A stretch of 64,000 bases of DNA, taken from positions 920,543-984,542 of the forward strand of contig NZ_FNJC01000001.1 of NCBI RefSeq assembly GCF_900104305.1, read 5' to 3'. The position numbers and the translations under genes are program-made. This DNA is from Filomicrobium insigne. Its GTDB lineage: Bacteria > Pseudomonadota > Alphaproteobacteria > Rhizobiales > Hyphomicrobiaceae. Positions 1 to 64,000 of the stretch are shown piece by piece. The notes under the pieces were generated by a model, which searched no databases, had not been told where the DNA came from, and worked only from the letters and a program-made list of their open reading frames with translations. The first letter of the stretch is position 1, and every line of letters begins with the position of its first letter.

Positions 1-449
1 ACGCGGATCGCTACGGGGGCTCGCAGCCCCATTTCCGCAGCGACATCGCTTAGAGCCGACAACTCCGGTTCACTTTCGACGTTGAACCCGAGAATGCCCT
101 CCGAGAGCGCGTAGGCCATTTCGGACCGCGTCTTTCCGACTCCGGCGAAAATGATTTTACTTGCGGGGACACCTGCTGCCCGCGCCCGCCGCAATTCGCC
201 TTCAGACACGACATCCATGCCCGCACCGAGGCGCGCCATCGTGGCCAGGACAGCTTGGTTGGAGTTCGCCTTGACCGCGTAGCAAATCAACGCGTTCTGA
301 CCATCAAAGGCCTGGGACAGAACCTCGTAGTGGCGCGTCAACGTCGCGGTCGAATAGCAATAGAAAGGCGTGCCAACGGCTTCCGCGATATCGACGAGGC
401 TGACGCCTTCGGCGGTGAGGACGCCGTCCCTATAGGCAAAATGATGCAT
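1..449 (-). CDS. lysA: Diaminopimelate decarboxylase, N-terminal part (cut by window edge)
   Basis: Seen: an open minus-strand frame starts with ATG at 449 (MHHFAYRDGVL) and runs off the left edge, so about the first 149 residues are present. It contains the PLP-binding lysine motif CYAVKANSN and the following fold-III barrel segments (GAGMDVVSEGEL, IIFAGVGKT). Known: LysA decarboxylates meso-diaminopimelate to L-lysine, the last step of the pathway that dapD and dapE in this window feed. Context: it is the last gene of an argH, lptM, lysA series on the same strand, an order common in Hyphomicrobiales. The start is supported by family alignment from memory; the C-terminus is outside the window. 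Confidence 0.93.
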   Translation of the reverse strand, partial: MHHFAYRDGVLTAEGVSLVDIAEAVGTPFYCYSTATLTRHYEVLSQAFDGQNALICYAVKANSNQAVLATMARLGAGMDVVSEGELRRARAAGVPASKIIFAGVGKTRSEMAYALSEGILGFNVESEPELSALSDVAAEMGLRAPVAIR

Positions 450-533
450 GGTGAATTTTATCGCAGATCAGGCCGTTTTTTGGAATGTGAGCCAGTGCGA
501 TCTGACACCGGACCCGGCCCCCGGTGAGCGATC

Positions 534-740
534 CTAGCGCAACAGACCGTCGAGAATGAAGGGCCGATGCTCCTTTTCCGGTGCAGCGGAGTTCTTGCCC
601 GGATCCTGGGCTTCGGGTGAGGTTGCGGTGCCGGCCGCCTTAGCTTCCGCAGGCGCCTCTAGCGAGCCGCGTATGCCGCATCCCGCAACAGCTAACGAAA
701 CAGCTGCAAGCAGGAGGCCTTTTCGAAACGCGCTCAACAT
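534..740 (-). CDS. lptM: LptM-like small lipoprotein
   Basis: Seen: a 68-residue protein with a charged N-terminus, a hydrophobic stretch and a lipobox (VAGCGIRG); the Cys is followed by the G-x-x-G-x-L-x-x-P pattern typical of the family. The remainder is Ala/Pro/Glu-rich and low in complexity. The frame stays open upstream to 815, but ATG at 740 has a GAGGGA sequence 10 nt before it and puts the signal peptide at the N-terminus, so I chose it; ATG at 758 is the alternative. Known: LptM (YifL in E. coli, where it is also next to dapF/lysA-type genes) is an outer-membrane lipoprotein that helps LptD mature. Inference: the same role here, based on motif and on its place between argH and lysA. 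Confidence 0.75.
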   Translation of the reverse strand: MLSAFRKGLLLAAVSLAVAGCGIRGSLEAPAEAKAAGTATSPEAQDPGKNSAAPEKEHRPFILDGLLR

Positions 741-857
741 GTTGACGCTGTCCCTCATTTGCCGTTCAGCCTTGATGCCCGCCGCTTCCCCAATGCCCAC
801 GAAACGGCAAGGCATGCTAAAGCATAGCTTGGGAAGCCATGCCCATGTTGGGCTTTT

Positions 858-2267
858 CTAGCCCGAGTTGGCTTCCGTTTCCAACCTCGCGACCCAATCC
901 GCAGCTGTTTTTGCTACGTTCTGTGGCGCAGTTCCACCATAACTGGAGCGGCTTTTCACCGAATTTTCCACGCTGAGCACCGAAAACACAGCTTTCGTGA
1001 TGCGGTTTTCCACCGCCTGCATCTCGTCGAGCGTAAGGTTTTCCAACGCTACGCCACGGCGTTCAGCAGTGGCCACAATCGCCCCTGTGACGTGGTGCGC
1101 TTGCCGGAAGGGCAGATTGAGTTCGCGGACAAGCCAATCGGCCAGATCGGTCGCAGTGGAATAACCCGCCCCGGCAGCCGCATGCATTGTCGCCGGGACT
1201 GGCTCCATATCCTCGACCATGCCAGCCATTGCCGCGACGACGAGGCGGAAGCTGTCAAGCGCGTCGAAGGTGACTTCCTTGTCTTCCTGCATGTCCTTTG
1301 AGTAAGCGAGCGGCAGCCCCTTCATCACCATTGCCAGGCTTTGCAGAGCGGCAGCGATACGACCGACCTTCGCGCGGCAAAGCTCAGCGGCGTCCGGATT
1401 CCGCTTCTGCGGCATGATTGACGAGCCCGTCGTGAAACGGTCGCTCAGTTTGATGAAGCCGAACTGCGGCGTTGACCAGATCACGATTTCCTCAGCGAAG
1501 CGCGACAGGTGCAACGCGCAGATCGTGGCCGCGGAGAGCGTCTCAAGGGCGAAATCGCGGTCGGAAACACTGTCGAGCGAATTCGCCGTCGGCCGATCGA
1601 AGCCTAGCGTCTCTGCCGTCGCGTGACGGTCGATCGGGAACGAGGTGCCGGCAAGCGCAGCGGCGCCGAGCGGACATTCATTCAAACGTTTGCGAGCGTC
1701 AGCAAAGCGACCCCGGTCGCGCGCCAACATCTCGACATACGCCAGCAAATGATGGCCAAAGGTGACGGGCTGGGCGGGCTGCAAATGCGTAAAACCGGGC
1801 ATGATGGTGCCTGCGTGTGCTGCGGCCTTCGTCGCCAATGCATGCTGGAGGTTACGCAGAGCCACGTCGAAGGCATCAATGCAGGCCCGAATGTAGAGGC
1901 GGAAATCCGTCGCAACCTGATCGTTGCGCGAGCGCGCCGTGTGAAGGCGCCCCGCAGGCTCTCCAATCATCTCCTTCAGGCGTGACTCTATGTTCATGTG
2001 AACATCTTCCAGCGCGCGAGAATATTCGAACTCGCCACGCTCGATCTCACCGAGAATGCGATCTAGCCCCTCGCTGATGGCTTTCGCATCCTCAGCACCG
2101 ATGATGCCTTGCGCCGCCAACATCGCGGCATGTGCCTTGGATCCGGCAATATCCTCAAAGGCCATGCGCTTGTCGAACTCAATGGAGACGTTGATGTCCT
2201 CCATGATCTCAGAGGGTGACATCTGGAAGCGGCCACCCCACATGCGGTTGGCGTTAGTATCGGTCAC
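858..2267 (-). CDS. argH: Argininosuccinate lyase
   Basis: Full-length 469-residue member of the fumarase/aspartase superfamily. Seen: N-terminal MWGGRF motif, [12 protein letters not shown] region (about residues 110-121), and the superfamily signature [11 protein letters not shown] around residues 281-291 with the catalytic serine loop. Known: it cleaves argininosuccinate to arginine and fumarate, the last step of arginine synthesis, in the cytoplasm. It is divergent from tlpA (48 bp apart) and is followed by lptM and lysA on the same strand. The other arginine genes of the window (argE, argF, argD) lie 10-15 kb away, so the pathway is scattered rather than in one operon. Confidence 0.97.
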
Positions 2268-2315
2268 GTTTTAGCTCCGGCTAGAAAAGCGGATGAGACA
2301 AGAAGACTGAGGACC

Positions 2316-3020
2316 ATGAGCAAAGATAGTTCGACTGCGGTGAAACGAACATCACCAGCCAGCTACCTTTGGATTGCGGCGATCGCAGCCGTCATCGGGT
2401 TTGCGGCGGTATACTGGACGATGGCACCGTCTGACAACGGCGAGGGCATCGCCAATTCTCCGACGGCCGCCGAAGTAAAGCCTATGGCGGCTCCGACAAA
2501 TACGGGCGAGACGGCCGCTCCAACCCCAAATGCCATGCCTAATGAGGGAGGAAAACTCAATTCCGGGCACATGGCGGCCTTTATTTTCAAGCCGGAGCCT
2601 GAACCGCTAGGGGATGTCTCGTTCAAGGACGGCACTGGCCAGTCGCTAACCCTGGCTGATTTTAAGGGCAAAACTATCCTTCTCAATCTGTGGGCGACTT
2701 GGTGTGCACCGTGCCGGGAAGAGACGCCGGCGCTCGATCGTCTGCAAAATCAACTGGGTAGTGATAAATTCGAGGTCGTGGCTTTGAGCGTTGATCGCGG
2801 AGGCGCGGAGAAATCCCAGCAGTTTCTCGACAAAATCAACGTTCAGAGTTTGACCCTCTACGTGGACGAGAAGGCTGGATCTTCGTCTGTTCTGAAGGTT
2901 ATCGGCATGCCGACGACCTTGCTCATTGATGCGGACGGCCGCGAGATTGGGCGGCTTGTCGGCCCGGCGGAATGGGACAGTGCTGACGCCGTGCGCCTCA
3001 TCAAGGCGCACCTACCCTAG
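2316..3020 (+). CDS. tlpA: Membrane-anchored thiol:disulfide oxidoreductase, TlpA/ResA type
   Basis: 234 residues. Seen: one N-terminal membrane segment (about residues 18-37), a Pro/Ala-rich periplasmic linker (about 40-90), then a thioredoxin-like domain with the redox motif WCAPC (Cys130 and Cys133) and the cis-proline loop GMPTTLLID. Known: TlpA-type proteins reduce periplasmic partners, notably the CuA site of cytochrome aa3 oxidase, and copper chaperones. The gene faces away from argH, as in many rhizobial genomes. It converges with the next minus-strand gene 15 nt beyond its stop. Assignment as TlpA rather than a CcmG-like protein rests on the linker and synteny. Confidence 0.88.
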   Translation: MSKDSSTAVKRTSPASYLWIAAIAAVIGFAAVYWTMAPSDNGEGIANSPTAAEVKPMAAPTNTGETAAPTPNAMPNEGGKLNSGHMAAFIFKPEPEPLGDVSFKDGTGQSLTLADFKGKTILLNLWATWCAPCREETPALDRLQNQLGSDKFEVVALSVDRGGAEKSQQFLDKINVQSLTLYVDEKAGSSSVLKVIGMPTTLLIDADGREIGRLVGPAEWDSADAVRLIKAHLP

Positions 3021-3035
3021 CGGCCGGCGCTAAGG

Positions 3036-3404
3036 TTACGCAGCGAATGCCCGAAAAATGCGGGTTATCATCCAGATAGCCAGCCGAATGAGCGCCCCAA
3101 CAGCGAGCCCAATGAGCAACAGAAGGATGGATTTAGGCCCTAGCTCACCGAGTAGCGTCGCATAAGCGGCATTCGCTGAATCTGGGAAAAACGTCTCGAA
3201 CTGGGTGCTGAAGACATCAAGAACCTGTCTCGCTTCTCGCACGAGATATCCAAACAGTTCGGTGTTGTAGATGGCCAAGTAGATATAGGCCAACATAGCT
3301 GCGACAAGTTCGATGACGAGCAATACAGCGAAGCCCGCAATCGCCATGATTGTCGTCACGATTCCCAGAAAGAAACTCGCGGTCAGCGATCGATCCTGAC
3401 TCAT
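3036..3404 (-). CDS. Small two-TM membrane protein of unknown function
   Basis: 122 residues. Seen: a long hydrophobic region near residues 8-45 that could form one or two helices, an amphipathic middle part with Phe and Asp (FSTQFETFFPD), and a second hydrophobic segment around residues 90-115 ending in basic and aromatic residues. No Cys, no enzyme motif. A GGAT sequence precedes the ATG by about 8 nt. I do not recognise the family. It stands alone between the tlpA terminus and dapD, transcribed away from dapD across a 219-bp divergent gap. Confidence 0.65.
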   Translation of the reverse strand: MSQDRSLTASFFLGIVTTIMAIAGFAVLLVIELVAAMLAYIYLAIYNTELFGYLVREARQVLDVFSTQFETFFPDSANAAYATLLGELGPKSILLLLIGLAVGALIRLAIWMITRIFRAFAA

Positions 3405-3623
3405 GGCTAATGATCCTTATGCTCTCTTGGGTCTTAATTTCTTCGGCTTGACGCCCGCTAGCACGGCGGACCGTCAACAATAAGACGGCAACGAGCGCTT
3501 GAGCCGTTAGGACTGATCACATCTGCCCGCAGGAACAACGGGACCGGCGATTGACACCTTCGCGGCTTCCCGCCACAACGCGTTTCACTCAAGTGACTCT
3601 TAAGAATAACGAGGGAGCGCGCA

Positions 3624-4469
3624 ATGTCGCACGACGACTTGCAGAAGACGATTGAGGCCGCATTCGAGGCCCGCGACGACGTTACACCCCAAACCGTGGG
3701 CCCCGTGCGGGAAGCCGTCGAGGAAGCGCTCAATCTGCTCGACAGCGGAAAAGCCCGTGTTGCCGAGCCGACTCCGGGCGGAGATTGGCAGGTCAACCAG
3801 TGGCTCAAGAAAGCTGTCCTATTGTCATTCCGTCTCAATGACATGACGACAATTTCTGGCGGTCCTGGCGGCGCTGCCTGGTGGGATAAGGTTCCATCCA
3901 AATTCGCCGGGATGACCGAAGCCGATTTCAAGAAGGCCGGCTTCCGTGCCGTGCCCAACTGTATCGTGCGCCGGTCCGCGTATATCGCTCCGGGCGTCGT
4001 TCTGATGCCTTCGTTCGTAAATCTCGGCGCTTATGTTGCCAGCGGTACGATGGTAGACACCTGGGCAACGGTCGGCAGTTGCGCGCAAATCGGCCGGAAT
4101 TGCCATATCTCGGGTGGCGCCGGAATCGGTGGCGTACTCGAGCCGTTGCAAGCCGGCCCCGTGATTATCGAAGACAATTGCTTTATCGGCGCACGTGCCG
4201 AAGTCGCGGAAGGTGTTGTCGTCGGTGAGGGATCGGTGTTGTCCATGGGCGTCTATCTCGGCGCTTCGACAAAAATCGTCGACCGGGCAACGGGTGAAGT
4301 TTTCATGGGCCGCGTCCCCCCATACTCCGTCGTCGTCTCGGGTACTATGCCAGGCAAGCCTCTTCCGGATGGCTCGCCTGGACCTGGGCTTTATTGCGCC
4401 GTGATCGTGAAACGCGTGGACGAGAAAACACGCTCGAAGACGTCGATCAACGAGCTTTTGCGCGACTAA
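3624..4469 (+). CDS. dapD: Tetrahydrodipicolinate N-succinyltransferase
   Basis: 281 residues, the usual DapD length. Seen: an N-terminal helical domain, then hexapeptide (left-handed beta-helix) repeats from about residue 110 to 240, including [11 protein letters not shown] and the [15 protein letters not shown] stretch, and a C-terminal tail ending [11 protein letters not shown]. Known: transfers succinyl from succinyl-CoA to tetrahydrodipicolinate in the succinylase branch of lysine and peptidoglycan diaminopimelate synthesis; cytoplasmic trimer. A GAGGGAG ribosome site lies just before the ATG. The same strand carries a membrane protein gene and then dapE, so the next succinylase enzyme of this window is only one gene away. 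Confidence 0.97.
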
Positions 4470-4580
4470 CCTGCATTCCGGTGCGCGTGTTTTACGACAT
4501 GCGCGCCGGACATGATCCGACCTCGTCGCCAGCGCATTTACGGCGAATAAGCGCCGTGATCGCATGCCATCCACGACGCC

Positions 4581-5360
4581 ATGCCATACAGAACGCTGGA
4601 CCCAGACAAAATTATCGAGACAGTTGCGACGCTTGATCGTCGCATTAGTGAGCGTTTCCCTGGCTGCGGACTGCGTAAGGTCTGTTCAGAGCTTCTCGAT
4701 ATCGCCAAGACCAGCCAGAAAAAGGCCGCAGCGGTTTCCGAGCCCAATCTGCCGCTACGCTTTGGTATCGCCCTCGTCCTGGGCCTCGGTGTGGCCTTGC
4801 TCATCTATGTCGGTTCGATCATCGAACTCAAACACGGAGACGAAAACCTGTTCGGCGTGTTGGAGGGCATCGATGCCGCGGTCAATACGCTGGTTGTTAT
4901 GGGCGCGGGCGTATTCTTCTTATCGACGCTTGAAGGGCGCTGGCACCGGCAAAAAGCGCTCGATGATCTCCACGAATTGCGGTCCATCGTGCATGTTATC
5001 GACATGCACCAATTGACTAAAGATCCCGGCAGGGTTTCGACGGTCGGCACTGCAACGCCCTCGTCGCCGCAACGGGTGATGACACCATTCGAACTCGTTC
5101 GCTACCTCGACTACTGCTCCGAGATGCTGTCTCTCGCCGCCAAAATTGCCGCGCTTTATGCGCAGGGCACGCGAGATCCCATCGTTATCGAAACCGCCAG
5201 CGATCTGGGCCAGACAACGTCCTATCTCTCCAGCAAAATCTGGCAGAAGATTACCCTTGTGCAGGCGCAGATCGACAGCCCAGCTGCGGGGCCCTCAGCT
5301 CTTTCCGAAGGCGTGACGCAACTGGATGGCGCGACGACTGTCTCAACTCCGGCGACTTGA
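4581..5360 (+). CDS. Membrane protein of unknown function between dapD and dapE
   Basis: 259 residues. Seen: a cytosolic-looking N-terminal part (about 55 residues), two strong membrane segments (about residues 60-82 and 93-115), then a soluble C-terminal part of about 140 residues with helical, Leu-rich character and a long Ser/Thr/Pro linker near residue 155. No catalytic motif recognised. The start has no clear Shine-Dalgarno, so a later start is possible. It sits in the same direction as dapD and dapE, with gaps of about 110 bp on each side. Its place inside the dap group hints at a co-regulated envelope role, but this is only context. Confidence 0.7.
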   Translation: MPYRTLDPDKIIETVATLDRRISERFPGCGLRKVCSELLDIAKTSQKKAAAVSEPNLPLRFGIALVLGLGVALLIYVGSIIELKHGDENLFGVLEGIDAAVNTLVVMGAGVFFLSTLEGRWHRQKALDDLHELRSIVHVIDMHQLTKDPGRVSTVGTATPSSPQRVMTPFELVRYLDYCSEMLSLAAKIAALYAQGTRDPIVIETASDLGQTTSYLSSKIWQKITLVQAQIDSPAAGPSALSEGVTQLDGATTVSTPAT

Positions 5361-5471
5361 CGGCTAAGACCGCAGGTGGGAATCGATCTAAACGCATCGT
5401 CGTACCCGTTCAGCCGTGTCATTGCCTCTCGAGGCCAATGGCTCCCTCCGTCGCCATAGAGGCTTGCTTGC

Positions 5472-6647
5472 ATGTCCGCCGATCTGCCGACTGACGTTAC
5501 CCGTCTTACTCAGGCGTTGATCCGTTGCCCGAGCGTAACCCCGGCTGAGGGCGGTGCGCTGACGCTATTGGAGAACGTTCTCACCGAACTTGGATTCGTC
5601 TGCCACCGTCTCACGTTTTCGGAGCCCGGCACGCCGGATATTGAAAACCTCTATGCACGGATCGGAACCAGCGGACCGAACCTCTGCTTTGCCGGGCACA
5701 CGGATGTCGTACCTCCCGGCGAAGAAGATGCCTGGAGCGTTCCACCCTTTGCAGGCGAAATTCGTGACGGCATTCTTTTCGGTCGCGGCGCCGTCGACAT
5801 GAAGGGTGCAATCGCCTGCTTCGTTTCTGCGGCGGCGGCCTACCTTGCGCAATCGGACACCCAACGTCGGGGGGCCATTTCGCTCCTCATCACGGGAGAC
5901 GAAGAAGGACCGGCGATCAACGGCACGGTCAAAGTGCTCGACTGGCTCAAGCAGCAGGGCGAGCAGATCGATGCCTGCATCGTCGGGGAGCCGTCCAATC
6001 CGCGCCGCATTGGCGATGAGATCAAAGTCGGACGGCGTGGATCACTCAATGGCGAAATCATTGTCAACGGCCGGCAAGGACACAGCGCTTATCCTGCGTT
6101 GGCCGACAATCCCGTTCCCAAGCTCGCGCGCATCATCGACCGGCTGTCGGTGCTTCCGCTCGACGAAGGCAGTGAGCGGTTTGAGCGCTCCAATCTCGAG
6201 GTCACCATCATTTCGGTCCCCAATACCGTGACGAACGTCATACCGGGGCAGGCGCGCGCGGCCTTCAATGTGCGTTTCAACGACAATTGGACACGCGAAC
6301 GTCTGGAAGACGCTATTCGTAGCTGTTGCGAAGCAAGCGCGGCAGAGGTCGAGGCCGATATGCGGCTTACGTTCTCCTTTTCAGGCGACGCCTTCTGCAC
6401 TGAGCCGGGACCGTTACTCGACACGCTGGTTGCCGCGGTTCGCGACGTCAGTGGGGTAACGCCTGCGCTTACTACCGGCGGCGGTACGTCCGATGCGCGC
6501 TTCATCAAGAACGCGTGCCCAGTGATCGAATTCGGCCTCGTCAACGCCACGATCCACAAAGTCGACGAGCACGTTCCGGTCAGCGACCTCTCGGCTCTTA
6601 CCGCCATCTACACGCGCTTCTTGGAGCGATTTTTCGCGGCCGCCTAA
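5472..6647 (+). CDS. dapE: Succinyl-diaminopimelate desuccinylase
   Basis: 391-residue M20-family metallopeptidase. Seen: metal-ligand motif GHTDVVPPG near residue 75, the [10 protein letters not shown] motif near residue 105, the TGDEEGPA motif near residue 138, the dimerisation (lid) domain in the middle, and GGGTSDARF plus the C-terminal metal His segment ([12 protein letters not shown]). Known: a zinc hydrolase that removes succinate from N-succinyl-LL-diaminopimelate. It pairs with dapD upstream. It is distinct from argE in this window, a paralogous M20 enzyme; the SPPF-like substrate region and the GGTSDARF signature favour DapE. Confidence 0.95.
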
Positions 6648-6734
6648 CCGCTTTCACCCAACTCCCTATTGGACGGTCTTGTTCGGCTCTTTGGGATCAT
6701 TGAACAATCGCCCGTTAGGTCGCATATTGTCGTC

Positions 6735-7046
6735 ATGCAACGACCGTTCATACATCCGTCCATTGCGGACGTCAGATTAGAGAATGTTCTTTACGCGCTG
6801 GCTGATCCCGCGCGTCTAGCGATCGTGCGCACGCTCGCGAATGGTGGATGTCCAATGAACTGTTCCACTGCTGCACCGGCACAGCTTCCGAAGTCGACGC
6901 AGTCGCATCACTATCAAGTGCTGCGGGAAGCGGGTCTGATTACGTCGGAGCGGCGCGGGACCGAAGTCGTCAATGTTCTGCGACGGAGCGACATTGACCA
7001 AAGGTTTCCGGGTCTTCTCACGGCCGTGCTGAGCTCATCCTCCTAA
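6735..7046 (+). CDS. ArsR-type winged-helix transcriptional regulator
   Basis: 103 residues from the chosen ATG at 6735; the frame stays open upstream to 6669 but the extension has no homologous look. Seen: typical ArsR/HTH core with ALADPARLAIVRTLA, recognition helix region STQSHHYQVLREAGLI and wing SERRGTEVVNVLR. Two cysteines (GGCPMNC) lie between helices, where some metal or redox-sensing members carry theirs. Known: such proteins are dimeric repressors. It converges with the LysR gene (14-nt gap). No obvious target operon is adjacent, so the ligand cannot be stated. Confidence 0.8.
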   Translation: MQRPFIHPSIADVRLENVLYALADPARLAIVRTLANGGCPMNCSTAAPAQLPKSTQSHHYQVLREAGLITSERRGTEVVNVLRRSDIDQRFPGLLTAVLSSSS

Positions 7047-7060
7047 TTCACCCGCTCGCC

Positions 7061-7912
7061 TCATTCCGACAGCTCATCGGAGATACGCCGCAGCCCTGCC
7101 AGAAATTCTGGATAAGCATCTGTGTTGTGATCTTCCGGGTATACTGCGTAGACGGGGTACACGAAGCGGCGGGCGCGCTCGACGAGCTTTAGGCGCTCGT
7201 CTTCCAGATAACTTTGGACCAGACGCCTCGGAAAATATCCCGACGCTTCGGTATCAAAGAGGTAGCTTAAGGCAACCGCGCCAAGATCAAAGTGCAGACT
7301 GGTGTGCGTCTGATTAGGGTACGTGTCGGCATGATCTGCCGCAAATTCGGGGCCCCAATTGACGAACACGTAGCCTTTACGGCGGCTCCGTGCCGACGAC
7401 GTGGAGCTCGTTACGAGCACAAGTTCATCGTCGAAAATGTGCTCGACGATCAAACCCGGACGCGACTCTGCGCGGTAAACGACGGCAAGATCCAACGAGC
7501 CTTCGAGAAGTTGCTCGATAAGCGCGCGTGACGTTCCCATTCTTGCCGTTACCGCAATATCGCCGCGCGCACCGCGCAGCCACGCCACCCATTTGAGCAG
7601 ATACCCTTCCCACAGACTGATCTGACCACCGACAGCCAGATGATCCGTATGATGGTCGGCGAGCGCGACCTCAAGCTGAGCGTGGTTCCATACGCGCAAG
7701 AGCGCGCTGGCGTGACGCTGGAATTGCTCTCCGGCCGGGGTCAGACGCGTGCCGCTCTTGGCGCGCTCAAACAGAGTTCGAGCGAGTGCCTCCTCCAGCG
7801 CCTTGACCCGCATAGACACCGTAGACTGAGTTACGCACAGCTTTTCGGCTGCGTCCTTGAAACTTCCCGCCTCCACGATAGCCAGAAATGTTTTCGCGAG
7901 CGTGATGTCCAT
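7061..7912 (-). CDS. LysR-family transcriptional regulator, HdfR-like
   Basis: 283 residues from ATG at 7912 (a TTG nine bases upstream is possible). Seen: N-terminal winged helix (MDITLAKTFLAIVEAGSFKD, AEKLCVTQSTVSMRVKALE) and a periplasmic-binding-protein-like effector domain starting near residue 90 with the phrase QISLWEGYLLKW, which resembles the corresponding SLWE region of E. coli HdfR. Known: LysR proteins bind T-N11-A palindromes, often in a divergent promoter. A palindrome of that kind lies in the 165-bp gap to the divergent small-peptide gene. The HdfR likeness is from memory of the family; target genes are inferred only from position. Confidence 0.85.
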   Translation of the reverse strand: MDITLAKTFLAIVEAGSFKDAAEKLCVTQSTVSMRVKALEEALARTLFERAKSGTRLTPAGEQFQRHASALLRVWNHAQLEVALADHHTDHLAVGGQISLWEGYLLKWVAWLRGARGDIAVTARMGTSRALIEQLLEGSLDLAVVYRAESRPGLIVEHIFDDELVLVTSSTSSARSRRKGYVFVNWGPEFAADHADTYPNQTHTSLHFDLGAVALSYLFDTEASGYFPRRLVQSYLEDERLKLVERARRFVYPVYAVYPEDHNTDAYPEFLAGLRRISDELSE

Positions 7913-7985
7913 GCGGCCCAAAAAAGGGTTATGGCGTGAATAGGCAGGTTCTTAGTTCAAAGATCTTCATTCAAACATTCACATT

Positions 7986-8003
7986 AATTCGTTTGTACGA
8001 ATT
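7986..8003. promoter_or_regulatory. Inverted repeat, candidate LysR operator
   Basis: AATTCG and CGAATT arms with a 6-nt spacer, in an AT-rich divergent intergenic region between the LysR gene and the plus-strand small genes. The layout fits the T-N11-A type of LysR site. No footprint or conservation is available; the call is positional. Confidence 0.45.
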
Positions 8004-8077
8004 TACCAACTCACTCATATCTCGAATGTGTTGAGTAGAAATCGCACTCAAAACAGAAAACCTTGGAACCTATTGAG

Positions 8078-8200
8078 ATGAAAAAAACTCAATCAAGCAA
8101 ACCCGCCGCAAAAAAAGCAGCCCCTGCAGCAGCCGCTGCAGCTCCGCCGGCAAAGGCCGCTAAGGCTGCGAAAAAGCCGGCAGCCAAGCGGGCTAAGTAA
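8078..8200 (+). CDS. 40-residue Lys/Ala/Pro-rich histone-H1-like peptide
   Basis: Seen: ATG at 8078 to TAA at 8200 encodes 40 residues made almost only of Lys, Ala and Pro, in AAKKAAP and AAKAAKKPAAKRAK blocks. The composition is like the C-terminal tails of eukaryotic histone H1 and of bacterial H1-like proteins (chlamydial Hc1/Hc2, AlgP). The Shine-Dalgarno is weak. It is followed 19 nt later by a secreted-protein gene, probably co-transcribed, and it is divergent from a LysR regulator. Inference: a DNA- or RNA-binding basic peptide; binding has not been shown. Low complexity leaves some risk that it is a chance frame, but the codons are intact and the composition is far from random. Confidence 0.6.
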   Translation: MKKTQSSKPAAKKAAPAAAAAAPPAKAAKAAKKPAAKRAK

Positions 8201-8219
8201 GACGACCTCGGAGATCTGC

Positions 8220-8567
8220 ATGACCGCGTTGAAACTGGTGCTGGGTACAGTCGCCGCAAGCGCATTTTGGCTTTCCGCGGCGCAAGCCACGACGATCATC
8301 AACCGCGACCCTTCGGCGCACAACCTGCGCATCGTCGAAGGGGATCAGGAGCGTGTCGTCACGGCTGAACCTTCTCAGCAGCTGGATGAATTGTGCTCGT
8401 CTTCGTGCAGCCTGTTCTTTGATGATGACCCGGATGCCTACGAAATTGCCGCAGGCGACATCGTGTCAATCGAGGACGGCGAGCTCTACTACGAGGAGCC
8501 TTCCGCTCTGCCTGAAGCGCCTAGTATGCCTGCCGACGCCAATAATTATGGCCCGGCAAATCAATAG
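8220..8567 (+). CDS. Small secreted acidic protein, unknown function
   Basis: 115 residues. Seen: a signal peptide ending near AQA (residue 22), then an acidic mature part with a paired-cysteine segment (CSSSC, about residue 58) and several Asp/Glu clusters (FDDDPDAYEI). A GGAG sequence lies 6 nt before the ATG. No enzyme motif. It follows the basic peptide gene by 19 nt and is followed by a strong terminator, so the two form a short transcript controlled from the LysR divergent region. The family is unknown to me; periplasmic location is inferred from the signal peptide. Confidence 0.7.
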   Translation: MTALKLVLGTVAASAFWLSAAQATTIINRDPSAHNLRIVEGDQERVVTAEPSQQLDELCSSSCSLFFDDDPDAYEIAAGDIVSIEDGELYYEEPSALPEAPSMPADANNYGPANQ

Positions 8568-8608
8568 CTTATAGCGCTGCAAGCCGGTTTCAGCAGGTTT
8601 TTACAAAT

Positions 8609-8640
8609 AAGGGCGGCATCCCGGGCGGTGCCGCCCTTTC
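8609..8640 (+). terminator. Rho-independent terminator after the small secreted protein gene
   Basis: Stem AAGGGCGGCA (8609-8618) pairs with TGCCGCCCTT (8629-8638) around a 10-nt loop; the Ts closing the stem and the following TCCTGTT give a T-rich tail. Confidence 0.85.
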
Positions 8641-8810
8641 CTGTTATCGTGTGATCATTTAAGGGCTCGGCTTGCCACACCATGTGATGAAACCCATATG
8701 GGCGCCGGGCGTTCGCCATATTCTTAGGTTGCATGTTCCCCAGAGAACAGCACTGCGACGGCTAATGCTTCAGCTTATGCCGCGAAACAGGACAGAGAAG
8801 GGCGTAGATC

Positions 8811-9599
8811 ATGCGATCTTATCTAACTACTGCCGGCGCGTTCATCCTTGCAGCAATGACGCTGCCAAGCATCGCGCAGGCGGCGACAGACCCATCCGGT
8901 GTCTGGCTCGACGACAAGGGCCGCGGTGCGATTGAAATTAAACCGTGTGGCGACGACTACTGCGGCTACGTGGTTTGGGTCAAAGACACGAACGACACGC
9001 GCGGTTGCGGCAAGCAGATCATTGGCAATGTCAGCGCCACGGGTTCAGGCATTTGGGACAACGGCTGGATTTACAGTCCCGAGCGTAAAAAGAAATACAG
9101 CGTCGAACTGAAATTGCTCAGCGATAATCAGCTTCGCGTGAAAGGGTATGCGGGTACGAAGTTCTTTTCCAAGACCATGGTTTGGACGAAGGCTCCGGAC
9201 ACTCTCACTCGTTGCGACGATGCCGTGTATGCCAAAAAGACGGAGCCTGCCGCTGAATCGGCTCCGGCGCTGCAACCTGCGACACCGCCCGACGTAACAT
9301 CAGACGCTCCGCCTGCGACGACAGCAGCCAAACCTGACGCTGCCTCGCCGTCCGCTGCGGACACTGCAGAAGCACCAATGACTGAGCCGCAAAAGGATAC
9401 CGGAGACGCGGCCTCCCCCCCGGCACAGAAACCTGCTGCTCCCCAGAAAAAAGAAATGGCGAACGCAGCCCCACCTCCCGATGTGGAAGACGGCCCGAGT
9501 TTGGGTGACCTGCCGATCGACAAATATTTCAACAAGACCGCGGACGGACGCTGCAAACTCGATCTGCCGTGGGTCAAGCTCGACTTTGCGTGCGATTGA
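8811..9599 (+). CDS. DUF2147-domain exported protein with low-complexity tail
   Basis: 262 residues. Seen: a signal peptide (cleavage likely after AQA, about residue 24); a DUF2147 domain (about residues 25-135) with its GVWLDDKGRGAIEI start, CGDDYCGYVVWVK segment and WDNGWIYSPE core; then about 90 residues rich in Ala, Pro, Ser and Thr; and a short C-terminal motif with two Cys (GRCKLDLPWVKLDFACD). Known: DUF2147 is a lipocalin-like beta domain of unknown role found in many proteobacterial envelopes. The Pro/Ala linker may span peptidoglycan or be disordered. The gene is single, with a terminator 27 nt downstream. Confidence 0.85.
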   Translation: MRSYLTTAGAFILAAMTLPSIAQAATDPSGVWLDDKGRGAIEIKPCGDDYCGYVVWVKDTNDTRGCGKQIIGNVSATGSGIWDNGWIYSPERKKKYSVELKLLSDNQLRVKGYAGTKFFSKTMVWTKAPDTLTRCDDAVYAKKTEPAAESAPALQPATPPDVTSDAPPATTAAKPDAASPSAADTAEAPMTEPQKDTGDAASPPAQKPAAPQKKEMANAAPPPDVEDGPSLGDLPIDKYFNKTADGRCKLDLPWVKLDFACD

Positions 9600-9626
9600 T
9601 CAGGCTTTGAGTGTCGAAAGTTTTGG

Positions 9627-9655
9627 CGGCTGGTCCTCTGGGGCCAGCCGTTTTC
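9627..9655 (+). terminator. Rho-independent terminator after the DUF2147 gene
   Basis: A 10-bp stem (9627-9636 with 9641-9650, one G-T pair) with a TCTG loop is followed by TTTTC. It separates this gene from the convergent dcd-type gene that ends at 9665. Confidence 0.85.
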
Positions 9656-9664
9656 TTTGTCTGT

Positions 9665-10798
9665 TCAGCGAAAGTGCTTGGAAAGCTTCAAGCCTTGGGC
9701 CTGATAGTTCGATCCCAAATCGCGACCATAGAGTAGGCGGGGAATCTCTGTCAGGCGTTCGTATATAAGGCGCCCGACGATCTGACCGTCTTCGAGGATG
9801 AAGGGGACCTTGTGGCTTCTGACTTCGAGCACAACCCGCGAGCCCTCACCGCCAGCTGGCGCATGACCGAAGCCAGGGTCCATGAAGCCTGCATAGTGCA
9901 CGCGAAATTCGCCGACGAGCGGGTTGAAGGGCATCATTTCGGCCGCGTGTGTCGGGGGGACATGAACTGCTTCTTTCGAGGCCAATATGTAGAATTGATC
10001 GGGATCGAGTATGAGCCGTCGTTGCTTGCCGACGTTGATCGGCTCCCAATACTCCGCAATGGCGCAGGAGCCCGGCGCATCCACGTCAACCAGACCGGAA
10101 TGGCGCTTCGCGCGATAGCCGATAAGGCCCGTTTCAGATCCGGTCAGATCAACGGAAAGCGCAATACCGCCGGAGATATCGGGATTCGCCGTGTTGACGA
10201 GTCGTTCGCGTTCATGGAGGGCGGCCAACTCGGCATCGGTATCCTGCGGCCTGCCGCGACGGAACCGAATCTGAGTCAAGCGGCTGCCCGTGCGCGCGAG
10301 GATCGGGAACGTCTGAGGGCAGATTTCCGCATAGAGCGGGCCTTGGTATCCAGCAGGGATCTGATCGAAGGCCGTCACACGATCGGCAATTACGCGTGTG
10401 AAGACATCAAGACGTCCGGTCGAACTTTTTGGATTGGCCGATGCCGACAAAGTCTCAGGTAGGTTTAAACTTTCCAGCAGCGGGACGACGTAGACGCATC
10501 CGGTTTCCAACACGGCGCCTTGGCTGAGGTCTACTTCGTGAAGTTTGAGGTCCGCAAGACGCGCTTCTACGGATACTGCTCGCCCCGGCAGGAAGCTTGC
10601 ACGGACGCGATAGGCCTTCGGGCCCAAACGCAGATCAAGGCTCGCCGGCTGGATTTGGCCATCAATCAGCGGCTCAGCCACAGAGATAGCGCCTTCCGCC
10701 AGCAGTTTTTCTATTGCCTGCACGGGCAGTACGCCCGCAGGCTCTATGCCGCTCTGCGCGTTCACGTCTTTATCCTCGATCCGGGCTGGATTGCTCAC
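9665..10798 (-). CDS. dcd: Two-domain Dcd-type 2'-deoxycytidine 5'-triphosphate deaminase
   Basis: 377 residues from a GTG at 10798 that has GGAGGG 7 nt upstream; the frame is open 20 codons further up but without a ribosome site. Seen: two dUTPase/Dcd-like halves. The first carries DGQIQPASLDLRLG and the ANPKSSTGRLDVFTR segment, the second carries MDPGFGH and LEVRSHKVPFILEDGQIVG. Known: Dcd converts dCTP to dUTP for thymidylate synthesis; the double-length form is common in alphaproteobacteria. E. coli Dcd is only about half this size, so this is a duplicated or fused form. It is divergent from metZ. Confidence 0.88.
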   Translation of the reverse strand: MSNPARIEDKDVNAQSGIEPAGVLPVQAIEKLLAEGAISVAEPLIDGQIQPASLDLRLGPKAYRVRASFLPGRAVSVEARLADLKLHEVDLSQGAVLETGCVYVVPLLESLNLPETLSASANPKSSTGRLDVFTRVIADRVTAFDQIPAGYQGPLYAEICPQTFPILARTGSRLTQIRFRRGRPQDTDAELAALHERERLVNTANPDISGGIALSVDLTGSETGLIGYRAKRHSGLVDVDAPGSCAIAEYWEPINVGKQRRLILDPDQFYILASKEAVHVPPTHAAEMMPFNPLVGEFRVHYAGFMDPGFGHAPAGGEGSRVVLEVRSHKVPFILEDGQIVGRLIYERLTEIPRLLYGRDLGSNYQAQGLKLSKHFR

Positions 10799-10841
10799 GT
10801 CGCGCCCTCCTTCGATCTCAGTGCCATAGAACACGTGATGC

Positions 10842-10869
10842 TTGACGCCAAGCGGCAATCGGCGCTAAT
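10842..10869 (+). promoter_or_regulatory. Sigma70-type promoter for the metZ riboswitch transcript
   Basis: TTGACG (10842-10847), a 16-bp spacer and GCTAAT (10864-10869). A start about 7 nt further (near 10876) would begin the RNA just before the SAM-II element, which supports both calls. Confidence 0.6.
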
Positions 10870-10882
10870 CCCCGTTCCTACT

Positions 10883-10942
10883 ACCGTGGTGATTTGGCCG
10901 GCCGGCTTGCAGCCACGTAAAAACAACTTGCTAAAAGGCCGC
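10883..10942 (+). ncRNA. SAM-II riboswitch upstream of metZ
   Basis: Seen: P1 arms CGTGG (10885-10889) and CCACG (10913-10917) enclose TGATTT and CTTGCAG; the 3' tail carries GTAAAA and then GCTAAAAGG (10930-10938). These are the conserved blocks, in the right order and spacing, of the SAM-II (metA-type) element. GGCC in the loop can pair with GGCC in the tail to form the pseudoknot. Known: SAM-II binds S-adenosylmethionine and lowers expression of metA, metX or metZ in alphaproteobacteria. The metZ start lies about 150 nt further, longer than usual for this class, where the tail commonly covers the ribosome site. Confidence 0.85.
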
Positions 10943-11094
10943 GCGCATTTCTGGTGCAGTCCCCCGTTATCAAGCGCCCGGCCCACTTAGTTGCGACGCT
11001 CAGCGGGCCCGTTACGTCCGCTCGTTGGGCGGTCCATGGCGATTTCTGCGCGCGATTGCGGTGCAGAGCTTGACTGATGCGAAGGGAGAAGCGC

Positions 11095-12312
11095 GTGACC
11101 AATCCGAAATCGATCGATCCAGAAGCTGATTGCGAAGACTTTGCCATGGCGACGCGGCTGGTGCATGGCGGAACGCTCCGTTCTCAATTCAACGAGACAT
11201 CGGAAGCCCTGTTTTTAACGCAGGGGTACGTTTACGACAGTGCCGAGCAGGCAGAGCGTCGCTTCAAGAACGAAGAACCGGGCTATCAGTACAGCCGCTT
11301 TTCTAATCCGACCGTGACGATGTTTGAAGAGCGGATGCGGCTTCTGGAAGGCGCTGAAGAATCCCGGGCTACGGCCACGGGTATGGCCGCGGTTACGTCC
11401 GCGCTTCTTTGCTACCTTAAGGCCGGGGATCACGTGGTGGCGTCGGCAGCAATGTTCGGCTCCTGCCGCTACGTCGTGGAGGATCTTTGTCCACGCTTCG
11501 GGATCTCAGCCACTCTGGTCGACGGATCGAACGTTGATGCCTGGGAAGAAGCCGTTCGGCCGAATACCAAGCTGTTCTTCTTTGAAACGCCGGCAAACCC
11601 AACTCTTGCCCTAGTCGATATCGCTGCGGTTTCGGCCATCGCGAAGCGGATTGGCGCCGTCACGGTCGTCGACAACGTTTTCGCAACTCCAATGCTGCAG
11701 CGGCCGATTGAACATGGCGCCGACGTTGTCGTCTATTCGGCGACAAAGCACATCGACGGTCAGGGCCGCTGCCTCGGCGGTGTCGTTCTCGGCTCAAAGG
11801 AGTATATCAACGACCATCTGCACACCTTCATCCGCCAGACGGGCCCATCGATCAGCCCGTTCAACGCCTGGGTTATGCTGAAAAGCCTCGAAACGCTCGC
11901 GCTTCGCGTTCGGGCGCAGTGCGACACCGCGGCGCGGCTCGCAGATCATCTGGTCGGACTCTCCGGCGTTCAGCGGGTGCTCTACCCGACGCGGGCCGAC
12001 TTCCCGCAGGCCGAGGTTGCTAAAAAGCAAATGAAGGGCGGCGGGCAGGTCGTTCCGGTCTATCTGGATGGCGGCAAGGAGGCTGCCTTCAAATTCCTCA
12101 ACGGCCTGAAAATCATAAAGATCTCCAATAATCTTGGGGATGCCAAGAGCCTCGTTACGCACCCCGCGACCACAACCCACCAGCGGCTTACGCCTGACGC
12201 TCGGGCCGAGTTGGGGATCACAGATGGTATGGTGCGGCTCTCGATCGGGCTTGAAGATCCAGATGACTTGGCTGCTGACCTCGAACGGGCTGTGCGCGCG
12301 GCACGAAGCTAA
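11095..12312 (+). CDS. metZ: O-succinylhomoserine sulfhydrylase
   Basis: 405 residues from GTG at 11095, which has GGGAG about 7 nt upstream; an ATG six codons earlier lacks one. Seen: Cys/Met metabolism PLP-enzyme fold with ATRLVHGGTLRS at the start, YSRFSNPT, and the PLP lysine in YSATKHIDGQG (Lys218), then SIGLEDPDDLAADL at the end. Known: MetZ makes homocysteine directly from O-succinylhomoserine and sulfide. Regulation: preceded by a promoter and a SAM-II riboswitch. apaG and argE follow on the same strand. Cystathionine gamma-synthase is the nearest alternative; length, TRLVHGG start and SAM-II favour MetZ. Confidence 0.93.
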   Translation: MTNPKSIDPEADCEDFAMATRLVHGGTLRSQFNETSEALFLTQGYVYDSAEQAERRFKNEEPGYQYSRFSNPTVTMFEERMRLLEGAEESRATATGMAAVTSALLCYLKAGDHVVASAAMFGSCRYVVEDLCPRFGISATLVDGSNVDAWEEAVRPNTKLFFFETPANPTLALVDIAAVSAIAKRIGAVTVVDNVFATPMLQRPIEHGADVVVYSATKHIDGQGRCLGGVVLGSKEYINDHLHTFIRQTGPSISPFNAWVMLKSLETLALRVRAQCDTAARLADHLVGLSGVQRVLYPTRADFPQAEVAKKQMKGGGQVVPVYLDGGKEAAFKFLNGLKIIKISNNLGDAKSLVTHPATTTHQRLTPDARAELGITDGMVRLSIGLEDPDDLAADLERAVRAARS

Positions 12313-12434
12313 AACGCGCATCGGGTTTCCGATGCCGGTGTTGACCGGAAGGCAAGGGTGGCGGACAATCCCCTCTCGGGCAAGCGGGGCGCCGTCCGGT
12401 CACACGATCGCGTCACATGGAAAACAGCACTAAC

Positions 12435-12827
12435 ATGTATGAGAAAGTCACTCGCGGCATTCGGATTCGCGTCGAGCCAGCGTTCGTCCAAGACCAGTCT
12501 TCGCCTGATGAGGGTTATTTCTTCTGGGCCTATACCGTTGAAATAACCAACGAGAGTGAACACCGCGTGCAGCTTCGTTCGCGGTTCTGGCAAATTACGG
12601 ACGCGCGCGGCGTCACCGAAGAGGTGCGCGGGCCGGGCGTTGTCGGCCAAACGCCCGTTATCGGGCCCGGCGAAACCTTCACCTACACATCTGGATGTCC
12701 GCTCGGAACGCCTTCGGGCATCATGGTGGGCAGCTATCAAATGGCCGATCAGGATGGCATCTTGTTCGACGTTGCTATCCCAGCCTTTTCGCTCGACTGC
12801 CCCTACGAGACTCACTCGGTGAACTGA
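12435..12827 (+). CDS. apaG: ApaG protein
   Basis: 130 residues from ATG at 12435 (MYEKVTRGI, the family's usual beginning); an ATG six codons upstream is possible. Seen: FN3-like beta fold with the conserved blocks YFFWAYTVEITNES, LRSRFWQITDARG, VRGPGVVGQTPVIGPGE and GCPLGTPSGIMVGSYQM. Known: ApaG (CorD) influences magnesium/cobalt efflux and Ap4A metabolism in enterobacteria; the exact biochemical role is unsettled. It lies 122 nt after metZ and before argE in the same direction. A small hairpin near 12317-12334 separates it from metZ without a T tract. Confidence 0.93.
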   Translation: MYEKVTRGIRIRVEPAFVQDQSSPDEGYFFWAYTVEITNESEHRVQLRSRFWQITDARGVTEEVRGPGVVGQTPVIGPGETFTYTSGCPLGTPSGIMVGSYQMADQDGILFDVAIPAFSLDCPYETHSVN

Positions 12828-12913
12828 GCGCGCCCGGGGTTTGCTGAACTGCGCAATGCCCCTGCCGACGCTCGTCCTTACTTGATCAACTATACGCGAG
12901 AAACAACGCGCTC

Positions 12914-14071
12914 ATGCCCGGCCCAACATATTCGGCAAAGGAGCTGCTTGACCGGCTCATCAGCTTCGACACCACCAGCCATAAGACGAACCTGCCCCTG
13001 ATACGCTTTGTCGAAGATTATCTGGCTCAGCATGGGCTGGCGAGCTCGCTCACCTTTAATGAGGAGCGCGACAAGGCAAACCTCTACGCGACGATTGGGC
13101 CGCAGGACATTGGCGGGATTGGTCTTTCGGGGCACACCGACGTCGTTCCGGTAGCCGGCCAGAATTGGGACACCGATCCGTTCCGGATGACAGAGCGTGA
13201 CGGCCGCATCTATGGACGCGGCACGACGGACATGAAGGGGTTTCTTGCGTGTGTGCTGGCGGCTGTTCCGATGCTGCAAAGCCGGCGCCTCAGCAAACCG
13301 GTCCATATCCTGTTTTCCTACGATGAGGAAATCGGGTGCACAGGCGTCCGTCCAATGATTGCTCGTTTGGGCAATGATCTCATCAAACCTGAAATGGTCA
13401 TCGTCGGCGAACCAACGGGAATGCGTGTTGTAACCGCGCACAAAGGTCCGGTGAGATGGGACGTGGACGTGCACGGCCGGGCTGTCCATTCCAGCATGGC
13501 CCCATTGGGCGTCAACGCGATTTCCTATGCCGGCCGACTTTTGGGAGAACTCGCGGCGATTGAAGAGCATCTCGCAAACACCAGTCGGGACACGCGTTTC
13601 GATCCTCCTTATTCCACATTGCAGGTTACGCTGATCAAGGGCGGTACTGCTACGAACATCGTGCCCGTCTCATGCAATTTTGGGTTCGAAGTGCGCGCGC
13701 TTCCCGGATTGCACACGAATGCCATCGAACAACGCGTCAAGGACTACGCCAGCCGCCTGCTTGCGCCAATGCACGCTGTTGCCAAAGAAGCCGGAATCAG
13801 TATCCAGCAAACCAACTGTGTTCCGCCGTTTGCAGTCGATGCCGATTCACCGGTGGTGTCATTGGCGCTGGAATTAGCCGAGAGCAACCATACCCACGCG
13901 GTTTCCTATGCGACGGAAGCCGGTCTGTTCCAAGATGCAGGCACGCCATCCGTTGTTTGCGGTCCCGGCGATATCGCGCAGGCGCACACTGCGAACGAAT
14001 GGATCGAAGCCAGCGAGCTTGACCGGTGTATGGAATTTTTGGGGCGGCTCGCTGATCGGCTATCGGCCTAA
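12914..14071 (+). CDS. argE: Acetylornithine deacetylase
   Basis: 385-residue M20 metallopeptidase. Seen: SGHTDVVPVAGQ (about residue 77), GRGTTDMKGFLA (about 104), SYDEEIGCTGVRP (about 136), GEPTGMRVVTAHKG (about 170), and the C-terminal ATEAGLFQDAGTPSVVCGPG with the last metal ligand. Known: removes acetate from N-acetylornithine in arginine synthesis; cytoplasmic. The GCTGVRP phrase after the DEE motif is typical of ArgE rather than DapE, so the two M20 genes of this window are different enzymes. It converges with hslO. Confidence 0.93.
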   Translation: MPGPTYSAKELLDRLISFDTTSHKTNLPLIRFVEDYLAQHGLASSLTFNEERDKANLYATIGPQDIGGIGLSGHTDVVPVAGQNWDTDPFRMTERDGRIYGRGTTDMKGFLACVLAAVPMLQSRRLSKPVHILFSYDEEIGCTGVRPMIARLGNDLIKPEMVIVGEPTGMRVVTAHKGPVRWDVDVHGRAVHSSMAPLGVNAISYAGRLLGELAAIEEHLANTSRDTRFDPPYSTLQVTLIKGGTATNIVPVSCNFGFEVRALPGLHTNAIEQRVKDYASRLLAPMHAVAKEAGISIQQTNCVPPFAVDADSPVVSLALELAESNHTHAVSYATEAGLFQDAGTPSVVCGPGDIAQAHTANEWIEASELDRCMEFLGRLADRLSA

Positions 14072-14150
14072 GATTCCCGCCTGCCGCACAATAGTGCAGA
14101 CGCACAGCCGGGTCCCTTAATCGCGAAGGTCAACTGAGGACGAACCCGCT

Positions 14151-15188
14151 TTAGCCGATTTCACCCGGCTCGAAGCGATAGGTTGTGCTGCAGAATTCGC
14201 AGGTTACAGAAATTGCTCCGTCAGGCTCGCGCATCTCATCAAGTTGAGCGCCCTCAAACCTACGCAGGAAGGACTCGACGCGTTCGCGCGAGCAGCGGCA
14301 CCGTTCCTCGATCGCGTGGGCGTCGTGAACCCGCACACCCTCCTCGTGGAAGAGCCGGTACAATAACCGGTCGGGCGCCAACATCGGGTCGATCAACTCA
14401 TGATCCTCGACGGTGGCTGCCAAAATGCGCGTGCGCTGCCAGCCGTCATCATCGTCATCTTCGAGCGGTAGTGCCTCTCCATAGGGCTCGGCTTCGCTCT
14501 CGCTGAAGTTCTGATCCAGGCCCTGGCCGCCCTCTCGCGCGAGATTTTGCAGAAGTAGGCCGCCCGCCCGCCAATGCCAATCATCGGCACCTTCGTTCTC
14601 GCCCGGGACATAAACACGAGCAACGGCCAGCCGCAGGAACGTCGGCAGCTGTTCAGACTGACGGAAGTAGGTGAGCGCGGCATCGGTCAGCGGCTGGCCC
14701 TCCAGCGCAACGATCCCCTGGTATCTATCCATGTCACCGCCAGGGTCAATCGTCATAGCGAGATGGCCCGTGCCATAGAGGGCCTCTGGATCAACGACAC
14801 CATTGCCGTTTGAAATCTCCGCACTGCGCTCTGCATCGAAACTGGCGTAACCGCGTAAATGTCCGGGCGTATCGTAGTTCACGACGAGCAATCCGAGAGC
14901 TCCATCGCTCTTCGTTTGCAGGATCAGTCGTCCTTCGATCTTCAATCCCGTTCCCAAAAGCGCCGTCAGCGCCAAAGCCTCACCAAGCGCCTGTCCGACA
15001 GCCGCGGGATAGCTGTGACGTTGCAGAATACGGTCTACGCTCTTGCCCAGGCGCACAAGCCGCCCGGCTACGCCGGAACGGACGGTCCGAAACGGGATGA
15101 CCAGATCATCTGGGATTGCCGATCCGTTAATCCCGGCGATGCGCTCTGCATCCTGCCCAGCAGCCAATCCCTCTATCCTCCAAGACAC
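14151..15188 (-). CDS. hslO: Redox-regulated chaperone Hsp33
   Basis: 345 residues, GTG start at 15188. Seen: Hsp33 N-terminal domain with [17 protein letters not shown], and the C-terminal zinc/redox switch CRCS (about residue 290) and CEFC (about residue 330). A Glu/Asp-rich insert (EDDDDDGW, about residue 240) lies between the domains. Known: Hsp33 holds unfolding proteins during oxidative stress when its four cysteines are oxidised and zinc is released. It overlaps the end of argF by 16 nt in a different frame, so translation is probably coupled. Total length is longer than the roughly 290 residues of E. coli Hsp33. Confidence 0.95.
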
Positions 15189-16093
15189 CAGGCCAGAATG
15201 GCCTTTTGCGCGTGCAATCGATTTTCGGCCTCGTCAAAGACCACTGAACGAGGTCCTTCGAGGACCTCTTCAGTGACTTCATGCCCGCGATACGCCGGCA
15301 AGCAGTGCATGAATATCGCGTCGCTTGCTGATTTGCTCATCAATGCGTCGTCCACCACGTATGGCGCCAACAGCGTTTTGCGACGCGGCGCATCGCTCTG
15401 GCCCATTGAAACCCAGGTATCCGTCACGACGCAATCGACGCCGTCGACAGCCTCCTCTGCGCTATCTGTGATCAGAACACGGCCCTTCTCGCGCTTGACC
15501 CAGGCGGTGACATCAGGATCGGGCCGCAGCTCTTCGGGACACGCAATGCGCAGCTCGAAATCGAACTTCACAGCTGCATGCATCCAGGAGGCCGCGACGT
15601 TGTTTCCGTCACCCACCCACGCTACAGACCGCCCCTTCAACGGGCCCTTGGCCTCTTCGAATGTCATCAGATCCGCCATGACCTGACAGGGATGGCTACG
15701 GTCGGTCAGACCATTGATCACGGGAACGGTTGCGTAACGCGTCAGCTCCATCACGGTGTCATGACTGTTCGCGCGGATCATGATGGCGTCGATGTATCGC
15801 GACAAAACACGCGCCGTATCCGCGATCGTTTCCCCGCGCCCCAACTGCAGGTCCGTGTGGTTGAGCGCGATTGTCTGCCCGCCGAGCTGACGCATGGCGA
15901 CATCGAATGAGACACGTGTGCGCGTCGAGGGCTTTTCGAAGATCATGACGAGCACGTCGTCTTCAATGCCGGCCGGACGCAATTTGTCTGGAACACGCTT
16001 ACCGGCGCGCTTCATAGCGTGGGCGGAATCGAGGATCGTGCGCAGAATAGCTGCGTCGATGTTATCTAGATCAATAAAATTGCGAACGGCCAT
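15173..16093 (-). CDS. argF: Ornithine carbamoyltransferase
   Basis: 306 residues. Seen: carbamoyl-phosphate motif STRTR (about residue 56), [12 protein letters not shown] (about residue 134), and the ornithine-binding HCLPA (about residue 265). Known: joins ornithine and carbamoyl phosphate into citrulline; cytoplasmic trimer. It is the second gene of argD-argF-hslO on the minus strand; argD ends 41 nt upstream and hslO overlaps its 3' end. This order is common in Hyphomicrobiales. Confidence 0.96.
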
Positions 16094-16134
16094 GGCTCGG
16101 AGTCGATCTCCAAGTGCGGAAAAGATTAGGGTTG

Positions 16135-17370
16135 CTAGCGGGCAGGTACAGTAAGCTTCGAAAGGGCACGGGCTATGCGAGCTGTGCCTTCTACGATGTC
16201 GTCTTCGCTGATGTTCAACGGTGGGAGAATCCGAACGACGTTGTCGCTCGCGGTGATTAGAAGAAGGTGCTCAGCGAGCGCCGCCTTGACGCAATCGGCT
16301 ACGGGAACATCGGGATTGAGCTTCAGGCCCATCAACAAGCCTTCGCCCCGAACCTCTAGAACCAGGTCAGAAAAGCGGTCTTTGATTTCAGCGAGGGATT
16401 GACGCAAGCGCGCGGCCTTGCGGGACACCTCTTCCAAGAACCCAGGTTCCAAGACAACGTCCAAGACGGCGTTGCCGACAGCCATTGCCAGAGGATTGCC
16501 CCCGAATGTGGACCCATGGGATCCTGCGGTCATGCCTGATGCCGCCTTTTCGGTGGCCAGGATCGCGCCAAGCGGAAAGCCGCCGCCGATCCCTTTGGCT
16601 ATGGCCATAATATCGGGCTCTATGCCTGCGTGCTCGTGGGCAAACAGCCGCCCGGTACGCCCAACACCCGTTTGCACCTCATCAAAAATCAAAAGCAGAC
16701 CGTGCTCGTCACAGAGCGCCCGCATCAGCTGCAGGTCTTCTGCCGGGACCACTCTGACGCCGCCTTCTCCCATGACCGGCTCGACCATGATGGCGGCCGT
16801 CTCGGGACCGATAGCCGCTTGCAGCGCTTCGGGCTCCGATACGGGTATGTTGTCGAAGCCGTCTGCTGCGATGCCGCAACCTTCCAGATATTTCGGATTG
16901 GCTGCTGCGGCCAACGCCGTCAGCGTGCGGCCGTGGAAGGCGCCTTCAAAGGTAATGACCCGCCAGCGTTCCGGATGCCCATTAACATAGTGGTAGCGGC
17001 GGGCAGCCTTGATCGCGCCCTCGCACGCTTCAGTGCCGGAATTGCAGAAAAAGACCCTGTCGGCGAAGGTCGTCGCACACAAACGCTGCGCCAACCGTTC
17101 CTGACCGGGGCTCCGGTAGAGATTAGACGTGTGCCAGAGCTGCGTTGCCTGCTCGGTCAGGGCCTCGACAAGATGAGGGTGCGCATGCCCCAGCACGTTG
17201 ACAGCAACGCCGGAACCGAAGTCGAGATAGCGCTCGCCGTCAGCGGCAAACAGCCAAGCCCCTTCGCCGCGCACAAAGGCAACATCCTGGCGCGCATAGG
17301 TGGACATTAATACCGGGGAGTTTTGGCTATTCGCTCCTGCTGCCGGCGCAGCTGTCAGGGGCTCAGTCAT
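16135..17370 (-). CDS. argD: Acetylornithine/succinyldiaminopimelate aminotransferase
   Basis: 411 residues from ATG at 17370, chosen because GGAGGG lies about 10 nt before it; the frame is open 29 codons further upstream without such a site. Seen: class-III aminotransferase with [35 protein letters not shown] and the PLP lysine in [13 protein letters not shown] (Lys259). Known: transaminates N-acetylglutamate semialdehyde in arginine synthesis and usually also N-succinyl-2-amino-6-ketopimelate, which would connect dapD and dapE. First gene of the argD-argF-hslO unit, divergent from gcrA. Confidence 0.94.
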
Positions 17371-17913
17371 GCGAACTGATCCCTCCTGTACCAAATAAAA
17401 ATGGCCGCCTTTGCCGGCGGCCCACGGAAGCCCATGAGATAAGCGGCATATTAGCACCTGTCAACGCAGACCGTTATGGCTCCGCGTACTTTCCGGGGTT
17501 AGCTCTATAGCAGTGTTCGGTGCTCGCCAAAACACTGCCGTACGAATCATTTGTGTTGCGAAGACGCCACGTGGCGTTGTCAACGGGTGTCTTACCCGAA
17601 CCTCAATGCTTGTAGCGCGAAATCTGGATGTTGTACTGTGAAGGGGTCCGGGCACGAGATGTCGCTGAGTTGGCGACGCCACAGAGTTTTCGTCCCGCAC
17701 GCGTTTGGTGGCTGAGTAGCGCCCCTTTTGTTTCGCGTGAGTTTGTCAAGCGTACTTCCAAGTAGCGTTCGTAATCCGATTGCGTCGGCATGAGTTCCGC
17801 TCATTGCGCGCCTTATAGCGCGTTTTCGAGCGCCATTTCGGCCGGTCGGTCTTTTTCCGCGCCCCCTTCGGGTGGAGCGCGATTGTGATGTGATTCTCAA
17901 GGGAGCGACAAGC
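17371..17913. other. 543-bp divergent intergenic region, argD/gcrA
   Basis: No convincing gene. The open frames here are short, lack ribosome sites and overlap both strands. It must carry the promoters of argD and gcrA. A GATTC (GANTC class) methylation-type site lies at 17892-17896, next to the gcrA ribosome site. I see no clear sigma70 hexamers or riboswitch. Confidence 0.6.
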
Positions 17914-18480
17914 ATGGCCTGGACCGACGAAAGAGTTGAGCTTCTTAAGAGGCTCTGGTCGGAGGGGTTGAGCGCGAGCCAGATCGCCGGACGTCTCGGC
18001 GGCGTAACGCGCAACGCAGTCATCGGCAAAGTGCATCGGCTGGGATTGTCCGGTCGGGCAACGACTTCGCGGATAAAGTCGCACCGCCCGCGACCCCGCC
18101 TGGCAAACGCTGCCAAGCGGCAGACCCGTCCGGCCCGTTTTCCGACCAATGGCAATCCTGCTGTCCGTGCACTTTATTCTCCGGACGCCGAGCCATTCAC
18201 CCCAACCGTCGAAGAACTTGTAATTCCGATGGCTGAACGCAAAAGCATCCAGACACTGACTGGATCGTGCTGCCGTTGGCCAATCGGCGATCCGCAAACG
18301 GCTGAGTTCCATTTCTGCGGGAAGGATAAAGTTCCTGGTCTTCCGTACTGCGAACACCACGCCCGGCGTGCGTTCCAGCCGCCGCAACCGCGGCGTCGCG
18401 AGCGCGAGCAGGTCGAAACAGTTCGTGTTGCCTTGGCGCGCAATGAAGCCCGCAATGAAACGGAAACGACTGACGCCTGA
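17914..18480 (+). CDS. gcrA: Cell-cycle regulator GcrA
   Basis: 188 residues from ATG at 17914 (MAWTDERVELLKRLW), with AAGGGAG 9 nt upstream. Seen: N-terminal GcrA helix-turn-helix (GLSASQIAGRLGG, TRNAVIGKVHRLGLSG), a basic Pro/Arg linker (about residues 50-75), and the C-terminal sigma-interacting domain with CCRWPIGDP, FCG and YCEHHARRA. Known: GcrA binds sigma70 RNA polymerase and methylated GANTC promoters in alphaproteobacteria and controls ctrA and division genes. Synteny with argD is typical. A perfect terminator follows. Confidence 0.96.
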   Translation: MAWTDERVELLKRLWSEGLSASQIAGRLGGVTRNAVIGKVHRLGLSGRATTSRIKSHRPRPRLANAAKRQTRPARFPTNGNPAVRALYSPDAEPFTPTVEELVIPMAERKSIQTLTGSCCRWPIGDPQTAEFHFCGKDKVPGLPYCEHHARRAFQPPQPRRREREQVETVRVALARNEARNETETTDA

Positions 18481-18535
18481 TTTTGTTTAGAGGGAATTTT
18501 GCCAGCACCTCTCAGTGGGCGCTAGGCAGCGGGGG

Positions 18536-18569
18536 AAGGTTGGTTGCCTACGGGCAACCAACCTTTTTT
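18536..18569 (+). terminator. Strong Rho-independent terminator after gcrA
   Basis: A perfect 13-bp stem (18536-18548 with 18553-18565), loop TACG, then a run of Ts to 18569. It protects the convergent RND gene, which ends at 18592. Confidence 0.95.
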
Positions 18570-18591
18570 ATTCAAGGATCGGCCGCATCGC

Positions 18592-21500
18592 TCAGCTGGC
18601 GACCCGCGCCAAGCGTGCTCCGCTGCGCGCCCGGCGGCGAACCTTTGCATAGCGCCGGAAGCTCTTGAGGCTCATGCCGATATCATGCTGTATCGCCAGC
18701 ATGGACGGCGTGACGAGCAGCACGAGCAACATGCCGAAGCCAAGCCCATAGCCGAGTGACAGCACCGTCGGCTTCAAGAACAAGGCTTGCCGGCTTGTTT
18801 CAAACGCCAGCGGAGCCAAACCGCCAACAGTTGTTGCCGTTGTCAGGAAGATCGCCCGCAAGCGGTCGCACGTGCCGTCGACGATTGCACTCGTCATGTC
18901 CTGGCGCGTGGCACGCTCATCAACAGTCGTTACGAGTACGATGGAGTCATTGATGATGATACCCGCCATCCCGATCAAGCCAACGACCGAAAACATGCTC
19001 ATCGGGACATCGTGCAGCCAGTGCCCCCAAATCGCGCCAATAAGGCCGAACGGAATAACGAGCATTATGGTAGCGGGACGTGTCCAGGACCCGTTCACCC
19101 AGGCCAACACGGCGTAAATTCCCACCATCGCCAGGAGGAAACCGGTCAAAGCCTCGGTGAAGAACTCTCCCTCCTGCTCGGCTAGCCCTCCCATGGACCA
19201 CTCCACACCGAACTGGCCCGCGATCCCGGGAAGGATTTCATCCCGCAAAGCTCTCATGACTTCTTCCGCGGCGACGGCATCATCAGGGAGATCACCGGAG
19301 ACGGTTACGCGACGCAAACCGTTCTCGCGGCGGATTGATGAGAAGCCATGCAATTCCGTGATCGTGGCGATCTCATTGATCGGAGCAAAACCGCCATCGG
19401 GGATGGGCAAAAAGGCTTGATGCAAGAAATCTCGGCCTGTGTCGGCGTCGGACAGCCGAACCCTGGCTATAATCTCGCGCGATCCGCGTGCCAGCGTGAC
19501 GGCCTCGATACCGTCGAGGCGTTCGCGCAATGCCCGGGCCACCGTCTCTGTGGTGAAGCCCAATGCTTCGCCTTTCGGCGTCAAGGTCACGACGAGTTCT
19601 GGCTTATCATATGCCAGATCGTCTTCGACGCCGGTGGCTGCAGGGAATCTCGCGAGGCTGGCCTTCAGCGCTTCTGCGGCTGATTTCAAGACGTTTTCAT
19701 CAGATCCAGCGAGAAGGACGCTGATGTCATCGCCGCCCGGCCCGGATCGGTCCCCGCGTAAAGCGAGTGTCTCCAAGAATGGTGTCGGGCGGACTTCCGC
19801 TTCCCAGTCGGCAATAAACTGAGCGGCGGAATAAGGACGCAGATCCGGATCAATCAGCTCGATATCGTAGCCGGCCAACTGATCGGGTTCCTTCGTGTCC
19901 GCCCCCTTCAAGCCGCGCCCGGTATTCCCGCCGAGTTTAGCGAGCGCCATTTTCACGGGAGCCGTGCCGTACTCCTTCTCATAGCGGTCATTCACCGCCT
20001 TCAACGCTCGGTCCAGTTCGGCAATCATCGCCCGGGTGTCGGCGCGGGTGGCCCCTTCCGTCATCGCGAGGTTGGCCCGCACGGTCGGGCGCTCCGGCGA
20101 TGAGAAAAAGCGCCAGGTCACTGTACGATCCATCAGCGCCGTCACCGAGAAAGCCAGCAGAAGGACGGCAGCGGCGACGACGGGATAACGCAACGTCATC
20201 ACGATACGCATCAATGGCCGGAATACGCGTTCGAGAAACCATGCAAAGCCCCGGTTTACGTATTCGCTCGGCAGGTCGATGAAAGAGCGCTGACCTGTAT
20301 GCATCAAGGCGTGCCGCATGTGGGCTGGCAGGATCAGGAACGACTCCATCAGGCTTGCCAGCAGAACGACCGCAACGGTGAACGGCATATCCGAGAGCAT
20401 GCGGCCAAAGCGTCCCCCGATCAGGGAGAGCACACCGAAAGCGATGACGGTCGTGATCGCAGCTGAGAACACCGGCGCGAGCATGCGTTCTGCCGCCGTT
20501 GTGGCAGCCACCGCAGGCGAGAGCCCCTTACGTGCGAGGTGGTCGGAGTGCTCGCCGATAATGATGGCGTCGTCGACAACGATGCCGAGGCAGATGATCA
20601 ACGCAAACAGCGAGATCATGTTGAAGGTGAAGCCGAAGGCGTACATCAGGCCCACGGTTGCCGCCATCGCGACGGGGATGCCCGCGGCCACCCACACCGC
20701 CGTGCGGGCGTTGAGGAACAGGAATAGCAATACGACAACGATGGCCAGGCCGGTGATGCCGTTGTCAATCAGCAGGTCAAGACGGTCGATGATTTGTTGC
20801 GCCCGCGGATGTGCGAGGAAGACCTTTACGCCCTCCGGAAGCGTCGGTTGAAATTCTGCGATCGCGGCTTCCACTTGACGCTGCATGCGGATGGCATCGC
20901 CGTTGGCATCGCGACTGATGTCCAGCACCACGGCAGGGACACCCTGGTGATACATGGCGATTTCGCGATCAAGACCTTCTTCGATAATGTTCGCAATGTC
21001 GGCAACGCGGAGTTTCGTTCCATCGGGCAACGACCGCACCGCGACGGCGCCGACCGCAGAGGCCGTCAATTCCTGTGCGGCTGTGCGTATCCGTGCAGCA
21101 CCTTTGTGGATTTCTCCAACGGGCTGCGTCCCGGTCTCAGATTTGATGGCGTTCGCAACCGTTTGAAGGGTGATGCCATAACGCTCGAGCGCTTCCGGGC
21201 GAACGTCGATACGGATTTCAGGGTCCGATATCCCGTCGATCTCCGTGTTGGTAATTCCCAGTTGGAACAATCGCGTCTTGAGCTGTTCGGCGTAACGCTC
21301 AAGCAATCCGATGCCAACGTCGCCAGAAATTACGACGTCGGTGACCGTGTCATGCCAACGCTTGCGCTTGATGACCGGTTCTTCGGCGTCTTCAGGCAGG
21401 TCGCGCACTTCGTCGACAGCCGCTTTCACCTCGTCCATGGCGGTTGCCATGTCCCAACCGGGCTGGAATTCGAGCGTGAATGATGCTGCGCCTTCTCGCG

Positions 21501-21795
21501 CGACGGCCTTTGCAGTTTTGACGCCTTCAATGGCCCGCAATTTCGGCTCGACGCGCGCGACAATCGCGTCATCCATTTCCTTGGGACCGACGCCGCGCCA
21601 AACGATGCTTACGGTCGCGGTCTCAATGGCGATATCGGGGAAGAACTGCGCACGGATACGGAGCCCAGCCACGACGCCACAGACAACAATAAGCGTCAGG
21701 AGAAGGTTCGCCGCTGTGCGGTGCCGTACGAAGTATCCAATAAAGCCGGTGTTGCTCATGCCGCCGCGATCGTGAGGTGCATTGTGCGCGCTCAT
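18592..21795 (-). CDS. RND efflux transporter, AcrB family
   Basis: 1067 residues, the normal length of an RND pump. Seen: N-terminal TM1 (LLLTLIVVCGVVAGL), the periplasmic porter part, the TM2-TM6 block (ITGLAIVVVLLFLFLNARTA) with the proton-relay region GIVVDDAIIIGEH in TM4, a second periplasmic half, and the TM8-TM12 block near the end. Known: RND pumps exchange protons for drugs or lipophilic compounds and need a membrane-fusion partner. Its start overlaps the stop of the upstream membrane-fusion gene by 4 nt (ATGA). Substrate unknown; no outer-membrane TolC gene is nearby. The acidic TM4 residues argue for a true proton-driven pump. Confidence 0.93.
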   Translation of the reverse strand: MSAHNAPHDRGGMSNTGFIGYFVRHRTAANLLLTLIVVCGVVAGLRIRAQFFPDIAIETATVSIVWRGVGPKEMDDAIVARVEPKLRAIEGVKTAKAVAREGAASFTLEFQPGWDMATAMDEVKAAVDEVRDLPEDAEEPVIKRKRWHDTVTDVVISGDVGIGLLERYAEQLKTRLFQLGITNTEIDGISDPEIRIDVRPEALERYGITLQTVANAIKSETGTQPVGEIHKGAARIRTAAQELTASAVGAVAVRSLPDGTKLRVADIANIIEEGLDREIAMYHQGVPAVVLDISRDANGDAIRMQRQVEAAIAEFQPTLPEGVKVFLAHPRAQQIIDRLDLLIDNGITGLAIVVVLLFLFLNARTAVWVAAGIPVAMAATVGLMYAFGFTFNMISLFALIICLGIVVDDAIIIGEHSDHLARKGLSPAVAATTAAERMLAPVFSAAITTVIAFGVLSLIGGRFGRMLSDMPFTVAVVLLASLMESFLILPAHMRHALMHTGQRSFIDLPSEYVNRGFAWFLERVFRPLMRIVMTLRYPVVAAAVLLLAFSVTALMDRTVTWRFFSSPERPTVRANLAMTEGATRADTRAMIAELDRALKAVNDRYEKEYGTAPVKMALAKLGGNTGRGLKGADTKEPDQLAGYDIELIDPDLRPYSAAQFIADWEAEVRPTPFLETLALRGDRSGPGGDDISVLLAGSDENVLKSAAEALKASLARFPAATGVEDDLAYDKPELVVTLTPKGEALGFTTETVARALRERLDGIEAVTLARGSREIIARVRLSDADTGRDFLHQAFLPIPDGGFAPINEIATITELHGFSSIRRENGLRRVTVSGDLPDDAVAAEEVMRALRDEILPGIAGQFGVEWSMGGLAEQEGEFFTEALTGFLLAMVGIYAVLAWVNGSWTRPATIMLVIPFGLIGAIWGHWLHDVPMSMFSVVGLIGMAGIIINDSIVLVTTVDERATRQDMTSAIVDGTCDRLRAIFLTTATTVGGLAPLAFETSRQALFLKPTVLSLGYGLGFGMLLVLLVTPSMLAIQHDIGMSLKSFRRYAKVRRRARSGARLARVAS

Positions 21796-23288
21796 GAGCG
21801 GCTCTCCCGACGCTGGAGTTGCCGCTGCAGGCGATCAACCAGGTCCTTCGGCGCGGTGGCGTTGGACAGTGCCTCAATTGTTTCCTTGCGACGCTGTTCC
21901 GACATGCGCGTGGAGCTGCGGACATGCTTGATCAGGGCGACGCGTTGCTCTTCGCTCAGTGCGACCAGGTTGTCGGGCTGAGGTAGGGCCGCGATCGGAT
22001 CTGAGCTGCCGTCCTTCGGTTGCCGTCTTGGTGGCTTCACTTTGATGCCGGGACCAAGATAGGGCATGCGTGTGATCACGTAGCTCTTATCCGCTGGAAA
22101 GCCGCTGATGATGAGACCGTCCGATTGACGGCGTTTAATGTCGACCTTGACCTCTGCGAGGCGATCACCCTCGATAATAAGCATGCGCCCATCTTCAGTG
22201 GCAGCGGAGTGAGGAACCAGAGCAACGTTCTGTAGCCTTGGCTCAAAAACCTCGACGGTGACGAAGTCACCTGGACGCAACGCCGACAATGCGACGCCCT
22301 TCAAGCGCGCAAACACAGTCCTCCCGCCCTGATTGATGTCAACGACGGCAGCAGGCCGATCGAGAACGCCCTCAACTTCGACCGTATAGCCTTGCAGATC
22401 CAGACGTGCCTTGATGGGCTGGCGGAGGATCCTATCTGGCGCGTTCGGATCAATTAAGCGCGCAAATTCGCTGTTGCGCACGCGGAAAGAAACCTCCAGA
22501 GCGGTGGGATCAATAAGGTCGGCTAGCTTTTCGTTTTGCGAGACGCGGCGGCCGAGGGTGGCTGCGACCGATGTCAAACGGCCGGCAAAGGGTGCGCGGT
22601 AGCTTGTGTCACGCAGCGCGCGTTCGGCATCCTTCAATGCGATGCCAGCGCGCTCGAGGTTCTTTTGTGCGCGATCATTGAGAGCTTCACCCGCTACAAT
22701 TGCCTGCGTCTTCGCCGCGAGCGACTGTTCAGCGGATGAGACCGCCATTGTCGACTCGTCCAGCGTGGCGGCTGTTACGATATCTTTCTTATGGAGTTGC
22801 TGCTTGCGCTCTAAATCCGCTTTCCGAACGTCAAGTTGAGTGCGGGCGAGATTTTCGTCGGCTCGCAGGTAGCTTAAAGCGGCCTCGGCTTCGGCGAGTT
22901 CGGAGCGCGCCTGCATAAGGGCAGCCTCGGCGTCGGTGACGCGCCGTTGCGCCGTATCGGGGTCAATGTGGAACAACAATTCACCAGCCTCGACTGCGCG
23001 ACCGTCGCGGAAATTGTCAGCGATCTCAGTGATTGGCCCGGACGCAGCGGCCCGGATTTCCAGCGTCTCCCACGCGTGAATCTGGCCGTATGCAGTAATG
23101 ACTGGCGTTAAATCTTGCGCTTCGAATTGACCGCCTTGCACGGAAAACTCGCGCTCTCGGGCTTGCATTTTGCGGCCTGACTTCTCGGCCGTCATCACTG
23201 AATGCACACGCCACCCCGCGACCCCCAATAGTCCCAAGGTAACGGCGACGATCATAAGCCCCGAAATTGCGCGGGTTATCAGCCGCAT
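21792..23288 (-). CDS. RND membrane-fusion (periplasmic adaptor) protein
   Basis: 498 residues from ATG at 23288, directly after GGAGGGGAAGGAA; earlier starts overlap that ribosome site. Seen: an N-terminal membrane anchor (about residues 5-25), barrel-sandwich halves with ASGPITEIADNFRDG and APFAGRLTSVAATLG, a long coiled-coil hairpin between them (about residues 100-215, rich in Ala, Glu, Lys), and a beta-barrel/membrane-proximal region. The C-terminus has a charged extension of about 80 residues. Known: HlyD/AcrA-type adaptor that connects the pump to an outer-membrane channel. It is the first gene of the two-gene efflux operon. Confidence 0.9.
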   Translation of the reverse strand: MRLITRAISGLMIVAVTLGLLGVAGWRVHSVMTAEKSGRKMQAREREFSVQGGQFEAQDLTPVITAYGQIHAWETLEIRAAASGPITEIADNFRDGRAVEAGELLFHIDPDTAQRRVTDAEAALMQARSELAEAEAALSYLRADENLARTQLDVRKADLERKQQLHKKDIVTAATLDESTMAVSSAEQSLAAKTQAIVAGEALNDRAQKNLERAGIALKDAERALRDTSYRAPFAGRLTSVAATLGRRVSQNEKLADLIDPTALEVSFRVRNSEFARLIDPNAPDRILRQPIKARLDLQGYTVEVEGVLDRPAAVVDINQGGRTVFARLKGVALSALRPGDFVTVEVFEPRLQNVALVPHSAATEDGRMLIIEGDRLAEVKVDIKRRQSDGLIISGFPADKSYVITRMPYLGPGIKVKPPRRQPKDGSSDPIAALPQPDNLVALSEEQRVALIKHVRSSTRMSEQRRKETIEALSNATAPKDLVDRLQRQLQRRESRS

Positions 23289-23637
23289 TTCCTTCCCCTC
23301 CATCACTTTCGCTCTGCTTAACGTCAGAGGTATGGTGATTTCCGTCGCTGGCGCAGAATTTCCGACTGATGACCAGCGTCCCGAACGAACAAAAAGTGCG
23401 CCTCATGGTTACCGGCGACGATCATGGAGGAGAAAAATGGCAGAGATCGACTGAACCCGCGTGCAATATGGTGTTCATTGGGCATTCAGGCGGAAAAGAA
23501 GCTTGCTGATTGCCGCTAATAAACGGCTTTAGACGCCGGGCGCACCTGCCCTGGGCATTGAAATTAAAAAGCAATCAATAATGTGCCACACGGGAGCCCG
23601 CATCATCCTGATGTTGGTCCCGCGTTGCAATCTTTCG
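23289..23637. other. 349-bp intergenic region between phoB and the efflux operon
   Basis: Holds the end of the pho transcript and the promoter of the efflux operon (both minus strand). An imperfect hairpin (about 23589-23624, CGGGA and TCCCG arms with an inner CATCA/TGATG stem) could end the phoB message. A five-codon frame (23437-23454) directly follows a perfect GGAGGAGAAAA sequence on the plus strand but is too short to call a gene. Confidence 0.5.
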
Positions 23638-24348
23638 TCAAAAGTGAAACTGGCGATTGGTTGTGCGCTCACCGAACACGTATCCAGCGCCGCGCACCGT
23701 GCGAATAGGGTCGCGCTCTTTGCCGCGGATTAACGCTTTGCGCAATCTTCCGATGTGGACGTCAACGGTCCGCTCATCGACGAAGGCGTTGCGCCCCCAG
23801 ACGCCATCCAGCAATTGCGAACGGGAGAGGACGCGCCCGGGACTTTCCATAAGAAATTCGAGGAGGCGAAATTCCGTCGGCCCCAAGCGAACTTCCCGAA
23901 GACCGCGAGACACCTTGTGGGCGGCACGGTCGAGTTCGACCTCGGCTACGCGAAGAACCTCGGCCGTCCGTTCCGGTGCAGCTCGCCGCAGAATGGCCTT
24001 CACGCGTGCCATCAGTTCAGGAAGCGAGAAGGGCTTGACCACGTAGTCGTCGGCGCCGGTAGAGAGACCACGAATGCGGTCAGCTTCCTCGCCGCGCGCG
24101 GTCAGCATGACGATGGGGACGTTACGCGTCTCGGCTTTGGACCGCATCCGACGGCACAGCTCAATGCCTGACACTGACGGTAGCATCCAATCCAGAACCA
24201 TGAGATCGGGCAGTTCCTCAGAGACCATAATCTCTGCTTCCTCACCGGTTTCGGCGTGGCTGACCCGATAGCCCTCGGCTTCCAAATTGTAACGGAGGAG
24301 TTCAGCAAGCGGAAGTTCGTCTTCTATGATCAAGACCTTAGCTGACAT
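23638..24348 (-). CDS. phoB: Phosphate regulon response regulator PhoB
   Basis: 236 residues. Seen: receiver domain with acidic pocket (Glu9, Asp10), phospho-acceptor Asp53 (VLDWMLP), switch Thr (MLTARG) and Lys (VKPFS), then an OmpR-type winged helix (RLGPTEFRLLEFLME, ERTVDVHIGRLRKAL, RTVRGAGYVF). Known: phosphorylated by PhoR under phosphate limitation; binds Pho boxes and activates pst, phn and related genes. Last gene of the phoR-pstSCAB-phoU-phoB series, as in most Hyphomicrobiales. 26 nt downstream of phoU. Confidence 0.96.
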   Translation of the reverse strand: MSAKVLIIEDELPLAELLRYNLEAEGYRVSHAETGEEAEIMVSEELPDLMVLDWMLPSVSGIELCRRMRSKAETRNVPIVMLTARGEEADRIRGLSTGADDYVVKPFSLPELMARVKAILRRAAPERTAEVLRVAEVELDRAAHKVSRGLREVRLGPTEFRLLEFLMESPGRVLSRSQLLDGVWGRNAFVDERTVDVHIGRLRKALIRGKERDPIRTVRGAGYVFGERTTNRQFHF

Positions 24349-24374
24349 GATCCAATTTTCCGGTCATTGAGCGA

Positions 24375-25118
24375 TTAGGTATGCGACCCGTTTACTGCAC
24401 CCTGACTCGTGATCAGCGTCGTACTGGTGTCGTCACTCTTCGGCCTATCGTCGGATATGGCCTCGCCGCTGACCAAGAATTGGATGGTCTCAGCGATATT
24501 GGTTGTGTGATCTCCAACGCGCTCAATGTTCTTAGCGCCAAACAGAAGATGCGTGGAAATCCCGATGTTGCGCGGATCCTCCATCATGTAGGTGAGGAGT
24601 TCGCGGAACAAAGAGTTGTAGACAGCATCGAGTTTCTCATCATCGCGCCAGACCGCAAGCGCGCGCTCGGCATCGCGCTCCGCGTAGGCATCGAGAACGT
24701 CGTTAAGCTGGCTGAGCGCGAGTTCCACCATATGACGCAGCCCCGTGATCAACGGCTTGGGATGGGGCTGACTGGCGATGGCGTGCGCGCGCTTTGCAAT
24801 GTTCTTCCCGAGATCGCCAATGCGTTCGAGATCGCTCGCGATACGCATGGCCCCGAGGATATGGCGGAGTTCCCCAGCGCTCGGTTGACGCCGGGAGATC
24901 ATCGCGACGACTTTCGCCTCGATGCCCCGCTCGAGGGCGTCGATCTGCCGATCGGTTTCGACCACCTTCTCGGCGAGATGCGGGTCACGCCGCTCCAACG
25001 CATCGAAGGCAAGGCCGAGGACGTGCTCAGCCAAGCCACCCATCTGGGCTATCGATTTGTCGAGGAGGGCAAGCTCCTCTTCGTAAGATTTCACGGTTTG
25101 CGATGAATCGCCGACCAT
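24375..25118 (-). CDS. phoU: Phosphate signalling protein PhoU
   Basis: 247 residues. Seen: two PhoU helical repeats, each with the E/D-x3-D metal motif (EKVVETDRQIDALE, about residue 50, and RNIGISTHLLFGAKNIERVGDHTTNIAE near the end). A GGAGAAGAG ribosome site precedes the ATG. Known: PhoU connects the Pst transporter to PhoR and damps phosphate uptake and PhoB signalling. Lies between pstB (81-nt gap) and phoB on one strand. Confidence 0.96.
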   Translation of the reverse strand: MVGDSSQTVKSYEEELALLDKSIAQMGGLAEHVLGLAFDALERRDPHLAEKVVETDRQIDALERGIEAKVVAMISRRQPSAGELRHILGAMRIASDLERIGDLGKNIAKRAHAIASQPHPKPLITGLRHMVELALSQLNDVLDAYAERDAERALAVWRDDEKLDAVYNSLFRELLTYMMEDPRNIGISTHLLFGAKNIERVGDHTTNIAETIQFLVSGEAISDDRPKSDDTSTTLITSQGAVNGSHT

Positions 25119-25199
25119 GATCGCTCTTCTCCTTTTGGCAAACCACCCCCCTGGGGTCTCGCCGCCAATATCGCGGGTCAGTTCCCGGCCAGTTTAGGC

Positions 25200-26021
25200 T
25201 TAGCCGAAGCGTCCCATGATATAATCCTGAGTCCGCTTGTCCTGCGGGTTTTCAAAGATCTGCTCTGTATCGCCCACTTCCACGAGATAACCGATGTGGA
25301 AGAACGCCGTCTTCTGCGAGACGCGACGCGCCTGCTGCATGGAGTGCGTCACGATTACGATCGTGTAGTTCTGGCGCAGTTCATGGATCAGTTCTTCAAC
25401 CTTCGCTGTTGCGATCGGGTCGAGTGCCGAACAGGGTTCGTCCATGAGGATAACGTCTGGGGTCGTGGCGATGGCGCGAGCAATGCAGAGACGCTGCTGC
25501 TGGCCGCCCGAGAGACCCGTACCGGGCTCATGGACGCGATCTTTGACTTCTTTCCAGAGACCCGCCTTTTCAAGGCTCGTTTCAACGATCTCTTCGAGGT
25601 GGGTTTTGTCGCGAACGAGGCCGTGAATGCGCGGCCCATACGCAATGTTGTCGAAGATCGACTTGGGGAATGGATTCGGTTTCTGGAAGACCATGCCAAC
25701 GCGGGCGCGCAACTCCACGACGTCGAGATCGCGATCGTAGATGTCCTGCTCATCGAGTTCGATCTTACCAGTTACCCGGCAGATCGGGATCGTGTCGTTC
25801 ATGCGGTTTAAGCAGCGCAGGAACGTTGACTTACCGCAGCCCGAGGGGCCAATCAGCGCCGTCACGGAGTTGCGCGGAACGTCGAGGTTTACATCAAACA
25901 GAGCCTGCTTGGCACCGTAGAAAACGCAAACATCACGCGCCGTGACCTTTGGAGCTTCGCCGTTGGCGACGCCGCTCATAGGTGCGGTTTCCGCCGTTGC
26001 GCTGGTTGCAATCTGTTCCAT
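25200..26021 (-). CDS. pstB: Phosphate ABC transporter ATPase PstB
   Basis: 273 residues from ATG at 26021; a TTG six codons earlier, adjacent to the pstA stop, is the alternative. Seen: Walker [10 protein letters not shown] (residues 58-66), Q-loop [12 protein letters not shown] signature LSGGQQQR, Walker [14 protein letters not shown] and switch His (VTHSMQQA). Known: energises phosphate import with PstSCA and takes part in phosphate sensing through PhoU. Follows pstA by 18 nt; phoU is next. Confidence 0.96.
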
Positions 26022-26039
26022 ATCAGCCGCCAATCTCAA

Positions 26040-27356
26040 TTACCATTTCCGTTCGAATTTGCGCCGCAGGTAGACGGCCGCTGCGTTCATCACGAAGAGG
26101 AACATCAGCAGGACAATCGTCGCGCCCATCGTTCGCTCGACGAACCCGCGCTCGGCGGAACTCGCCCACATGTAAATCTGCACCGGCAAAGCCGTCGCCG
26201 GGTCCAAGGGCGTTGTCGGATAGTCGACAACGAACGCCACGAGGCCGATCATCAGAAGCGGTGCAGTCTCACCAAGCGCTTGAACAAGACCGATGATGGT
26301 TCCCGTTAGAATACCGGGCAGCGCCAACGGCAGTACGTGGTGGAACAAGGTCTGCATCTTCGACGCGCCAACACCCAGCGCAGCCTCCCGGATTGATGGC
26401 GGCACAGCGCGAATAGCGGCGCGCGTCGCAATGATCACGGTCGGCAGTGTCATGAGCGATAGCACGAGACCTCCGACCAGGGAAGCTGATCGTGGCAGGC
26501 CCATAAAGTTAATAAAAACCGCCAATCCGAGCAGGCCAAACACGATGGACGGGACCGCAGCGAGGTTGTTGATATTAACCTCGATGATGTCGGTAAACGT
26601 GTTCTTTGGCGCGAATTCTTCCAGGTAGGCTGCGGCCGCTACACCGATGGGAACCGCAACGAGTGCCACAATCAGCATCATGAAGAATGAGCCGATAAGC
26701 GCGACGGCGAGGCCGGCGGTTTCCGGCTGGCTAGATGCGCCATAAGTGAAGAGGCCTGTATTGAACTGCTTCTCCAGGCGCCCTTCGGCTATAAGCTTGT
26801 CGATCCACGCCAACTGCTTGTTGTTGAGCTGGCGACGCTCCTCGGGGGTGTTGCGATCGATCGAGCCCTTGATAAGGGCATCCACCTCACCGTTGGCGAG
26901 AACCCAGACGGGCACGGTCTGACCGATCACGCTGCGATCCGATTCGATCTTGTTGCGGATCTGCACATCAACGCCGCGAGACAGCAGACCGCGCAAATCT
27001 CGCTTCTCTGGGCGTGTGGGACTTTCCAGACCGAGCGTACTCTGAAGGGCGTCGCGCGCCATCTTCGTGTAGTCGGCTACACGGATCGACTGTTCAGTAA
27101 TTTGGCCATCTGCGTCCTGAAAGTCCGCCTCGTTGAGCGCGACATCCAGCTTAATGTTCGTTTGCAGGAATGCCGTCCAGCCTTGAGAGATAATCGAGTA
27201 GAAGAGCACCACGAGAAAGAAGAGCGCTATGCCCAAAGCACCGAGCCCGTATGCCTTGAACCGCCATTCCGCTGCGTAGCGGCGCTTGAGCATAGCCGGA
27301 TCATTGAGCTTACGACCGTCGGCGGCCGCGTGCAGGGTATCCTGTGTCGTCGCCAT
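26040..27356 (-). CDS. pstA: Phosphate ABC transporter permease PstA
   Basis: 438 residues, longer than the roughly 300 of E. coli PstA. Seen: one N-terminal membrane segment (about residues 35-57), a periplasmic region of about 150 residues before the transport core (the DUF3333-type extension common in alphaproteobacteria), then five further segments and the EAA loop (IREAALGVGASKMQTLFHHVLP). The ATG overlaps the pstC stop by one nucleotide (TAATG), so translation is coupled. Known: forms the phosphate channel with PstC. Confidence 0.95.
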   Translation of the reverse strand: MATTQDTLHAAADGRKLNDPAMLKRRYAAEWRFKAYGLGALGIALFFLVVLFYSIISQGWTAFLQTNIKLDVALNEADFQDADGQITEQSIRVADYTKMARDALQSTLGLESPTRPEKRDLRGLLSRGVDVQIRNKIESDRSVIGQTVPVWVLANGEVDALIKGSIDRNTPEERRQLNNKQLAWIDKLIAEGRLEKQFNTGLFTYGASSQPETAGLAVALIGSFFMMLIVALVAVPIGVAAAAYLEEFAPKNTFTDIIEVNINNLAAVPSIVFGLLGLAVFINFMGLPRSASLVGGLVLSLMTLPTVIIATRAAIRAVPPSIREAALGVGASKMQTLFHHVLPLALPGILTGTIIGLVQALGETAPLLMIGLVAFVVDYPTTPLDPATALPVQIYMWASSAERGFVERTMGATIVLLMFLFVMNAAAVYLRRKFERKW

Positions 27357-28840
27357 TATTCGTACTGCTCCCGATATTTGCGCACGATATAGAGCGCGTA
27401 GACGTTAAGGGCGAGCGTGATCACGAACAACGTCAGGCCGAGTGCGAACGCAACCAGCGTTTGCGGGCTGTTGAACTCAAGGTCACCGGTCAACTGACTG
27501 ACGATCTTGACGGTGATTGTGGTCACCGACTCGAACGGGTTGAGCGTGAGGTTCGCCGCGATACCAGCGGCAAGCACGACGATCATCGTCTCGCCGATGG
27601 CGCGGGACGCCGCCAAGAGGACCGCACCCACAATACCTGGCAAAGCAGCAGGCAGGACGACCTTGCGGATCGTTTCCGATTTCGTCGCGCCAAGGCCGTA
27701 TGATCCTTCGCGCAGCGACTGTGGCACTGCGGAAATAATATCGTCGGACAGCGACGAGACGAAGGGGATGATCATGATCCCCATCACGATGCCCGCCGTC
27801 AGCACACTCGAAGCGGCAATATCCAGACCCACCATGGCGCCTGTGTCGCGTAGGAACGGTCCGAACGTGATCAATGCGAACAGGCCATAGACGATGGTGG
27901 GGATGCCAGCGAGGATCTCAAGCAGCGGTTTGGCAAAGCCACGGAACTTCGGTCCGGCGTATTCCGACATGTAGATCGCCGAATACAGCCCAATGGGAAC
28001 CGCCACGGCCAGAGCCACAAAGGAGATGAAGAGCGTGCCCCACAGCAAGGGCAGAAGGCCGAATTGACCGCTGGCACCACCTTCGCGACCTGCGGACGTA
28101 AAGCGTGGGTCCCAGACAGTTCCGAAGAAGAAGTCGAAAGTGGGGACAGATTGGAAGAAGTGGATCGTTTCAAAGAGCACCGAGAACACGATCCCAACAG
28201 TCGTCAGAATCGCGACCGTCGAGGCTCCGATAAGGGCCGCGAGAACCACCCTTTCAACTGTGTTTCGGGCCCGCAGGCGTGGCCTAATTTGCGTGAAGCC
28301 GTAGACAAATCCAGCCAATGCGGCGAGTGCGGCGAGGCCAGTGATCAACCAGCTGCTCGTATGTCTGTAGATGACCTCGTCGTAGGCCGCAGAGATTATG
28401 TAGGGTTCAGGCTCCGCCCCCAGAATCACGCCTTTTTCCTGCAGTAGGCGTTGCGCCTCTAACATGGGCGTAAACCCGAGGCGGGCATTTTCTATGGTTT
28501 TGAATTCACTCTGAGACAGTTTTGGCAGGCCTTCGGCGACGGAATTAATGCGGCCCAATGTCAGCGACATCAGTGCATCGTTCTCTACCCCGGCAGCGTG
28601 CGCCGGCAATGAGGTCTCGACCAAGTGGCGGATGACTGGCTGCTCTGCGGCAGCCCATATGATCGTTAAGAAAAGTGCGGGAAGAACGGTCCAGATCGCA
28701 AGGTAGGAACCATAATAGCCGGTCCGCGAATGCAATTTCGCGACATCACCGCCTGTAGAAGCGCGGCACCGGACGATACCGACGATGTAAGCAAGGGCTG
28801 CTGCTATCAGCAATCCGAGTAGGATCATCGAGGTAGACAC
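27356..28840 (-). CDS. pstC: Phosphate ABC transporter permease PstC
   Basis: 494 residues from GTG at 28840 (VSTSMILLGLLI), which follows a GGGGGT closely; the frame is open 24 codons upstream (to 28912) and ATG at residue 5 is another choice. Seen: an N-terminal extension with two membrane segments and a periplasmic loop (PstC N-terminal domain of alphaproteobacteria), then the six-helix core with the EAA loop (LREGSYGLGATKSETIRKVVLP). Known: permease partner of PstA. Position second in pstSCAB supports the call. The exact N-terminus is uncertain. Confidence 0.94.
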   Translation of the reverse strand: MSTSMILLGLLIAAALAYIVGIVRCRASTGGDVAKLHSRTGYYGSYLAIWTVLPALFLTIIWAAAEQPVIRHLVETSLPAHAAGVENDALMSLTLGRINSVAEGLPKLSQSEFKTIENARLGFTPMLEAQRLLQEKGVILGAEPEPYIISAAYDEVIYRHTSSWLITGLAALAALAGFVYGFTQIRPRLRARNTVERVVLAALIGASTVAILTTVGIVFSVLFETIHFFQSVPTFDFFFGTVWDPRFTSAGREGGASGQFGLLPLLWGTLFISFVALAVAVPIGLYSAIYMSEYAGPKFRGFAKPLLEILAGIPTIVYGLFALITFGPFLRDTGAMVGLDIAASSVLTAGIVMGIMIIPFVSSLSDDIISAVPQSLREGSYGLGATKSETIRKVVLPAALPGIVGAVLLAASRAIGETMIVVLAAGIAANLTLNPFESVTTITVKIVSQLTGDLEFNSPQTLVAFALGLTLFVITLALNVYALYIVRKYREQYE

Positions 28841-28902
28841 ACGACCCCCTGTGCAAAATATGCCTTCGCCATCGTTTTCACTTTTCCCATTCGGGTCTCT
28901 TA

Positions 28903-29004
28903 CCCGGGTCAACCCGGGCCGCGACTTAACCAGCCAGCGACCCGGATCGAAATGCCATGTCAGACATCGCCAGAGGCGGGGCCAAGCTACTCAGGGCAGC
29001 CCTG
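28903..29004 (-). other. Hairpins in the pstS-pstC intergenic region
   Basis: Two perfect inverted repeats: CCCGGGT/ACCCGGG at 28903-28918 with a 2-nt loop, and CAGGG/CCCTG at 28992-29004 inside GGGG/CCCC arms (28978-28981 and 29005-29008). Neither has a T tract. Inference: they may stabilise or partly terminate the pstS message so that more binding protein than permease is made, as is common for binding-protein operons. Confidence 0.45.
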
Positions 29005-29021
29005 CCCCACCTCCCGGCGAA

Positions 29022-30080
29022 TTACATGATCTCTTCTGACTTGACGGCCTTCTGCAGCTCATCAAGTTCATTCTTCGGCATTGGAACGAGACCGTACTCA
29101 GCGAGCGGGCCGTCAGGACCGATCATCTTCGTCGACGTGAAGAATTCGACGTATTCCTTGAGACCAGGGATCGTGCCGATGTGCGCTTTCTTAACGTAGA
29201 AGAAGAGCGGGCGCGAAACCGGATACTTGCCGGTCGAGATCGTCTCAACGTTTGGCTCAATGCCGCTCATCGTAGCGACCTTCAGCTTGTCGGTGTTGTT
29301 CTCGTAGAACGACAGACCGAACACGCCAACGCCGGTCGGGTTCGACTGAAGACGTGCGAGCGTTTCGGTATAGTCACCGTCGATGTCGACCGTGCCGCCA
29401 TCCTTACGGACCTTGAAGCAAGCTTTCTCAGCTGCCTTTTTGGCCTTCTTCTCGTCGTCGCCAGCGGCAGCCTTGTGCAGGTCGTAAGCGCCAGAAGCCT
29501 TGCAGCCTTCTTCCATAACTTTCACTTCGAAGACTTCGCGCGTGCCGTGCTTTTCGCCTGGAATATAAGCAACGATGTCCCAATCAGGGAGCTTTGCGTT
29601 GACCTGCTTCCACTTCTTGTTCGGGTTGTCTACGAGCTTGCCGTCAACGGGAATCTTGTCAGCAAGAGCCAGATAAACGTCCTTAGGCTCAAGCGCCCAG
29701 GCGTCGCCCTTCGCGTCCGTCGCGAAAACGATGCCGTCATAACCGAAGCGGATTTCCATGATGTCCTTAACGCCAGCTTCGGCGCAGGCCTTCACTTCGG
29801 CGTCTTTGATCTTGCGCGAAGCGTTCGCGATGTCGATCGTCTTCTCGCCAAGGCCCTGGCAGAACTGCTTGAGACCAGCTGAGGAACCACCGGATTCGAC
29901 AACCGGCGTCTTGAATTTGTCGTAGGTCTTGCCGAATTGCTCGGCAACGATGTTCGCATAAGGCAGAACCGTCGACGAACCCGCAATCTGAACCTGGTCG
30001 CGTGCCGAAGCCGCATTGGCAAACGCGAATGAGCCAGCGACAGCAACTGCTGCCGTCATGGCGAAGAACTTATTGTTCAC
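29022..30080 (-). CDS. pstS: Phosphate-binding protein PstS
   Basis: 352 residues. Seen: signal peptide (cleavage likely after ASA, about residue 26), phosphate-site motif AGSSTVLPYANIVAEQF, ESGGSSAGLKQFC, and a Lys-rich loop near residue 210 with a cysteine pair. Known: high-affinity periplasmic phosphate receptor for PstCAB. It starts the pst operon; a PhoB half-site lies about 110 bp upstream. It belongs to the longer alphaproteobacterial subgroup whose middle region carries charged inserts. Confidence 0.95.
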   Translation of the reverse strand: MNNKFFAMTAAVAVAGSFAFANAASARDQVQIAGSSTVLPYANIVAEQFGKTYDKFKTPVVESGGSSAGLKQFCQGLGEKTIDIANASRKIKDAEVKACAEAGVKDIMEIRFGYDGIVFATDAKGDAWALEPKDVYLALADKIPVDGKLVDNPNKKWKQVNAKLPDWDIVAYIPGEKHGTREVFEVKVMEEGCKASGAYDLHKAAAGDDEKKAKKAAEKACFKVRKDGGTVDIDGDYTETLARLQSNPTGVGVFGLSFYENNTDKLKVATMSGIEPNVETISTGKYPVSRPLFFYVKKAHIGTIPGLKEYVEFFTSTKMIGPDGPLAEYGLVPMPKNELDELQKAVKSEEIM

Positions 30081-30190
30081 GCTGATCTCCCTGAGTATCC
30101 GGGGTAACTGCGGAACCGGCGAACCGCCGATCTCGCCCAGCGCCCTCTGCGCCGGCAGGGCGAGTCGTACTCCAGGGGTACTTAGGTTTT

Positions 30191-30197
30191 ATGACAG
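30191..30197 (-). promoter_or_regulatory. PhoB half-site upstream of pstS
   Basis: CTGTCAT on the minus strand, followed by AAAA, in the 170-bp gap between phoR and pstS. The second repeat expected 11 bp away is poorly matched (CCTAAGT), so only half of a Pho box is clear. The position before the first pst gene makes PhoB control likely on general grounds. Confidence 0.45.
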
Positions 30198-30232
30198 CAT
30201 AAATAGTTGTTTTATTTTGCGTTTTTCAGGCG

Positions 30233-30255
30233 CTTGAAAACCCGATGTTTTCAAG
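30233..30255. other. Hairpin overlapping the phoR stop codon
   Basis: A perfect 9-bp stem (30233-30241 with 30247-30255) with a 5-nt loop. It overlaps the phoR stop and lies just before the pstS promoter region. There is no adequate T run on the minus strand, so it may be a weak terminator or a 3'-end stabiliser. Confidence 0.4.
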
Positions 30256-31492
30256 TTTCTTGCGGACCTAGTTCATTAAAGATCACCGTGAAGGTCGAAC
30301 CCTCACCAACGTTGGAAGCGATGCGCAATTGGCCACGGTGGCGAAGCACAATATTCTTAACAATTGCAAGGCCTAAGCCGGTCCCGCCTTTTTCCCGGCT
30401 CGACGTGACGTTAGCCCGGTAGAAGCGTTCGGTTAGACGCGGCAGGTGTTCGGGCGCGATTCCCACGCCGTTGTCAGCGACATCAACTTTGAGGCGTGCC
30501 GCACGGTTCCCTTGGCTTTTTTCACGCGTAACGGACACCCGCACATACCCGCCTTCGCGGCCGTATCTGACACCATTCTGGACAAGATTTTGAAGAACTT
30601 GAACAATTTCGTCTCTTTCGCCCTGTATGCGGGCGGGACCTTCGAGCTTGTTCAGCTCAATGGCTATTTTTTGGGGCGTCGCCAAAGGTTCGAATGTTTG
30701 CACGATGTAGGTCGCGACTTCGTTGAGGTCGACAACATCCTTGGGAGGCAAGTGCAAGCGCATCTCAATGCGGCTCAATGACAGCAGATCATCTATCAAG
30801 CGCGTCATGCGCTGCGCTTGCTTCCACATGATGCCGAGGAAGCGCTCCCGCGCCTTAGCATCGTCGCGTGCAGCTCCTTGAAGGGTCTCGACGTACCCGA
30901 GCAATGACGCGAGAGGTGTGCGCAATTCATGGCTCGCGTTGGCAACAAAATCGACGCGCATTTGCTCGATCTTGTCCTGTTGCGTCAGATCCCGAAACGT
31001 TACGAGCAATGCTGGCAAAGTCGGGTCGCGGCTGGCGCGCGACAGTACCGAAACGGTTGCCTGGATGCGGCGATTTACCGGAACACGATCTACGAGATGC
31101 ACAACGACAGGCTCTGGACTGGCCGTCGGCGCATTGCCGTATTCGCCGACCGCGTCCATCAATTCGGGATTGCGACAGACTTGCGACAGGGCGAGACCAT
31201 CGCGCGTCCTTGGAAACAAGTCCGTCATTAGTGCATTGTGGTGAACGATGATGTTGTCCGCGTCCAGTGCGAGAGCGGCAACGGGCAGCGCATCGATGAC
31301 TGCGCGCCAGGACTGGTAGTTTCCTGAGTCGTTTGAGGTTTCTTCTTCCCCGCTTTCGAGACTTTTCGGTGCGGGCGGGAAAATAGCTGCTGCGAAAGCT
31401 ATGCCCTCCAAACCGGTGCCGGTCGACAAGATGCACCATAGGGTGGCCACAACGGTAGCCAGCAATAGTGCAAGATTACGTGGCGACAGCAT
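30251..31492 (-). CDS. phoR: Phosphate regulon sensor kinase PhoR
   Basis: 413 residues. Seen: an N-terminal hydrophobic region (about residues 5-38) that anchors it in the membrane, a PAS-like domain (about residues 65-170), the H box NASHELRTPLASLLGY with His188, and ATPase boxes (NLVQNGVRYG, VADNGVGIAPEHLPRL, GGTGLGLAIVKNIV). Known: phosphorylates PhoB when phosphate is scarce, restrained by PstSCAB-PhoU. It opens the pho module and is divergent from ppk2 (about 230 bp). Confidence 0.95.
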   Translation of the reverse strand: MLSPRNLALLLATVVATLWCILSTGTGLEGIAFAAAIFPPAPKSLESGEEETSNDSGNYQSWRAVIDALPVAALALDADNIIVHHNALMTDLFPRTRDGLALSQVCRNPELMDAVGEYGNAPTASPEPVVVHLVDRVPVNRRIQATVSVLSRASRDPTLPALLVTFRDLTQQDKIEQMRVDFVANASHELRTPLASLLGYVETLQGAARDDAKARERFLGIMWKQAQRMTRLIDDLLSLSRIEMRLHLPPKDVVDLNEVATYIVQTFEPLATPQKIAIELNKLEGPARIQGERDEIVQVLQNLVQNGVRYGREGGYVRVSVTREKSQGNRAARLKVDVADNGVGIAPEHLPRLTERFYRANVTSSREKGGTGLGLAIVKNIVLRHRGQLRIASNVGEGSTFTVIFNELGPQET

Positions 31493-31719
31493 TTTTTAAA
31501 CTTTCGTTGGGTCGCAAACCGTTAACCCGCTCTCGCGGTTGGCTTGTATTTCGATATCGTTTCATCTCATTCCAAGACATAGTTCAACTTTGGATGGCTT
31601 AAAGTCCTAGCTAACCTCGTTTCCAATCAAGGTCTTGGCCGCGAACACAGACCGAAGCGACCATTGTGAAGTACCAACATGACAGGCGAACGTCGGATTA
31701 CAGAAGTGGTAAACTTAAG

Positions 31720-32646
31720 ATGACAGGAAAAAAGATCGTCGCGCGAGCCAAGACTGGAAAAGATGAAATGAATAAACCGGCGGTGGCGATCGATATCGAA
31801 CAACCCAACCTTCCGGACGGCTTTAACGAGATCGCACTCAAGTCCGGCGGATATCCTTACGACACGCCGCTTAAACGCAAAGTCTACGACGCTGAACTCG
31901 ACGCGTTGCATTATGAGTTGGTCAAACTGCAAACGCACGTCCGAAAAACAGGGATGCGGCTCGTCATTGTCTTCGAAGGGCGTGACACAGCGGGCAAGGG
32001 CGGCTGCATTCGGCGATTTACGCGGCACCTCAATCCTCGGCACGCCCGGGTCGTCGCTTTGTCAAAACCGAATGAGACAGAACGTGGTCAATGGTATTTT
32101 CAGCGCTACGCCAAACACATGCCAACGCGTGGCGACATCGTACTGTTCGACCGCTCCTGGTACAATCGCGCCGGCGTTGAGCGCGTCATGGGGTTTTGCA
32201 CAGAAGACGAACTCGCCGATTTCTTACGGGAAGCTCCGCAGTTCGAAGGCATGCTCGTGCGCGACGGTATATGTCTTCACAAGATTTTTTTAACGATCGG
32301 GCGGGAAATGCAGCTGAAGCGTTTCCATGAACGGCGGCATAATCCGCTCAAACAATGGAAGTTGAGCGATATGGACAAGGCCGCGGTCAATCTCTGGGAC
32401 GAATATACAGAAGCGAAAGACGAGATGTTTCGCTTTACCCATATCAACATGGCACCATGGACCGTTGTCCGATCCAACGATCAGCGCCGCGCGCGGCTAG
32501 AGGTAATCCGCTATATCCTCTCGCGGCATGACTACGAGGATAAGGACGCCAAGGCGATCGGGACCGTTGATCCGCTCATCGTGGGAAGCGACACCAGCTT
32601 CCTGCATGGCAGCTCAAAAGATGCGCTGAAAACGAAAACTACCTGA
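31720..32646 (+). CDS. ppk2: Polyphosphate kinase 2
   Basis: 308 residues from ATG at 31720; ATG at 31768 has a better GGAAAAG ribosome site, and a GTG at 31666 is also open. Seen: PPK2 core with Walker [12 protein letters not shown] (about residues 85-95), the lid segment with paired Arg, Walker B-type [19 protein letters not shown], and [17 protein letters not shown]. Known: PPK2 moves phosphate between polyphosphate and nucleoside di- or monophosphates. Its position back-to-back with phoR ties polyphosphate metabolism to the phosphate regulon; two CTGTCAT-type half-sites lie in the gap. Its end overlaps the convergent gene by 8 nt. Confidence 0.93.
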
Positions 32647-33502
32647 TGCAGAAAACGGGACAGCGCAGGACGGACGTGAGCGATCTGCAATCTTCGTAAG
32701 GCAGGACCGACCCGCCGTGCTTCGCGATGAGGAAACTCGCGGACATGGCACCTACGCGTCCCGCGATGGAAGAAGCCGGAGCGCTCGTCGTATCATTCAA
32801 CATAATGCTGCAGCGTTTATTGTCGGCAACCAGCAACCGCGCCTGGGCCTCTAGCCAATGAAGCTCATCGTCTCCAGCGGTGGTCAGCAGGAGCTTGATC
32901 TCAGCCCCCGTGATAGCCGCGAGGCGTTCGGCCGTCCGCAGCATTGTAGACATCCGGTCTTCGTCTTCGACGGTGACAACGATGGGGCCCTTTGAAAGGC
33001 GCGCTCTGCGGGGCACGGTCACAACGCCCGTCGCATCCTGGACGGCGTCGAGGATGCGACCGATCTTTTCGCTGCCAGAGCCATCCATAGGTTCCGACAG
33101 AACAACCACATTCCACGGACCTAAGACGGCACAACAGCGAACGAGTGCTGCAATGTCGTCATCGCGTACTGTCTGAACCCGCGCCTCAACGCCCGCAACA
33201 GTCGCTGCCTTGGTTATGTGGCGGCGCTCTGCCTCGTAGAGAGCGCGATGTTGACGCTGCAGATCGCCAGCATCCAGCCCATGGACAGCCCCATCGGCCA
33301 GGGCAATCTCATGCGCGAATGTGTGACCGGCGAGCGCTAAAATCTGCCGGTTTTCGACGAGCAAGCCTTCAAGTTCGGAGCGGTAAGCCTTGGCGATGTG
33401 TAAGGCTACCTTAAGGGCGGCATCGTTTGCCGCCGGGCTGTAGCCACAGTGAAGGACGACGCGACCTCGCGCTTCCCCCGCCTCGGCGACGTGCACGATC
33501 AT
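32639..33502 (-). CDS. Tandem UspA-like protein, partner of the Lon-like gene
   Basis: 287 residues. Seen: two alpha/beta halves. The first begins [23 protein letters not shown], the second begins [24 protein letters not shown] and ends LRCPVFCIR, which resembles the last strand of universal stress proteins. The glycine-rich ATP loop of UspA (G-x2-G-x9-G-S/T) is not apparent, so nucleotide binding is doubtful. Start and stop overlap the upstream Lon-like gene by 4 nt (ATGA), so the two are co-translated. Function unknown; I infer a partner or adaptor of the Lon-like protein. The family assignment is by pattern only. Confidence 0.7.
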
Positions 33503-35976
33503 GGCCGGGGCTCCGTCTCAACCGGCGGTACGGCAAATTGTGATTTAGTGCGTTGATTGAGCTGCTGAAGCTGATCGTCGATGTGCCGGTAGGCGTCCCC
33601 CTCAGCGAACCCACCGTCGGTTTCGCGATATCCTGCCGAAAGTCCCGTTATGGTTGCAACGCATTCAGTGACGGTCGCAGCAGGCCAAACAGCAAACGTA
33701 CCGGCTTCGACAGCATCGACGATGTCCTTACGCAACATCAGGCCGGAGAGATTGGCTTTAGGGATCACCACACCCGCATCACTGTTGAAACCGGCTGCGC
33801 GGCAGACGTCAAAGAACTCCTCGATTGCGGTGCTCACGTCGCCCGTCGGTCGGACGTGTCCAGATGGGTCGAAGGTTCCAGCTATGGCTATCGACGACGA
33901 CAGGGTCCATTCGCCAATTGCCGCGAGAACGGCAACCAATTCCGCACAACTCTCTTCCTCGCAGCTGGCACTCTCACCATCAATGAGAGCGGAAAGCGCG
34001 ATGCGATGCCGGTGGCCGAACTCGGACGCCAGGTATGCGATCACTTTGCCAGCCTCGCGCGTGCCCGATACACCGGTGAGGACTTTGACGTCGAGCGTGT
34101 CTGCTCGTGCGAAAGCGGGAAGGACCCGGGCTGAAACGCGCTGGAGCCGCGGCCCCGCGCCATCGGACTTAAGCCCCACGACGCTTCCAATGGCTGCTGG
34201 CTCAGGAAATGAGGCTGTCTTCCTCGCGCTCCCGCTGGAGGAGCCCTGAGCCGCACGGGCCTCAACAATATCGTCACGACTGATAAGCTTGCGTGACGCG
34301 GCCGCTCTTCGCGCGTTCGCGTGGTGTAGAATGCTGGCGAAATCGCGCACGCACAACGACAATAGACCCGCATCGCGCGCGTTGCGCGAGGACAACTCAA
34401 TCAATTCCGCGACTGCGCCGGGTTCCAGTGGTTCAACGGCCTCGCGTCCAATCAGCCCGGCTATCGTGCGGGCCATTGCACGCTCCGTTTCGGGGGTCCG
34501 CTCGACAACGTCCGCGAACGCCACGCGCACGTTGAATAGCTCCGCAAAGCGCGGATCGACGGACAGGATCTGTGCGAGATGCTCGGCATCGCTCAGCAGC
34601 ACAACTTTGACGTCGAGCGGGATCGCGGGCGCTAATGTTGAGGAAGAGGAGCCATCGCCCGCCAGAGCCGAACAAACCGCCCCTGCCTGTAACGCGGCCA
34701 ACAGCCCCGGCCAGGCTTGGCCTGATGCCGTCAAGGCGCGCGCGTCGAGCAACAGAAACCCGCCGTTCGCATAGTGCAACGCACCGGGTACGAGGCGCAT
34801 ATGCGGGGCTAAAGTCCCGCTCGCTATTTCGCTGCCAAACAAGCTCGTGGCGTTCGGCGCCGGCTCCTGGACTACGGGCGCGGCATTCGCGTCAGACGCC
34901 CAACTTACGAAAACATTTACGCGGTAGCGGTCGAAGCGGGCTTCATCGATTGAGTTCGACAGATCCGCGTCGAGAATATCCGTGAGATCGATCGTCGGCA
35001 AAAAGTGGTTCGCATTGGCGACGACATCCGCTTCGACTCCAGAAAAAAACTCCAAAACCTCCGGATGCTCAGCAAATAGCTCACGCGGTTCGGAAAGCGC
35101 AGCCCGAACAATACTGGCTATCACCTCCCGATTGAGCTTCGTCAAACGCGCGCGGCGTTGACGATCTATTTGCGGTGCTTTTTCCAGAAGCTCTGCGAGG
35201 TCCGCTTCGAGCGCCGTGATGTGGGCGCGCACATCCGCCTGCATCGTCGGTGGCATATTGGAGAAGGTTTCCTGCAGCACCACACTGCCATCATGCGCCG
35301 GGGCGACGGCGTAACCCATGGGCGTGCGCAAAAGAGCGATGCTGTGTGAGTCGGCGGTTCGTGCCAGGGCTTCAAGACCTGCCTGGTGTCTCGCCTGAAA
35401 TTCTGCATCGATGGCACGCCAGCGGGCCTGATAGCTGTCGCCACGCAATGCTGAAAGAATGGCGCTGCCCATTTCGCTCATGGCGTCATTTACTGAGGTT
35501 GCGAGCACGGAGCCAAGGCCAGCAGGCAATTGCAGTGCTGTTGGCGCCTGCCCGTCAGCGAAATTCGCAACATAGACCCAATCAGACGGCGGCGGGCGCT
35601 TGGCAGCTATGGTTTGAATCTGGGCCCGGATTGCGGCAACGTCCGCAAGGCTCTCGGCGCCGGTGACAACAATATTGTGGCCTCGCGTTTTGATGCTGGC
35701 CCCGATGGCGATAGCCTGAAGTGCCTGGTCCTGCCCCAGCAGCCCCACTGGGGGTTCCAACTCAGATGTTGTCTTGAAACCTAACGTTTGCGGATTGGTC
35801 GTTCGGCGCAGATCCGCTGCTGACGCGGTGGCGGGCCGGATCGCGGGTAAGCGGTGGACGGACGCGATTTGTGAACGTTGCTCAGATCTTTCCTGCGGGG
35901 CGGGGGGGGGCGCCGGCGGCGGTGTCGCGGCCTCTACGACCTTAAGCTTGTCTTTTCTCTCGCGTTTAAAGAACAT
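33499..35976 (-). CDS. Lon-like protein (LonH/YcbZ class) with degenerate ATPase and protease sites
   Basis: 825 residues. Seen: Pro-rich N-terminus (residues 15-30, encoded through a run of nine C), then VGLLGQDQALQAIAIGASIKTRGHNIVV, which matches the start of the LonB/LonH ATPase, but the P-loop position reads GAESLADVAA (from residue 106), with no GK[ST]. The middle has the family phrase LHYANGGFLLLDA. The C-terminal protease domain has DGESAS (Ser669 at the nucleophile position) followed by a 5-residue acidic insert, and the segment that should hold the catalytic Lys (GGLNEK in E. coli LonH) reads TGDVSTA, with Ala717 there. Inference: an inactive scaffold or pseudoprotease. First gene of a two-gene operon. 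Confidence 0.82.
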   Translation of the reverse strand: MFFKRERKDKLKVVEAATPPPAPPPAPQERSEQRSQIASVHRLPAIRPATASAADLRRTTNPQTLGFKTTSELEPPVGLLGQDQALQAIAIGASIKTRGHNIVVTGAESLADVAAIRAQIQTIAAKRPPPSDWVYVANFADGQAPTALQLPAGLGSVLATSVNDAMSEMGSAILSALRGDSYQARWRAIDAEFQARHQAGLEALARTADSHSIALLRTPMGYAVAPAHDGSVVLQETFSNMPPTMQADVRAHITALEADLAELLEKAPQIDRQRRARLTKLNREVIASIVRAALSEPRELFAEHPEVLEFFSGVEADVVANANHFLPTIDLTDILDADLSNSIDEARFDRYRVNVFVSWASDANAAPVVQEPAPNATSLFGSEIASGTLAPHMRLVPGALHYANGGFLLLDARALTASGQAWPGLLAALQAGAVCSALAGDGSSSSTLAPAIPLDVKVVLLSDAEHLAQILSVDPRFAELFNVRVAFADVVERTPETERAMARTIAGLIGREAVEPLEPGAVAELIELSSRNARDAGLLSLCVRDFASILHHANARRAAASRKLISRDDIVEARAAQGSSSGSARKTASFPEPAAIGSVVGLKSDGAGPRLQRVSARVLPAFARADTLDVKVLTGVSGTREAGKVIAYLASEFGHRHRIALSALIDGESASCEEESCAELVAVLAAIGEWTLSSSIAIAGTFDPSGHVRPTGDVSTAIEEFFDVCRAAGFNSDAGVVIPKANLSGLMLRKDIVDAVEAGTFAVWPAATVTECVATITGLSAGYRETDGGFAEGDAYRHIDDQLQQLNQRTKSQFAVPPVETEPRP

Positions 35977-36147
35977 GCGTTTTGTTCCAGCCCTCGTACG
36001 TCCCGCAGCTTTCGTCCTAGCGGCAGCGTGTTCCCGTGGTCTTCTGGGACACGACGCAGCCGCGCCTCACGCGTTTTGAATAGGCGCAGCCCAAAGCGGA
36101 GCTGCGCAAATTGATGAAGTCCGTTTGCACTTGGGGATGGCGTCTAA

Positions 36148-36657
36148 ATGACAATTGCGGCGAGACACCCATTTTCGCCAAAAAGCGAACCACCGTGTGA
36201 TGGGCGTCAATCGCCTGCGGCGGCTGATATCCAGCGTGGGACCATTCGCGCTTTGCGTGCAAGCGGACTCTCCGCGGTTACTGAATTGCCACTTGCGAAT
36301 GGTCGTAGGGCCGATGTCGTGGGCGTTTCCGACAAGGGGCAGATCTGGATCGTCGAGATCAAATCCTGCCTCAATGATTTTCGGACCGACCAGAAGTGGC
36401 AAAGCTACTGGGATTATTGCGACCGCTTATGGTTCGCCGTGGGACGCGATTTTCCTGTGGATGTGCTGCCGGAGGAAGCCGGTCTGATCATCGCCGACCG
36501 GTTCGGCGGCGAGATCGTCCGCGAAAGTCTCACGCAAACGCTGTCCGGCGCCAGGCGCAAAGCGATGATGCTGCGGTTCGCGCGAACCGCAGCTGAACGA
36601 CTATCCGTTCTGGCAGATCCCGATCTCGTATCGCGCGCAGACGCAGCCCGCAGCTAA
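36148..36657 (+). CDS. mmcB: MmcB-family DNA repair protein
   Basis: 169 residues. Seen: a PD-(D/E)xK nuclease-like core with RRADVVGVSDKG followed by IWIVEIKSC (Asp, then E-x-K), then FRTDQKWQSYWDYCDRLWFAVG. Known: MmcB (DUF in older lists) is a conserved alphaproteobacterial protein linked to the SOS/DNA-damage response in Caulobacter. The first 25 residues are poorly conserved-looking, so the true start may be later. I saw no convincing GTTC-N7-GTTC LexA box in the 170-bp gap upstream. It converges with actR (10-nt gap). Confidence 0.88.
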   Translation: MTIAARHPFSPKSEPPCDGRQSPAAADIQRGTIRALRASGLSAVTELPLANGRRADVVGVSDKGQIWIVEIKSCLNDFRTDQKWQSYWDYCDRLWFAVGRDFPVDVLPEEAGLIIADRFGGEIVRESLTQTLSGARRKAMMLRFARTAAERLSVLADPDLVSRADAARS

Positions 36658-36667
36658 CTTTCCAGCC

Positions 36668-37237
36668 TTACTTGGGCGCGCGTTTCGCGAGAATACGCTG
36701 GAGCGTACGGCGGTGCATGTTCAGTCGGCGTGCCGTTTCCGAGACATTGCGATTGCAAAGCTCATAAACCCGCTGGATATGCTCCCAGCGCACGCGGTCT
36801 GCTGACATTGGATTTTCTGGTGGCGGCGCCTGGGTGTTGGCGGGGGCGAGCAACGCGTCTGTTACTTCATCAGCATCAGCGGGCTTCGCCAGATAATCTA
36901 CAGCACCAAGCTTCACGGCCGTAACGGCCGTCGCGATGTTTCCATAACCGGTCAACACGATGGCGCGTGCATCAGGGCGTAGACGCGCTAACTCAGCAAT
37001 GACATCAAGCCCGTTACCGTCATCGAGCCGCATATCAACGACAGCGAACGCTGGGCTCGATTGGCGGATCAGATCGATACCTTCCGAAACGGAATGCCCC
37101 GTCCGGACATTGAAACCGCGGCCTTCCATGGCGCGGGCCAGACGCTGTAAGAACGCCTTGTCATCATCAACGATGACCAACGACACGTCCTCCGGCAGTT
37201 CGTCCTGGCGAAACGACAGATCCTCGTTCACGGTCAC
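36668..37237 (-). CDS. actR: Redox response regulator ActR/RegA
   Basis: 189 residues. Seen: receiver domain with VIVDDDKAFL, phospho-acceptor Asp68 (VVDMRLDDGNG), Thr (LTGYG) and Lys (AKPAD); a Pro-rich hinge; and a Fis-type helix-turn-helix at the end (NVSETARRLNMHRRTLQRIL). Known: RegA/ActR/PrrA controls respiration, nitrogen and carbon-fixation genes in answer to redox state, paired with RegB/ActS. The partner kinase is the next gene upstream (about 130 bp). The DNA-binding helix is the near-invariant one of this family. Confidence 0.94.
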   Translation of the reverse strand: MTVNEDLSFRQDELPEDVSLVIVDDDKAFLQRLARAMEGRGFNVRTGHSVSEGIDLIRQSSPAFAVVDMRLDDGNGLDVIAELARLRPDARAIVLTGYGNIATAVTAVKLGAVDYLAKPADADEVTDALLAPANTQAPPPENPMSADRVRWEHIQRVYELCNRNVSETARRLNMHRRTLQRILAKRAPK

Positions 37238-37369
37238 TGGCTTTCAGTCCTTCTCATCAGCGGTACTATAACGCAGTTTCGTGCGCGACCAAATCCCGGC
37301 CTACAAATATGGTGTCCGCCATTCTTGTTCATGGTTTCAATGCAGATAAACAGCTATCGTCACGTAATT

Positions 37370-38740
37370 TCAAGAGCTTGATTGCGCCCAAGTTGCTGGG
37401 GCTACAAAAAACGACCTCGGCCATGTTATCCTAACAATAGCTCCAGTTCCCTTGTCAGCCGTGCGATTTCCGCACTCCACAGTCGCACCAGAGCGTTCGA
37501 GCAGCGTTTTGGCAATGAAAAAGCCCAATCCCAATCCATAGGTTTTGCTACTCCGGCGGGCGGCGTTTTGGCTCTTTGTCGTGAGATAGGGGTCGCCCAG
37601 CGCGTTCAAGAGTTCGGGCGGGAAGCCGGGTCCGTCGTCAGAAATTTCAAGGACGACGTGGTCGGCATCCCAACTGGCCGTGACATCAACCCGCGAAGCA
37701 GCAAAATCGACAGCATTTTCAATAATATTGCGTACACCATAAAGAACGCCGGGTTGTCGTGCCCCAACGGGCTGTTTGGCAACGGCGTCGTCTTCAACTG
37801 CCTCCATCGGGCTCGCAATAATACGTAGCTGCTTGCCGAATTCGAGATAGGGCGAGGCCGCCTCGTCGACCAATTCGCGGACCGACTGGGTTTCGTGCAT
37901 GGGGTCGGAGGCGCTGGGTTTACGCGTCAATGTCTGCAGAATCTCACGGCAACGCGCCGCCTGCGAGCGCAGCAGTGCAATGTCCTCAGCGTGAGGGTGA
38001 TCAGGCCCGAACTCGCGTTCGAGTTCCTTCGTCACAAGCACGATCGTGGATAGAGGTGTTCCCAACTCATGGGCCGCGGCAGCCGCAAGCCCATCGAGGG
38101 CATGCAGTTTTTGCTCACTCGCGAGCACCAATTCGGTCGCGGCAAGAGCTGCCGACATCTCACGCCCTTCCTTCGCCAGGCGGCGCACATAGAGCGCGAT
38201 GAACGTCATCCCGGCCCCCATGGCAGTGAAGATGCCAAACTTGTAGAGCACCGGAAGTTCGAACTTGAGGTTTTGATACCAGGGCAGCGGCCAGTAATCG
38301 TAGGTCAGCCAATAGGTTGCGAGCAGCGCAATCAGCCCCAGAAAAATCGTGAAGCGAGTCGGTAGCGTGGCCGCCGAAACGGTTACAGGGGCCACGATCA
38401 AGACCACGAAAGGATTGCCAATTCCACCTGTGAAATACAGGAGAGCGCTGAGCTGCAGGATGTCATAGGTCAGCAGCGCCGCAGCGACCGGAGGGGAAAG
38501 TCGATGGCTGCCGGGAAGCCGGATAGACAAGAAAACATTGAGCCATGCCGACAGAGCGATCAATGTCAGACAATGCGCGAGCGGCACCGGAAACTTCAGC
38601 CCGAAAGCAACGACCAGGATCGCTAAGAGCTGGCCGACGACCGCAATCCAACGCAGCCGAACGATCGTGGCCAAACGGACCTGACCATCGGAAATTTGTG
38701 CGAGTTTAAAGAGTTCACGCGGCTGGGCTTCTCTCAGCAC
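37370..38740 (-). CDS. actS: Redox sensor kinase ActS/RegB
   Basis: 456 residues from GTG at 38740, which has GGAG 8 nt upstream; a TTG start 11 codons earlier (38773) is possible. Seen: six predicted membrane helices in the first ~190 residues, the quinone-site heptapeptide GGIGNPF (residues 105-111), H box AAAHELGTPLST with His224, the redox cysteine in ARCREIL (Cys264, matching Rhodobacter RegB Cys265), and ATPase boxes (NIIENAVDFA, ISDDGPGFP, GLGLGFFIAK). Known: global redox kinase that phosphorylates ActR. It is encoded beside actR on the same strand. Confidence 0.94.
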   Translation of the reverse strand: MLREAQPRELFKLAQISDGQVRLATIVRLRWIAVVGQLLAILVVAFGLKFPVPLAHCLTLIALSAWLNVFLSIRLPGSHRLSPPVAAALLTYDILQLSALLYFTGGIGNPFVVLIVAPVTVSAATLPTRFTIFLGLIALLATYWLTYDYWPLPWYQNLKFELPVLYKFGIFTAMGAGMTFIALYVRRLAKEGREMSAALAATELVLASEQKLHALDGLAAAAAHELGTPLSTIVLVTKELEREFGPDHPHAEDIALLRSQAARCREILQTLTRKPSASDPMHETQSVRELVDEAASPYLEFGKQLRIIASPMEAVEDDAVAKQPVGARQPGVLYGVRNIIENAVDFAASRVDVTASWDADHVVLEISDDGPGFPPELLNALGDPYLTTKSQNAARRSSKTYGLGLGFFIAKTLLERSGATVECGNRTADKGTGAIVRITWPRSFFVAPATWAQSSS

Positions 38741-39211
38741 CCGAGCTACTCCTAGCTTTTCCTTGCTGACCAAATTGGGAATCGGGGGAGCGGTTGCGCG
38801 GCAAGCCCTCGCTCATCCTAATTTGGCTATACCGCGTCGCCGCATCTCACGCCAGCAACCTAGAAGAAATGGGCTCAACGGCGAACCTTCTTTCAAATAT
38901 CAAAGTGTCTCTCGGGAGACAGACAGCAGCCAAGGTTGCCACCAAACTGGATCCTAGCCAGATTGCATTCGCGCTTTATTGCGGATGGGACGTTCGGCTT
39001 TCGGCAAACATGCCGTCGACTATCTCACGACCGAGAGCTTTGCTGACATCGCGATAACGCTTCCGGAGAGAAGCGAATCACTTCACGCTGCAAGATGGGA
39101 ACGTGGCGTCAAAACGACAGGATGACGCACAGTCCACTGACCAAATCATTTTTGTCCACCGTATGAACTGTTGCGTCGCGTCAATGAACGCATGCAAGGG
39201 AGAAACAGCAC
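38741..39211. other. 471-bp divergent intergenic region, actS/PHA depolymerase
   Basis: No supportable gene; frames here are short and have no ribosome site. A small hairpin (GCTTC/GAAGC, about 39060-39075) without a T tract is present. I saw no FNR-type TTGAT-N4-ATCAA palindrome. Promoters for actS and the depolymerase gene must lie here. The AAGGGAG at about 39196 is the ribosome site of the next gene. Confidence 0.5.
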
Positions 39212-40807
39212 GTGCTCTATCATTGGTACGAGCTGGGCCACGCAGCTGTGAAGCCCGCAAGGGCTGCAGCAGATTCCTATCGAATGTTTTTCAACAATCC
39301 GTTCAACCCGCTCTCGCATACAGCCGTTGGGCGGCACGCTGCTGCGGCTTGCGAGGTGTTTGAACGCACAACGCGGCGCTATCACAAGCCTGCGTTTGAC
39401 ATCCCCACCACCCGAATCGGTGAACGAGAGATTGCCGTTCACGAACAGGTGGTCTGGCAGAAGCCCTTCTGTCGCCTTTTGCATTTTGCGCGCGATTTAC
39501 CATCCGAAGTTTGCGCGCGCGATCCGCGTATTCTCGTGGTCGCGCCCATGTCGGGGCACTACGCGACCCTTCTGCGGGGCACCATCGAAGAGCTGCTCCC
39601 GAATCACGAGGTCTTCATCACCGACTGGACGAATGCGCGCGACGTTCCTGTAAGTGCCGGGCGCTTCGATCTCGATGACTACATCGACTACTTGATTGAG
39701 ATGCTGCACCACCTGAATGGTGATGCGCATCTTCTCGCCATCTGCCAACCGAGCGTTCCGGCTCTCGCCGCCACGGCCATTATGGAAGCTGAGGATGATC
39801 CTTGCGCTCCACGCTCGCTCATCCTTGCCGGTGGCCCCATCGATACGCGTATCAGTCCGACAGCGGTGAACCAACTCGCTCAGGAACGCGGCACGGACTG
39901 GTTCCGTAGCAACGTCATCGAAACCGTACCTTGGCCGAGCGCCGGCTTTGGGCGCGCTGTCTATCCTGGTTTTCTCCAGCTCACCGGGTTCATGACGATG
40001 AACCTCGACCGGCACGTTAGCGCGCACAACGATTTGTTCCATCATCTCGTAACCGGGGATGGCAACTCAGCGGCAAAGCACCGGGCGTTCTATGACGAGT
40101 ATCTCGCGGTGATGGACCTCACCGCGGAATTCTATTTGCAGACAATCGATGCCGTCTTCGTGCGGCACTCGCTGGCCAAGGGCCAGATGCGCCATCGTGG
40201 CCGCCCCATCGACACGAACAAGATTCGCTCAGTTGGCCTGATGACGATCGAGGGCGAGAAAGACGACATTACCGGTCTTGGACAATGCCGCGCCGCGCAC
40301 AATCTCACGCCGTCGCTCGGTAGTGACCGGAAGTTTCATTTGGAAGTGCCTGAGGTTGGGCACTACGGTATCTTCAACGGTTCACGTTTCCGCTCGGATG
40401 TTGCGCCGCGAATCGCGCAGTTCGTGCGTTGTCATGATCCACGTTCGCGACACATCACCACAATGCCTGTCGATTGGCGCAAAGCTGCTGCGAAAGCGCA
40501 GCGCCACAATTCGCTGGAGATTTCGTCCGTAGCATTCACGTTCGCGCCGGCGAACGATCTCGCTCCGGATCCTATGGCTAACCGCTTACGCCGGAGCTTC
40601 CGGCCCGAGTATGCCGACGATTCCGAGCCCTCCGAGATAAGCAACGCGTATCTCGAGCCGCTTCGTTTGTGGGGGCTGCTTGGGCGCCTCATGATCGACG
40701 GCTGGTTTGGTCCTCCCGGGAAGACTGCAATAGAGAACCATGAGGACTTGGATACACACATCTCCGATTCAGCCGCCCAACATCATCGCACAGGTCGCCT
40801 CTCTTGA
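39212..40807 (+). CDS. phaZ: Intracellular polyhydroxyalkanoate depolymerase with C-terminal extension
   Basis: 531 residues, GTG start with AAGGGAG about 10 nt upstream. Seen: PHB-depolymerase N-terminal part (MLYHWYELGHAAVKPARAAAD is the usual start), oxyanion region VVAPMSGHYATLLRG, the cysteine nucleophile in LLAICQPSVPAL (Cys178), Asp351/352 (EGEKDDITG) and His384 (VGHYGIFNGSRF). Known: hydrolyses stored PHB granules with a Cys-His-Asp triad. Usual length is about 400-430; here an extra ~120 residues (after residue 410) have no pattern I recognise. No phasin or synthase gene is adjacent. Confidence 0.92.
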   Translation: MLYHWYELGHAAVKPARAAADSYRMFFNNPFNPLSHTAVGRHAAAACEVFERTTRRYHKPAFDIPTTRIGEREIAVHEQVVWQKPFCRLLHFARDLPSEVCARDPRILVVAPMSGHYATLLRGTIEELLPNHEVFITDWTNARDVPVSAGRFDLDDYIDYLIEMLHHLNGDAHLLAICQPSVPALAATAIMEAEDDPCAPRSLILAGGPIDTRISPTAVNQLAQERGTDWFRSNVIETVPWPSAGFGRAVYPGFLQLTGFMTMNLDRHVSAHNDLFHHLVTGDGNSAAKHRAFYDEYLAVMDLTAEFYLQTIDAVFVRHSLAKGQMRHRGRPIDTNKIRSVGLMTIEGEKDDITGLGQCRAAHNLTPSLGSDRKFHLEVPEVGHYGIFNGSRFRSDVAPRIAQFVRCHDPRSRHITTMPVDWRKAAAKAQRHNSLEISSVAFTFAPANDLAPDPMANRLRRSFRPEYADDSEPSEISNAYLEPLRLWGLLGRLMIDGWFGPPGKTAIENHEDLDTHISDSAAQHHRTGRLS

Positions 40808-41099
40808 ATCTTCCTATAATTCAATTTGCTACCGGAACACGCTCACACTTTAGATCACATTGCGCAGGCACAAACTCGTGGCGCGCAAGGCACATGCCTT
40901 GAGGCGCACTTGCAACACCGTTTCAGTTGCGTTTTGCCGATCGACTTTTCCTGCTGGTCTATTGCGGATTGAAGCTGATACGACTCGCTTGCTCGGCGCG
41001 TAGCGTTCGTGGGGGAGAACAAGGGTCAAACATATCCTGGCCCAAGTGTCGTGCCCACAAGACTGCCGTCCATCCATTAGTCTCATCGGGGGTTTGCCC

Positions 41100-41861
41100 A
41101 TGCGGCGGAGACATGATTCCGCATCGCTGTCGCTTGATGACGCTCAGTTCGAAAATCTTGGCGCACGTGTTGAAGTACGACGCCATCCGCAAGCACGTCG
41201 CCTGACGCTGCGGGTGAGTCGAACACAGCGCGCGGTTATCGTAACGCTGCCGTCGCAATGCGAAATCAACGAGGCGAATTCATTTGTCGAACGGCATATC
41301 GATTGGGTTCGGGAACGTTTGGGCAGCATCCCCGAACCCGTGCCGTTGGTGAACCGTGCGCTGATGCCGTTGCGTGGCATTCCGCATCGGGTCGTTTTCT
41401 GCGGGCGTCGTACGGGCACCGGGTTGGTGACCCCAGTGGAGGGACCGGACTATCGCGAACTCCACGTCTCCGGTCCCTTAGAGCAAGCACCGAAGCGCTT
41501 CCGGCAATGGCTCTTCGACGAAGCCCGGCGCGACCTCGACAAGAGCGTCATCATTCACGCCAAACGTCTGGGGCTGAAGCCAAAACGCATCGCTGTTCGC
41601 GATCAGAAGAGCCGATGGGGCTCCTGCTCTTCAACGGGCTCGCTTTCGTTTTCCTGGCGTCTCATCATGGCGCCGCCGTTCGTCCTTGATTACGTTGCAG
41701 CTCATGAAGTTGCCCACCTGCGCGAGATGAATCACGGCCCTCGCTTTTGGAAGCTTGTCGCGCAGTCTATGCCGCGCATGGATGAAGCAAAGAATTGGCT
41801 ACAGGTCTACGGCATGGATCTTCACCGATATGGTGCCGAACCCGACGACCTTAGAACCTAA
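41100..41861 (+). CDS. YgjP-type (DUF45) metallopeptidase
   Basis: 253 residues from ATG at 41100, preceded by GGGGG; an upstream in-frame start at 41046 has none. Seen: N-terminal beta region with RRHPQARRLTLRVS, the SRWGSCSSTG motif (residues 171-180) and the zinc site HEVAHLREMNHGPRFW (His202, Glu203, His206). Known: this M48/SprT-like family (YgjP, COG1451) has an intact gluzincin motif but poorly defined substrates. Single gene, converging with mbfA (16-nt gap). Confidence 0.9.
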   Translation: MRRRHDSASLSLDDAQFENLGARVEVRRHPQARRLTLRVSRTQRAVIVTLPSQCEINEANSFVERHIDWVRERLGSIPEPVPLVNRALMPLRGIPHRVVFCGRRTGTGLVTPVEGPDYRELHVSGPLEQAPKRFRQWLFDEARRDLDKSVIIHAKRLGLKPKRIAVRDQKSRWGSCSSTGSLSFSWRLIMAPPFVLDYVAAHEVAHLREMNHGPRFWKLVAQSMPRMDEAKNWLQVYGMDLHRYGAEPDDLRT

Positions 41862-41877
41862 GTCTTCTACCGCTTCG

Positions 41878-42858
41878 CTAGGCACTGCCGATTAGAATTC
41901 CGGCCGAGAACACCAAAGCGCCGCCGAGCACCACCTGGAACGCGGCACGCAAAAACGGTGTCTCCATATAGCGGTTCTGAATCCACGCGATTGCCCACAG
42001 CTCGACGAACACAACGACAGCTGCGATGCCAGTCGCCGTCCAGAAATGCGGGATCAGATATGGCAAGGCATGGCCCAATCCGCCGACGGCAGTCATGACG
42101 CCCGAGGCGATGCCCCTTTTTACGGGCGAGCCCCGGCCCGAGATCTCTCCATCATCTGAAGCGGCTTCGGTGAAGCCCATAGAGATACCGGCACCGACCG
42201 AGGCCGCTAGCCCCACAATGAATGTCGTCCAGGTATCGTGTGTGGCAAACGCCGTGGCAAAAATAGGTGCGAGCGTTGATACGGAACCATCCATCAGGCC
42301 GGCCAAGCCAGGCTGAACCCAGGTCAAGACGAACTGGCGATGCGCTTCGTTGTCCTCCTTTGCGCGCGCTTCTTCGTCCAGATATTTGTGCTCAAGGCGG
42401 CAAGCGAGTTTTTCATGGCTCGCCTCCGCTGCCGCCAGATCCCCAAGCAGCTTACGTGTATCCGCATCCTTTACGTGCCTGAGCGCAGCCAAGTAGAAAT
42501 TGTGCGCATCGATCTCCATGTTGCTCACTTCCTGCCGGATGCGATCAATCCCAAGATTCTCGACAAGCCACACAGGACGGCGCGCGTAGTAGCCAGCGAC
42601 ATGCTCGCGGCGGACGAGTGGAATCGTGTCCCCGAAGCGGGCCTTGAAGCGTTCGATCAAACGCTTGCGGTGGACGTCTTCCTCAGCCGCCATGCCCTCA
42701 AAAATTGCAGTTGTATCCGGAAAATCCGCGTGCAGCCGTTCCGCATAAGTCCGGTAAATCTGCGCATCGTCTTCCTCAGACGAGATGGCCAGGGCGAGAA
42801 TCTCCTTCTCGGAAAGATCCGAAAAGTGCCGCCGACCAACGGTGAATCTTGAAAACAT
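41878..42858 (-). CDS. mbfA: Membrane-bound ferritin-like iron exporter MbfA
   Basis: 326 residues from ATG at 42858 (GAGGACGA just before it); a start 5 codons earlier is possible. Seen: N-terminal ferritin-like di-iron domain (about residues 1-150) with ISSEEDDAQIYR, AAEEDVHRKRL, NMEIDAHNFYL and AEASHEKL, then a VIT1/CCC1-type membrane domain with DGSVSTLAPIFATAFAT and five helices. Known: MbfA exports iron and protects against iron and peroxide stress in Agrobacterium and Bradyrhizobium; Irr represses it under low iron. A perfect Irr-box-type palindrome lies 22 bp upstream. Confidence 0.94.
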   Translation of the reverse strand: MFSRFTVGRRHFSDLSEKEILALAISSEEDDAQIYRTYAERLHADFPDTTAIFEGMAAEEDVHRKRLIERFKARFGDTIPLVRREHVAGYYARRPVWLVENLGIDRIRQEVSNMEIDAHNFYLAALRHVKDADTRKLLGDLAAAEASHEKLACRLEHKYLDEEARAKEDNEAHRQFVLTWVQPGLAGLMDGSVSTLAPIFATAFATHDTWTTFIVGLAASVGAGISMGFTEAASDDGEISGRGSPVKRGIASGVMTAVGGLGHALPYLIPHFWTATGIAAVVVFVELWAIAWIQNRYMETPFLRAAFQVVLGGALVFSAGILIGSA

Positions 42859-42880
42859 TCGTCCTCGCCCCATCCTTATT

Positions 42881-42895
42881 TTAGAACCGTTCTAA
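42881..42895. promoter_or_regulatory. Irr-box (iron control element) upstream of mbfA
   Basis: TTAGAAC and GTTCTAA form a perfect 15-bp palindrome with one central base, flanked by TTT on the left. This matches the TTAGAA-N3-TTCTAA core of alphaproteobacterial Irr sites. It lies 22 bp before the mbfA start, consistent with repression by Irr. Confidence 0.8.
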
Positions 42896-43149
42896 TAATG
42901 CCGGCATTGGGTACGTGGGGCAAGGCTCAATATTCTGCCTATTCAGTCTGGAGGCGATCTTTCGGCCTCATTTCCTTTTTGTCGGCGCAAAATGCGTCTC
43001 CCGCGACGTGAGGAAGCGTGAGGGCGGAGATTAGTAGCGGTTCTTCAGTTTCTCCGTTAGTGTCTTCAACGCACACATTCTTTTTGCGTGGCGTTTCGTG
43101 TTCACTTGCAAAAGAATGAAGCCGATCCGTAAGAGGGGTGTTTCGCGTA

Positions 43150-45000
43150 ATGCTTCATCCATCCTCCCTCCCGGCGGTACAGAAGCCCGGCAATCTGAGA
43201 ACCGTTATTGACGGTCTGGATTGGTCGAAGACGCGTGTGGGCGCCAGACACGGCTGGCCTGCCAGTCTCAAGGCTGCCGTGGATCTCATCCTTCCATCTC
43301 CCGTGCCTATGGTGATCCTATGGGGTGAAGATGGCACGATGATCTACAATGATGGCTATGCCGCAATCGCCAGACATCGACACCCTGAAGTGCTCGGCAA
43401 AACAGTCCTCGAGAACTTCCCGGAAATAGCTGACTTCCATCGCTACATTCTCGACGAGGTTTTGAGCGGAGCAAGTCTATCTTTTCACGACAAGCATTTC
43501 GTGATTGAGACCCACCACTCTCCTAGAGATTTCTGGTTCGACCTCGACTTCAGTCCTATCGCCGACGAAACTGGAAAACCGGCCGGCGTTCTTGCCGTCG
43601 TTGTCGACACGTCACCGCGCGTTCGGGCTCAACGCGCACATGAAGAGAGTGACGCACGGCTACGAATGCTTGCAGACAATATCGCCCAGTTCGCATGGAC
43701 GGCGGACGAAACCGGTAACGTCTTCTGGTTCAACAAACGGTGGTATGAATACACTGGGACAGGGCCGGATGAGGTGGAAGGCTGCGGTTGGCATAAACTC
43801 CTGCATCCCGATGATGTCGATCACGTCGTTAAGACAGTTTCTCATTGCTTCGCATCTGGAGAAGCGTGGGAGGACACCTTTCAACTGCGCGGTCGCGATG
43901 GCCAATACCGGTGGTTCCTGTCGCGCGCTATGCCGATCCATGATGATGATGGCAGAATTATACAGTGGTTCGGCACCAACACCGACATCACCAAGGAGCG
44001 CGAAGCCGCGGCCACCAATGCGCAGCTTGCGACGATCGTCTCGACATCTGCCGATGCCATCATGTCACTCTCACCTGAGGGGGCTATCCTCTCCTGGAAT
44101 CCTGGCGCGGAACGGCTTCTCGGTTATGGGGCCGAGGAGATCATCGGACGCTCAGAGGCCATCCTGTACCCCAACGGCAGCGAGTCTGAATTTCGCAACC
44201 TCTATCTCCAGCTTAAGCAGGGAAAGAGCGTACACCGCGACAGTGTTCGCCGTCATAAGGATGGGACCTCGGTTGACGTCGCGGTGAGTGCCGCGCCTAT
44301 TCAGCGGCCAGACGGTCGCATCTTCGGTTATTCGGCGGTTCTCCAGGATATCACAGAGCGTAAGCGCGCAGACGCACGTATGCGGCTTGTGACCCGGGAG
44401 CTCTCTCACCGAACAAAGAATCTCCTTGCTGTGATTGTCTCCATGGTTCGGCAGACGGCGCGGATGTGCACGGATGTCGAGGCCTATCAAGACGAGTTGG
44501 TGCAGCGCCTTCACGCTATGTCGGCGTCACATGACTTACTTGTCGCAGAGGATTGGGCCGGTGCCTCTTTGCGCGAACTGATCGACGCGGTCCTGAAACC
44601 TTTCGGAGGTGGTTTCGTTAAAGTCGTGCAAGTTGACGCGCCGAACGCATATCTCAATGCCCATGCCATTCAACATATCGCTCTGGCACTACATGAACTC
44701 GCGACCAATGCGGTCAAGTATGGCGCGATGTCCGTTCCAACGGGCCGCGTCCACATCGGCTGGTACTTCGAGGATGACAAAGACCAGCGGCGTTTGAAGT
44801 TCACATGGCGCGAGCATGGGGGACCTCCGGTCAAGCGACCGCAGCGCACTGGCTTTGGTCACGTGGTCGTCGCACGCGTTGTTGGACGAGCACTTGAAGC
44901 TGATGTCAGCTATGAATTCGCGGAAACCGGTATTATTTGGTCGATTTCAATTCCGACCGATTTCGTCATCACAGAGGGTACTATCCGGCGCGCGGGATGA
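43150..45000 (+). CDS. HWE-family sensor histidine kinase with PAS domains
   Basis: 616 residues from ATG at 43150 (GAGGGG about 11 nt upstream). Seen: an N-terminal PAS-like sensor part with the phrase PSPVPMVILWGEDGTMIYND (about residues 50-75), two more PAS domains (about 165-280, ending TNTDITKERE, and 290-405, ending LQDITERKR), and the HWE kinase core: LSHRTKNLLAVI, HELATNAVKYGAMS and FTWREHGGP. No membrane segment, so it is cytoplasmic. Known: HWE kinases are frequent in alphaproteobacteria and often feed light, oxygen or general-stress signalling through PhyR or single-domain regulators. No response regulator is next to it, so it is an orphan. Confidence 0.92.
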   Translation: MLHPSSLPAVQKPGNLRTVIDGLDWSKTRVGARHGWPASLKAAVDLILPSPVPMVILWGEDGTMIYNDGYAAIARHRHPEVLGKTVLENFPEIADFHRYILDEVLSGASLSFHDKHFVIETHHSPRDFWFDLDFSPIADETGKPAGVLAVVVDTSPRVRAQRAHEESDARLRMLADNIAQFAWTADETGNVFWFNKRWYEYTGTGPDEVEGCGWHKLLHPDDVDHVVKTVSHCFASGEAWEDTFQLRGRDGQYRWFLSRAMPIHDDDGRIIQWFGTNTDITKEREAAATNAQLATIVSTSADAIMSLSPEGAILSWNPGAERLLGYGAEEIIGRSEAILYPNGSESEFRNLYLQLKQGKSVHRDSVRRHKDGTSVDVAVSAAPIQRPDGRIFGYSAVLQDITERKRADARMRLVTRELSHRTKNLLAVIVSMVRQTARMCTDVEAYQDELVQRLHAMSASHDLLVAEDWAGASLRELIDAVLKPFGGGFVKVVQVDAPNAYLNAHAIQHIALALHELATNAVKYGAMSVPTGRVHIGWYFEDDKDQRRLKFTWREHGGPPVKRPQRTGFGHVVVARVVGRALEADVSYEFAETGIIWSISIPTDFVITEGTIRRAG

Positions 45001-45192
45001 ACGGGCCGCCAATCATCCGTGGTTTGATTTTCCGTTCCCGTGCGAGCTTTTCTCGAAAGAGTGCTTCGCTGCAGAGATATTCCATATTTTGCCCAACATT
45101 GGTACTCAATGAGCATGCGCCGCATTCATTCGAAGTTGCCGCGAGAGCTCTAGTGGTCCGTGGCTACGGTCCGTATCGGAGCGGAGTGCTTT

Positions 45193-45672
45193 ATGAGTTA
45201 CGTCATAGAAGTCGTTACCCTTGAGGCCCAACCAGCTCTTTCCGTTCGCTTCAGGGCGCGACCGGAGGACCTTGGCCGCAAATTTCTTGAATTGCTCCCG
45301 CAGGTTCTCGACGTCACAGAATCTCAAAACGGCGAGATGGCCGGCGCGCCTTTTGCGCGCTATCTGGACGTGGCAGGGCCTGAACTCGAGGTTGAAGTCG
45401 GGCTCCCGCTGACGACCACGCTTGAGGGCAACGGCCAGGTCCTGAGCAAACCTTTGCCAGGTGGCCCGGCTGTGATGACCTGGCACATTGGGCATTATGA
45501 AGAATTGGGTAAGGCGCACGCCGGGCTTGCTGAATGGGTCTCAACCAACCAGCGTGAGGTGGCCGGAGGGCCTTGGGAAATCTATTTCAGCGATCCCAGT
45601 GATGACGATGACCCAAAAGGTTGGCGCACACAGGTCGTGCTGCCTCTCATCCCAGAAATCAAGGCTACATAA
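45193..45672 (+). CDS. Stand-alone GyrI-like (effector-binding) domain protein
   Basis: 159 residues from ATG at 45193 with GGAG about 7 nt upstream. Seen: a SOUL/GyrI-like beta-alpha fold: VIEVVTLEAQPALSVRF at the start, PFARYLD, EVEVGLPL, LPGGPAVMTWHIGHYEELGKAH, and the C-terminal WEIYFSDP and TQVVLPL. Known: such domains bind small hydrophobic ligands, either alone or attached to AraC/MerR regulators; here no DNA-binding part is present. It may sequester a drug or metabolite. Neighbours: the HWE kinase upstream, TerB-like gene convergent. Confidence 0.82.
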   Translation: MSYVIEVVTLEAQPALSVRFRARPEDLGRKFLELLPQVLDVTESQNGEMAGAPFARYLDVAGPELEVEVGLPLTTTLEGNGQVLSKPLPGGPAVMTWHIGHYEELGKAHAGLAEWVSTNQREVAGGPWEIYFSDPSDDDDPKGWRTQVVLPLIPEIKAT

Positions 45673-45701
45673 GCAGGAGCACAGGCCGCCACGGCATGAG
45701 C

Positions 45702-46175
45702 CTACTCGTTGGCTTTGCGGAGTTTTGATTGCGCGAGAACATCCTGCCGTAAGGCGACGGCGTCATGACCCTCAACATCGAGAAGCTGCGCCATAACGGA
45801 AACGAGATTACGCTCCTCAGGTCCGATCGTGCCGTCGGCGTTGGCCATCTCCCAGAGTAACCGCACTACGCGCAGACGTCCCTCGCGGTCCATGCTCTTG
45901 TGGATCACGCGTGTGAATCTATGCAAATCGACTGCGTTCTCCTGCTGCGCCGTTGCCGTTTCGATGACGGCGTCCACGTCCGAGCCGGAAAGATCGAAGC
46001 TGTTGGACAGAATCTCGCGTATTTTTTTGTCTTCAATCCTGCATTGTTCGCCATCCACCTTGGCACAGTGCACGAGAAGGGCCGCGCAGGCGACGTTGAG
46101 TTCTCTTTCGTCGAGCTGTTCTACGGTCTGATTCCCGATCAAGCCGTTCAAGAAGTTTTCGATACTGGCAATCAT
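45702..46175 (-). CDS. TerB-like protein
   Basis: 157 residues from ATG at 46175 (GAGG just before it); ATGs at 46190 and 46214 are alternatives. Seen: TerB/DjlA-type helical bundle with two acidic metal-binding-type repeats, KVDGEQCRIEDKKIREIL (about residue 45) and NADGTIGPEERNLVSVMAQLL (about 125). Known: TerB domains appear in tellurite-resistance and envelope-stress clusters; stand-alone members like this are common in alphaproteobacteria and of unknown function. No other ter gene is present here. Confidence 0.85.
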   Translation of the reverse strand: MIASIENFLNGLIGNQTVEQLDERELNVACAALLVHCAKVDGEQCRIEDKKIREILSNSFDLSGSDVDAVIETATAQQENAVDLHRFTRVIHKSMDREGRLRVVRLLWEMANADGTIGPEERNLVSVMAQLLDVEGHDAVALRQDVLAQSKLRKANE

Positions 46176-46297
46176 TGTACCTCGATTCATGGCGCAGTAA
46201 GAACGCAGCGGCATAGCTCAGGTAAGTTCGAACCAGGTATGAAGCAAGCCCGGTTCAAACGACGAGCCGCCAAAATTAGAGACGCGGAGGAGCTGGA

Positions 46298-46657
46298 ATG
46301 ACGGAATTGAAAACACTGACCGGTGGCTGCCACTGTGGTGTGGTACGCTTTGAAGCCGAAGCCGATCCCAATCAGGCAATGGAATGCAATTGCTCCCACT
46401 GCCAGAGAAAGGGATTCATCCTGACGTTCACTCCGGCTGAAAAATTCCATCTACTCTCGGGCGCAGACAAGCTCACCGAATACCGTTTCAACAAACGTGC
46501 GATCGCGCATCGCTTCTGCTCGGTGTGCGGTGTTCAACCCTTCGGCATGGGAACCGGCCCAGACGGTACAGAAACAGCCGCGATCAATCTGCGTTGCATC
46601 GACGACATCGATATCGCCACGCTCTCGCCGCAGAAGGTCGACGGGAAAAGCTACTGA
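46298..46657 (+). CDS. GFA-family (CENP-V/GFA domain) protein
   Basis: 119 residues. Seen: zinc ligand motifs GGCHCGVVRFEA, ECNCSHCQRKG and HRFCSVCGVQPFGMG typical of glutathione-dependent formaldehyde-activating-enzyme-like proteins. A GGAG lies about 7 nt before the ATG. Known: named after Gfa of Paracoccus, which promotes S-hydroxymethylglutathione formation; most homologues have no tested function. In a possible methylotroph such as Hyphomicrobium the formaldehyde link is tempting but not shown here. Followed by a bidirectional terminator. Confidence 0.9.
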   Translation: MTELKTLTGGCHCGVVRFEAEADPNQAMECNCSHCQRKGFILTFTPAEKFHLLSGADKLTEYRFNKRAIAHRFCSVCGVQPFGMGTGPDGTETAAINLRCIDDIDIATLSPQKVDGKSY

Positions 46658-46664
46658 CGCGTGC

Positions 46665-46699
46665 AAAAAGCGAGGCCCCGTCAAAGGAGCCCCGCTTTT
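46665..46699. terminator. Bidirectional terminator between the GFA gene and gyrB
   Basis: A stem AAAAGCG (46666-46672) and CGCTTTT (46693-46699) with an inner GGC/GCC extension. The A run on the left and T run on the right let it act for both convergent genes. Confidence 0.8.
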
Positions 46700-46719
46700 G
46701 GATACGTGTGTCAGAAGCT

Positions 46720-49188
<2,469 letters not shown>

Positions 49189-49331
49189 TCATCTTGTAGC
49201 CGGCACCCTAGCACATCGGCGCGCAAAAGTTGCGAAAATCGAGGGGGGGCAGCACAATATTAAGATAGTTTAAAATTCAATTTTTTCAATGCCTTGCATG
49301 CTCATCTGCGTAATGCTGTCGCCATAGAGAT

Positions 49332-50495
49332 TCAGGCGTGTACCGAATGCAATCCGGCATCCGCGACTCGCAACATTGTCGCCTGCCCCGATAGTGCAGA
49401 AAATGCGCTGAGATCAGTACCCGTCATCCACGCCTGAGCCCCCAATCTCAGGATCTCAGAGAACAATCCGTCACGTCGCCTATCGTCGAGATGGGCCGTG
49501 ATTTCGTCGAGCAGAAGCAGCGGTGCGGAGCCCGAATGGCGCATCGCTATCAATTCGGCTTCGGCCATAACCAAACCGATCAGCAGGGCTTTCTGTTCTC
49601 CGGTAGAGCTAAGGCGCGCCGGCATGTTCTTGGGCCCGTGAGAGACAATGAGATCCGAGCGGTGCGGGCCTTCGAGGGTACGTCCTGCGGCACGGTCGCG
49701 TTCACGCATGCTCGCGAGGCGTCGAGCATAGCTATCCTCGACATCGACGGCCGGAGCAGAGGCGAGTGCCGATTCCAAACTGCCTTCGAGTTCGATGCCA
49801 CTCCAGGGAAAGGGCGAGTCGGGATCGCGTAGACGTCGCGCGGCGATGACATCGCACAGTCTGCGTACGGTCGATATCCGTGCAGCCGCGATGGCGGTGC
49901 CCGCTTCGGCCATGATGATTTCCACTCCCTCGAGCCTGGCATTGTCGCGGACACCGTCCGCCAACAGCCGATTGCGGCTCTGGGTGGCGCGCTCGAAGCG
50001 CCCTGCAAGGGAGCGAAAGCCGGGGTCGAAGCACAACACCAGACGGTCCAGAAAGCGACGGCGTTCCGAAGCCGGACCTGTAAACAGTCCGTCCATGGCA
50101 GGTGTGAGCCAAACGATCTCGACAAAGTCAGCTAGAGCGCCCGAGCCTCCCGCGGGCTCACCGTCAATGCGCACAACACGCCCCGTACCCGCACGCTGGC
50201 CCGCAGCGGCTGACGGGCTGAAACCAGTGCCGATCTCGGCCCGGCCGCTTCGGGAATTCACTCGCGCTGCGACAGCCCAGCCACCATTTGCGCCGGCCCG
50301 GAGCAAGTCAGGATAGGGCGCGCGCCGCAAGCCTTGGCCCGGCGCGAGCAAGGAAATGGCTTCCAGGATATTGGTCTTGCCCGAACCATTCAAACCGAAC
50401 AGCACAATCGGTCCAGGCCCCGTCTCGATCACGACGTGGGCATAGTTGCGAAAATCGGTGAGCGAGAGCCGCTCGAGGGACAAGCTTGGAGCCAT
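49332..50495 (-). CDS. recF: DNA replication and repair protein RecF
   Basis: 387 residues. Seen: Walker A GLNGSGKTNILEAI (about residue 35), RecF signature region VWLTPAMDGLFTGPASERRRFLDRLV, ABC-type signature LSSTGEQKALLIGLVMAEA, and Walker B LLLDEITAHLDDRRR. Known: loads RecA at gapped DNA with RecO and RecR and helps restart replication. Third gene of the dnaA-dnaN-recF-gyrB series, 84 nt after dnaN. Confidence 0.96.
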   Translation of the reverse strand: MAPSLSLERLSLTDFRNYAHVVIETGPGPIVLFGLNGSGKTNILEAISLLAPGQGLRRAPYPDLLRAGANGGWAVAARVNSRSGRAEIGTGFSPSAAAGQRAGTGRVVRIDGEPAGGSGALADFVEIVWLTPAMDGLFTGPASERRRFLDRLVLCFDPGFRSLAGRFERATQSRNRLLADGVRDNARLEGVEIIMAEAGTAIAAARISTVRRLCDVIAARRLRDPDSPFPWSGIELEGSLESALASAPAVDVEDSYARRLASMRERDRAAGRTLEGPHRSDLIVSHGPKNMPARLSSTGEQKALLIGLVMAEAELIAMRHSGSAPLLLLDEITAHLDDRRRDGLFSEILRLGAQAWMTGTDLSAFSALSGQATMLRVADAGLHSVHA

Positions 50496-50579
50496 GCCTA
50501 TCTCATCTGCGCTTCAGTAACGCATCCGGCACGCATAGCGTGCGGCCAGACGTAACGCAGATTTTCAACAACGGCGATC

Positions 50580-51698
50580 CTAGACGCGCATCGGCATGAC
50601 GACGTAAAGCGCGCTGCCGTCGCTACTGTCGCGGACCATGGCTGGCGAGCCCGGGTCCGACAGCATGAAGCGCGCCTGATCGCCCTCTAGCTGGCCAGCG
50701 ATGTCCAGCAAATAGCGCGCATTGAAACCGATCTCCAGGGCGCTAGCACCATAGTCGACGCCGATCTCTTCCGTGGCGCTACCGCCTTCTGGATTGTTGA
50801 CCGACAGCACCAGCTTGTTGCCATCGACGTTGAGCTTCACGGCACGGCCGCGCTCACTGGCGATCGTTGACACGCGGTCGACGGCACTCATGAAATCGGA
50901 GTTGGAGACTGTTAGCTCTTTATCGTTGGCCTGCGGAATGACGCGTGCGTAATCCGGGAACGTGCCATCGATCAACTTTGAGGTCAGCGTGACCGTGCCG
51001 ATCTCGAAACGCACCTTCGTGTCGCTCACGCTTACGGTTACCGAGCCTGCCGAAGCTTCCAGGAGACGGTGCAATTCATTGACCGTCTTCCTCGGGATGA
51101 TGACGCCCGGCATGCCTTCGGCCCCGGAAGGCAGTGGCAGATCTACCTGCGCGAGTCGGTGACCATCGGTCGCGACCGCGCGTAGCATGGCCCCATCATC
51201 GCGTGTAGCCATGTGCAGGTAGATGCCGTTGAGATAGTACCGCGTTTCTTCCGTCGAAATGGCGAACCGGGTCTTCTCAATCAGCCGTTTCAGGTCCGCG
51301 GATGACATCTCAAACGTATGCGGCAGGGGCCCAACGGCAATGTCTGGGAAATCCTCGGCCGGCAACAACTGAAGAGCGAACCGTGAGTGACCGGCTGTCA
51401 ACGTCAAGCGTTCACGCTCCGCTTCGCGCTGTAATTCGACCTGCGCGCCATCGGGAAGCTTTCGCACGATGTCGTGCAGCATATGAGCCGGCACCGTCAA
51501 AGTACCCGGTGTTTCCACAGATGCGGGTGCCTCCTCGATCACTTCGCGTTCGAGGTCGGTGGCTTTGAACGAGATGGTCGAGTCTGATGCCTTTAGCAGA
51601 ACGTTGGACAAAATAGGAATAGTCGTCCGGCGCTCGACGACGCTGGTCACGTGGCCCAGGGCGCGAAGCAACTCGCCCCGCTCGATTACTAGCCGCAT
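50580..51698 (-). CDS. dnaN: DNA polymerase III beta clamp
   Basis: 372 residues from ATG at 51698 (MRLVIERGELLRALGHV), with GAGGA 8 nt before; the open frame extends 24 codons upstream without matching the family. Seen: three beta-clamp domains, VVERRTTIPILSNVLL in the first, RAVATDGHRLAQVDLPL in the second, and the C-terminal VMPMRV that forms part of the partner-binding pocket. Known: ring-shaped processivity factor for Pol III and also a binding platform for repair proteins. Follows dnaA after about 370 bp. Confidence 0.97.
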   Translation of the reverse strand: MRLVIERGELLRALGHVTSVVERRTTIPILSNVLLKASDSTISFKATDLEREVIEEAPASVETPGTLTVPAHMLHDIVRKLPDGAQVELQREAERERLTLTAGHSRFALQLLPAEDFPDIAVGPLPHTFEMSSADLKRLIEKTRFAISTEETRYYLNGIYLHMATRDDGAMLRAVATDGHRLAQVDLPLPSGAEGMPGVIIPRKTVNELHRLLEASAGSVTVSVSDTKVRFEIGTVTLTSKLIDGTFPDYARVIPQANDKELTVSNSDFMSAVDRVSTIASERGRAVKLNVDGNKLVLSVNNPEGGSATEEIGVDYGASALEIGFNARYLLDIAGQLEGDQARFMLSDPGSPAMVRDSSDGSALYVVMPMRV

Positions 51699-52066
51699 GG
51701 CTGATCCTCGAATCTTCTTTGTTTCAAAACCAGCCTCTCGAAAAAGACCGTAGGCCGTTTGAGAGATCACCGCGAGAAGTGGTGCATCCTGCTCGTAAAA
51801 TTACTGCCTTTGTTCGGAAGGGATTCGCGCGGATCGACACTTTGATCTGATAAGCGATGTTTTTTCAAGTGGTGCCTGTGCCGTGCCGGCCCCACTCCCT
51901 TTCCAATTTTCACCTTCTAGAGGACATTAGAGGGCCCTTGGGGGCCTCCAATAAGCAAATAGCAGAAGGGTGGTGCCTCGGCACCACCCTCCCCCCGCTT
52001 AGGCCGGACGTGCATTGTGCCCTCTTCACGCCAAGCCCAAAAACGTTCTCGACGCGTCACCCTGTC
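51699..52066. other. 368-bp dnaA-dnaN intergenic region with a hairpin
   Basis: Contains an 11-bp perfect inverted repeat (51967-51977 with 51980-51990) about 75 bp after the dnaA stop; the minus-strand tail TTCTGCTATTT is only moderately T-rich, so it may be a weak dnaA terminator. The rest would hold the dnaN promoter. I see no DnaA-box cluster or gene here. Confidence 0.55.
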
Positions 52067-53611
52067 TTAGTGACTGAGCAGTTTCTTCAACTCCTCAATC
52101 TCGTCGCGCAGCCGCGGATTGTCAGACAATTGCCCCTCAATTTTGCGGATTGCATGCAAAACAGTGGTGTGATCGCGGTTGCCGAAGCGGCGACCGATTT
52201 CAGGCAGCGAACGCTGCGTCAGCTGCTTTGCCAAGTACATGCCGATCTGGCGCGGCCACACAACGGAGCGATGCCGCCGTTGCGAGAGCAAATCGCCCTT
52301 CGAAACACCAAAGTGTCGCGAGATGATCCGCAGGATATCTTCAATCTTGATGCGGCGTGGCTCGATGCCCTGAACAAGATCGCGGATCACCGTTTCGGCA
52401 ATATCCATCGTGATCTGCGTGCGCATGTACTGCCAATTCGCGAACAGACGTATGACCGCACCTTCCAGCTCGCGGCCATTATCGGTGAGCCGCTCGGCGA
52501 GTAACCGCAGAACTTCAGGGGCGAGAACGAAAGTTGGGTCGACCGCCTGTTTTTCCGCCAGGCGCATTTCGAGCACTTTCAGGCGAAGTTCATAGTCCAG
52601 CGAGCCGAGTTCGGTCACGAGTCCGCGTGCCAACCGCGAACGCATGCGCTCGTTCAGACGCTCAATGTGCGCGGGCGGACGCGCCGATGCGACAACCACC
52701 TGCTTACCGCCATCCAACAGTGCATTGATAATATGCTCGAACTCCTGCTCCGTCTGAGCGCCATGCATAAATTCGAGGTCGTCGATGAGCAGAATATCTA
52801 CCTGCCGGAACTTTTCCTTGAAGGCCAGCGGATCTTCACTGCGCAGCGCTTCGACGAAGCGGTAGCGGAAGCCTTCCGCCGTCAAGTACAGGACTTGAGC
52901 GTCAGGCTTACGCCGCTTTACTTCCCAGGCGGTCGCGTGAAGCAGGTGCGATTTGCCGAGGCCGACAGGTGCATGGATAAACAATGGGTTAAACCCGGGG
53001 CTTACACCGGAAACAGCTTCGGCAACACGTGTTGCTGCCGCATGCGCAATGCGATTGGATGCGCCAACCACGAACGTGTCGAACGTATAGCGCGGATCAA
53101 GTGGTGACCCCTCGAAGCCACCGACGCGTGTCGGCTGCGTGGGAGGCACAAAAACTGGTGCCGCTGCATGATGGTTCGTCGCGGCCGAAGCAACCGGATG
53201 CGCTTCATAGCTTTGCGCTTGAGGCGCATCCTGCTGCGCTGGTGTGCGCGACCGACCGGCGCCGCCCGGCTGACGCAATACGACTTCGACGCGCTCAGCG
53301 CCCTTAAATTCTGCCTGGCAGCACGCCAGCAAATCTTCGCTGTAGTGCGATTGAATCCAGTTGCGAAGGAACTTCACTGGTACTGAGACCTGTACCGTGC
53401 CGTCGTCATACGAGTCGAATTCAAGCGCATTGAACCAGCTCGTATAGACTTCGTCCCCCAACCGCGCGCGCAGCATAGCCCGCGCCTTTTGCCCCGCAGT
53501 GCCGCGGACCGCTGACGCCGCAGGTTTCACCGACGTCATAGTGGCCCCTTGAGGATTAGCCACATGACGCGCCGAAATGATCTCGAACTCGTCCTTCCGC
53601 ACCGTCTGCAT
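52067..53611 (-). CDS. dnaA: Chromosomal replication initiator DnaA
   Basis: 514 residues; an internal ATG 24 codons later is an alternative start, since the first ~25 residues are not family-like. Seen: domain I (ARLGDEVYTSWFNALEF), a variable Pro/Ala/His linker (about residues 115-165), AAA+ domain III with Walker A APVGLGKSHLLHA, Walker B ILLIDDLEFMHG and sensor motifs, and domain IV with the DnaA-box binding signature NRDHTTVLHAIRKIE. Known: opens the origin. It heads dnaA-dnaN-recF-gyrB; a rhodanese-like gene and then a gene-poor interval lie upstream. Confidence 0.97.
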   Translation of the reverse strand: MQTVRKDEFEIISARHVANPQGATMTSVKPAASAVRGTAGQKARAMLRARLGDEVYTSWFNALEFDSYDDGTVQVSVPVKFLRNWIQSHYSEDLLACCQAEFKGAERVEVVLRQPGGAGRSRTPAQQDAPQAQSYEAHPVASAATNHHAAAPVFVPPTQPTRVGGFEGSPLDPRYTFDTFVVGASNRIAHAAATRVAEAVSGVSPGFNPLFIHAPVGLGKSHLLHATAWEVKRRKPDAQVLYLTAEGFRYRFVEALRSEDPLAFKEKFRQVDILLIDDLEFMHGAQTEQEFEHIINALLDGGKQVVVASARPPAHIERLNERMRSRLARGLVTELGSLDYELRLKVLEMRLAEKQAVDPTFVLAPEVLRLLAERLTDNGRELEGAVIRLFANWQYMRTQITMDIAETVIRDLVQGIEPRRIKIEDILRIISRHFGVSKGDLLSQRRHRSVVWPRQIGMYLAKQLTQRSLPEIGRRFGNRDHTTVLHAIRKIEGQLSDNPRLRDEIEELKKLLSH

Positions 53612-53748
53612 TTTCGTAGTCCCCGCTTTACTTAGTTAAATCAGTTACTTTTGCCCTCAGTCTCCGCAGTCTCAGACAAAGCTTTCCCGCTGCTTCCAGC
53701 CCTCGCGGAAGCCCGTTTTGCTTATCTGATCTTGCGGAAGGGTGCGCG

Positions 53749-54192
53749 TTAGCCTTGCACCCACGGGAGCCCAGCCGCTTTCCATCCGGCCTGGGTTCCC
53801 CTGTGCCGATGCGCATCGAGAGGTCCCTCGAAGCCATCGGCCACATTGCGGCAGCGCTGGTATCCCTGCGCCGCCATTACTTCAGCCGCATGGCGGCTGC
53901 GACTGCCCGATCGGCAGATGAAGAGAAGCTCCGCATCCTTGCCGATCCCGGCCGAACTCAAAAACTCGGAAAGCCGTTCGGAAAATGCGGCATCAACCTG
54001 GTTCTCCGGAAAGGATTGCCATTCGATCCGCACGACCTGCTTGCCGAGATTCGACAAATCAGGTAGCCCCACAAATGCCCATTCTGCTCGCGTCCGCACA
54101 TCGATCAGAATGGTGTCCGCTTCGGAGGACAGGCGCGCCCACGCCTCTTCAACCGAAACGTCCTCTATGTGGATGGAATCACAAGACCCCAC
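53749..54192 (-). CDS. Rhodanese-like protein
   Basis: 147 residues from GTG at 54192, which has GGAGGGG just upstream; a GTG four codons earlier is also possible. Seen: a single rhodanese domain with LIDVRTRAEWAFVG and the active-site loop CRSGSRSRHAAEVM, and GYQRCRNVADGFEGPLD. Known: sulfurtransferase domains pass sulfur or sense redox state; the Cys is present, so activity is possible. Its position upstream of dnaA, with a 137-bp gap, suggests shared regulation but is common only in some alphaproteobacteria. Confidence 0.88.
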   Translation of the reverse strand: MGSCDSIHIEDVSVEEAWARLSSEADTILIDVRTRAEWAFVGLPDLSNLGKQVVRIEWQSFPENQVDAAFSERLSEFLSSAGIGKDAELLFICRSGSRSRHAAEVMAAQGYQRCRNVADGFEGPLDAHRHRGTQAGWKAAGLPWVQG

Positions 54193-54399
54193 TTGCCCCT
54201 CCACGCTATGTACTCAGTGCCGCTTGCCCTCTCCGACCGCGTACACTCAACAGTTCTCAAGTATTTGACAAAATTTCCCCGCTGCGCACCGAGCTAATTC
54301 AGGCGCAAAAGTGAGCTTTGCCAAATTTAGACGACCCAGCGTGGCCCAGAGTACTTACTCTTCTGCACTGGATACACGACACGTCTTTACGCTGGACTG

Positions 54400-54620
54400 T
54401 TAACAAGACCGCGCTGCCGAACGGCGACGCCCTAACGCCTACTGATACGCGGTGGCGCTGGTGAGGGATATTAATAGGACGTTAACCACAGCGGTGGCAA
54501 GCATCGTTTTTCTATGGTTGCGTACACATTTTATTTCAAGAGTGCCGTTTCGGCGGGCCGATCACACCCCTTTTCCAGCAGTGGCCGACTGTGCAAAAGC
54601 CTACTGAATCCACAGGCCTG
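54400..54620. other. Candidate replication origin or dnaA-control region
   Basis: Seen: inside a gene-poor stretch (54193-54690) lie a perfect CtrA site (54471-54485), TTAACCACA (54482-54490, one mismatch to the DnaA box TTATCCACA), TTTTGCACA on the minus strand (54590-54598, one mismatch to TTATGCACA), GAATCCACA (54606-54614, two mismatches) containing a GAATC (GANTC) site, and the palindrome TGTTAACA near 54409. A weak minus-strand promoter (TTGAAA, 17 bp, CATAGA; 54511-54539) could read toward dnaA. Known: in Caulobacter, CtrA sites overlap DnaA boxes in the origin, and GANTC sites control dnaA. Inference: origin, or cell-cycle-controlled promoter, or both. The boxes are few and imperfect. 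Confidence 0.45.
54471..54485. promoter_or_regulatory. CtrA-binding site
   Basis: TTAA-TAGGACG-TTAA, an exact TTAA-N7-TTAA match; the second half is extended by CC as in strong Caulobacter sites. It overlaps a DnaA-box-like 9-mer. Binding is inferred from consensus only. Confidence 0.6.
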
Positions 54621-54648
54621 CGGCCGTTCATTCACAGCCATCAGATAC

Positions 54649-54676
54649 AAAAACGGCGCCTCGAAACGAAGCGCCG
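54649..54676 (-). terminator. Terminator downstream of rpsT and the small frame
   Basis: A 6-bp GC stem (CGGCGC 54654-54659 with GCGCCG 54671-54676) and an 11-nt loop; on the minus strand TTTTT follows directly. It lies 14 nt after the stop of a 31-codon frame and about 195 nt after rpsT. Confidence 0.8.
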
Positions 54677-54690
54677 CAGGAGAGTAGATT

Positions 54691-54786
54691 TTACTTGATG
54701 AGCTGACCGCCAGCCCCGAGTCGGGTGGCCGCCGTAGTGGCGATGGAATAGTCGGGAGGGGCGTATTTTCCGTTACTTAGTGACAC
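54691..54786 (-). CDS. Possible 31-residue small protein
   Basis: Seen: GTG at 54786 to TAA at 54691 gives 31 residues ending TRLGAGGQLIK, with a Ala/Thr-rich middle (IATTAATR). It stops 14 nt before a strong terminator and lies 84 nt after rpsT on the same strand. No good Shine-Dalgarno, and the frame is closed by a stop right before the GTG. It may be a real small gene co-transcribed with rpsT, the remnant 3' end of a lost gene, or merely a 3' untranslated region. No family recognised. Confidence 0.3.
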   Translation of the reverse strand: MSLSNGKYAPPDYSIATTAATRLGAGGQLIK

Positions 54787-54870
54787 TCAGAAAACCATCT
54801 AACGAGCCCACTCCGAAATTGATTTGTGGCGAACATGTCACAGCCAGTTCGGGAGCGAAGTTGTCACCGT

Positions 54871-55143
54871 TTACGCTGGTGCCGACATTCCTTTAACGCG
54901 CTGCGTAAGACGGGAGATCTTCCGCGAACCCGTGTTTTTATGAACGATGCCCTTCTGTGCGGCGCGCGCAATCAGGGGTGCAGCAGCACCGAGCGCTTCA
55001 AAAGCCTTATCCTGATCACCTGCGGCGATCGCTTCCTCGACCCGACGAATCTCGGTACGCATGTGCGAGCGGCGCGACTTGTTGACGGCGGTGCGCGTGG
55101 TGATCTTACGGACGGCTTTTTTTGCCGATTTGGTGTTGGCCAT
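54871..55143 (-). CDS. rpsT: Ribosomal protein S20
   Basis: 90 residues from ATG at 55143 ([13 protein letters not shown]); the open frame extends 14 codons upstream without family likeness. Seen: the Lys/Arg-rich three-helix S20 pattern, [19 protein letters not shown], then [26 protein letters not shown]. Known: binds 16S rRNA in the 30S subunit. In alphaproteobacteria rpsT is typically close to dnaA, as here. A good promoter with a leader of about 130 nt lies upstream, which could permit autoregulation. Confidence 0.97.
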
Positions 55144-55280
55144 TGAAGTTACGTTCCTTTTTTCGATGCCACATCTCGCCGGCACTGCCTAAATTGGCAT
55201 TCCGTTTCGCCGATAAAACGAGAGGGCGCAATAGATGAACCGCCCGGAGAACGGACTCCAGGCGGCTGTTGGCTGGGGCC

Positions 55281-55309
55281 CTTATAAAGCGGGGCGATTC
55301 CGCGGTCAA
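55281..55309 (-). promoter_or_regulatory. Sigma70-type promoter of rpsT
   Basis: On the minus strand TTGACC (55309-55304), 17 bp, TATAAG (55286-55281). A start near 55274 gives a roughly 130-nt leader before rpsT. The remainder of the 313-bp rpsT/MBOAT divergent gap (55144-55456) shows no gene. Confidence 0.75.
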
Positions 55310-55456
55310 CGGCGTTGCATGCGGTCCCATTCGGCTTACTGCGACAAAGACGCCGAAGTTTATTCCATCCTTGAGGGTCGGACGTTTTCCCGCCAATTGC
55401 TTAGGGCACCTTCATTTAGAATGGCCTTCTAAACCGCATTCTGCAGGGATCACCCG

Positions 55457-56839
55457 ATGCTTTTTCAAAGCCAGGAGTTTCTCCTCGGGTTGCTCCCTTG
55501 CGTCCTCGCGGTCTGGTACGGACTCGCGCGGGCGGGCAGCGTGGTGGGACGCGAATGGGCGCTTATTGCTCTTTCACTCGTATTTTACGGATGGTGGGAC
55601 GTCCGGTTCGTGCCCCTTCTGTTGGCGCAAACGATTCTGTCCTGGGTCGTGGCGGTTATATTCATTGCCACCGGCCGGCGGGCGCGTTGGCTGATCTGGC
55701 TGGCTATCGCAGCCAATCTCGCCGTTCTCGGCTTCTTTAAATACTGGACATTCTTTGCGGAAAGCGTGCTGGTCGGCGTCGGCATCGAGGTGCCGCCGGT
55801 TACAATACTTCTGCCTATCGGCATCAGCTTTTTCACGTTCGAGATTATCTCATACCTTGCGGACGTAAGCTGGCATCAAGCCCCGCGCTATCCGTTACGG
55901 CGCTTTATCGTCTTTGTATCCTTGTTTCCGCGGCTCATCGCGGGGCCCATCGTCCGGCATCATGAGATTATTCCGCAGCTTGATCTCGATCCGTTGCGAA
56001 CCGGCGTTGGCGAACGTCTCGCGAAGGGCGCGACGCTGCTTACGATCGGCCTCGCGAAGAAGGTGTTTCTGGCCGACAGCCTCGCCCCCATCGCTGATCG
56101 GGCCTTTACGCAGGCCTCCTCCGGCATTCCTGACGTGGCGACAGCGTGGAGTGGCGCCTTGGCGTTTTCATTCCAGCTGTTTCTGGATTTCTCTGCCTAT
56201 TCGGAGATGGCAATCGGAATCGCGCTGATGCTCGGTCTGACATTGCCCGAGAATTTCCGTGCACCCTATGCAGCCGTCGATCTGCGCGATTTCTGGCGAC
56301 GATGGCATATGACGCTGTCCCGCTACCTCCGTGACTACGTTTACATCCCTTTGGGGGGCAGCAAACACGGGGTAGGTAGCTACCTTGCCGCAACGATGCT
56401 CACCATGGGTCTGTGCGGACTTTGGCACGGCGCGGGATGGACGTTCATCGCTTGGGGTTTCATGCACGGGGTCGGGCTGGTCGTCTGCCGGGCGTGGGGG
56501 CAATACGGCGTGCGTCTGCCGTTTTTGTTGTCCTGGGCCATAACGATGGCCTTCGTCGTCATCGGATGGGTTCTGTTTCGCGCTCCGGACTTTTCCACCG
56601 CGGCATCCATGCTAGCGGGTATGGCGGGCGCGGGCGGCGGCGCGGGTCAGTTGGAGGGGCTTGGGTTGCTTGCACTCGCAGCGGCCCTATCCACGTTCGG
56701 TCCAACGAGCTATGACGTGGTGTCGCAGCGCTTGCGGCCAAATCCGATTTTGGCCGTGGTGACGGCGTTGGTCGCGATAGCTGTCGTCCTTGAAGTGGGC
56801 AAAGGGCAGCCGCAGACGTTTATCTATTTCCAGTTTTGA
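55457..56839 (+). CDS. MBOAT-family O-acyltransferase, AlgI-like
   Basis: 460 residues with about ten membrane helices. Seen: MLFQSQEFLLGLLPCVLAVW at the start (AlgI-type), LLPIGISFFTFEIISYLAD, RLIAGPIVRHHEI, the FWRRWHMTLSRYLRDYVYIPLGG signature (about residue 280) and the catalytic-His motif GLWHGAGWTFIAWG (about residue 318). Known: AlgI and DltB homologues move acyl groups, often acetyl, across the membrane to polysaccharides. No AlgJ/AlgX-like SGNH partner is adjacent; instead two paralogous membrane proteins follow. The gene group is on the opposite strand to the flanking housekeeping genes. Confidence 0.93.
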   Translation: MLFQSQEFLLGLLPCVLAVWYGLARAGSVVGREWALIALSLVFYGWWDVRFVPLLLAQTILSWVVAVIFIATGRRARWLIWLAIAANLAVLGFFKYWTFFAESVLVGVGIEVPPVTILLPIGISFFTFEIISYLADVSWHQAPRYPLRRFIVFVSLFPRLIAGPIVRHHEIIPQLDLDPLRTGVGERLAKGATLLTIGLAKKVFLADSLAPIADRAFTQASSGIPDVATAWSGALAFSFQLFLDFSAYSEMAIGIALMLGLTLPENFRAPYAAVDLRDFWRRWHMTLSRYLRDYVYIPLGGSKHGVGSYLAATMLTMGLCGLWHGAGWTFIAWGFMHGVGLVVCRAWGQYGVRLPFLLSWAITMAFVVIGWVLFRAPDFSTAASMLAGMAGAGGGAGQLEGLGLLALAAALSTFGPTSYDVVSQRLRPNPILAVVTALVAIAVVLEVGKGQPQTFIYFQF

Positions 56840-56936
56840 CGCGCCTAAGCGGCTGAGGTAGGGAACGGGGCGCGAAATATAGCTTTATCGGCTCGTCCGG
56901 GCCGATATGCGCGGAGCGAGACGACGGGGGAAGCAA

Positions 56937-57557
56937 ATGGCATGGGCGATCTGGATCGTCGCACTGACGATTGGACTGGCGGCCATTCTTTGGAGCGCAG
57001 CCAACGTCGCGCCTGAGATGCACACGCTGGCCTGCGCGCTGGTGGCGGCGTCTGTTGCGGCAACTGCGATCCTCGACAACCGGAGCCTTTATCGGCGCGC
57101 CGCAACGAAGCATCGGATTGCCGCATCGACCGCGACCTATATGGGGCTGGTCTGGACGTGGGGCGCAATCGGGCTTTTCACCACTTACACTCCTATGCTG
57201 GACATTCTGCGCTGGAAGGAATGGCTTGTGTTCACGCTGGCCTTCGCAGGCGTAGCCGTCCTCTGCCTAGGATTTGCGTGGGTTATCGCCAGCGACGAAA
57301 AACGCGACAGCGGCGAACAGACCATGTTGAACCTCGCCCAGTACCTATCCGTTGGGCAATTGGTAGGAATGGGCATTGCTGCCCTCGGGCTTATCATCGA
57401 TGGAAAATTCCCCGTCACGGTGAAGAAACAGATCGAATGGCAAGACTGGGCCGCGAACAATATCTTCTTTTTCGGTGCCTTGGCTCTTGCTGCAATCACT
57501 GCCAATGCGCTCTATATGACCCGCCAGCAGAGCAAGCAGGAGACTGTCACGAGTTAA
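56937..57557 (+). CDS. Multi-TM membrane protein, paralogue of the next gene
   Basis: 206 residues from ATG at 56937 (GGGGGAAG about 5 nt upstream). Seen: about six membrane segments, with the phrase YMGLVWTWGAIGLFTTY in the third and WAANNIFFFGALALAAI near the end. The same two phrases, slightly changed, occur at matching places in the next gene, so they are tandem duplicates. No enzyme motif or signal peptide. Family unknown to me. It lies 97 nt after the MBOAT gene, in the same direction, and probably shares its transcript. Confidence 0.75.
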   Translation: MAWAIWIVALTIGLAAILWSAANVAPEMHTLACALVAASVAATAILDNRSLYRRAATKHRIAASTATYMGLVWTWGAIGLFTTYTPMLDILRWKEWLVFTLAFAGVAVLCLGFAWVIASDEKRDSGEQTMLNLAQYLSVGQLVGMGIAALGLIIDGKFPVTVKKQIEWQDWAANNIFFFGALALAAITANALYMTRQQSKQETVTS

Positions 57558-57639
57558 CTTGGGCAAGGCGCAGAGCGGCAATCTTCTGCGCGCCAACGCC
57601 GCGCAGTCCGTCTCCAGGGCTGCTGTTGAAGGAAACACG

Positions 57640-58281
57640 ATGTCACTGCAGCCGCTTATTCCCGGTCTCGTCGTGGTGATGGTCGCCTCGATCGCAATGT
57701 TAGTATGGGCTGTCGGCGAGAGCGCCCGGGACCTGGCACTTATCGCGTCGCTCGCGTTCCCTGCGGCGGCAGTCCTGGTCGGGCTTATCGTCAACCGGCG
57801 CCTCCCCAAAGGCCTGCCGATCGACGAAACTCATGAAACCATATTTGCTTCGCGGCGAAATGCGCGGCTCATGGCGATGATTTACGCCTGGGGCGCAGCT
57901 GCGATCTTTGCCACCTACTCGCTCACGCAACTGTGGTGGTGGCATAGCTGGCAATACGGGTCTGCAATGGCCTTCATCGCCTGTTGCCTGCTTATTTATG
58001 TGAACCGCATGGAGAACCTCGATAGCCCCTTAGTGCGGCCGCGTATGCTCGACGCGGCAGCGACGCTTGCGCTCATCCAAGCGGGGGCGATTGTTGCCGG
58101 GCTCACCTTTCTCATAGCATCGGGGAAGCTCGGCAGCACCAAGCCGGACTGGCCCGCGAACTACGTCTTTGTTGGCGGCGGTCTCGGGCTCATGCTGGTT
58201 TCACTTATTGCGGCACGCACACACCGTAAACTCCGCCATCTTACCGAACGTTCTGCCCAGGTGTCTCCGAGGGCGCATTAA
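57640..58281 (+). CDS. Multi-TM membrane protein, paralogue of the preceding gene
   Basis: 213 residues from ATG at 57640 with AAGGAAA about 5 nt upstream; earlier in-frame codons overlap no ribosome site. Seen: about six membrane segments; MAMIYAWGAAAIFATYS and WPANYVFVGGGLGLMLVSLIA align with the preceding protein. The C-terminus is basic (RTHRKLRHLTERS). It ends 24 nt before the convergent enoyl-CoA hydratase gene. Function unknown; duplication plus position suggests a heteromeric complex acting with the MBOAT protein. Confidence 0.75.
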   Translation: MSLQPLIPGLVVVMVASIAMLVWAVGESARDLALIASLAFPAAAVLVGLIVNRRLPKGLPIDETHETIFASRRNARLMAMIYAWGAAAIFATYSLTQLWWWHSWQYGSAMAFIACCLLIYVNRMENLDSPLVRPRMLDAAATLALIQAGAIVAGLTFLIASGKLGSTKPDWPANYVFVGGGLGLMLVSLIAARTHRKLRHLTERSAQVSPRAH

Positions 58282-58305
58282 CGAGAAGCGCCTCGCATTT
58301 GCAGC

Positions 58306-59079
58306 TCATCGATTTTTGAAGTTCGGTTTGCGCTTCTCAGAAAACGCTTCCATGCCTTCCTTCTGATCTTCCGTCGCAAACATAGAATGGAACACGCGTC
58401 GCTCGAAGAGGATCCCTTCGGACAGAGTCGTCTCGTAGGCGCGATTGACGGTTTCCTTCGTCATCATTACTGCGGGCAATGACAGCGATGCGATCTTGCT
58501 TGCAACCTTTTCCGCCTCCGTCAACAGATCCGCCGCAGGCACGACCCGACTGACAAGACCGGAGCGCTCCGCTTCCTCAGCATCCATCATGCGGCCAGTC
58601 AGGCACATCTCCATGGCTTTCGATTTGCCAACGAAGCGCGTCAGCCGCTGCGTGCCACCAATCCCCGGCATGATGCCCAGCGTGATTTCAGGCTGTCCGA
58701 ACTTGGCTGTGTCCGCAGCCAGGATGAAATCGCATTGCATCGCAAGTTCGCAGCCGCCTCCGAGGCAGTAACCGGCGACAGCCGCGATGACGGGCTTGCG
58801 GCATCGGGCGGCAACATCCCAATTGGCTGCGAAGTCCTCTCGGTAGACGTCCATGAAGGATTTCGGCGCCATCTCTTTGATGTCGGCCCCAGCAGCGAAC
58901 GCTTTTTCCGATCCGGTAATGACGATCGCGCCGATCGCGTCGTCGCGATCATAGCCCGTCAATGCTTCGGCCAGCTCACCGACCAGCTGCGTGTTCAGTG
59001 CGTTCAGCGCGTCAGGCCGGCTCAGCGTGATGATCGCCACGCGTCCCTTGGTTTCGCAGAGGATCGTCTCATAGGCCAT
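58306..59079 (-). CDS. Enoyl-CoA hydratase
   Basis: 257 residues from ATG at 59079 ([14 protein letters not shown]), with GGAGAAAG upstream. Seen: crotonase fold with [13 protein letters not shown], oxyanion loop [11 protein letters not shown] (about residue 63-73), and both catalytic Glu regions, [18 protein letters not shown] and [18 protein letters not shown]. Known: adds water to trans-2-enoyl-CoA in beta-oxidation. Just downstream of mutM on the same strand (41 nt), an arrangement conserved in Hyphomicrobiales, where rpsT and dnaA usually come next. Confidence 0.94.
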
Positions 59080-59120
59080 GATCTTTCTCCGGTCGTCTCT
59101 GGTCCTTGTTGGTCGCACCG

Positions 59121-60011
59121 TTAGCGCTGGCAGGATGGGCAATAGAATGTCGAGCGCCCAGCCTGGACGATACGGCGAACGGTGCCTCCACAGCCAGTCC
59201 GGCTACAAGGCTCGCCTTCGCGGCCATAGACCGCAAAGGTGTGCTGGAAATATCCGAGTTCTCCAGAAGCTTGCCGGTAATCGCGCAGTGAGGACCCGCC
59301 CGCAGCTATGGCATCATTGAGAACACTCACGATGGCCGGGACCAAGCGTTCGGCGCGCGCCGTTGGAGCGGCCTTCTTGGTCGCCAAGCTCGACGCGACG
59401 CGTAACGGCGACAACTTCGCGCGATACAACGCCTCGCACACGTAAATATTGCCAAGACCCGCAACGTTGCGCTGATCCATCAGGAAGGCCTTGAGATCCG
59501 TGGTGCGGCCCGTGGCGCGGGCGGCGAGGTGGCCAGCATGCAGCGCGTTGCTCAACGGCTCAGGACCCATCGCGGCAAAGAGCGCATGCGTGTCCAACGC
59601 GTTCGCCTCGATCAACAACATGAAGCCGAAGCGACGGGCGTCGTTATAGGTCACGGTTGTTCCGCGATCGGTGTGAAAGACGACATGATCGTGTTTCGCG
59701 GCTGGGGTTACCTCATGAGTAAAAACGCCGGGACGGCTGCCATTGCCGTCCATTGCACCAGGTACAATGGTAAACCTGCCGCTCATGCCGAGATGCATGA
59801 CGAGGCTTTCATCACCTTCCAGATCCGCGATCAGATATTTCGCGCGACGGCGTAGCGCCTCAACACGGCGTCCGGATAGGCGTTCGGCGAACCTATCGGG
59901 AAGCGGGAAGCGCAAATCCGGCCGCCGCTGCTCGACTTGCACGAGCCGCCTCCCCACCAACTCCGGCTCCAGGCCGCGTCTTACGGTTTCAACTTCGGGT
60001 AATTCCGGCAA
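59121..60011 (-). CDS. mutM: Formamidopyrimidine-DNA glycosylase (Fpg)
   Basis: 296 residues from a TTG at 60011, which has GGAG 7 nt upstream and makes the protein begin (M)[12 protein letters not shown]. The catalytic Pro must be residue 2, so this start is required; the frame extends 29 codons further upstream without meaning. Seen: [11 protein letters not shown], the helix-two-turn-helix region [16 protein letters not shown], and a C-terminal zinc finger with CSRTGCGG and YCPSCQR. Known: removes 8-oxoguanine and other oxidised bases. Divergent from ubiE (107 bp). Confidence 0.96.
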
Positions 60012-60118
60012 CGGGCACTCCTGATTCAACGCCCTCAAGCATCGTGATAAGCGTTTTGGCGCAATGGCGTAGCATCGCTCGCAATAGTTGGCTATCACAG
60101 GTGGAGAGACGAGATTTG

Positions 60119-60916
60119 ATGGAGACGTGCGGGCCCATGATCGATGAGCGCACAGGCGAACCGGGCGATGCCCAAACCAGCTTTGGCTTTCGCAACGTGG
60201 CGGAAGGGGAACGGCAAGGGCTTGTCAACGAGGTGTTTGCGAAGGTCGCCCAGCGCTACGACCTGATGAACGACCTCATGTCCGGCGGTCTGCACCGACT
60301 CTGGAAAGACGATTTGATCGGGTGGCTGGCCCCGCCGCGATCGGGCCGCGCTTTCCGGCTGCTCGATGTCGCCGGCGGGACCGGAGACGTTGCGTTACGC
60401 TTTGCACGTGCGACGGACACCGATGGAACTGCCGTTATATGCGATATCTCGCCGGAGATGCTCGACGTCGGACGTCACCGCGTTGCAGATGCTGGATTGG
60501 ACGGGCGCATCGAACTGGTTGAAGGCAATGCGGAGGCGTTACCTTTCCCTGACCGGGCGTTTGACGCCTACACGATCGCTTTCGGCATCCGCAACGTCAC
60601 CCACATCGATCAGGCGCTGCGTGAAGCCTATCGTGTCTTAAAGCCTGGCGGACGGTTCCTGTGCCTGGAATTTTCCGAATGCCGCATTCCGCTTCTCGAT
60701 CGCGTCTATGATTTCCATTCCTTCGAGGTCATCCCGCGCCTGGGCAAACTGACGGCAGGAGACGCACAACCCTACGAGTACCTCGTCGAGTCAATCCGCA
60801 AATTCCCGAAGCAGGAGCGTTTCGCCGATATGATCCGCGCTGCGGGCTTTTCCCAGGTGAAATATCGGAATCTGTCCGGCGGCATCGCCGCGATGCATTC
60901 CGGTTGGCGGATCTAA
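60119..60916 (+). CDS. ubiE: Demethylmenaquinone/2-methoxy-6-polyprenyl-1,4-benzoquinol methylase
   Basis: 265 residues from ATG at 60119; ATG at 60137 and an upstream start at 60044 are alternatives. Seen: [27 protein letters not shown] motif [46 protein letters not shown] and the family ending [15 protein letters not shown]. Known: C-methylation in ubiquinone (and menaquinone) synthesis. ubiB lies about 1 kb downstream on the same strand, the usual mutM/ubiE/ubiB order, interrupted here by one extra gene. Confidence 0.95.
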
Positions 60917-61145
60917 GGTTGCATCGGCTTTTTGTCAGGCCTGATCTATCTCCTCCGGTGTCCCGTCACCAGCTGAACCAGCATTAACCAGGAATATTGC
61001 GAAAATTCCTCGCGGCCTGTTCTTCAGGGAACAGCCGATTTTCCGCGTGTGCGCCATGTTGGGTCTCAAGAACGCAGGGCGCCTTTGAACCTTTTGCCAG
61101 CCCAGCGCGACAACAGAGACAGACACCGGCTCAGGAGATACCACC

Positions 61146-61691
61146 ATGTTGCGCTCACTCATCGCACTGACCCTTTCCCTCGCTGTCGCGACTGCAGCTT
61201 TCACCCCCAAGGCGCAGGCTGGCGGCAAAGGACTGGCTATCGGCATCGGCGTTGGCATGTTGCTGAGCCATGGCATGCATCAACAGCAACGCCATCACGC
61301 GGAACAGCGCCGCCGGGCCGCAGCTTATGAACGCGCCAGGGCTCGCGAGCGGGCTGCTGCGGAACGTCGCGCCGAACAACGCCGGATCGCGGCCCAGCGC
61401 AAGGCAGAGGCTCGTCGTTTGGCCGCCCGCAAGGCAGCAGCAGAACAGAAGATCGCTCAGCAGCAGGCCGAAGAAGAGGCGGAAGAGATTGCTGCTATCG
61501 ATCCGCCGCTACCGGTTCAGAAGGTTGTCGCGCAGGCGGATGCCTCCGATGTCGTGACGGGTTCCACGGTTACCGCCACCCCGGCAGTCATCGAGACGAA
61601 CACCTCTACAGTTGCTGCTGCTCCAGAACTCGGCTGCAAGAAGTTCATCCCCTCGGCAAATCTGACCATCAGTGTCGTCTGTGAGGATTGA
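61146..61691 (+). CDS. Exported Ala/Arg-rich coiled-coil protein
   Basis: 181 residues. Seen: a signal peptide (cleavage likely after AQA, about residue 25), a glycine-rich patch (GGKGLAIGIGVGMLLSHG), a long Arg/Ala/Glu/Gln-rich helical segment (residues 46-115) that should form a coiled coil, an acidic hinge, a Thr/Val-rich stretch, and a C-terminal motif with two Cys (LGCKKFIPSANLTISVVCED). A GGAG lies 7 nt before the ATG. Family unknown. It sits between ubiE and ubiB with its own terminator, so it is an insertion in that pair. The C-terminal Cys pair is like that of the DUF2147 protein of this window. Confidence 0.72.
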   Translation: MLRSLIALTLSLAVATAAFTPKAQAGGKGLAIGIGVGMLLSHGMHQQQRHHAEQRRRAAAYERARARERAAAERRAEQRRIAAQRKAEARRLAARKAAAEQKIAQQQAEEEAEEIAAIDPPLPVQKVVAQADASDVVTGSTVTATPAVIETNTSTVAAAPELGCKKFIPSANLTISVVCED

Positions 61692-61722
61692 TCCAGGGCA
61701 GCTGAACATTTTAACTGACTTA

Positions 61723-61753
61723 ACGCCCTGGCGGTTAACCACCAGGGCGTTTT
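61723..61753 (+). terminator. Rho-independent terminator before ubiB
   Basis: A 9-bp stem ACGCCCTGG/CCAGGGCGT (61723-61731 with 61742-61750), extended inside by GG/CC, followed by TTTT. It ends the exported-protein transcript. Confidence 0.88.
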
Positions 61754-61918
61754 GACGTGCTAGAAGGCCGACAACCCCCGTGGGCCGAGCCAACGTTGAC
61801 CCATTATGCTCACAAGTGGTTGTCCGCGGGTCTTGACCAGGGCGGACTAACCAGCAATCTGCGCGGAAAGTTTACACACTTTCCACCGTCACAATTCACC
61901 CAGGAGACATCATCCCCC

Positions 61919-63511
61919 ATGGCCGGCGCCCTGATGAACGTTCTGCGTCTCGCGCGCGCAGGCGTCGTGCTCGCGCAGTACGGCGTGCGGTTCGTGCCGC
62001 CTGGAATGAAGGTCCCGGCACCCTTGCTGATCGCGCGCGCGTTGGCGGTCCCGATCCGGGCCGTGACATGGCCATTTCGTGCACGGCAGCCGAAATCAGC
62101 GCGTATCACGGAAGCGCTCGCATCACTTGGGCCGTCCTATATAAAGCTGGGCCAGTTTCTCGCCACGCGTGCCGATGTCATCGGACCGGAACTGGCGAGT
62201 GATCTCTCGCAGCTTCAGGACAAGCTTCCCCCCTTTCCCATGCGCGAAAGTCGTCGTGCCGTAGAGGAGGCGCTTGGCGGAAGGCTTGAAGATCACTTCA
62301 GTACGTTCGGACCTCCAGTCGCGGCAGCGTCTATCGCGCAAGTTCACAAAGCAACCGTTGCCGACGCGACGGGGCCGCGCGATGTCGCCGTTAAGATCCT
62401 ACGTCCTAGCGTGGAGCGCCGCTTCAAGGCTGACCTCGACAGCTATTACTTCGCCGCACGACAGATCGAGCGGTTTCATCCGCCATCTCGTCGTTTGCGG
62501 CCAGTTGCCGTCGTTGACACGCTGAAGCGTACCACCGAGCTGGAAATGGACTTGAGGCTGGAAGCGGCCGCCATTTCCGAAATGGCGGAGAATATCACCG
62601 ACGATAAAGGCTTTCGCGTTCCTTCCGTGGACTGGAAGCGGACGTCCAAACGGGTCATGACGCTTGAGTGGATCGATGGGATCCCGATCGCGGACCATGC
62701 GCGGCTCAAGGCGGCTGGTCATGATCTGAAATCGCTTGGTCTTATTACCCTGCGATCGTTCCTGCGCCACGCCATGCGCGACGGCTTTTTCCATGCCGAC
62801 ATGCATCAGGGCAATCTGCTCGTCGACAAGAGCGGCGATGTTGTTGCGGTGGACTTCGGCATCATGGGACGTCTTGGCGCCATGGAGCGACGGTTCCTCG
62901 CCGAGATTCTGCACGGGCTGATTACGCGCGACTATCGCCGCGTCGCAGCCATTCACTTTGAAGCCGGTTATGTTCCACAGCATCATTCGGTGGAAGTTTT
63001 CGCCCAAGCCATGCGCGCAATAGGAGAACCCATTCACGGTCGGACGGCGGAAGAGATTTCCATGGCCGATTTGTTGGGTCAGCTCTTTGCCTACACGGAA
63101 GTGTTCGACATGGAGACCCGACCGGAACTCATCCTGCTGCAAAAAAGCATGGTGATTGTTGAGGGCGTTGCGCGGTCGCTCGACCCTGGGCTCAACATGT
63201 GGACGGCAGCCGAACCTGTGGCACGCGATTGGATGCAGAGCAATCTCGGTGTCATTGGTCAGATCAAGGACGTGGGGGAAGGCGCTTCGACACTTGGCAA
63301 AGTGTTAGCGGATGCGCCGCAGTTCATGCTCCGCGCGCAGGGTACGCTGAAATCGCTCGATCAAATGACGCGTGATGGATTGCGGCTCGACGAAACGACA
63401 ATCCGCCGCCTTGCGCGCGAGGAAGCGCGTGCGTCCTGGTCGGGACGCGCCGCGCTTTGGATCGGTGCACTGAGCCTCGCCGCGATTGCGGCCCTTCACT
63501 TGTGGGGCTGA
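61919..63511 (+). CDS. ubiB: Ubiquinone biosynthesis atypical kinase UbiB
   Basis: 530 residues from ATG at 61919; GGAG lies 12 nt upstream, and an ATG five codons later is possible. The frame is open to 61757 but crosses a terminator region. Seen: the KxGQ motif SYIKLGQFLATRADV (about residue 75), the Ala-rich loop in AAASIAQVHKA, HADMHQGNLLV with the catalytic loop and VDFGIMGR (DFG), and a C-terminal membrane anchor (about residues 510-528). Known: an ABC1/ADCK-type kinase-like ATPase needed for ubiquinone assembly and for extracting intermediates. Confidence 0.95.
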   Translation: MAGALMNVLRLARAGVVLAQYGVRFVPPGMKVPAPLLIARALAVPIRAVTWPFRARQPKSARITEALASLGPSYIKLGQFLATRADVIGPELASDLSQLQDKLPPFPMRESRRAVEEALGGRLEDHFSTFGPPVAAASIAQVHKATVADATGPRDVAVKILRPSVERRFKADLDSYYFAARQIERFHPPSRRLRPVAVVDTLKRTTELEMDLRLEAAAISEMAENITDDKGFRVPSVDWKRTSKRVMTLEWIDGIPIADHARLKAAGHDLKSLGLITLRSFLRHAMRDGFFHADMHQGNLLVDKSGDVVAVDFGIMGRLGAMERRFLAEILHGLITRDYRRVAAIHFEAGYVPQHHSVEVFAQAMRAIGEPIHGRTAEEISMADLLGQLFAYTEVFDMETRPELILLQKSMVIVEGVARSLDPGLNMWTAAEPVARDWMQSNLGVIGQIKDVGEGASTLGKVLADAPQFMLRAQGTLKSLDQMTRDGLRLDETTIRRLAREEARASWSGRAALWIGALSLAAIAALHLWG

Positions 63512-63561
63512 TCGCGAACTGAAAAAATCAGTTTCAGACCTACCCAAGCTCTATCCTTGAC

Positions 63562-64000
63562 TTACACCTTCGTGTCTTCATCCCTATCGGATGAAGGCAC
63601 AAAGAGTGACGCTGGGAACTCCGCCGCATAGCGGCGCCACTTCGGACGCGGATGATATTCCGGCCGACGGCTATGATCCGGCTCCACGACCCTACGATAC
63701 AAGTGCCAGGTTGAATGCCCCAGCACCGGCACGACAATCGCCAATCCCATGAAAAATGGGATCGCGCCTAGGATCAGTGCTGCGATGACGATCAATCCCC
63801 ACAGCGCCATCGTGAATGGATTTTTGAGGACCGCCTTCATGGAAGTCGCGAGTGCCGTCGGCAACCCGACATGGCGGTCGAGCAGCAAAGGAAAAGAAAC
63901 GACGCTCAGCATCAGGGCCAGAACCGCAAACACAAGACCGATCGCATTGCCGACAATGATGACGTTATGCCCTTCCTTGGTCGTTAGGAGATCTCGCAGG
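63562..64000 (-). CDS. DUF2189-domain membrane protein (5' end cut)
   Basis: At least 145 residues; the frame is open to the right edge. Seen: LRDLLTTKEGHNVIIVGNAIGLVFAVL then SVVSFPLLLDRHVGL, the hallmark of DUF2189, four membrane segments in the visible part, and a basic, hydrophilic C-terminus (RRPEYHPRPKWRRYAAEF). Known: DUF2189 proteins are alphaproteobacterial inner-membrane proteins, often near cytochrome oxidase genes, of unknown role. It converges with ubiB (50-nt gap). The N-terminus is outside the window. Confidence 0.85.
   Translation of the reverse strand, partial: LRDLLTTKEGHNVIIVGNAIGLVFAVLALMLSVVSFPLLLDRHVGLPTALATSMKAVLKNPFTMALWGLIVIAALILGAIPFFMGLAIVVPVLGHSTWHLYRRVVEPDHSRRPEYHPRPKWRRYAAEFPASLFVPSSDRDEDTKV

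Follow-up and report, generated by a model that had tools for sequence, protein, structure and literature searches.

What becomes of a chambered protease that no longer cuts, and why is its gene kept? This question is raised by a locus within the 64,000-nucleotide stretch of Filomicrobium insigne analyzed here (the window; contig NZ_FNJC01000001.1, positions 920,543 to 984,542). An earlier note, made from the letters alone, had placed there an intact 825-residue frame (33499-35976) encoding a Lon-like protein without P-loop and catalytic lysine, and had read it as a pseudoprotease retained in some other role. Coordinates and frame were confirmed (825 aa, without internal stops), the gene being on the minus strand, a point on which the note was silent. 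The RGHNIVV phrase is present in its translation. Our analysis leads us to regard the protein as very probably catalytically dead and selectively kept.

The Lon-like gene belongs to the LonC subfamily

The protein matched the Pfam families AAA_32 (PF13654), LonC_helical (PF20437), and LonB_AAA-LID (PF20436), all above cut-off, and a Pfam search of the whole chain gave no match to Lon_C, a family matched by two intact Filomicrobium relatives (E 3e-9 and 2e-9). LonC of Meiothermus taiwanensis (MtaLonC; PDB match with E 3e-39) is the nearest relative of solved structure in both sequence and fold, and it replaces E. coli LonH as the reference used in the earlier note. The predicted model (mean pLDDT 83.6) aligns with LonC along the whole chain (8k8v_A, Z 32.0, rmsd 3.9, 680 residues aligned), and its residues 587-801 match the proteolytic domain of A. 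fulgidus Lon (Z 16.6). Because of these two matches, the fold of the protease domain seems to be kept, the active site not. PMC3391209 describes a further LonC-specific trait, an inserted CX3GLX(G/E) motif that follows the helix of the catalytic Lys; the corresponding site reads CRAAGFNS here, with C and G kept, L replaced by F, and S at the last position. We assign the gene as an orthologue of LonC, the ATP-independent Lon subfamily. The features discussed in the following are compiled in Table 1.

Table 1 Features of the Lon-like gene and its partner (positions in the window)
Feature	Position	Strand	Remarks and basis
Lon-like (LonC-derived) pseudoprotease gene	33499..35976	-	825 codons + stop; Pfam, PDB, fold matches
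P-loop position GAESLADVAA, residues 106-115	35632..35661	-	residue 112 (Asp) in the Walker-A Lys column; alignments
Helical / coiled insert region, residues 126-345	34942..35601	-	best preserved part
AAA_32 domain, residues 365-487	34516..34884	-	Walker-B-like GGFLLLDA, without Glu; Pfam, alignment
AAA lid, residues 516-577	34246..34431	-	Pfam
Degenerate Lon-type protease domain, residues 586-790	33607..34221	-	modelled fold kept, no Pfam Lon_C
Rebuilt nucleophile segment, residues 665-680 (IDGESASCEEESCAEL)	33937..33984	-	alignments; low pLDDT
Ala717, catalytic-Lys column	33826..33828	-	alignments
ATGA overlap, Lon-like stop / partner start	33499..33502	-	sequence
Partner gene, tandem universal-stress-protein-like, 287 aa	32639..33502	-	profile and fold matches

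P-loop and catalytic dyad

The earlier note had interpreted the missing P-loop as one half of a special double loss. We indeed found GAESLADV without GK[ST] where Filomicrobium relatives typically show GPDASGKS/T, and D-A at Walker B. A double loss as one special event is ruled out, however, since the P-loop Lys is absent beside an intact dyad in 55 of the 80 named orthologues among the matches listed. Walker B Asp occurs in 77 of these 80 listed orthologues and Asp-Glu in none. In PMC3391209, LonC proteins are described as generally devoid of canonical AAA+ motifs, and MtaLonC as binding nucleotide yet lacking ATPase activity. Given this lack of motifs and the 55 listed orthologues, the loss of the P-loop is, as far as sequences tell, ordinary for LonC. 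Unlike in this wider set, P-loop Lys and dyad do go together within Hyphomicrobiaceae, the Lys being kept in 25/26 intact and 1/31 dead forms inspected.

The catalytic-Lys column is occupied by Ala717 in every alignment (STAIEEFF vs NEKIEGFF), as the earlier note had stated, and helix 714-728 holds no other Lys. Regarding the nucleophile, the DGESAS block and its insert of about five residues were recovered, but the choice of Ser669 stands on divided alignments: three place Ser669 in the nucleophile column, one places Glu674, and a pairwise match puts Ser676 opposite Ser582 of MtaLonC, the catalytic Ser according to PDB structure titles. The note had also missed that about nine residues preceding DGESAS, LVFEQSYGG in relatives, are deleted. 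Residues 667-672 are modelled with pLDDT below 50.

A Ser usable as nucleophile may remain. With a Ser (669 or 676) and the domain fold possibly kept, the protein could in principle still be a protease whose rebuilt active site employs another residue as base. We consider this highly improbable in view of the Lys-bearing helix without any Lys, the deletion of the pre-nucleophile segment, the low-confidence model of the site and, as described below, the absence of the entire domain from many relatives. Both residues of the Ser-Lys dyad are kept in 80/80 named orthologues among the matches listed, a set drawn from the top-ranking matches to a query of 10 intact and 3 protease-less sequences, and therefore biased toward intact forms. 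Since all of these listed orthologues retain Ser and Lys, it is the broken dyad that stands out in the alignments as the unusual loss, and as more than chance.

An overlapping partner gene

Directly downstream of the Lon-like gene lies the gene of a tandem universal-stress-protein (USP)-like partner. Its profile matches the tandem USP TTHA0350 (E 2e-13), and its model (pLDDT 90.2) matches the folds of YdaA, TTHA0350, and UspE. The copy studied here has no Pfam match above cut-off, Usp included; 11 of the 43 aligned members of the partner family match the Usp Pfam, with E up to 0.1. The stop/start overlap is kept in 30/30 dead loci, namely the Filomicrobium gene, 27/27 protease-less and 2/2 other dead loci, and in 23/25 intact loci of the family whose flanks could be read. 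Among the matches listed, 79 named loci were readable, with 55 overlapping, 16 adjacent, and 8 without the partner at that place, one of the latter carrying a partner copy 350 bases on. The overlapping arrangement of LonC and USP-like protein is common in Alphaproteobacteria. In the 8 of 79 readable named loci listed that have no adjoining partner, LonC can evidently exist without it.

The partner was also sought in eight of the nine family genomes that lack the Lon-like gene (G016 omitted; assemblies 93-100% complete). In 8/8, matches to the partner were absent or weak: five genomes had none at 1e-8 and three had matches of E 7e-14 at best (7e-14 to 9e-11), compared to 4e-33 or better in a comparison set of four genomes carrying the Lon-like gene. 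The divergence of both proteins is correlated (Spearman 0.78 over 23 lineages, which are not independent). Such a correlation is not exclusive to this pair: in the same analysis of non-independent lineages, the Lon-like protein gave 0.49 with MmcB, 0.43 with RegB, and -0.70 with RegA, and the partner gave 0.52 with MmcB.

Overlapping genes, co-loss, and co-divergence fit a dedicated pair, and one way to read them is that the USP-like protein used to be a client of the protease. Loss of the dyad would then have turned its regulated degradation into stable sequestration, and the dead protein would inhibit or chaperone the partner encoded beside it. In line with this reading, preservation is best in the helical part, where contact with clients is plausible. 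However, the same data fit a partner that is a sensor or co-subunit, and we regard the client reading as unlikely.

Two further observations concern the surroundings of the partner. The last 8 bases of a PPK2 gene on the plus strand (31666-32646) overlap those of the partner gene tail to tail, and many related loci likewise have PPK2 close to the unit. In addition, Parvibaculum and some other loci carry, behind the first copy, another and weaker member of the partner family (L129-L131, L134, L135, L139, L156, L158, L165).

Repeated loss of the protease in Hyphomicrobiaceae

A family-wide search found the Lon-like gene in 70 of 79 genomes, and the presence of MmcB in the fetched flank at 51 of 56 other family loci argues for the same locus across the family. 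We inspected 57 Hyphomicrobiaceae genomes and found 26 intact forms, 3 that are full-length but dead, and 28 without the protease domain. Cutting would thus be dispensable to the unit in the last group, which lacks the whole domain. Beyond the 57, G022, G007, G011, G039, G040, G042, G047, G048, G075, and G078 read as intact, the gene is cut off or fragmented in G005, G013, and G019, and G043, G080, and G081 were left out of the reading. Counts omit L065 and L070, and some trees omit L090 and L097. L106 and L107, which are both pieces of G068, were excluded from the trees, the rates, and the count of junctions.

The full-length dead forms are the Filomicrobium protein (G000), G073, and G012. 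In G073 (L098), both dyad columns are changed and the P-loop GAGK is kept, which suggests that the dyad goes first, before the P-loop. G012 resembles the Filomicrobium protein in that dyad and P-loop are lost with the protease domain still present. The domain is missing in 8/8 of g8, in 18/18 of g11, and in G085 and G095; most of these proteins end just past the AAA lid, and three of g11 end before it.

In a tree of RegB, RegA, and MmcB, which required RegB (G095 and three g32 loci are among those absent), G000, G073, G085, and G012 lie apart, with G012 as sister of g33 (86/94). The groups g8 and g11 (85/57) may share one loss event. Based on the separate positions of dead forms in this neighbor-gene tree, and assuming that a lost site or domain is never regained, at least five independent losses of proteolysis appear to have occurred within Hyphomicrobiaceae. 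Outside the family, a search of 247 genomes with the Lon-like protein and its family as query (threshold 1e-15) revealed 24 order-mates with the gene, all of which reach the model end, one in two pieces; the two that were read, G033 and G034, have intact dyads.

Selection versus decay

We calculated dN/dS for 19 chosen pairs, one locus being part of two pairs. Ratios of 0.08-0.21 were obtained in 10 of 11 protease-less pairs and of 0.06-0.17 in the intact pairs (n = 7). The eleventh protease-less pair gave 0.455 at a dS of 0.09, and RegB is equally high there (0.524); dead G073 compared to its intact sister gave 0.405. On these rates, the protease-less forms are under purifying selection. For the Filomicrobium gene itself, no close relative with the same dead version was found.

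The very long branch of the Filomicrobium protein (2.66 vs 0.1-0.5 for its sisters) and the loss of both motifs would also be expected of a gene drifting to loss in this one species and still unbroken. Several observations speak against such relaxed decay. The 825 codons are free of stops, and 0/200 runs of a neutral simulation were still open even at 63% identity, which is lenient given a real identity of about 37%. Conservation is regional along the protein: the helical region (126-345) retains an identity to Filomicrobium of 0.83-0.86 of the normal level, and conserved columns are kept at 29/34 in the helical part compared to 13/43 in the initial portion of the protease domain. Codon-position GC is similar to that of the neighboring genes, and the related protease-less forms are under purifying selection, as stated above. 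We therefore consider decay improbable. The retention of conserved columns shared with two other dead proteins was not significant (L068, p=0.11; L098, p=0.48).

The proposal of a pseudoprotease kept for another task thus gains support from dead orthologues in several lineages of the family together with the low dN/dS ratios of the protease-less pairs. The comparison of orthologues that the earlier note had envisaged gave a mixed picture, the occurrence of dead orthologues agreeing with its reading and the frequent P-loop loss beside intact dyads disagreeing. Its suggestion of a decoy, which would poison an intact copy, is unlikely because the search of the genome yielded a single AAA_32 gene.

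Descent and genomic context

Among themselves, the other Filomicrobium copies share 64-87%, and those that could be read are intact; they share 36-38% with the Lon-like protein. A scan of named sequences with this protein alone as query found nothing. A tree containing all dead rows placed it among other dead, long-branched rows, apart from Filomicrobium, and drew a warning of long branches meeting. This tree prompted us to consider a horizontal replacement of the gene, a reading that we did not retain: in a tree deliberately made without the other dead rows the Lon-like protein joins Filomicrobium (92/94, not starred), as do the partner gene (99/93, starred) and the neighboring RegB, RegA, and MmcB (100/100). 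Because of this common grouping, vertical descent is the preferred explanation.

The Lon-like gene is the only AAA_32 gene that a search of the genome found. A second Lon gene, an 814-aa frame with a Lon_C match, is taken as LonA. The genome also encodes BrxL, the Lon-like protein of BREX phage defence (L189, G000 contig 9, 682119-685562; BrxL_ATPase, E 9e-126). Beside the unit (36668-38773) lie genes of a RegA/RegB-type (ActR/ActS) redox two-component system, which are near it in many family loci; a regulatory link to the unit is possible. No FNR/FixK box with at most two mismatches to the consensus is present in front of the Lon-like gene (35977-36147). In the whole window, 33 FNR-box-like patterns were counted with the same tolerance, compared to 19.7 expected from shuffles, and none lies before the unit. 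The excerpt of PMC4634722 on the Rhodobacter FnrL regulon names a UspA protein and PPK2 together and no Lon, and was set aside as support for the unit.

A probable non-cutting half of a two-gene unit

We propose that a LonC-type, ATP-independent Lon protease, inherited vertically, became a pseudoprotease in this Filomicrobium species. Its gene and that of the tandem USP-like protein would form a unit of two overlapping genes, the Lon-like one first, with probable translational coupling, and selection would act to keep this unit, not proteolysis. We find it rather likely that the pseudoprotease persists as one half of a LonC-USP unit, without cutting, and probably as a client-holding or scaffold ring. 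The sequence data carry orthology, Lys loss, overlap, repeated loss of the protease, purifying selection on the protease-less forms, and the lack of a strong partner match when the Lon-like gene is gone; binding of the partner we infer from gene order and co-divergence.

In mechanistic terms, the AAA-like and helical body would still form a ring, as LonC does with six or seven subunits, and could hold unfolded or specific client proteins. The USP-like partner may sense a ligand or the stress state and set capture or release. With the dyad gone, the machine would hold or sequester instead of cutting, and the other Lon of the genome could take over degradation. That such a holding or scaffold ring acts together with the partner is a tentative suggestion at this stage.

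Similarly speculative is the generalization that LonC and the tandem USP-like protein might constitute an alphaproteobacterial two-component unit with a core function other than proteolysis, with the protease dismantled stepwise and a partner-bound pseudo-AAA ring left to hold or gate clients. The steps would lead from a lost dyad with kept P-loop (G073) via loss of both with the domain present (G000, G012) to deletion of the domain (g8, g11, G085, G095). The repeated loss of the protease while the rest stayed suggests that the body and its stress-type partner do something selectable without cutting. What seem to be at least five losses of the protease, with body and partner retained, amount to a natural separation-of-function experiment, which names the partner to test. 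To our knowledge, the cellular job of LonC is unclear. The Hyphomicrobiaceae forms also show, in graded steps, how a chambered protease can lose its enzymatic nature.

Comparison with known systems

Neither the LonC-USP pair nor a pseudoprotease series within LonC was found in searches of the open-licence PMC literature. Lon-type domains that are not known to perform proteolysis occur in RadA and BrxL, which share the Lon protease-like fold (5lkq, 8emh). Their ATPase parts and their functions in DNA repair and phage defence differ, and they are not orthologues of LonC. The partner resembles TTHA0350 and UspE/YdaA in its two USP-like domains, with identities of 11-18% in the top ten fold matches.

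Across Hyphomicrobiaceae, Filomicrobium included, the intact LonC orthologues occupy the same locus with the same partner overlap, but those of Filomicrobium have an intact dyad and are 36-38% alike to the protein described here. The protease-less proteins of g8 and g11 likewise share locus and partner, have no protease site, and have lost the P-loop Lys; unlike the Filomicrobium protein, they lack the whole protease domain, and three of g11 the lid as well. With MtaLonC and Thermus TTC1975, our protein has in common the whole-chain fold and an AAA-like body without canonical ATPase motifs. MtaLonC differs in its complete dyad (Lys625 according to PMC3391209), in degrading unfolded proteins, and in its retained nucleotide binding. 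In the Filomicrobium protein, Ala stands in place of Lys, the segment around the nucleophile has been rebuilt, and no P-loop can be recognized at its usual position.
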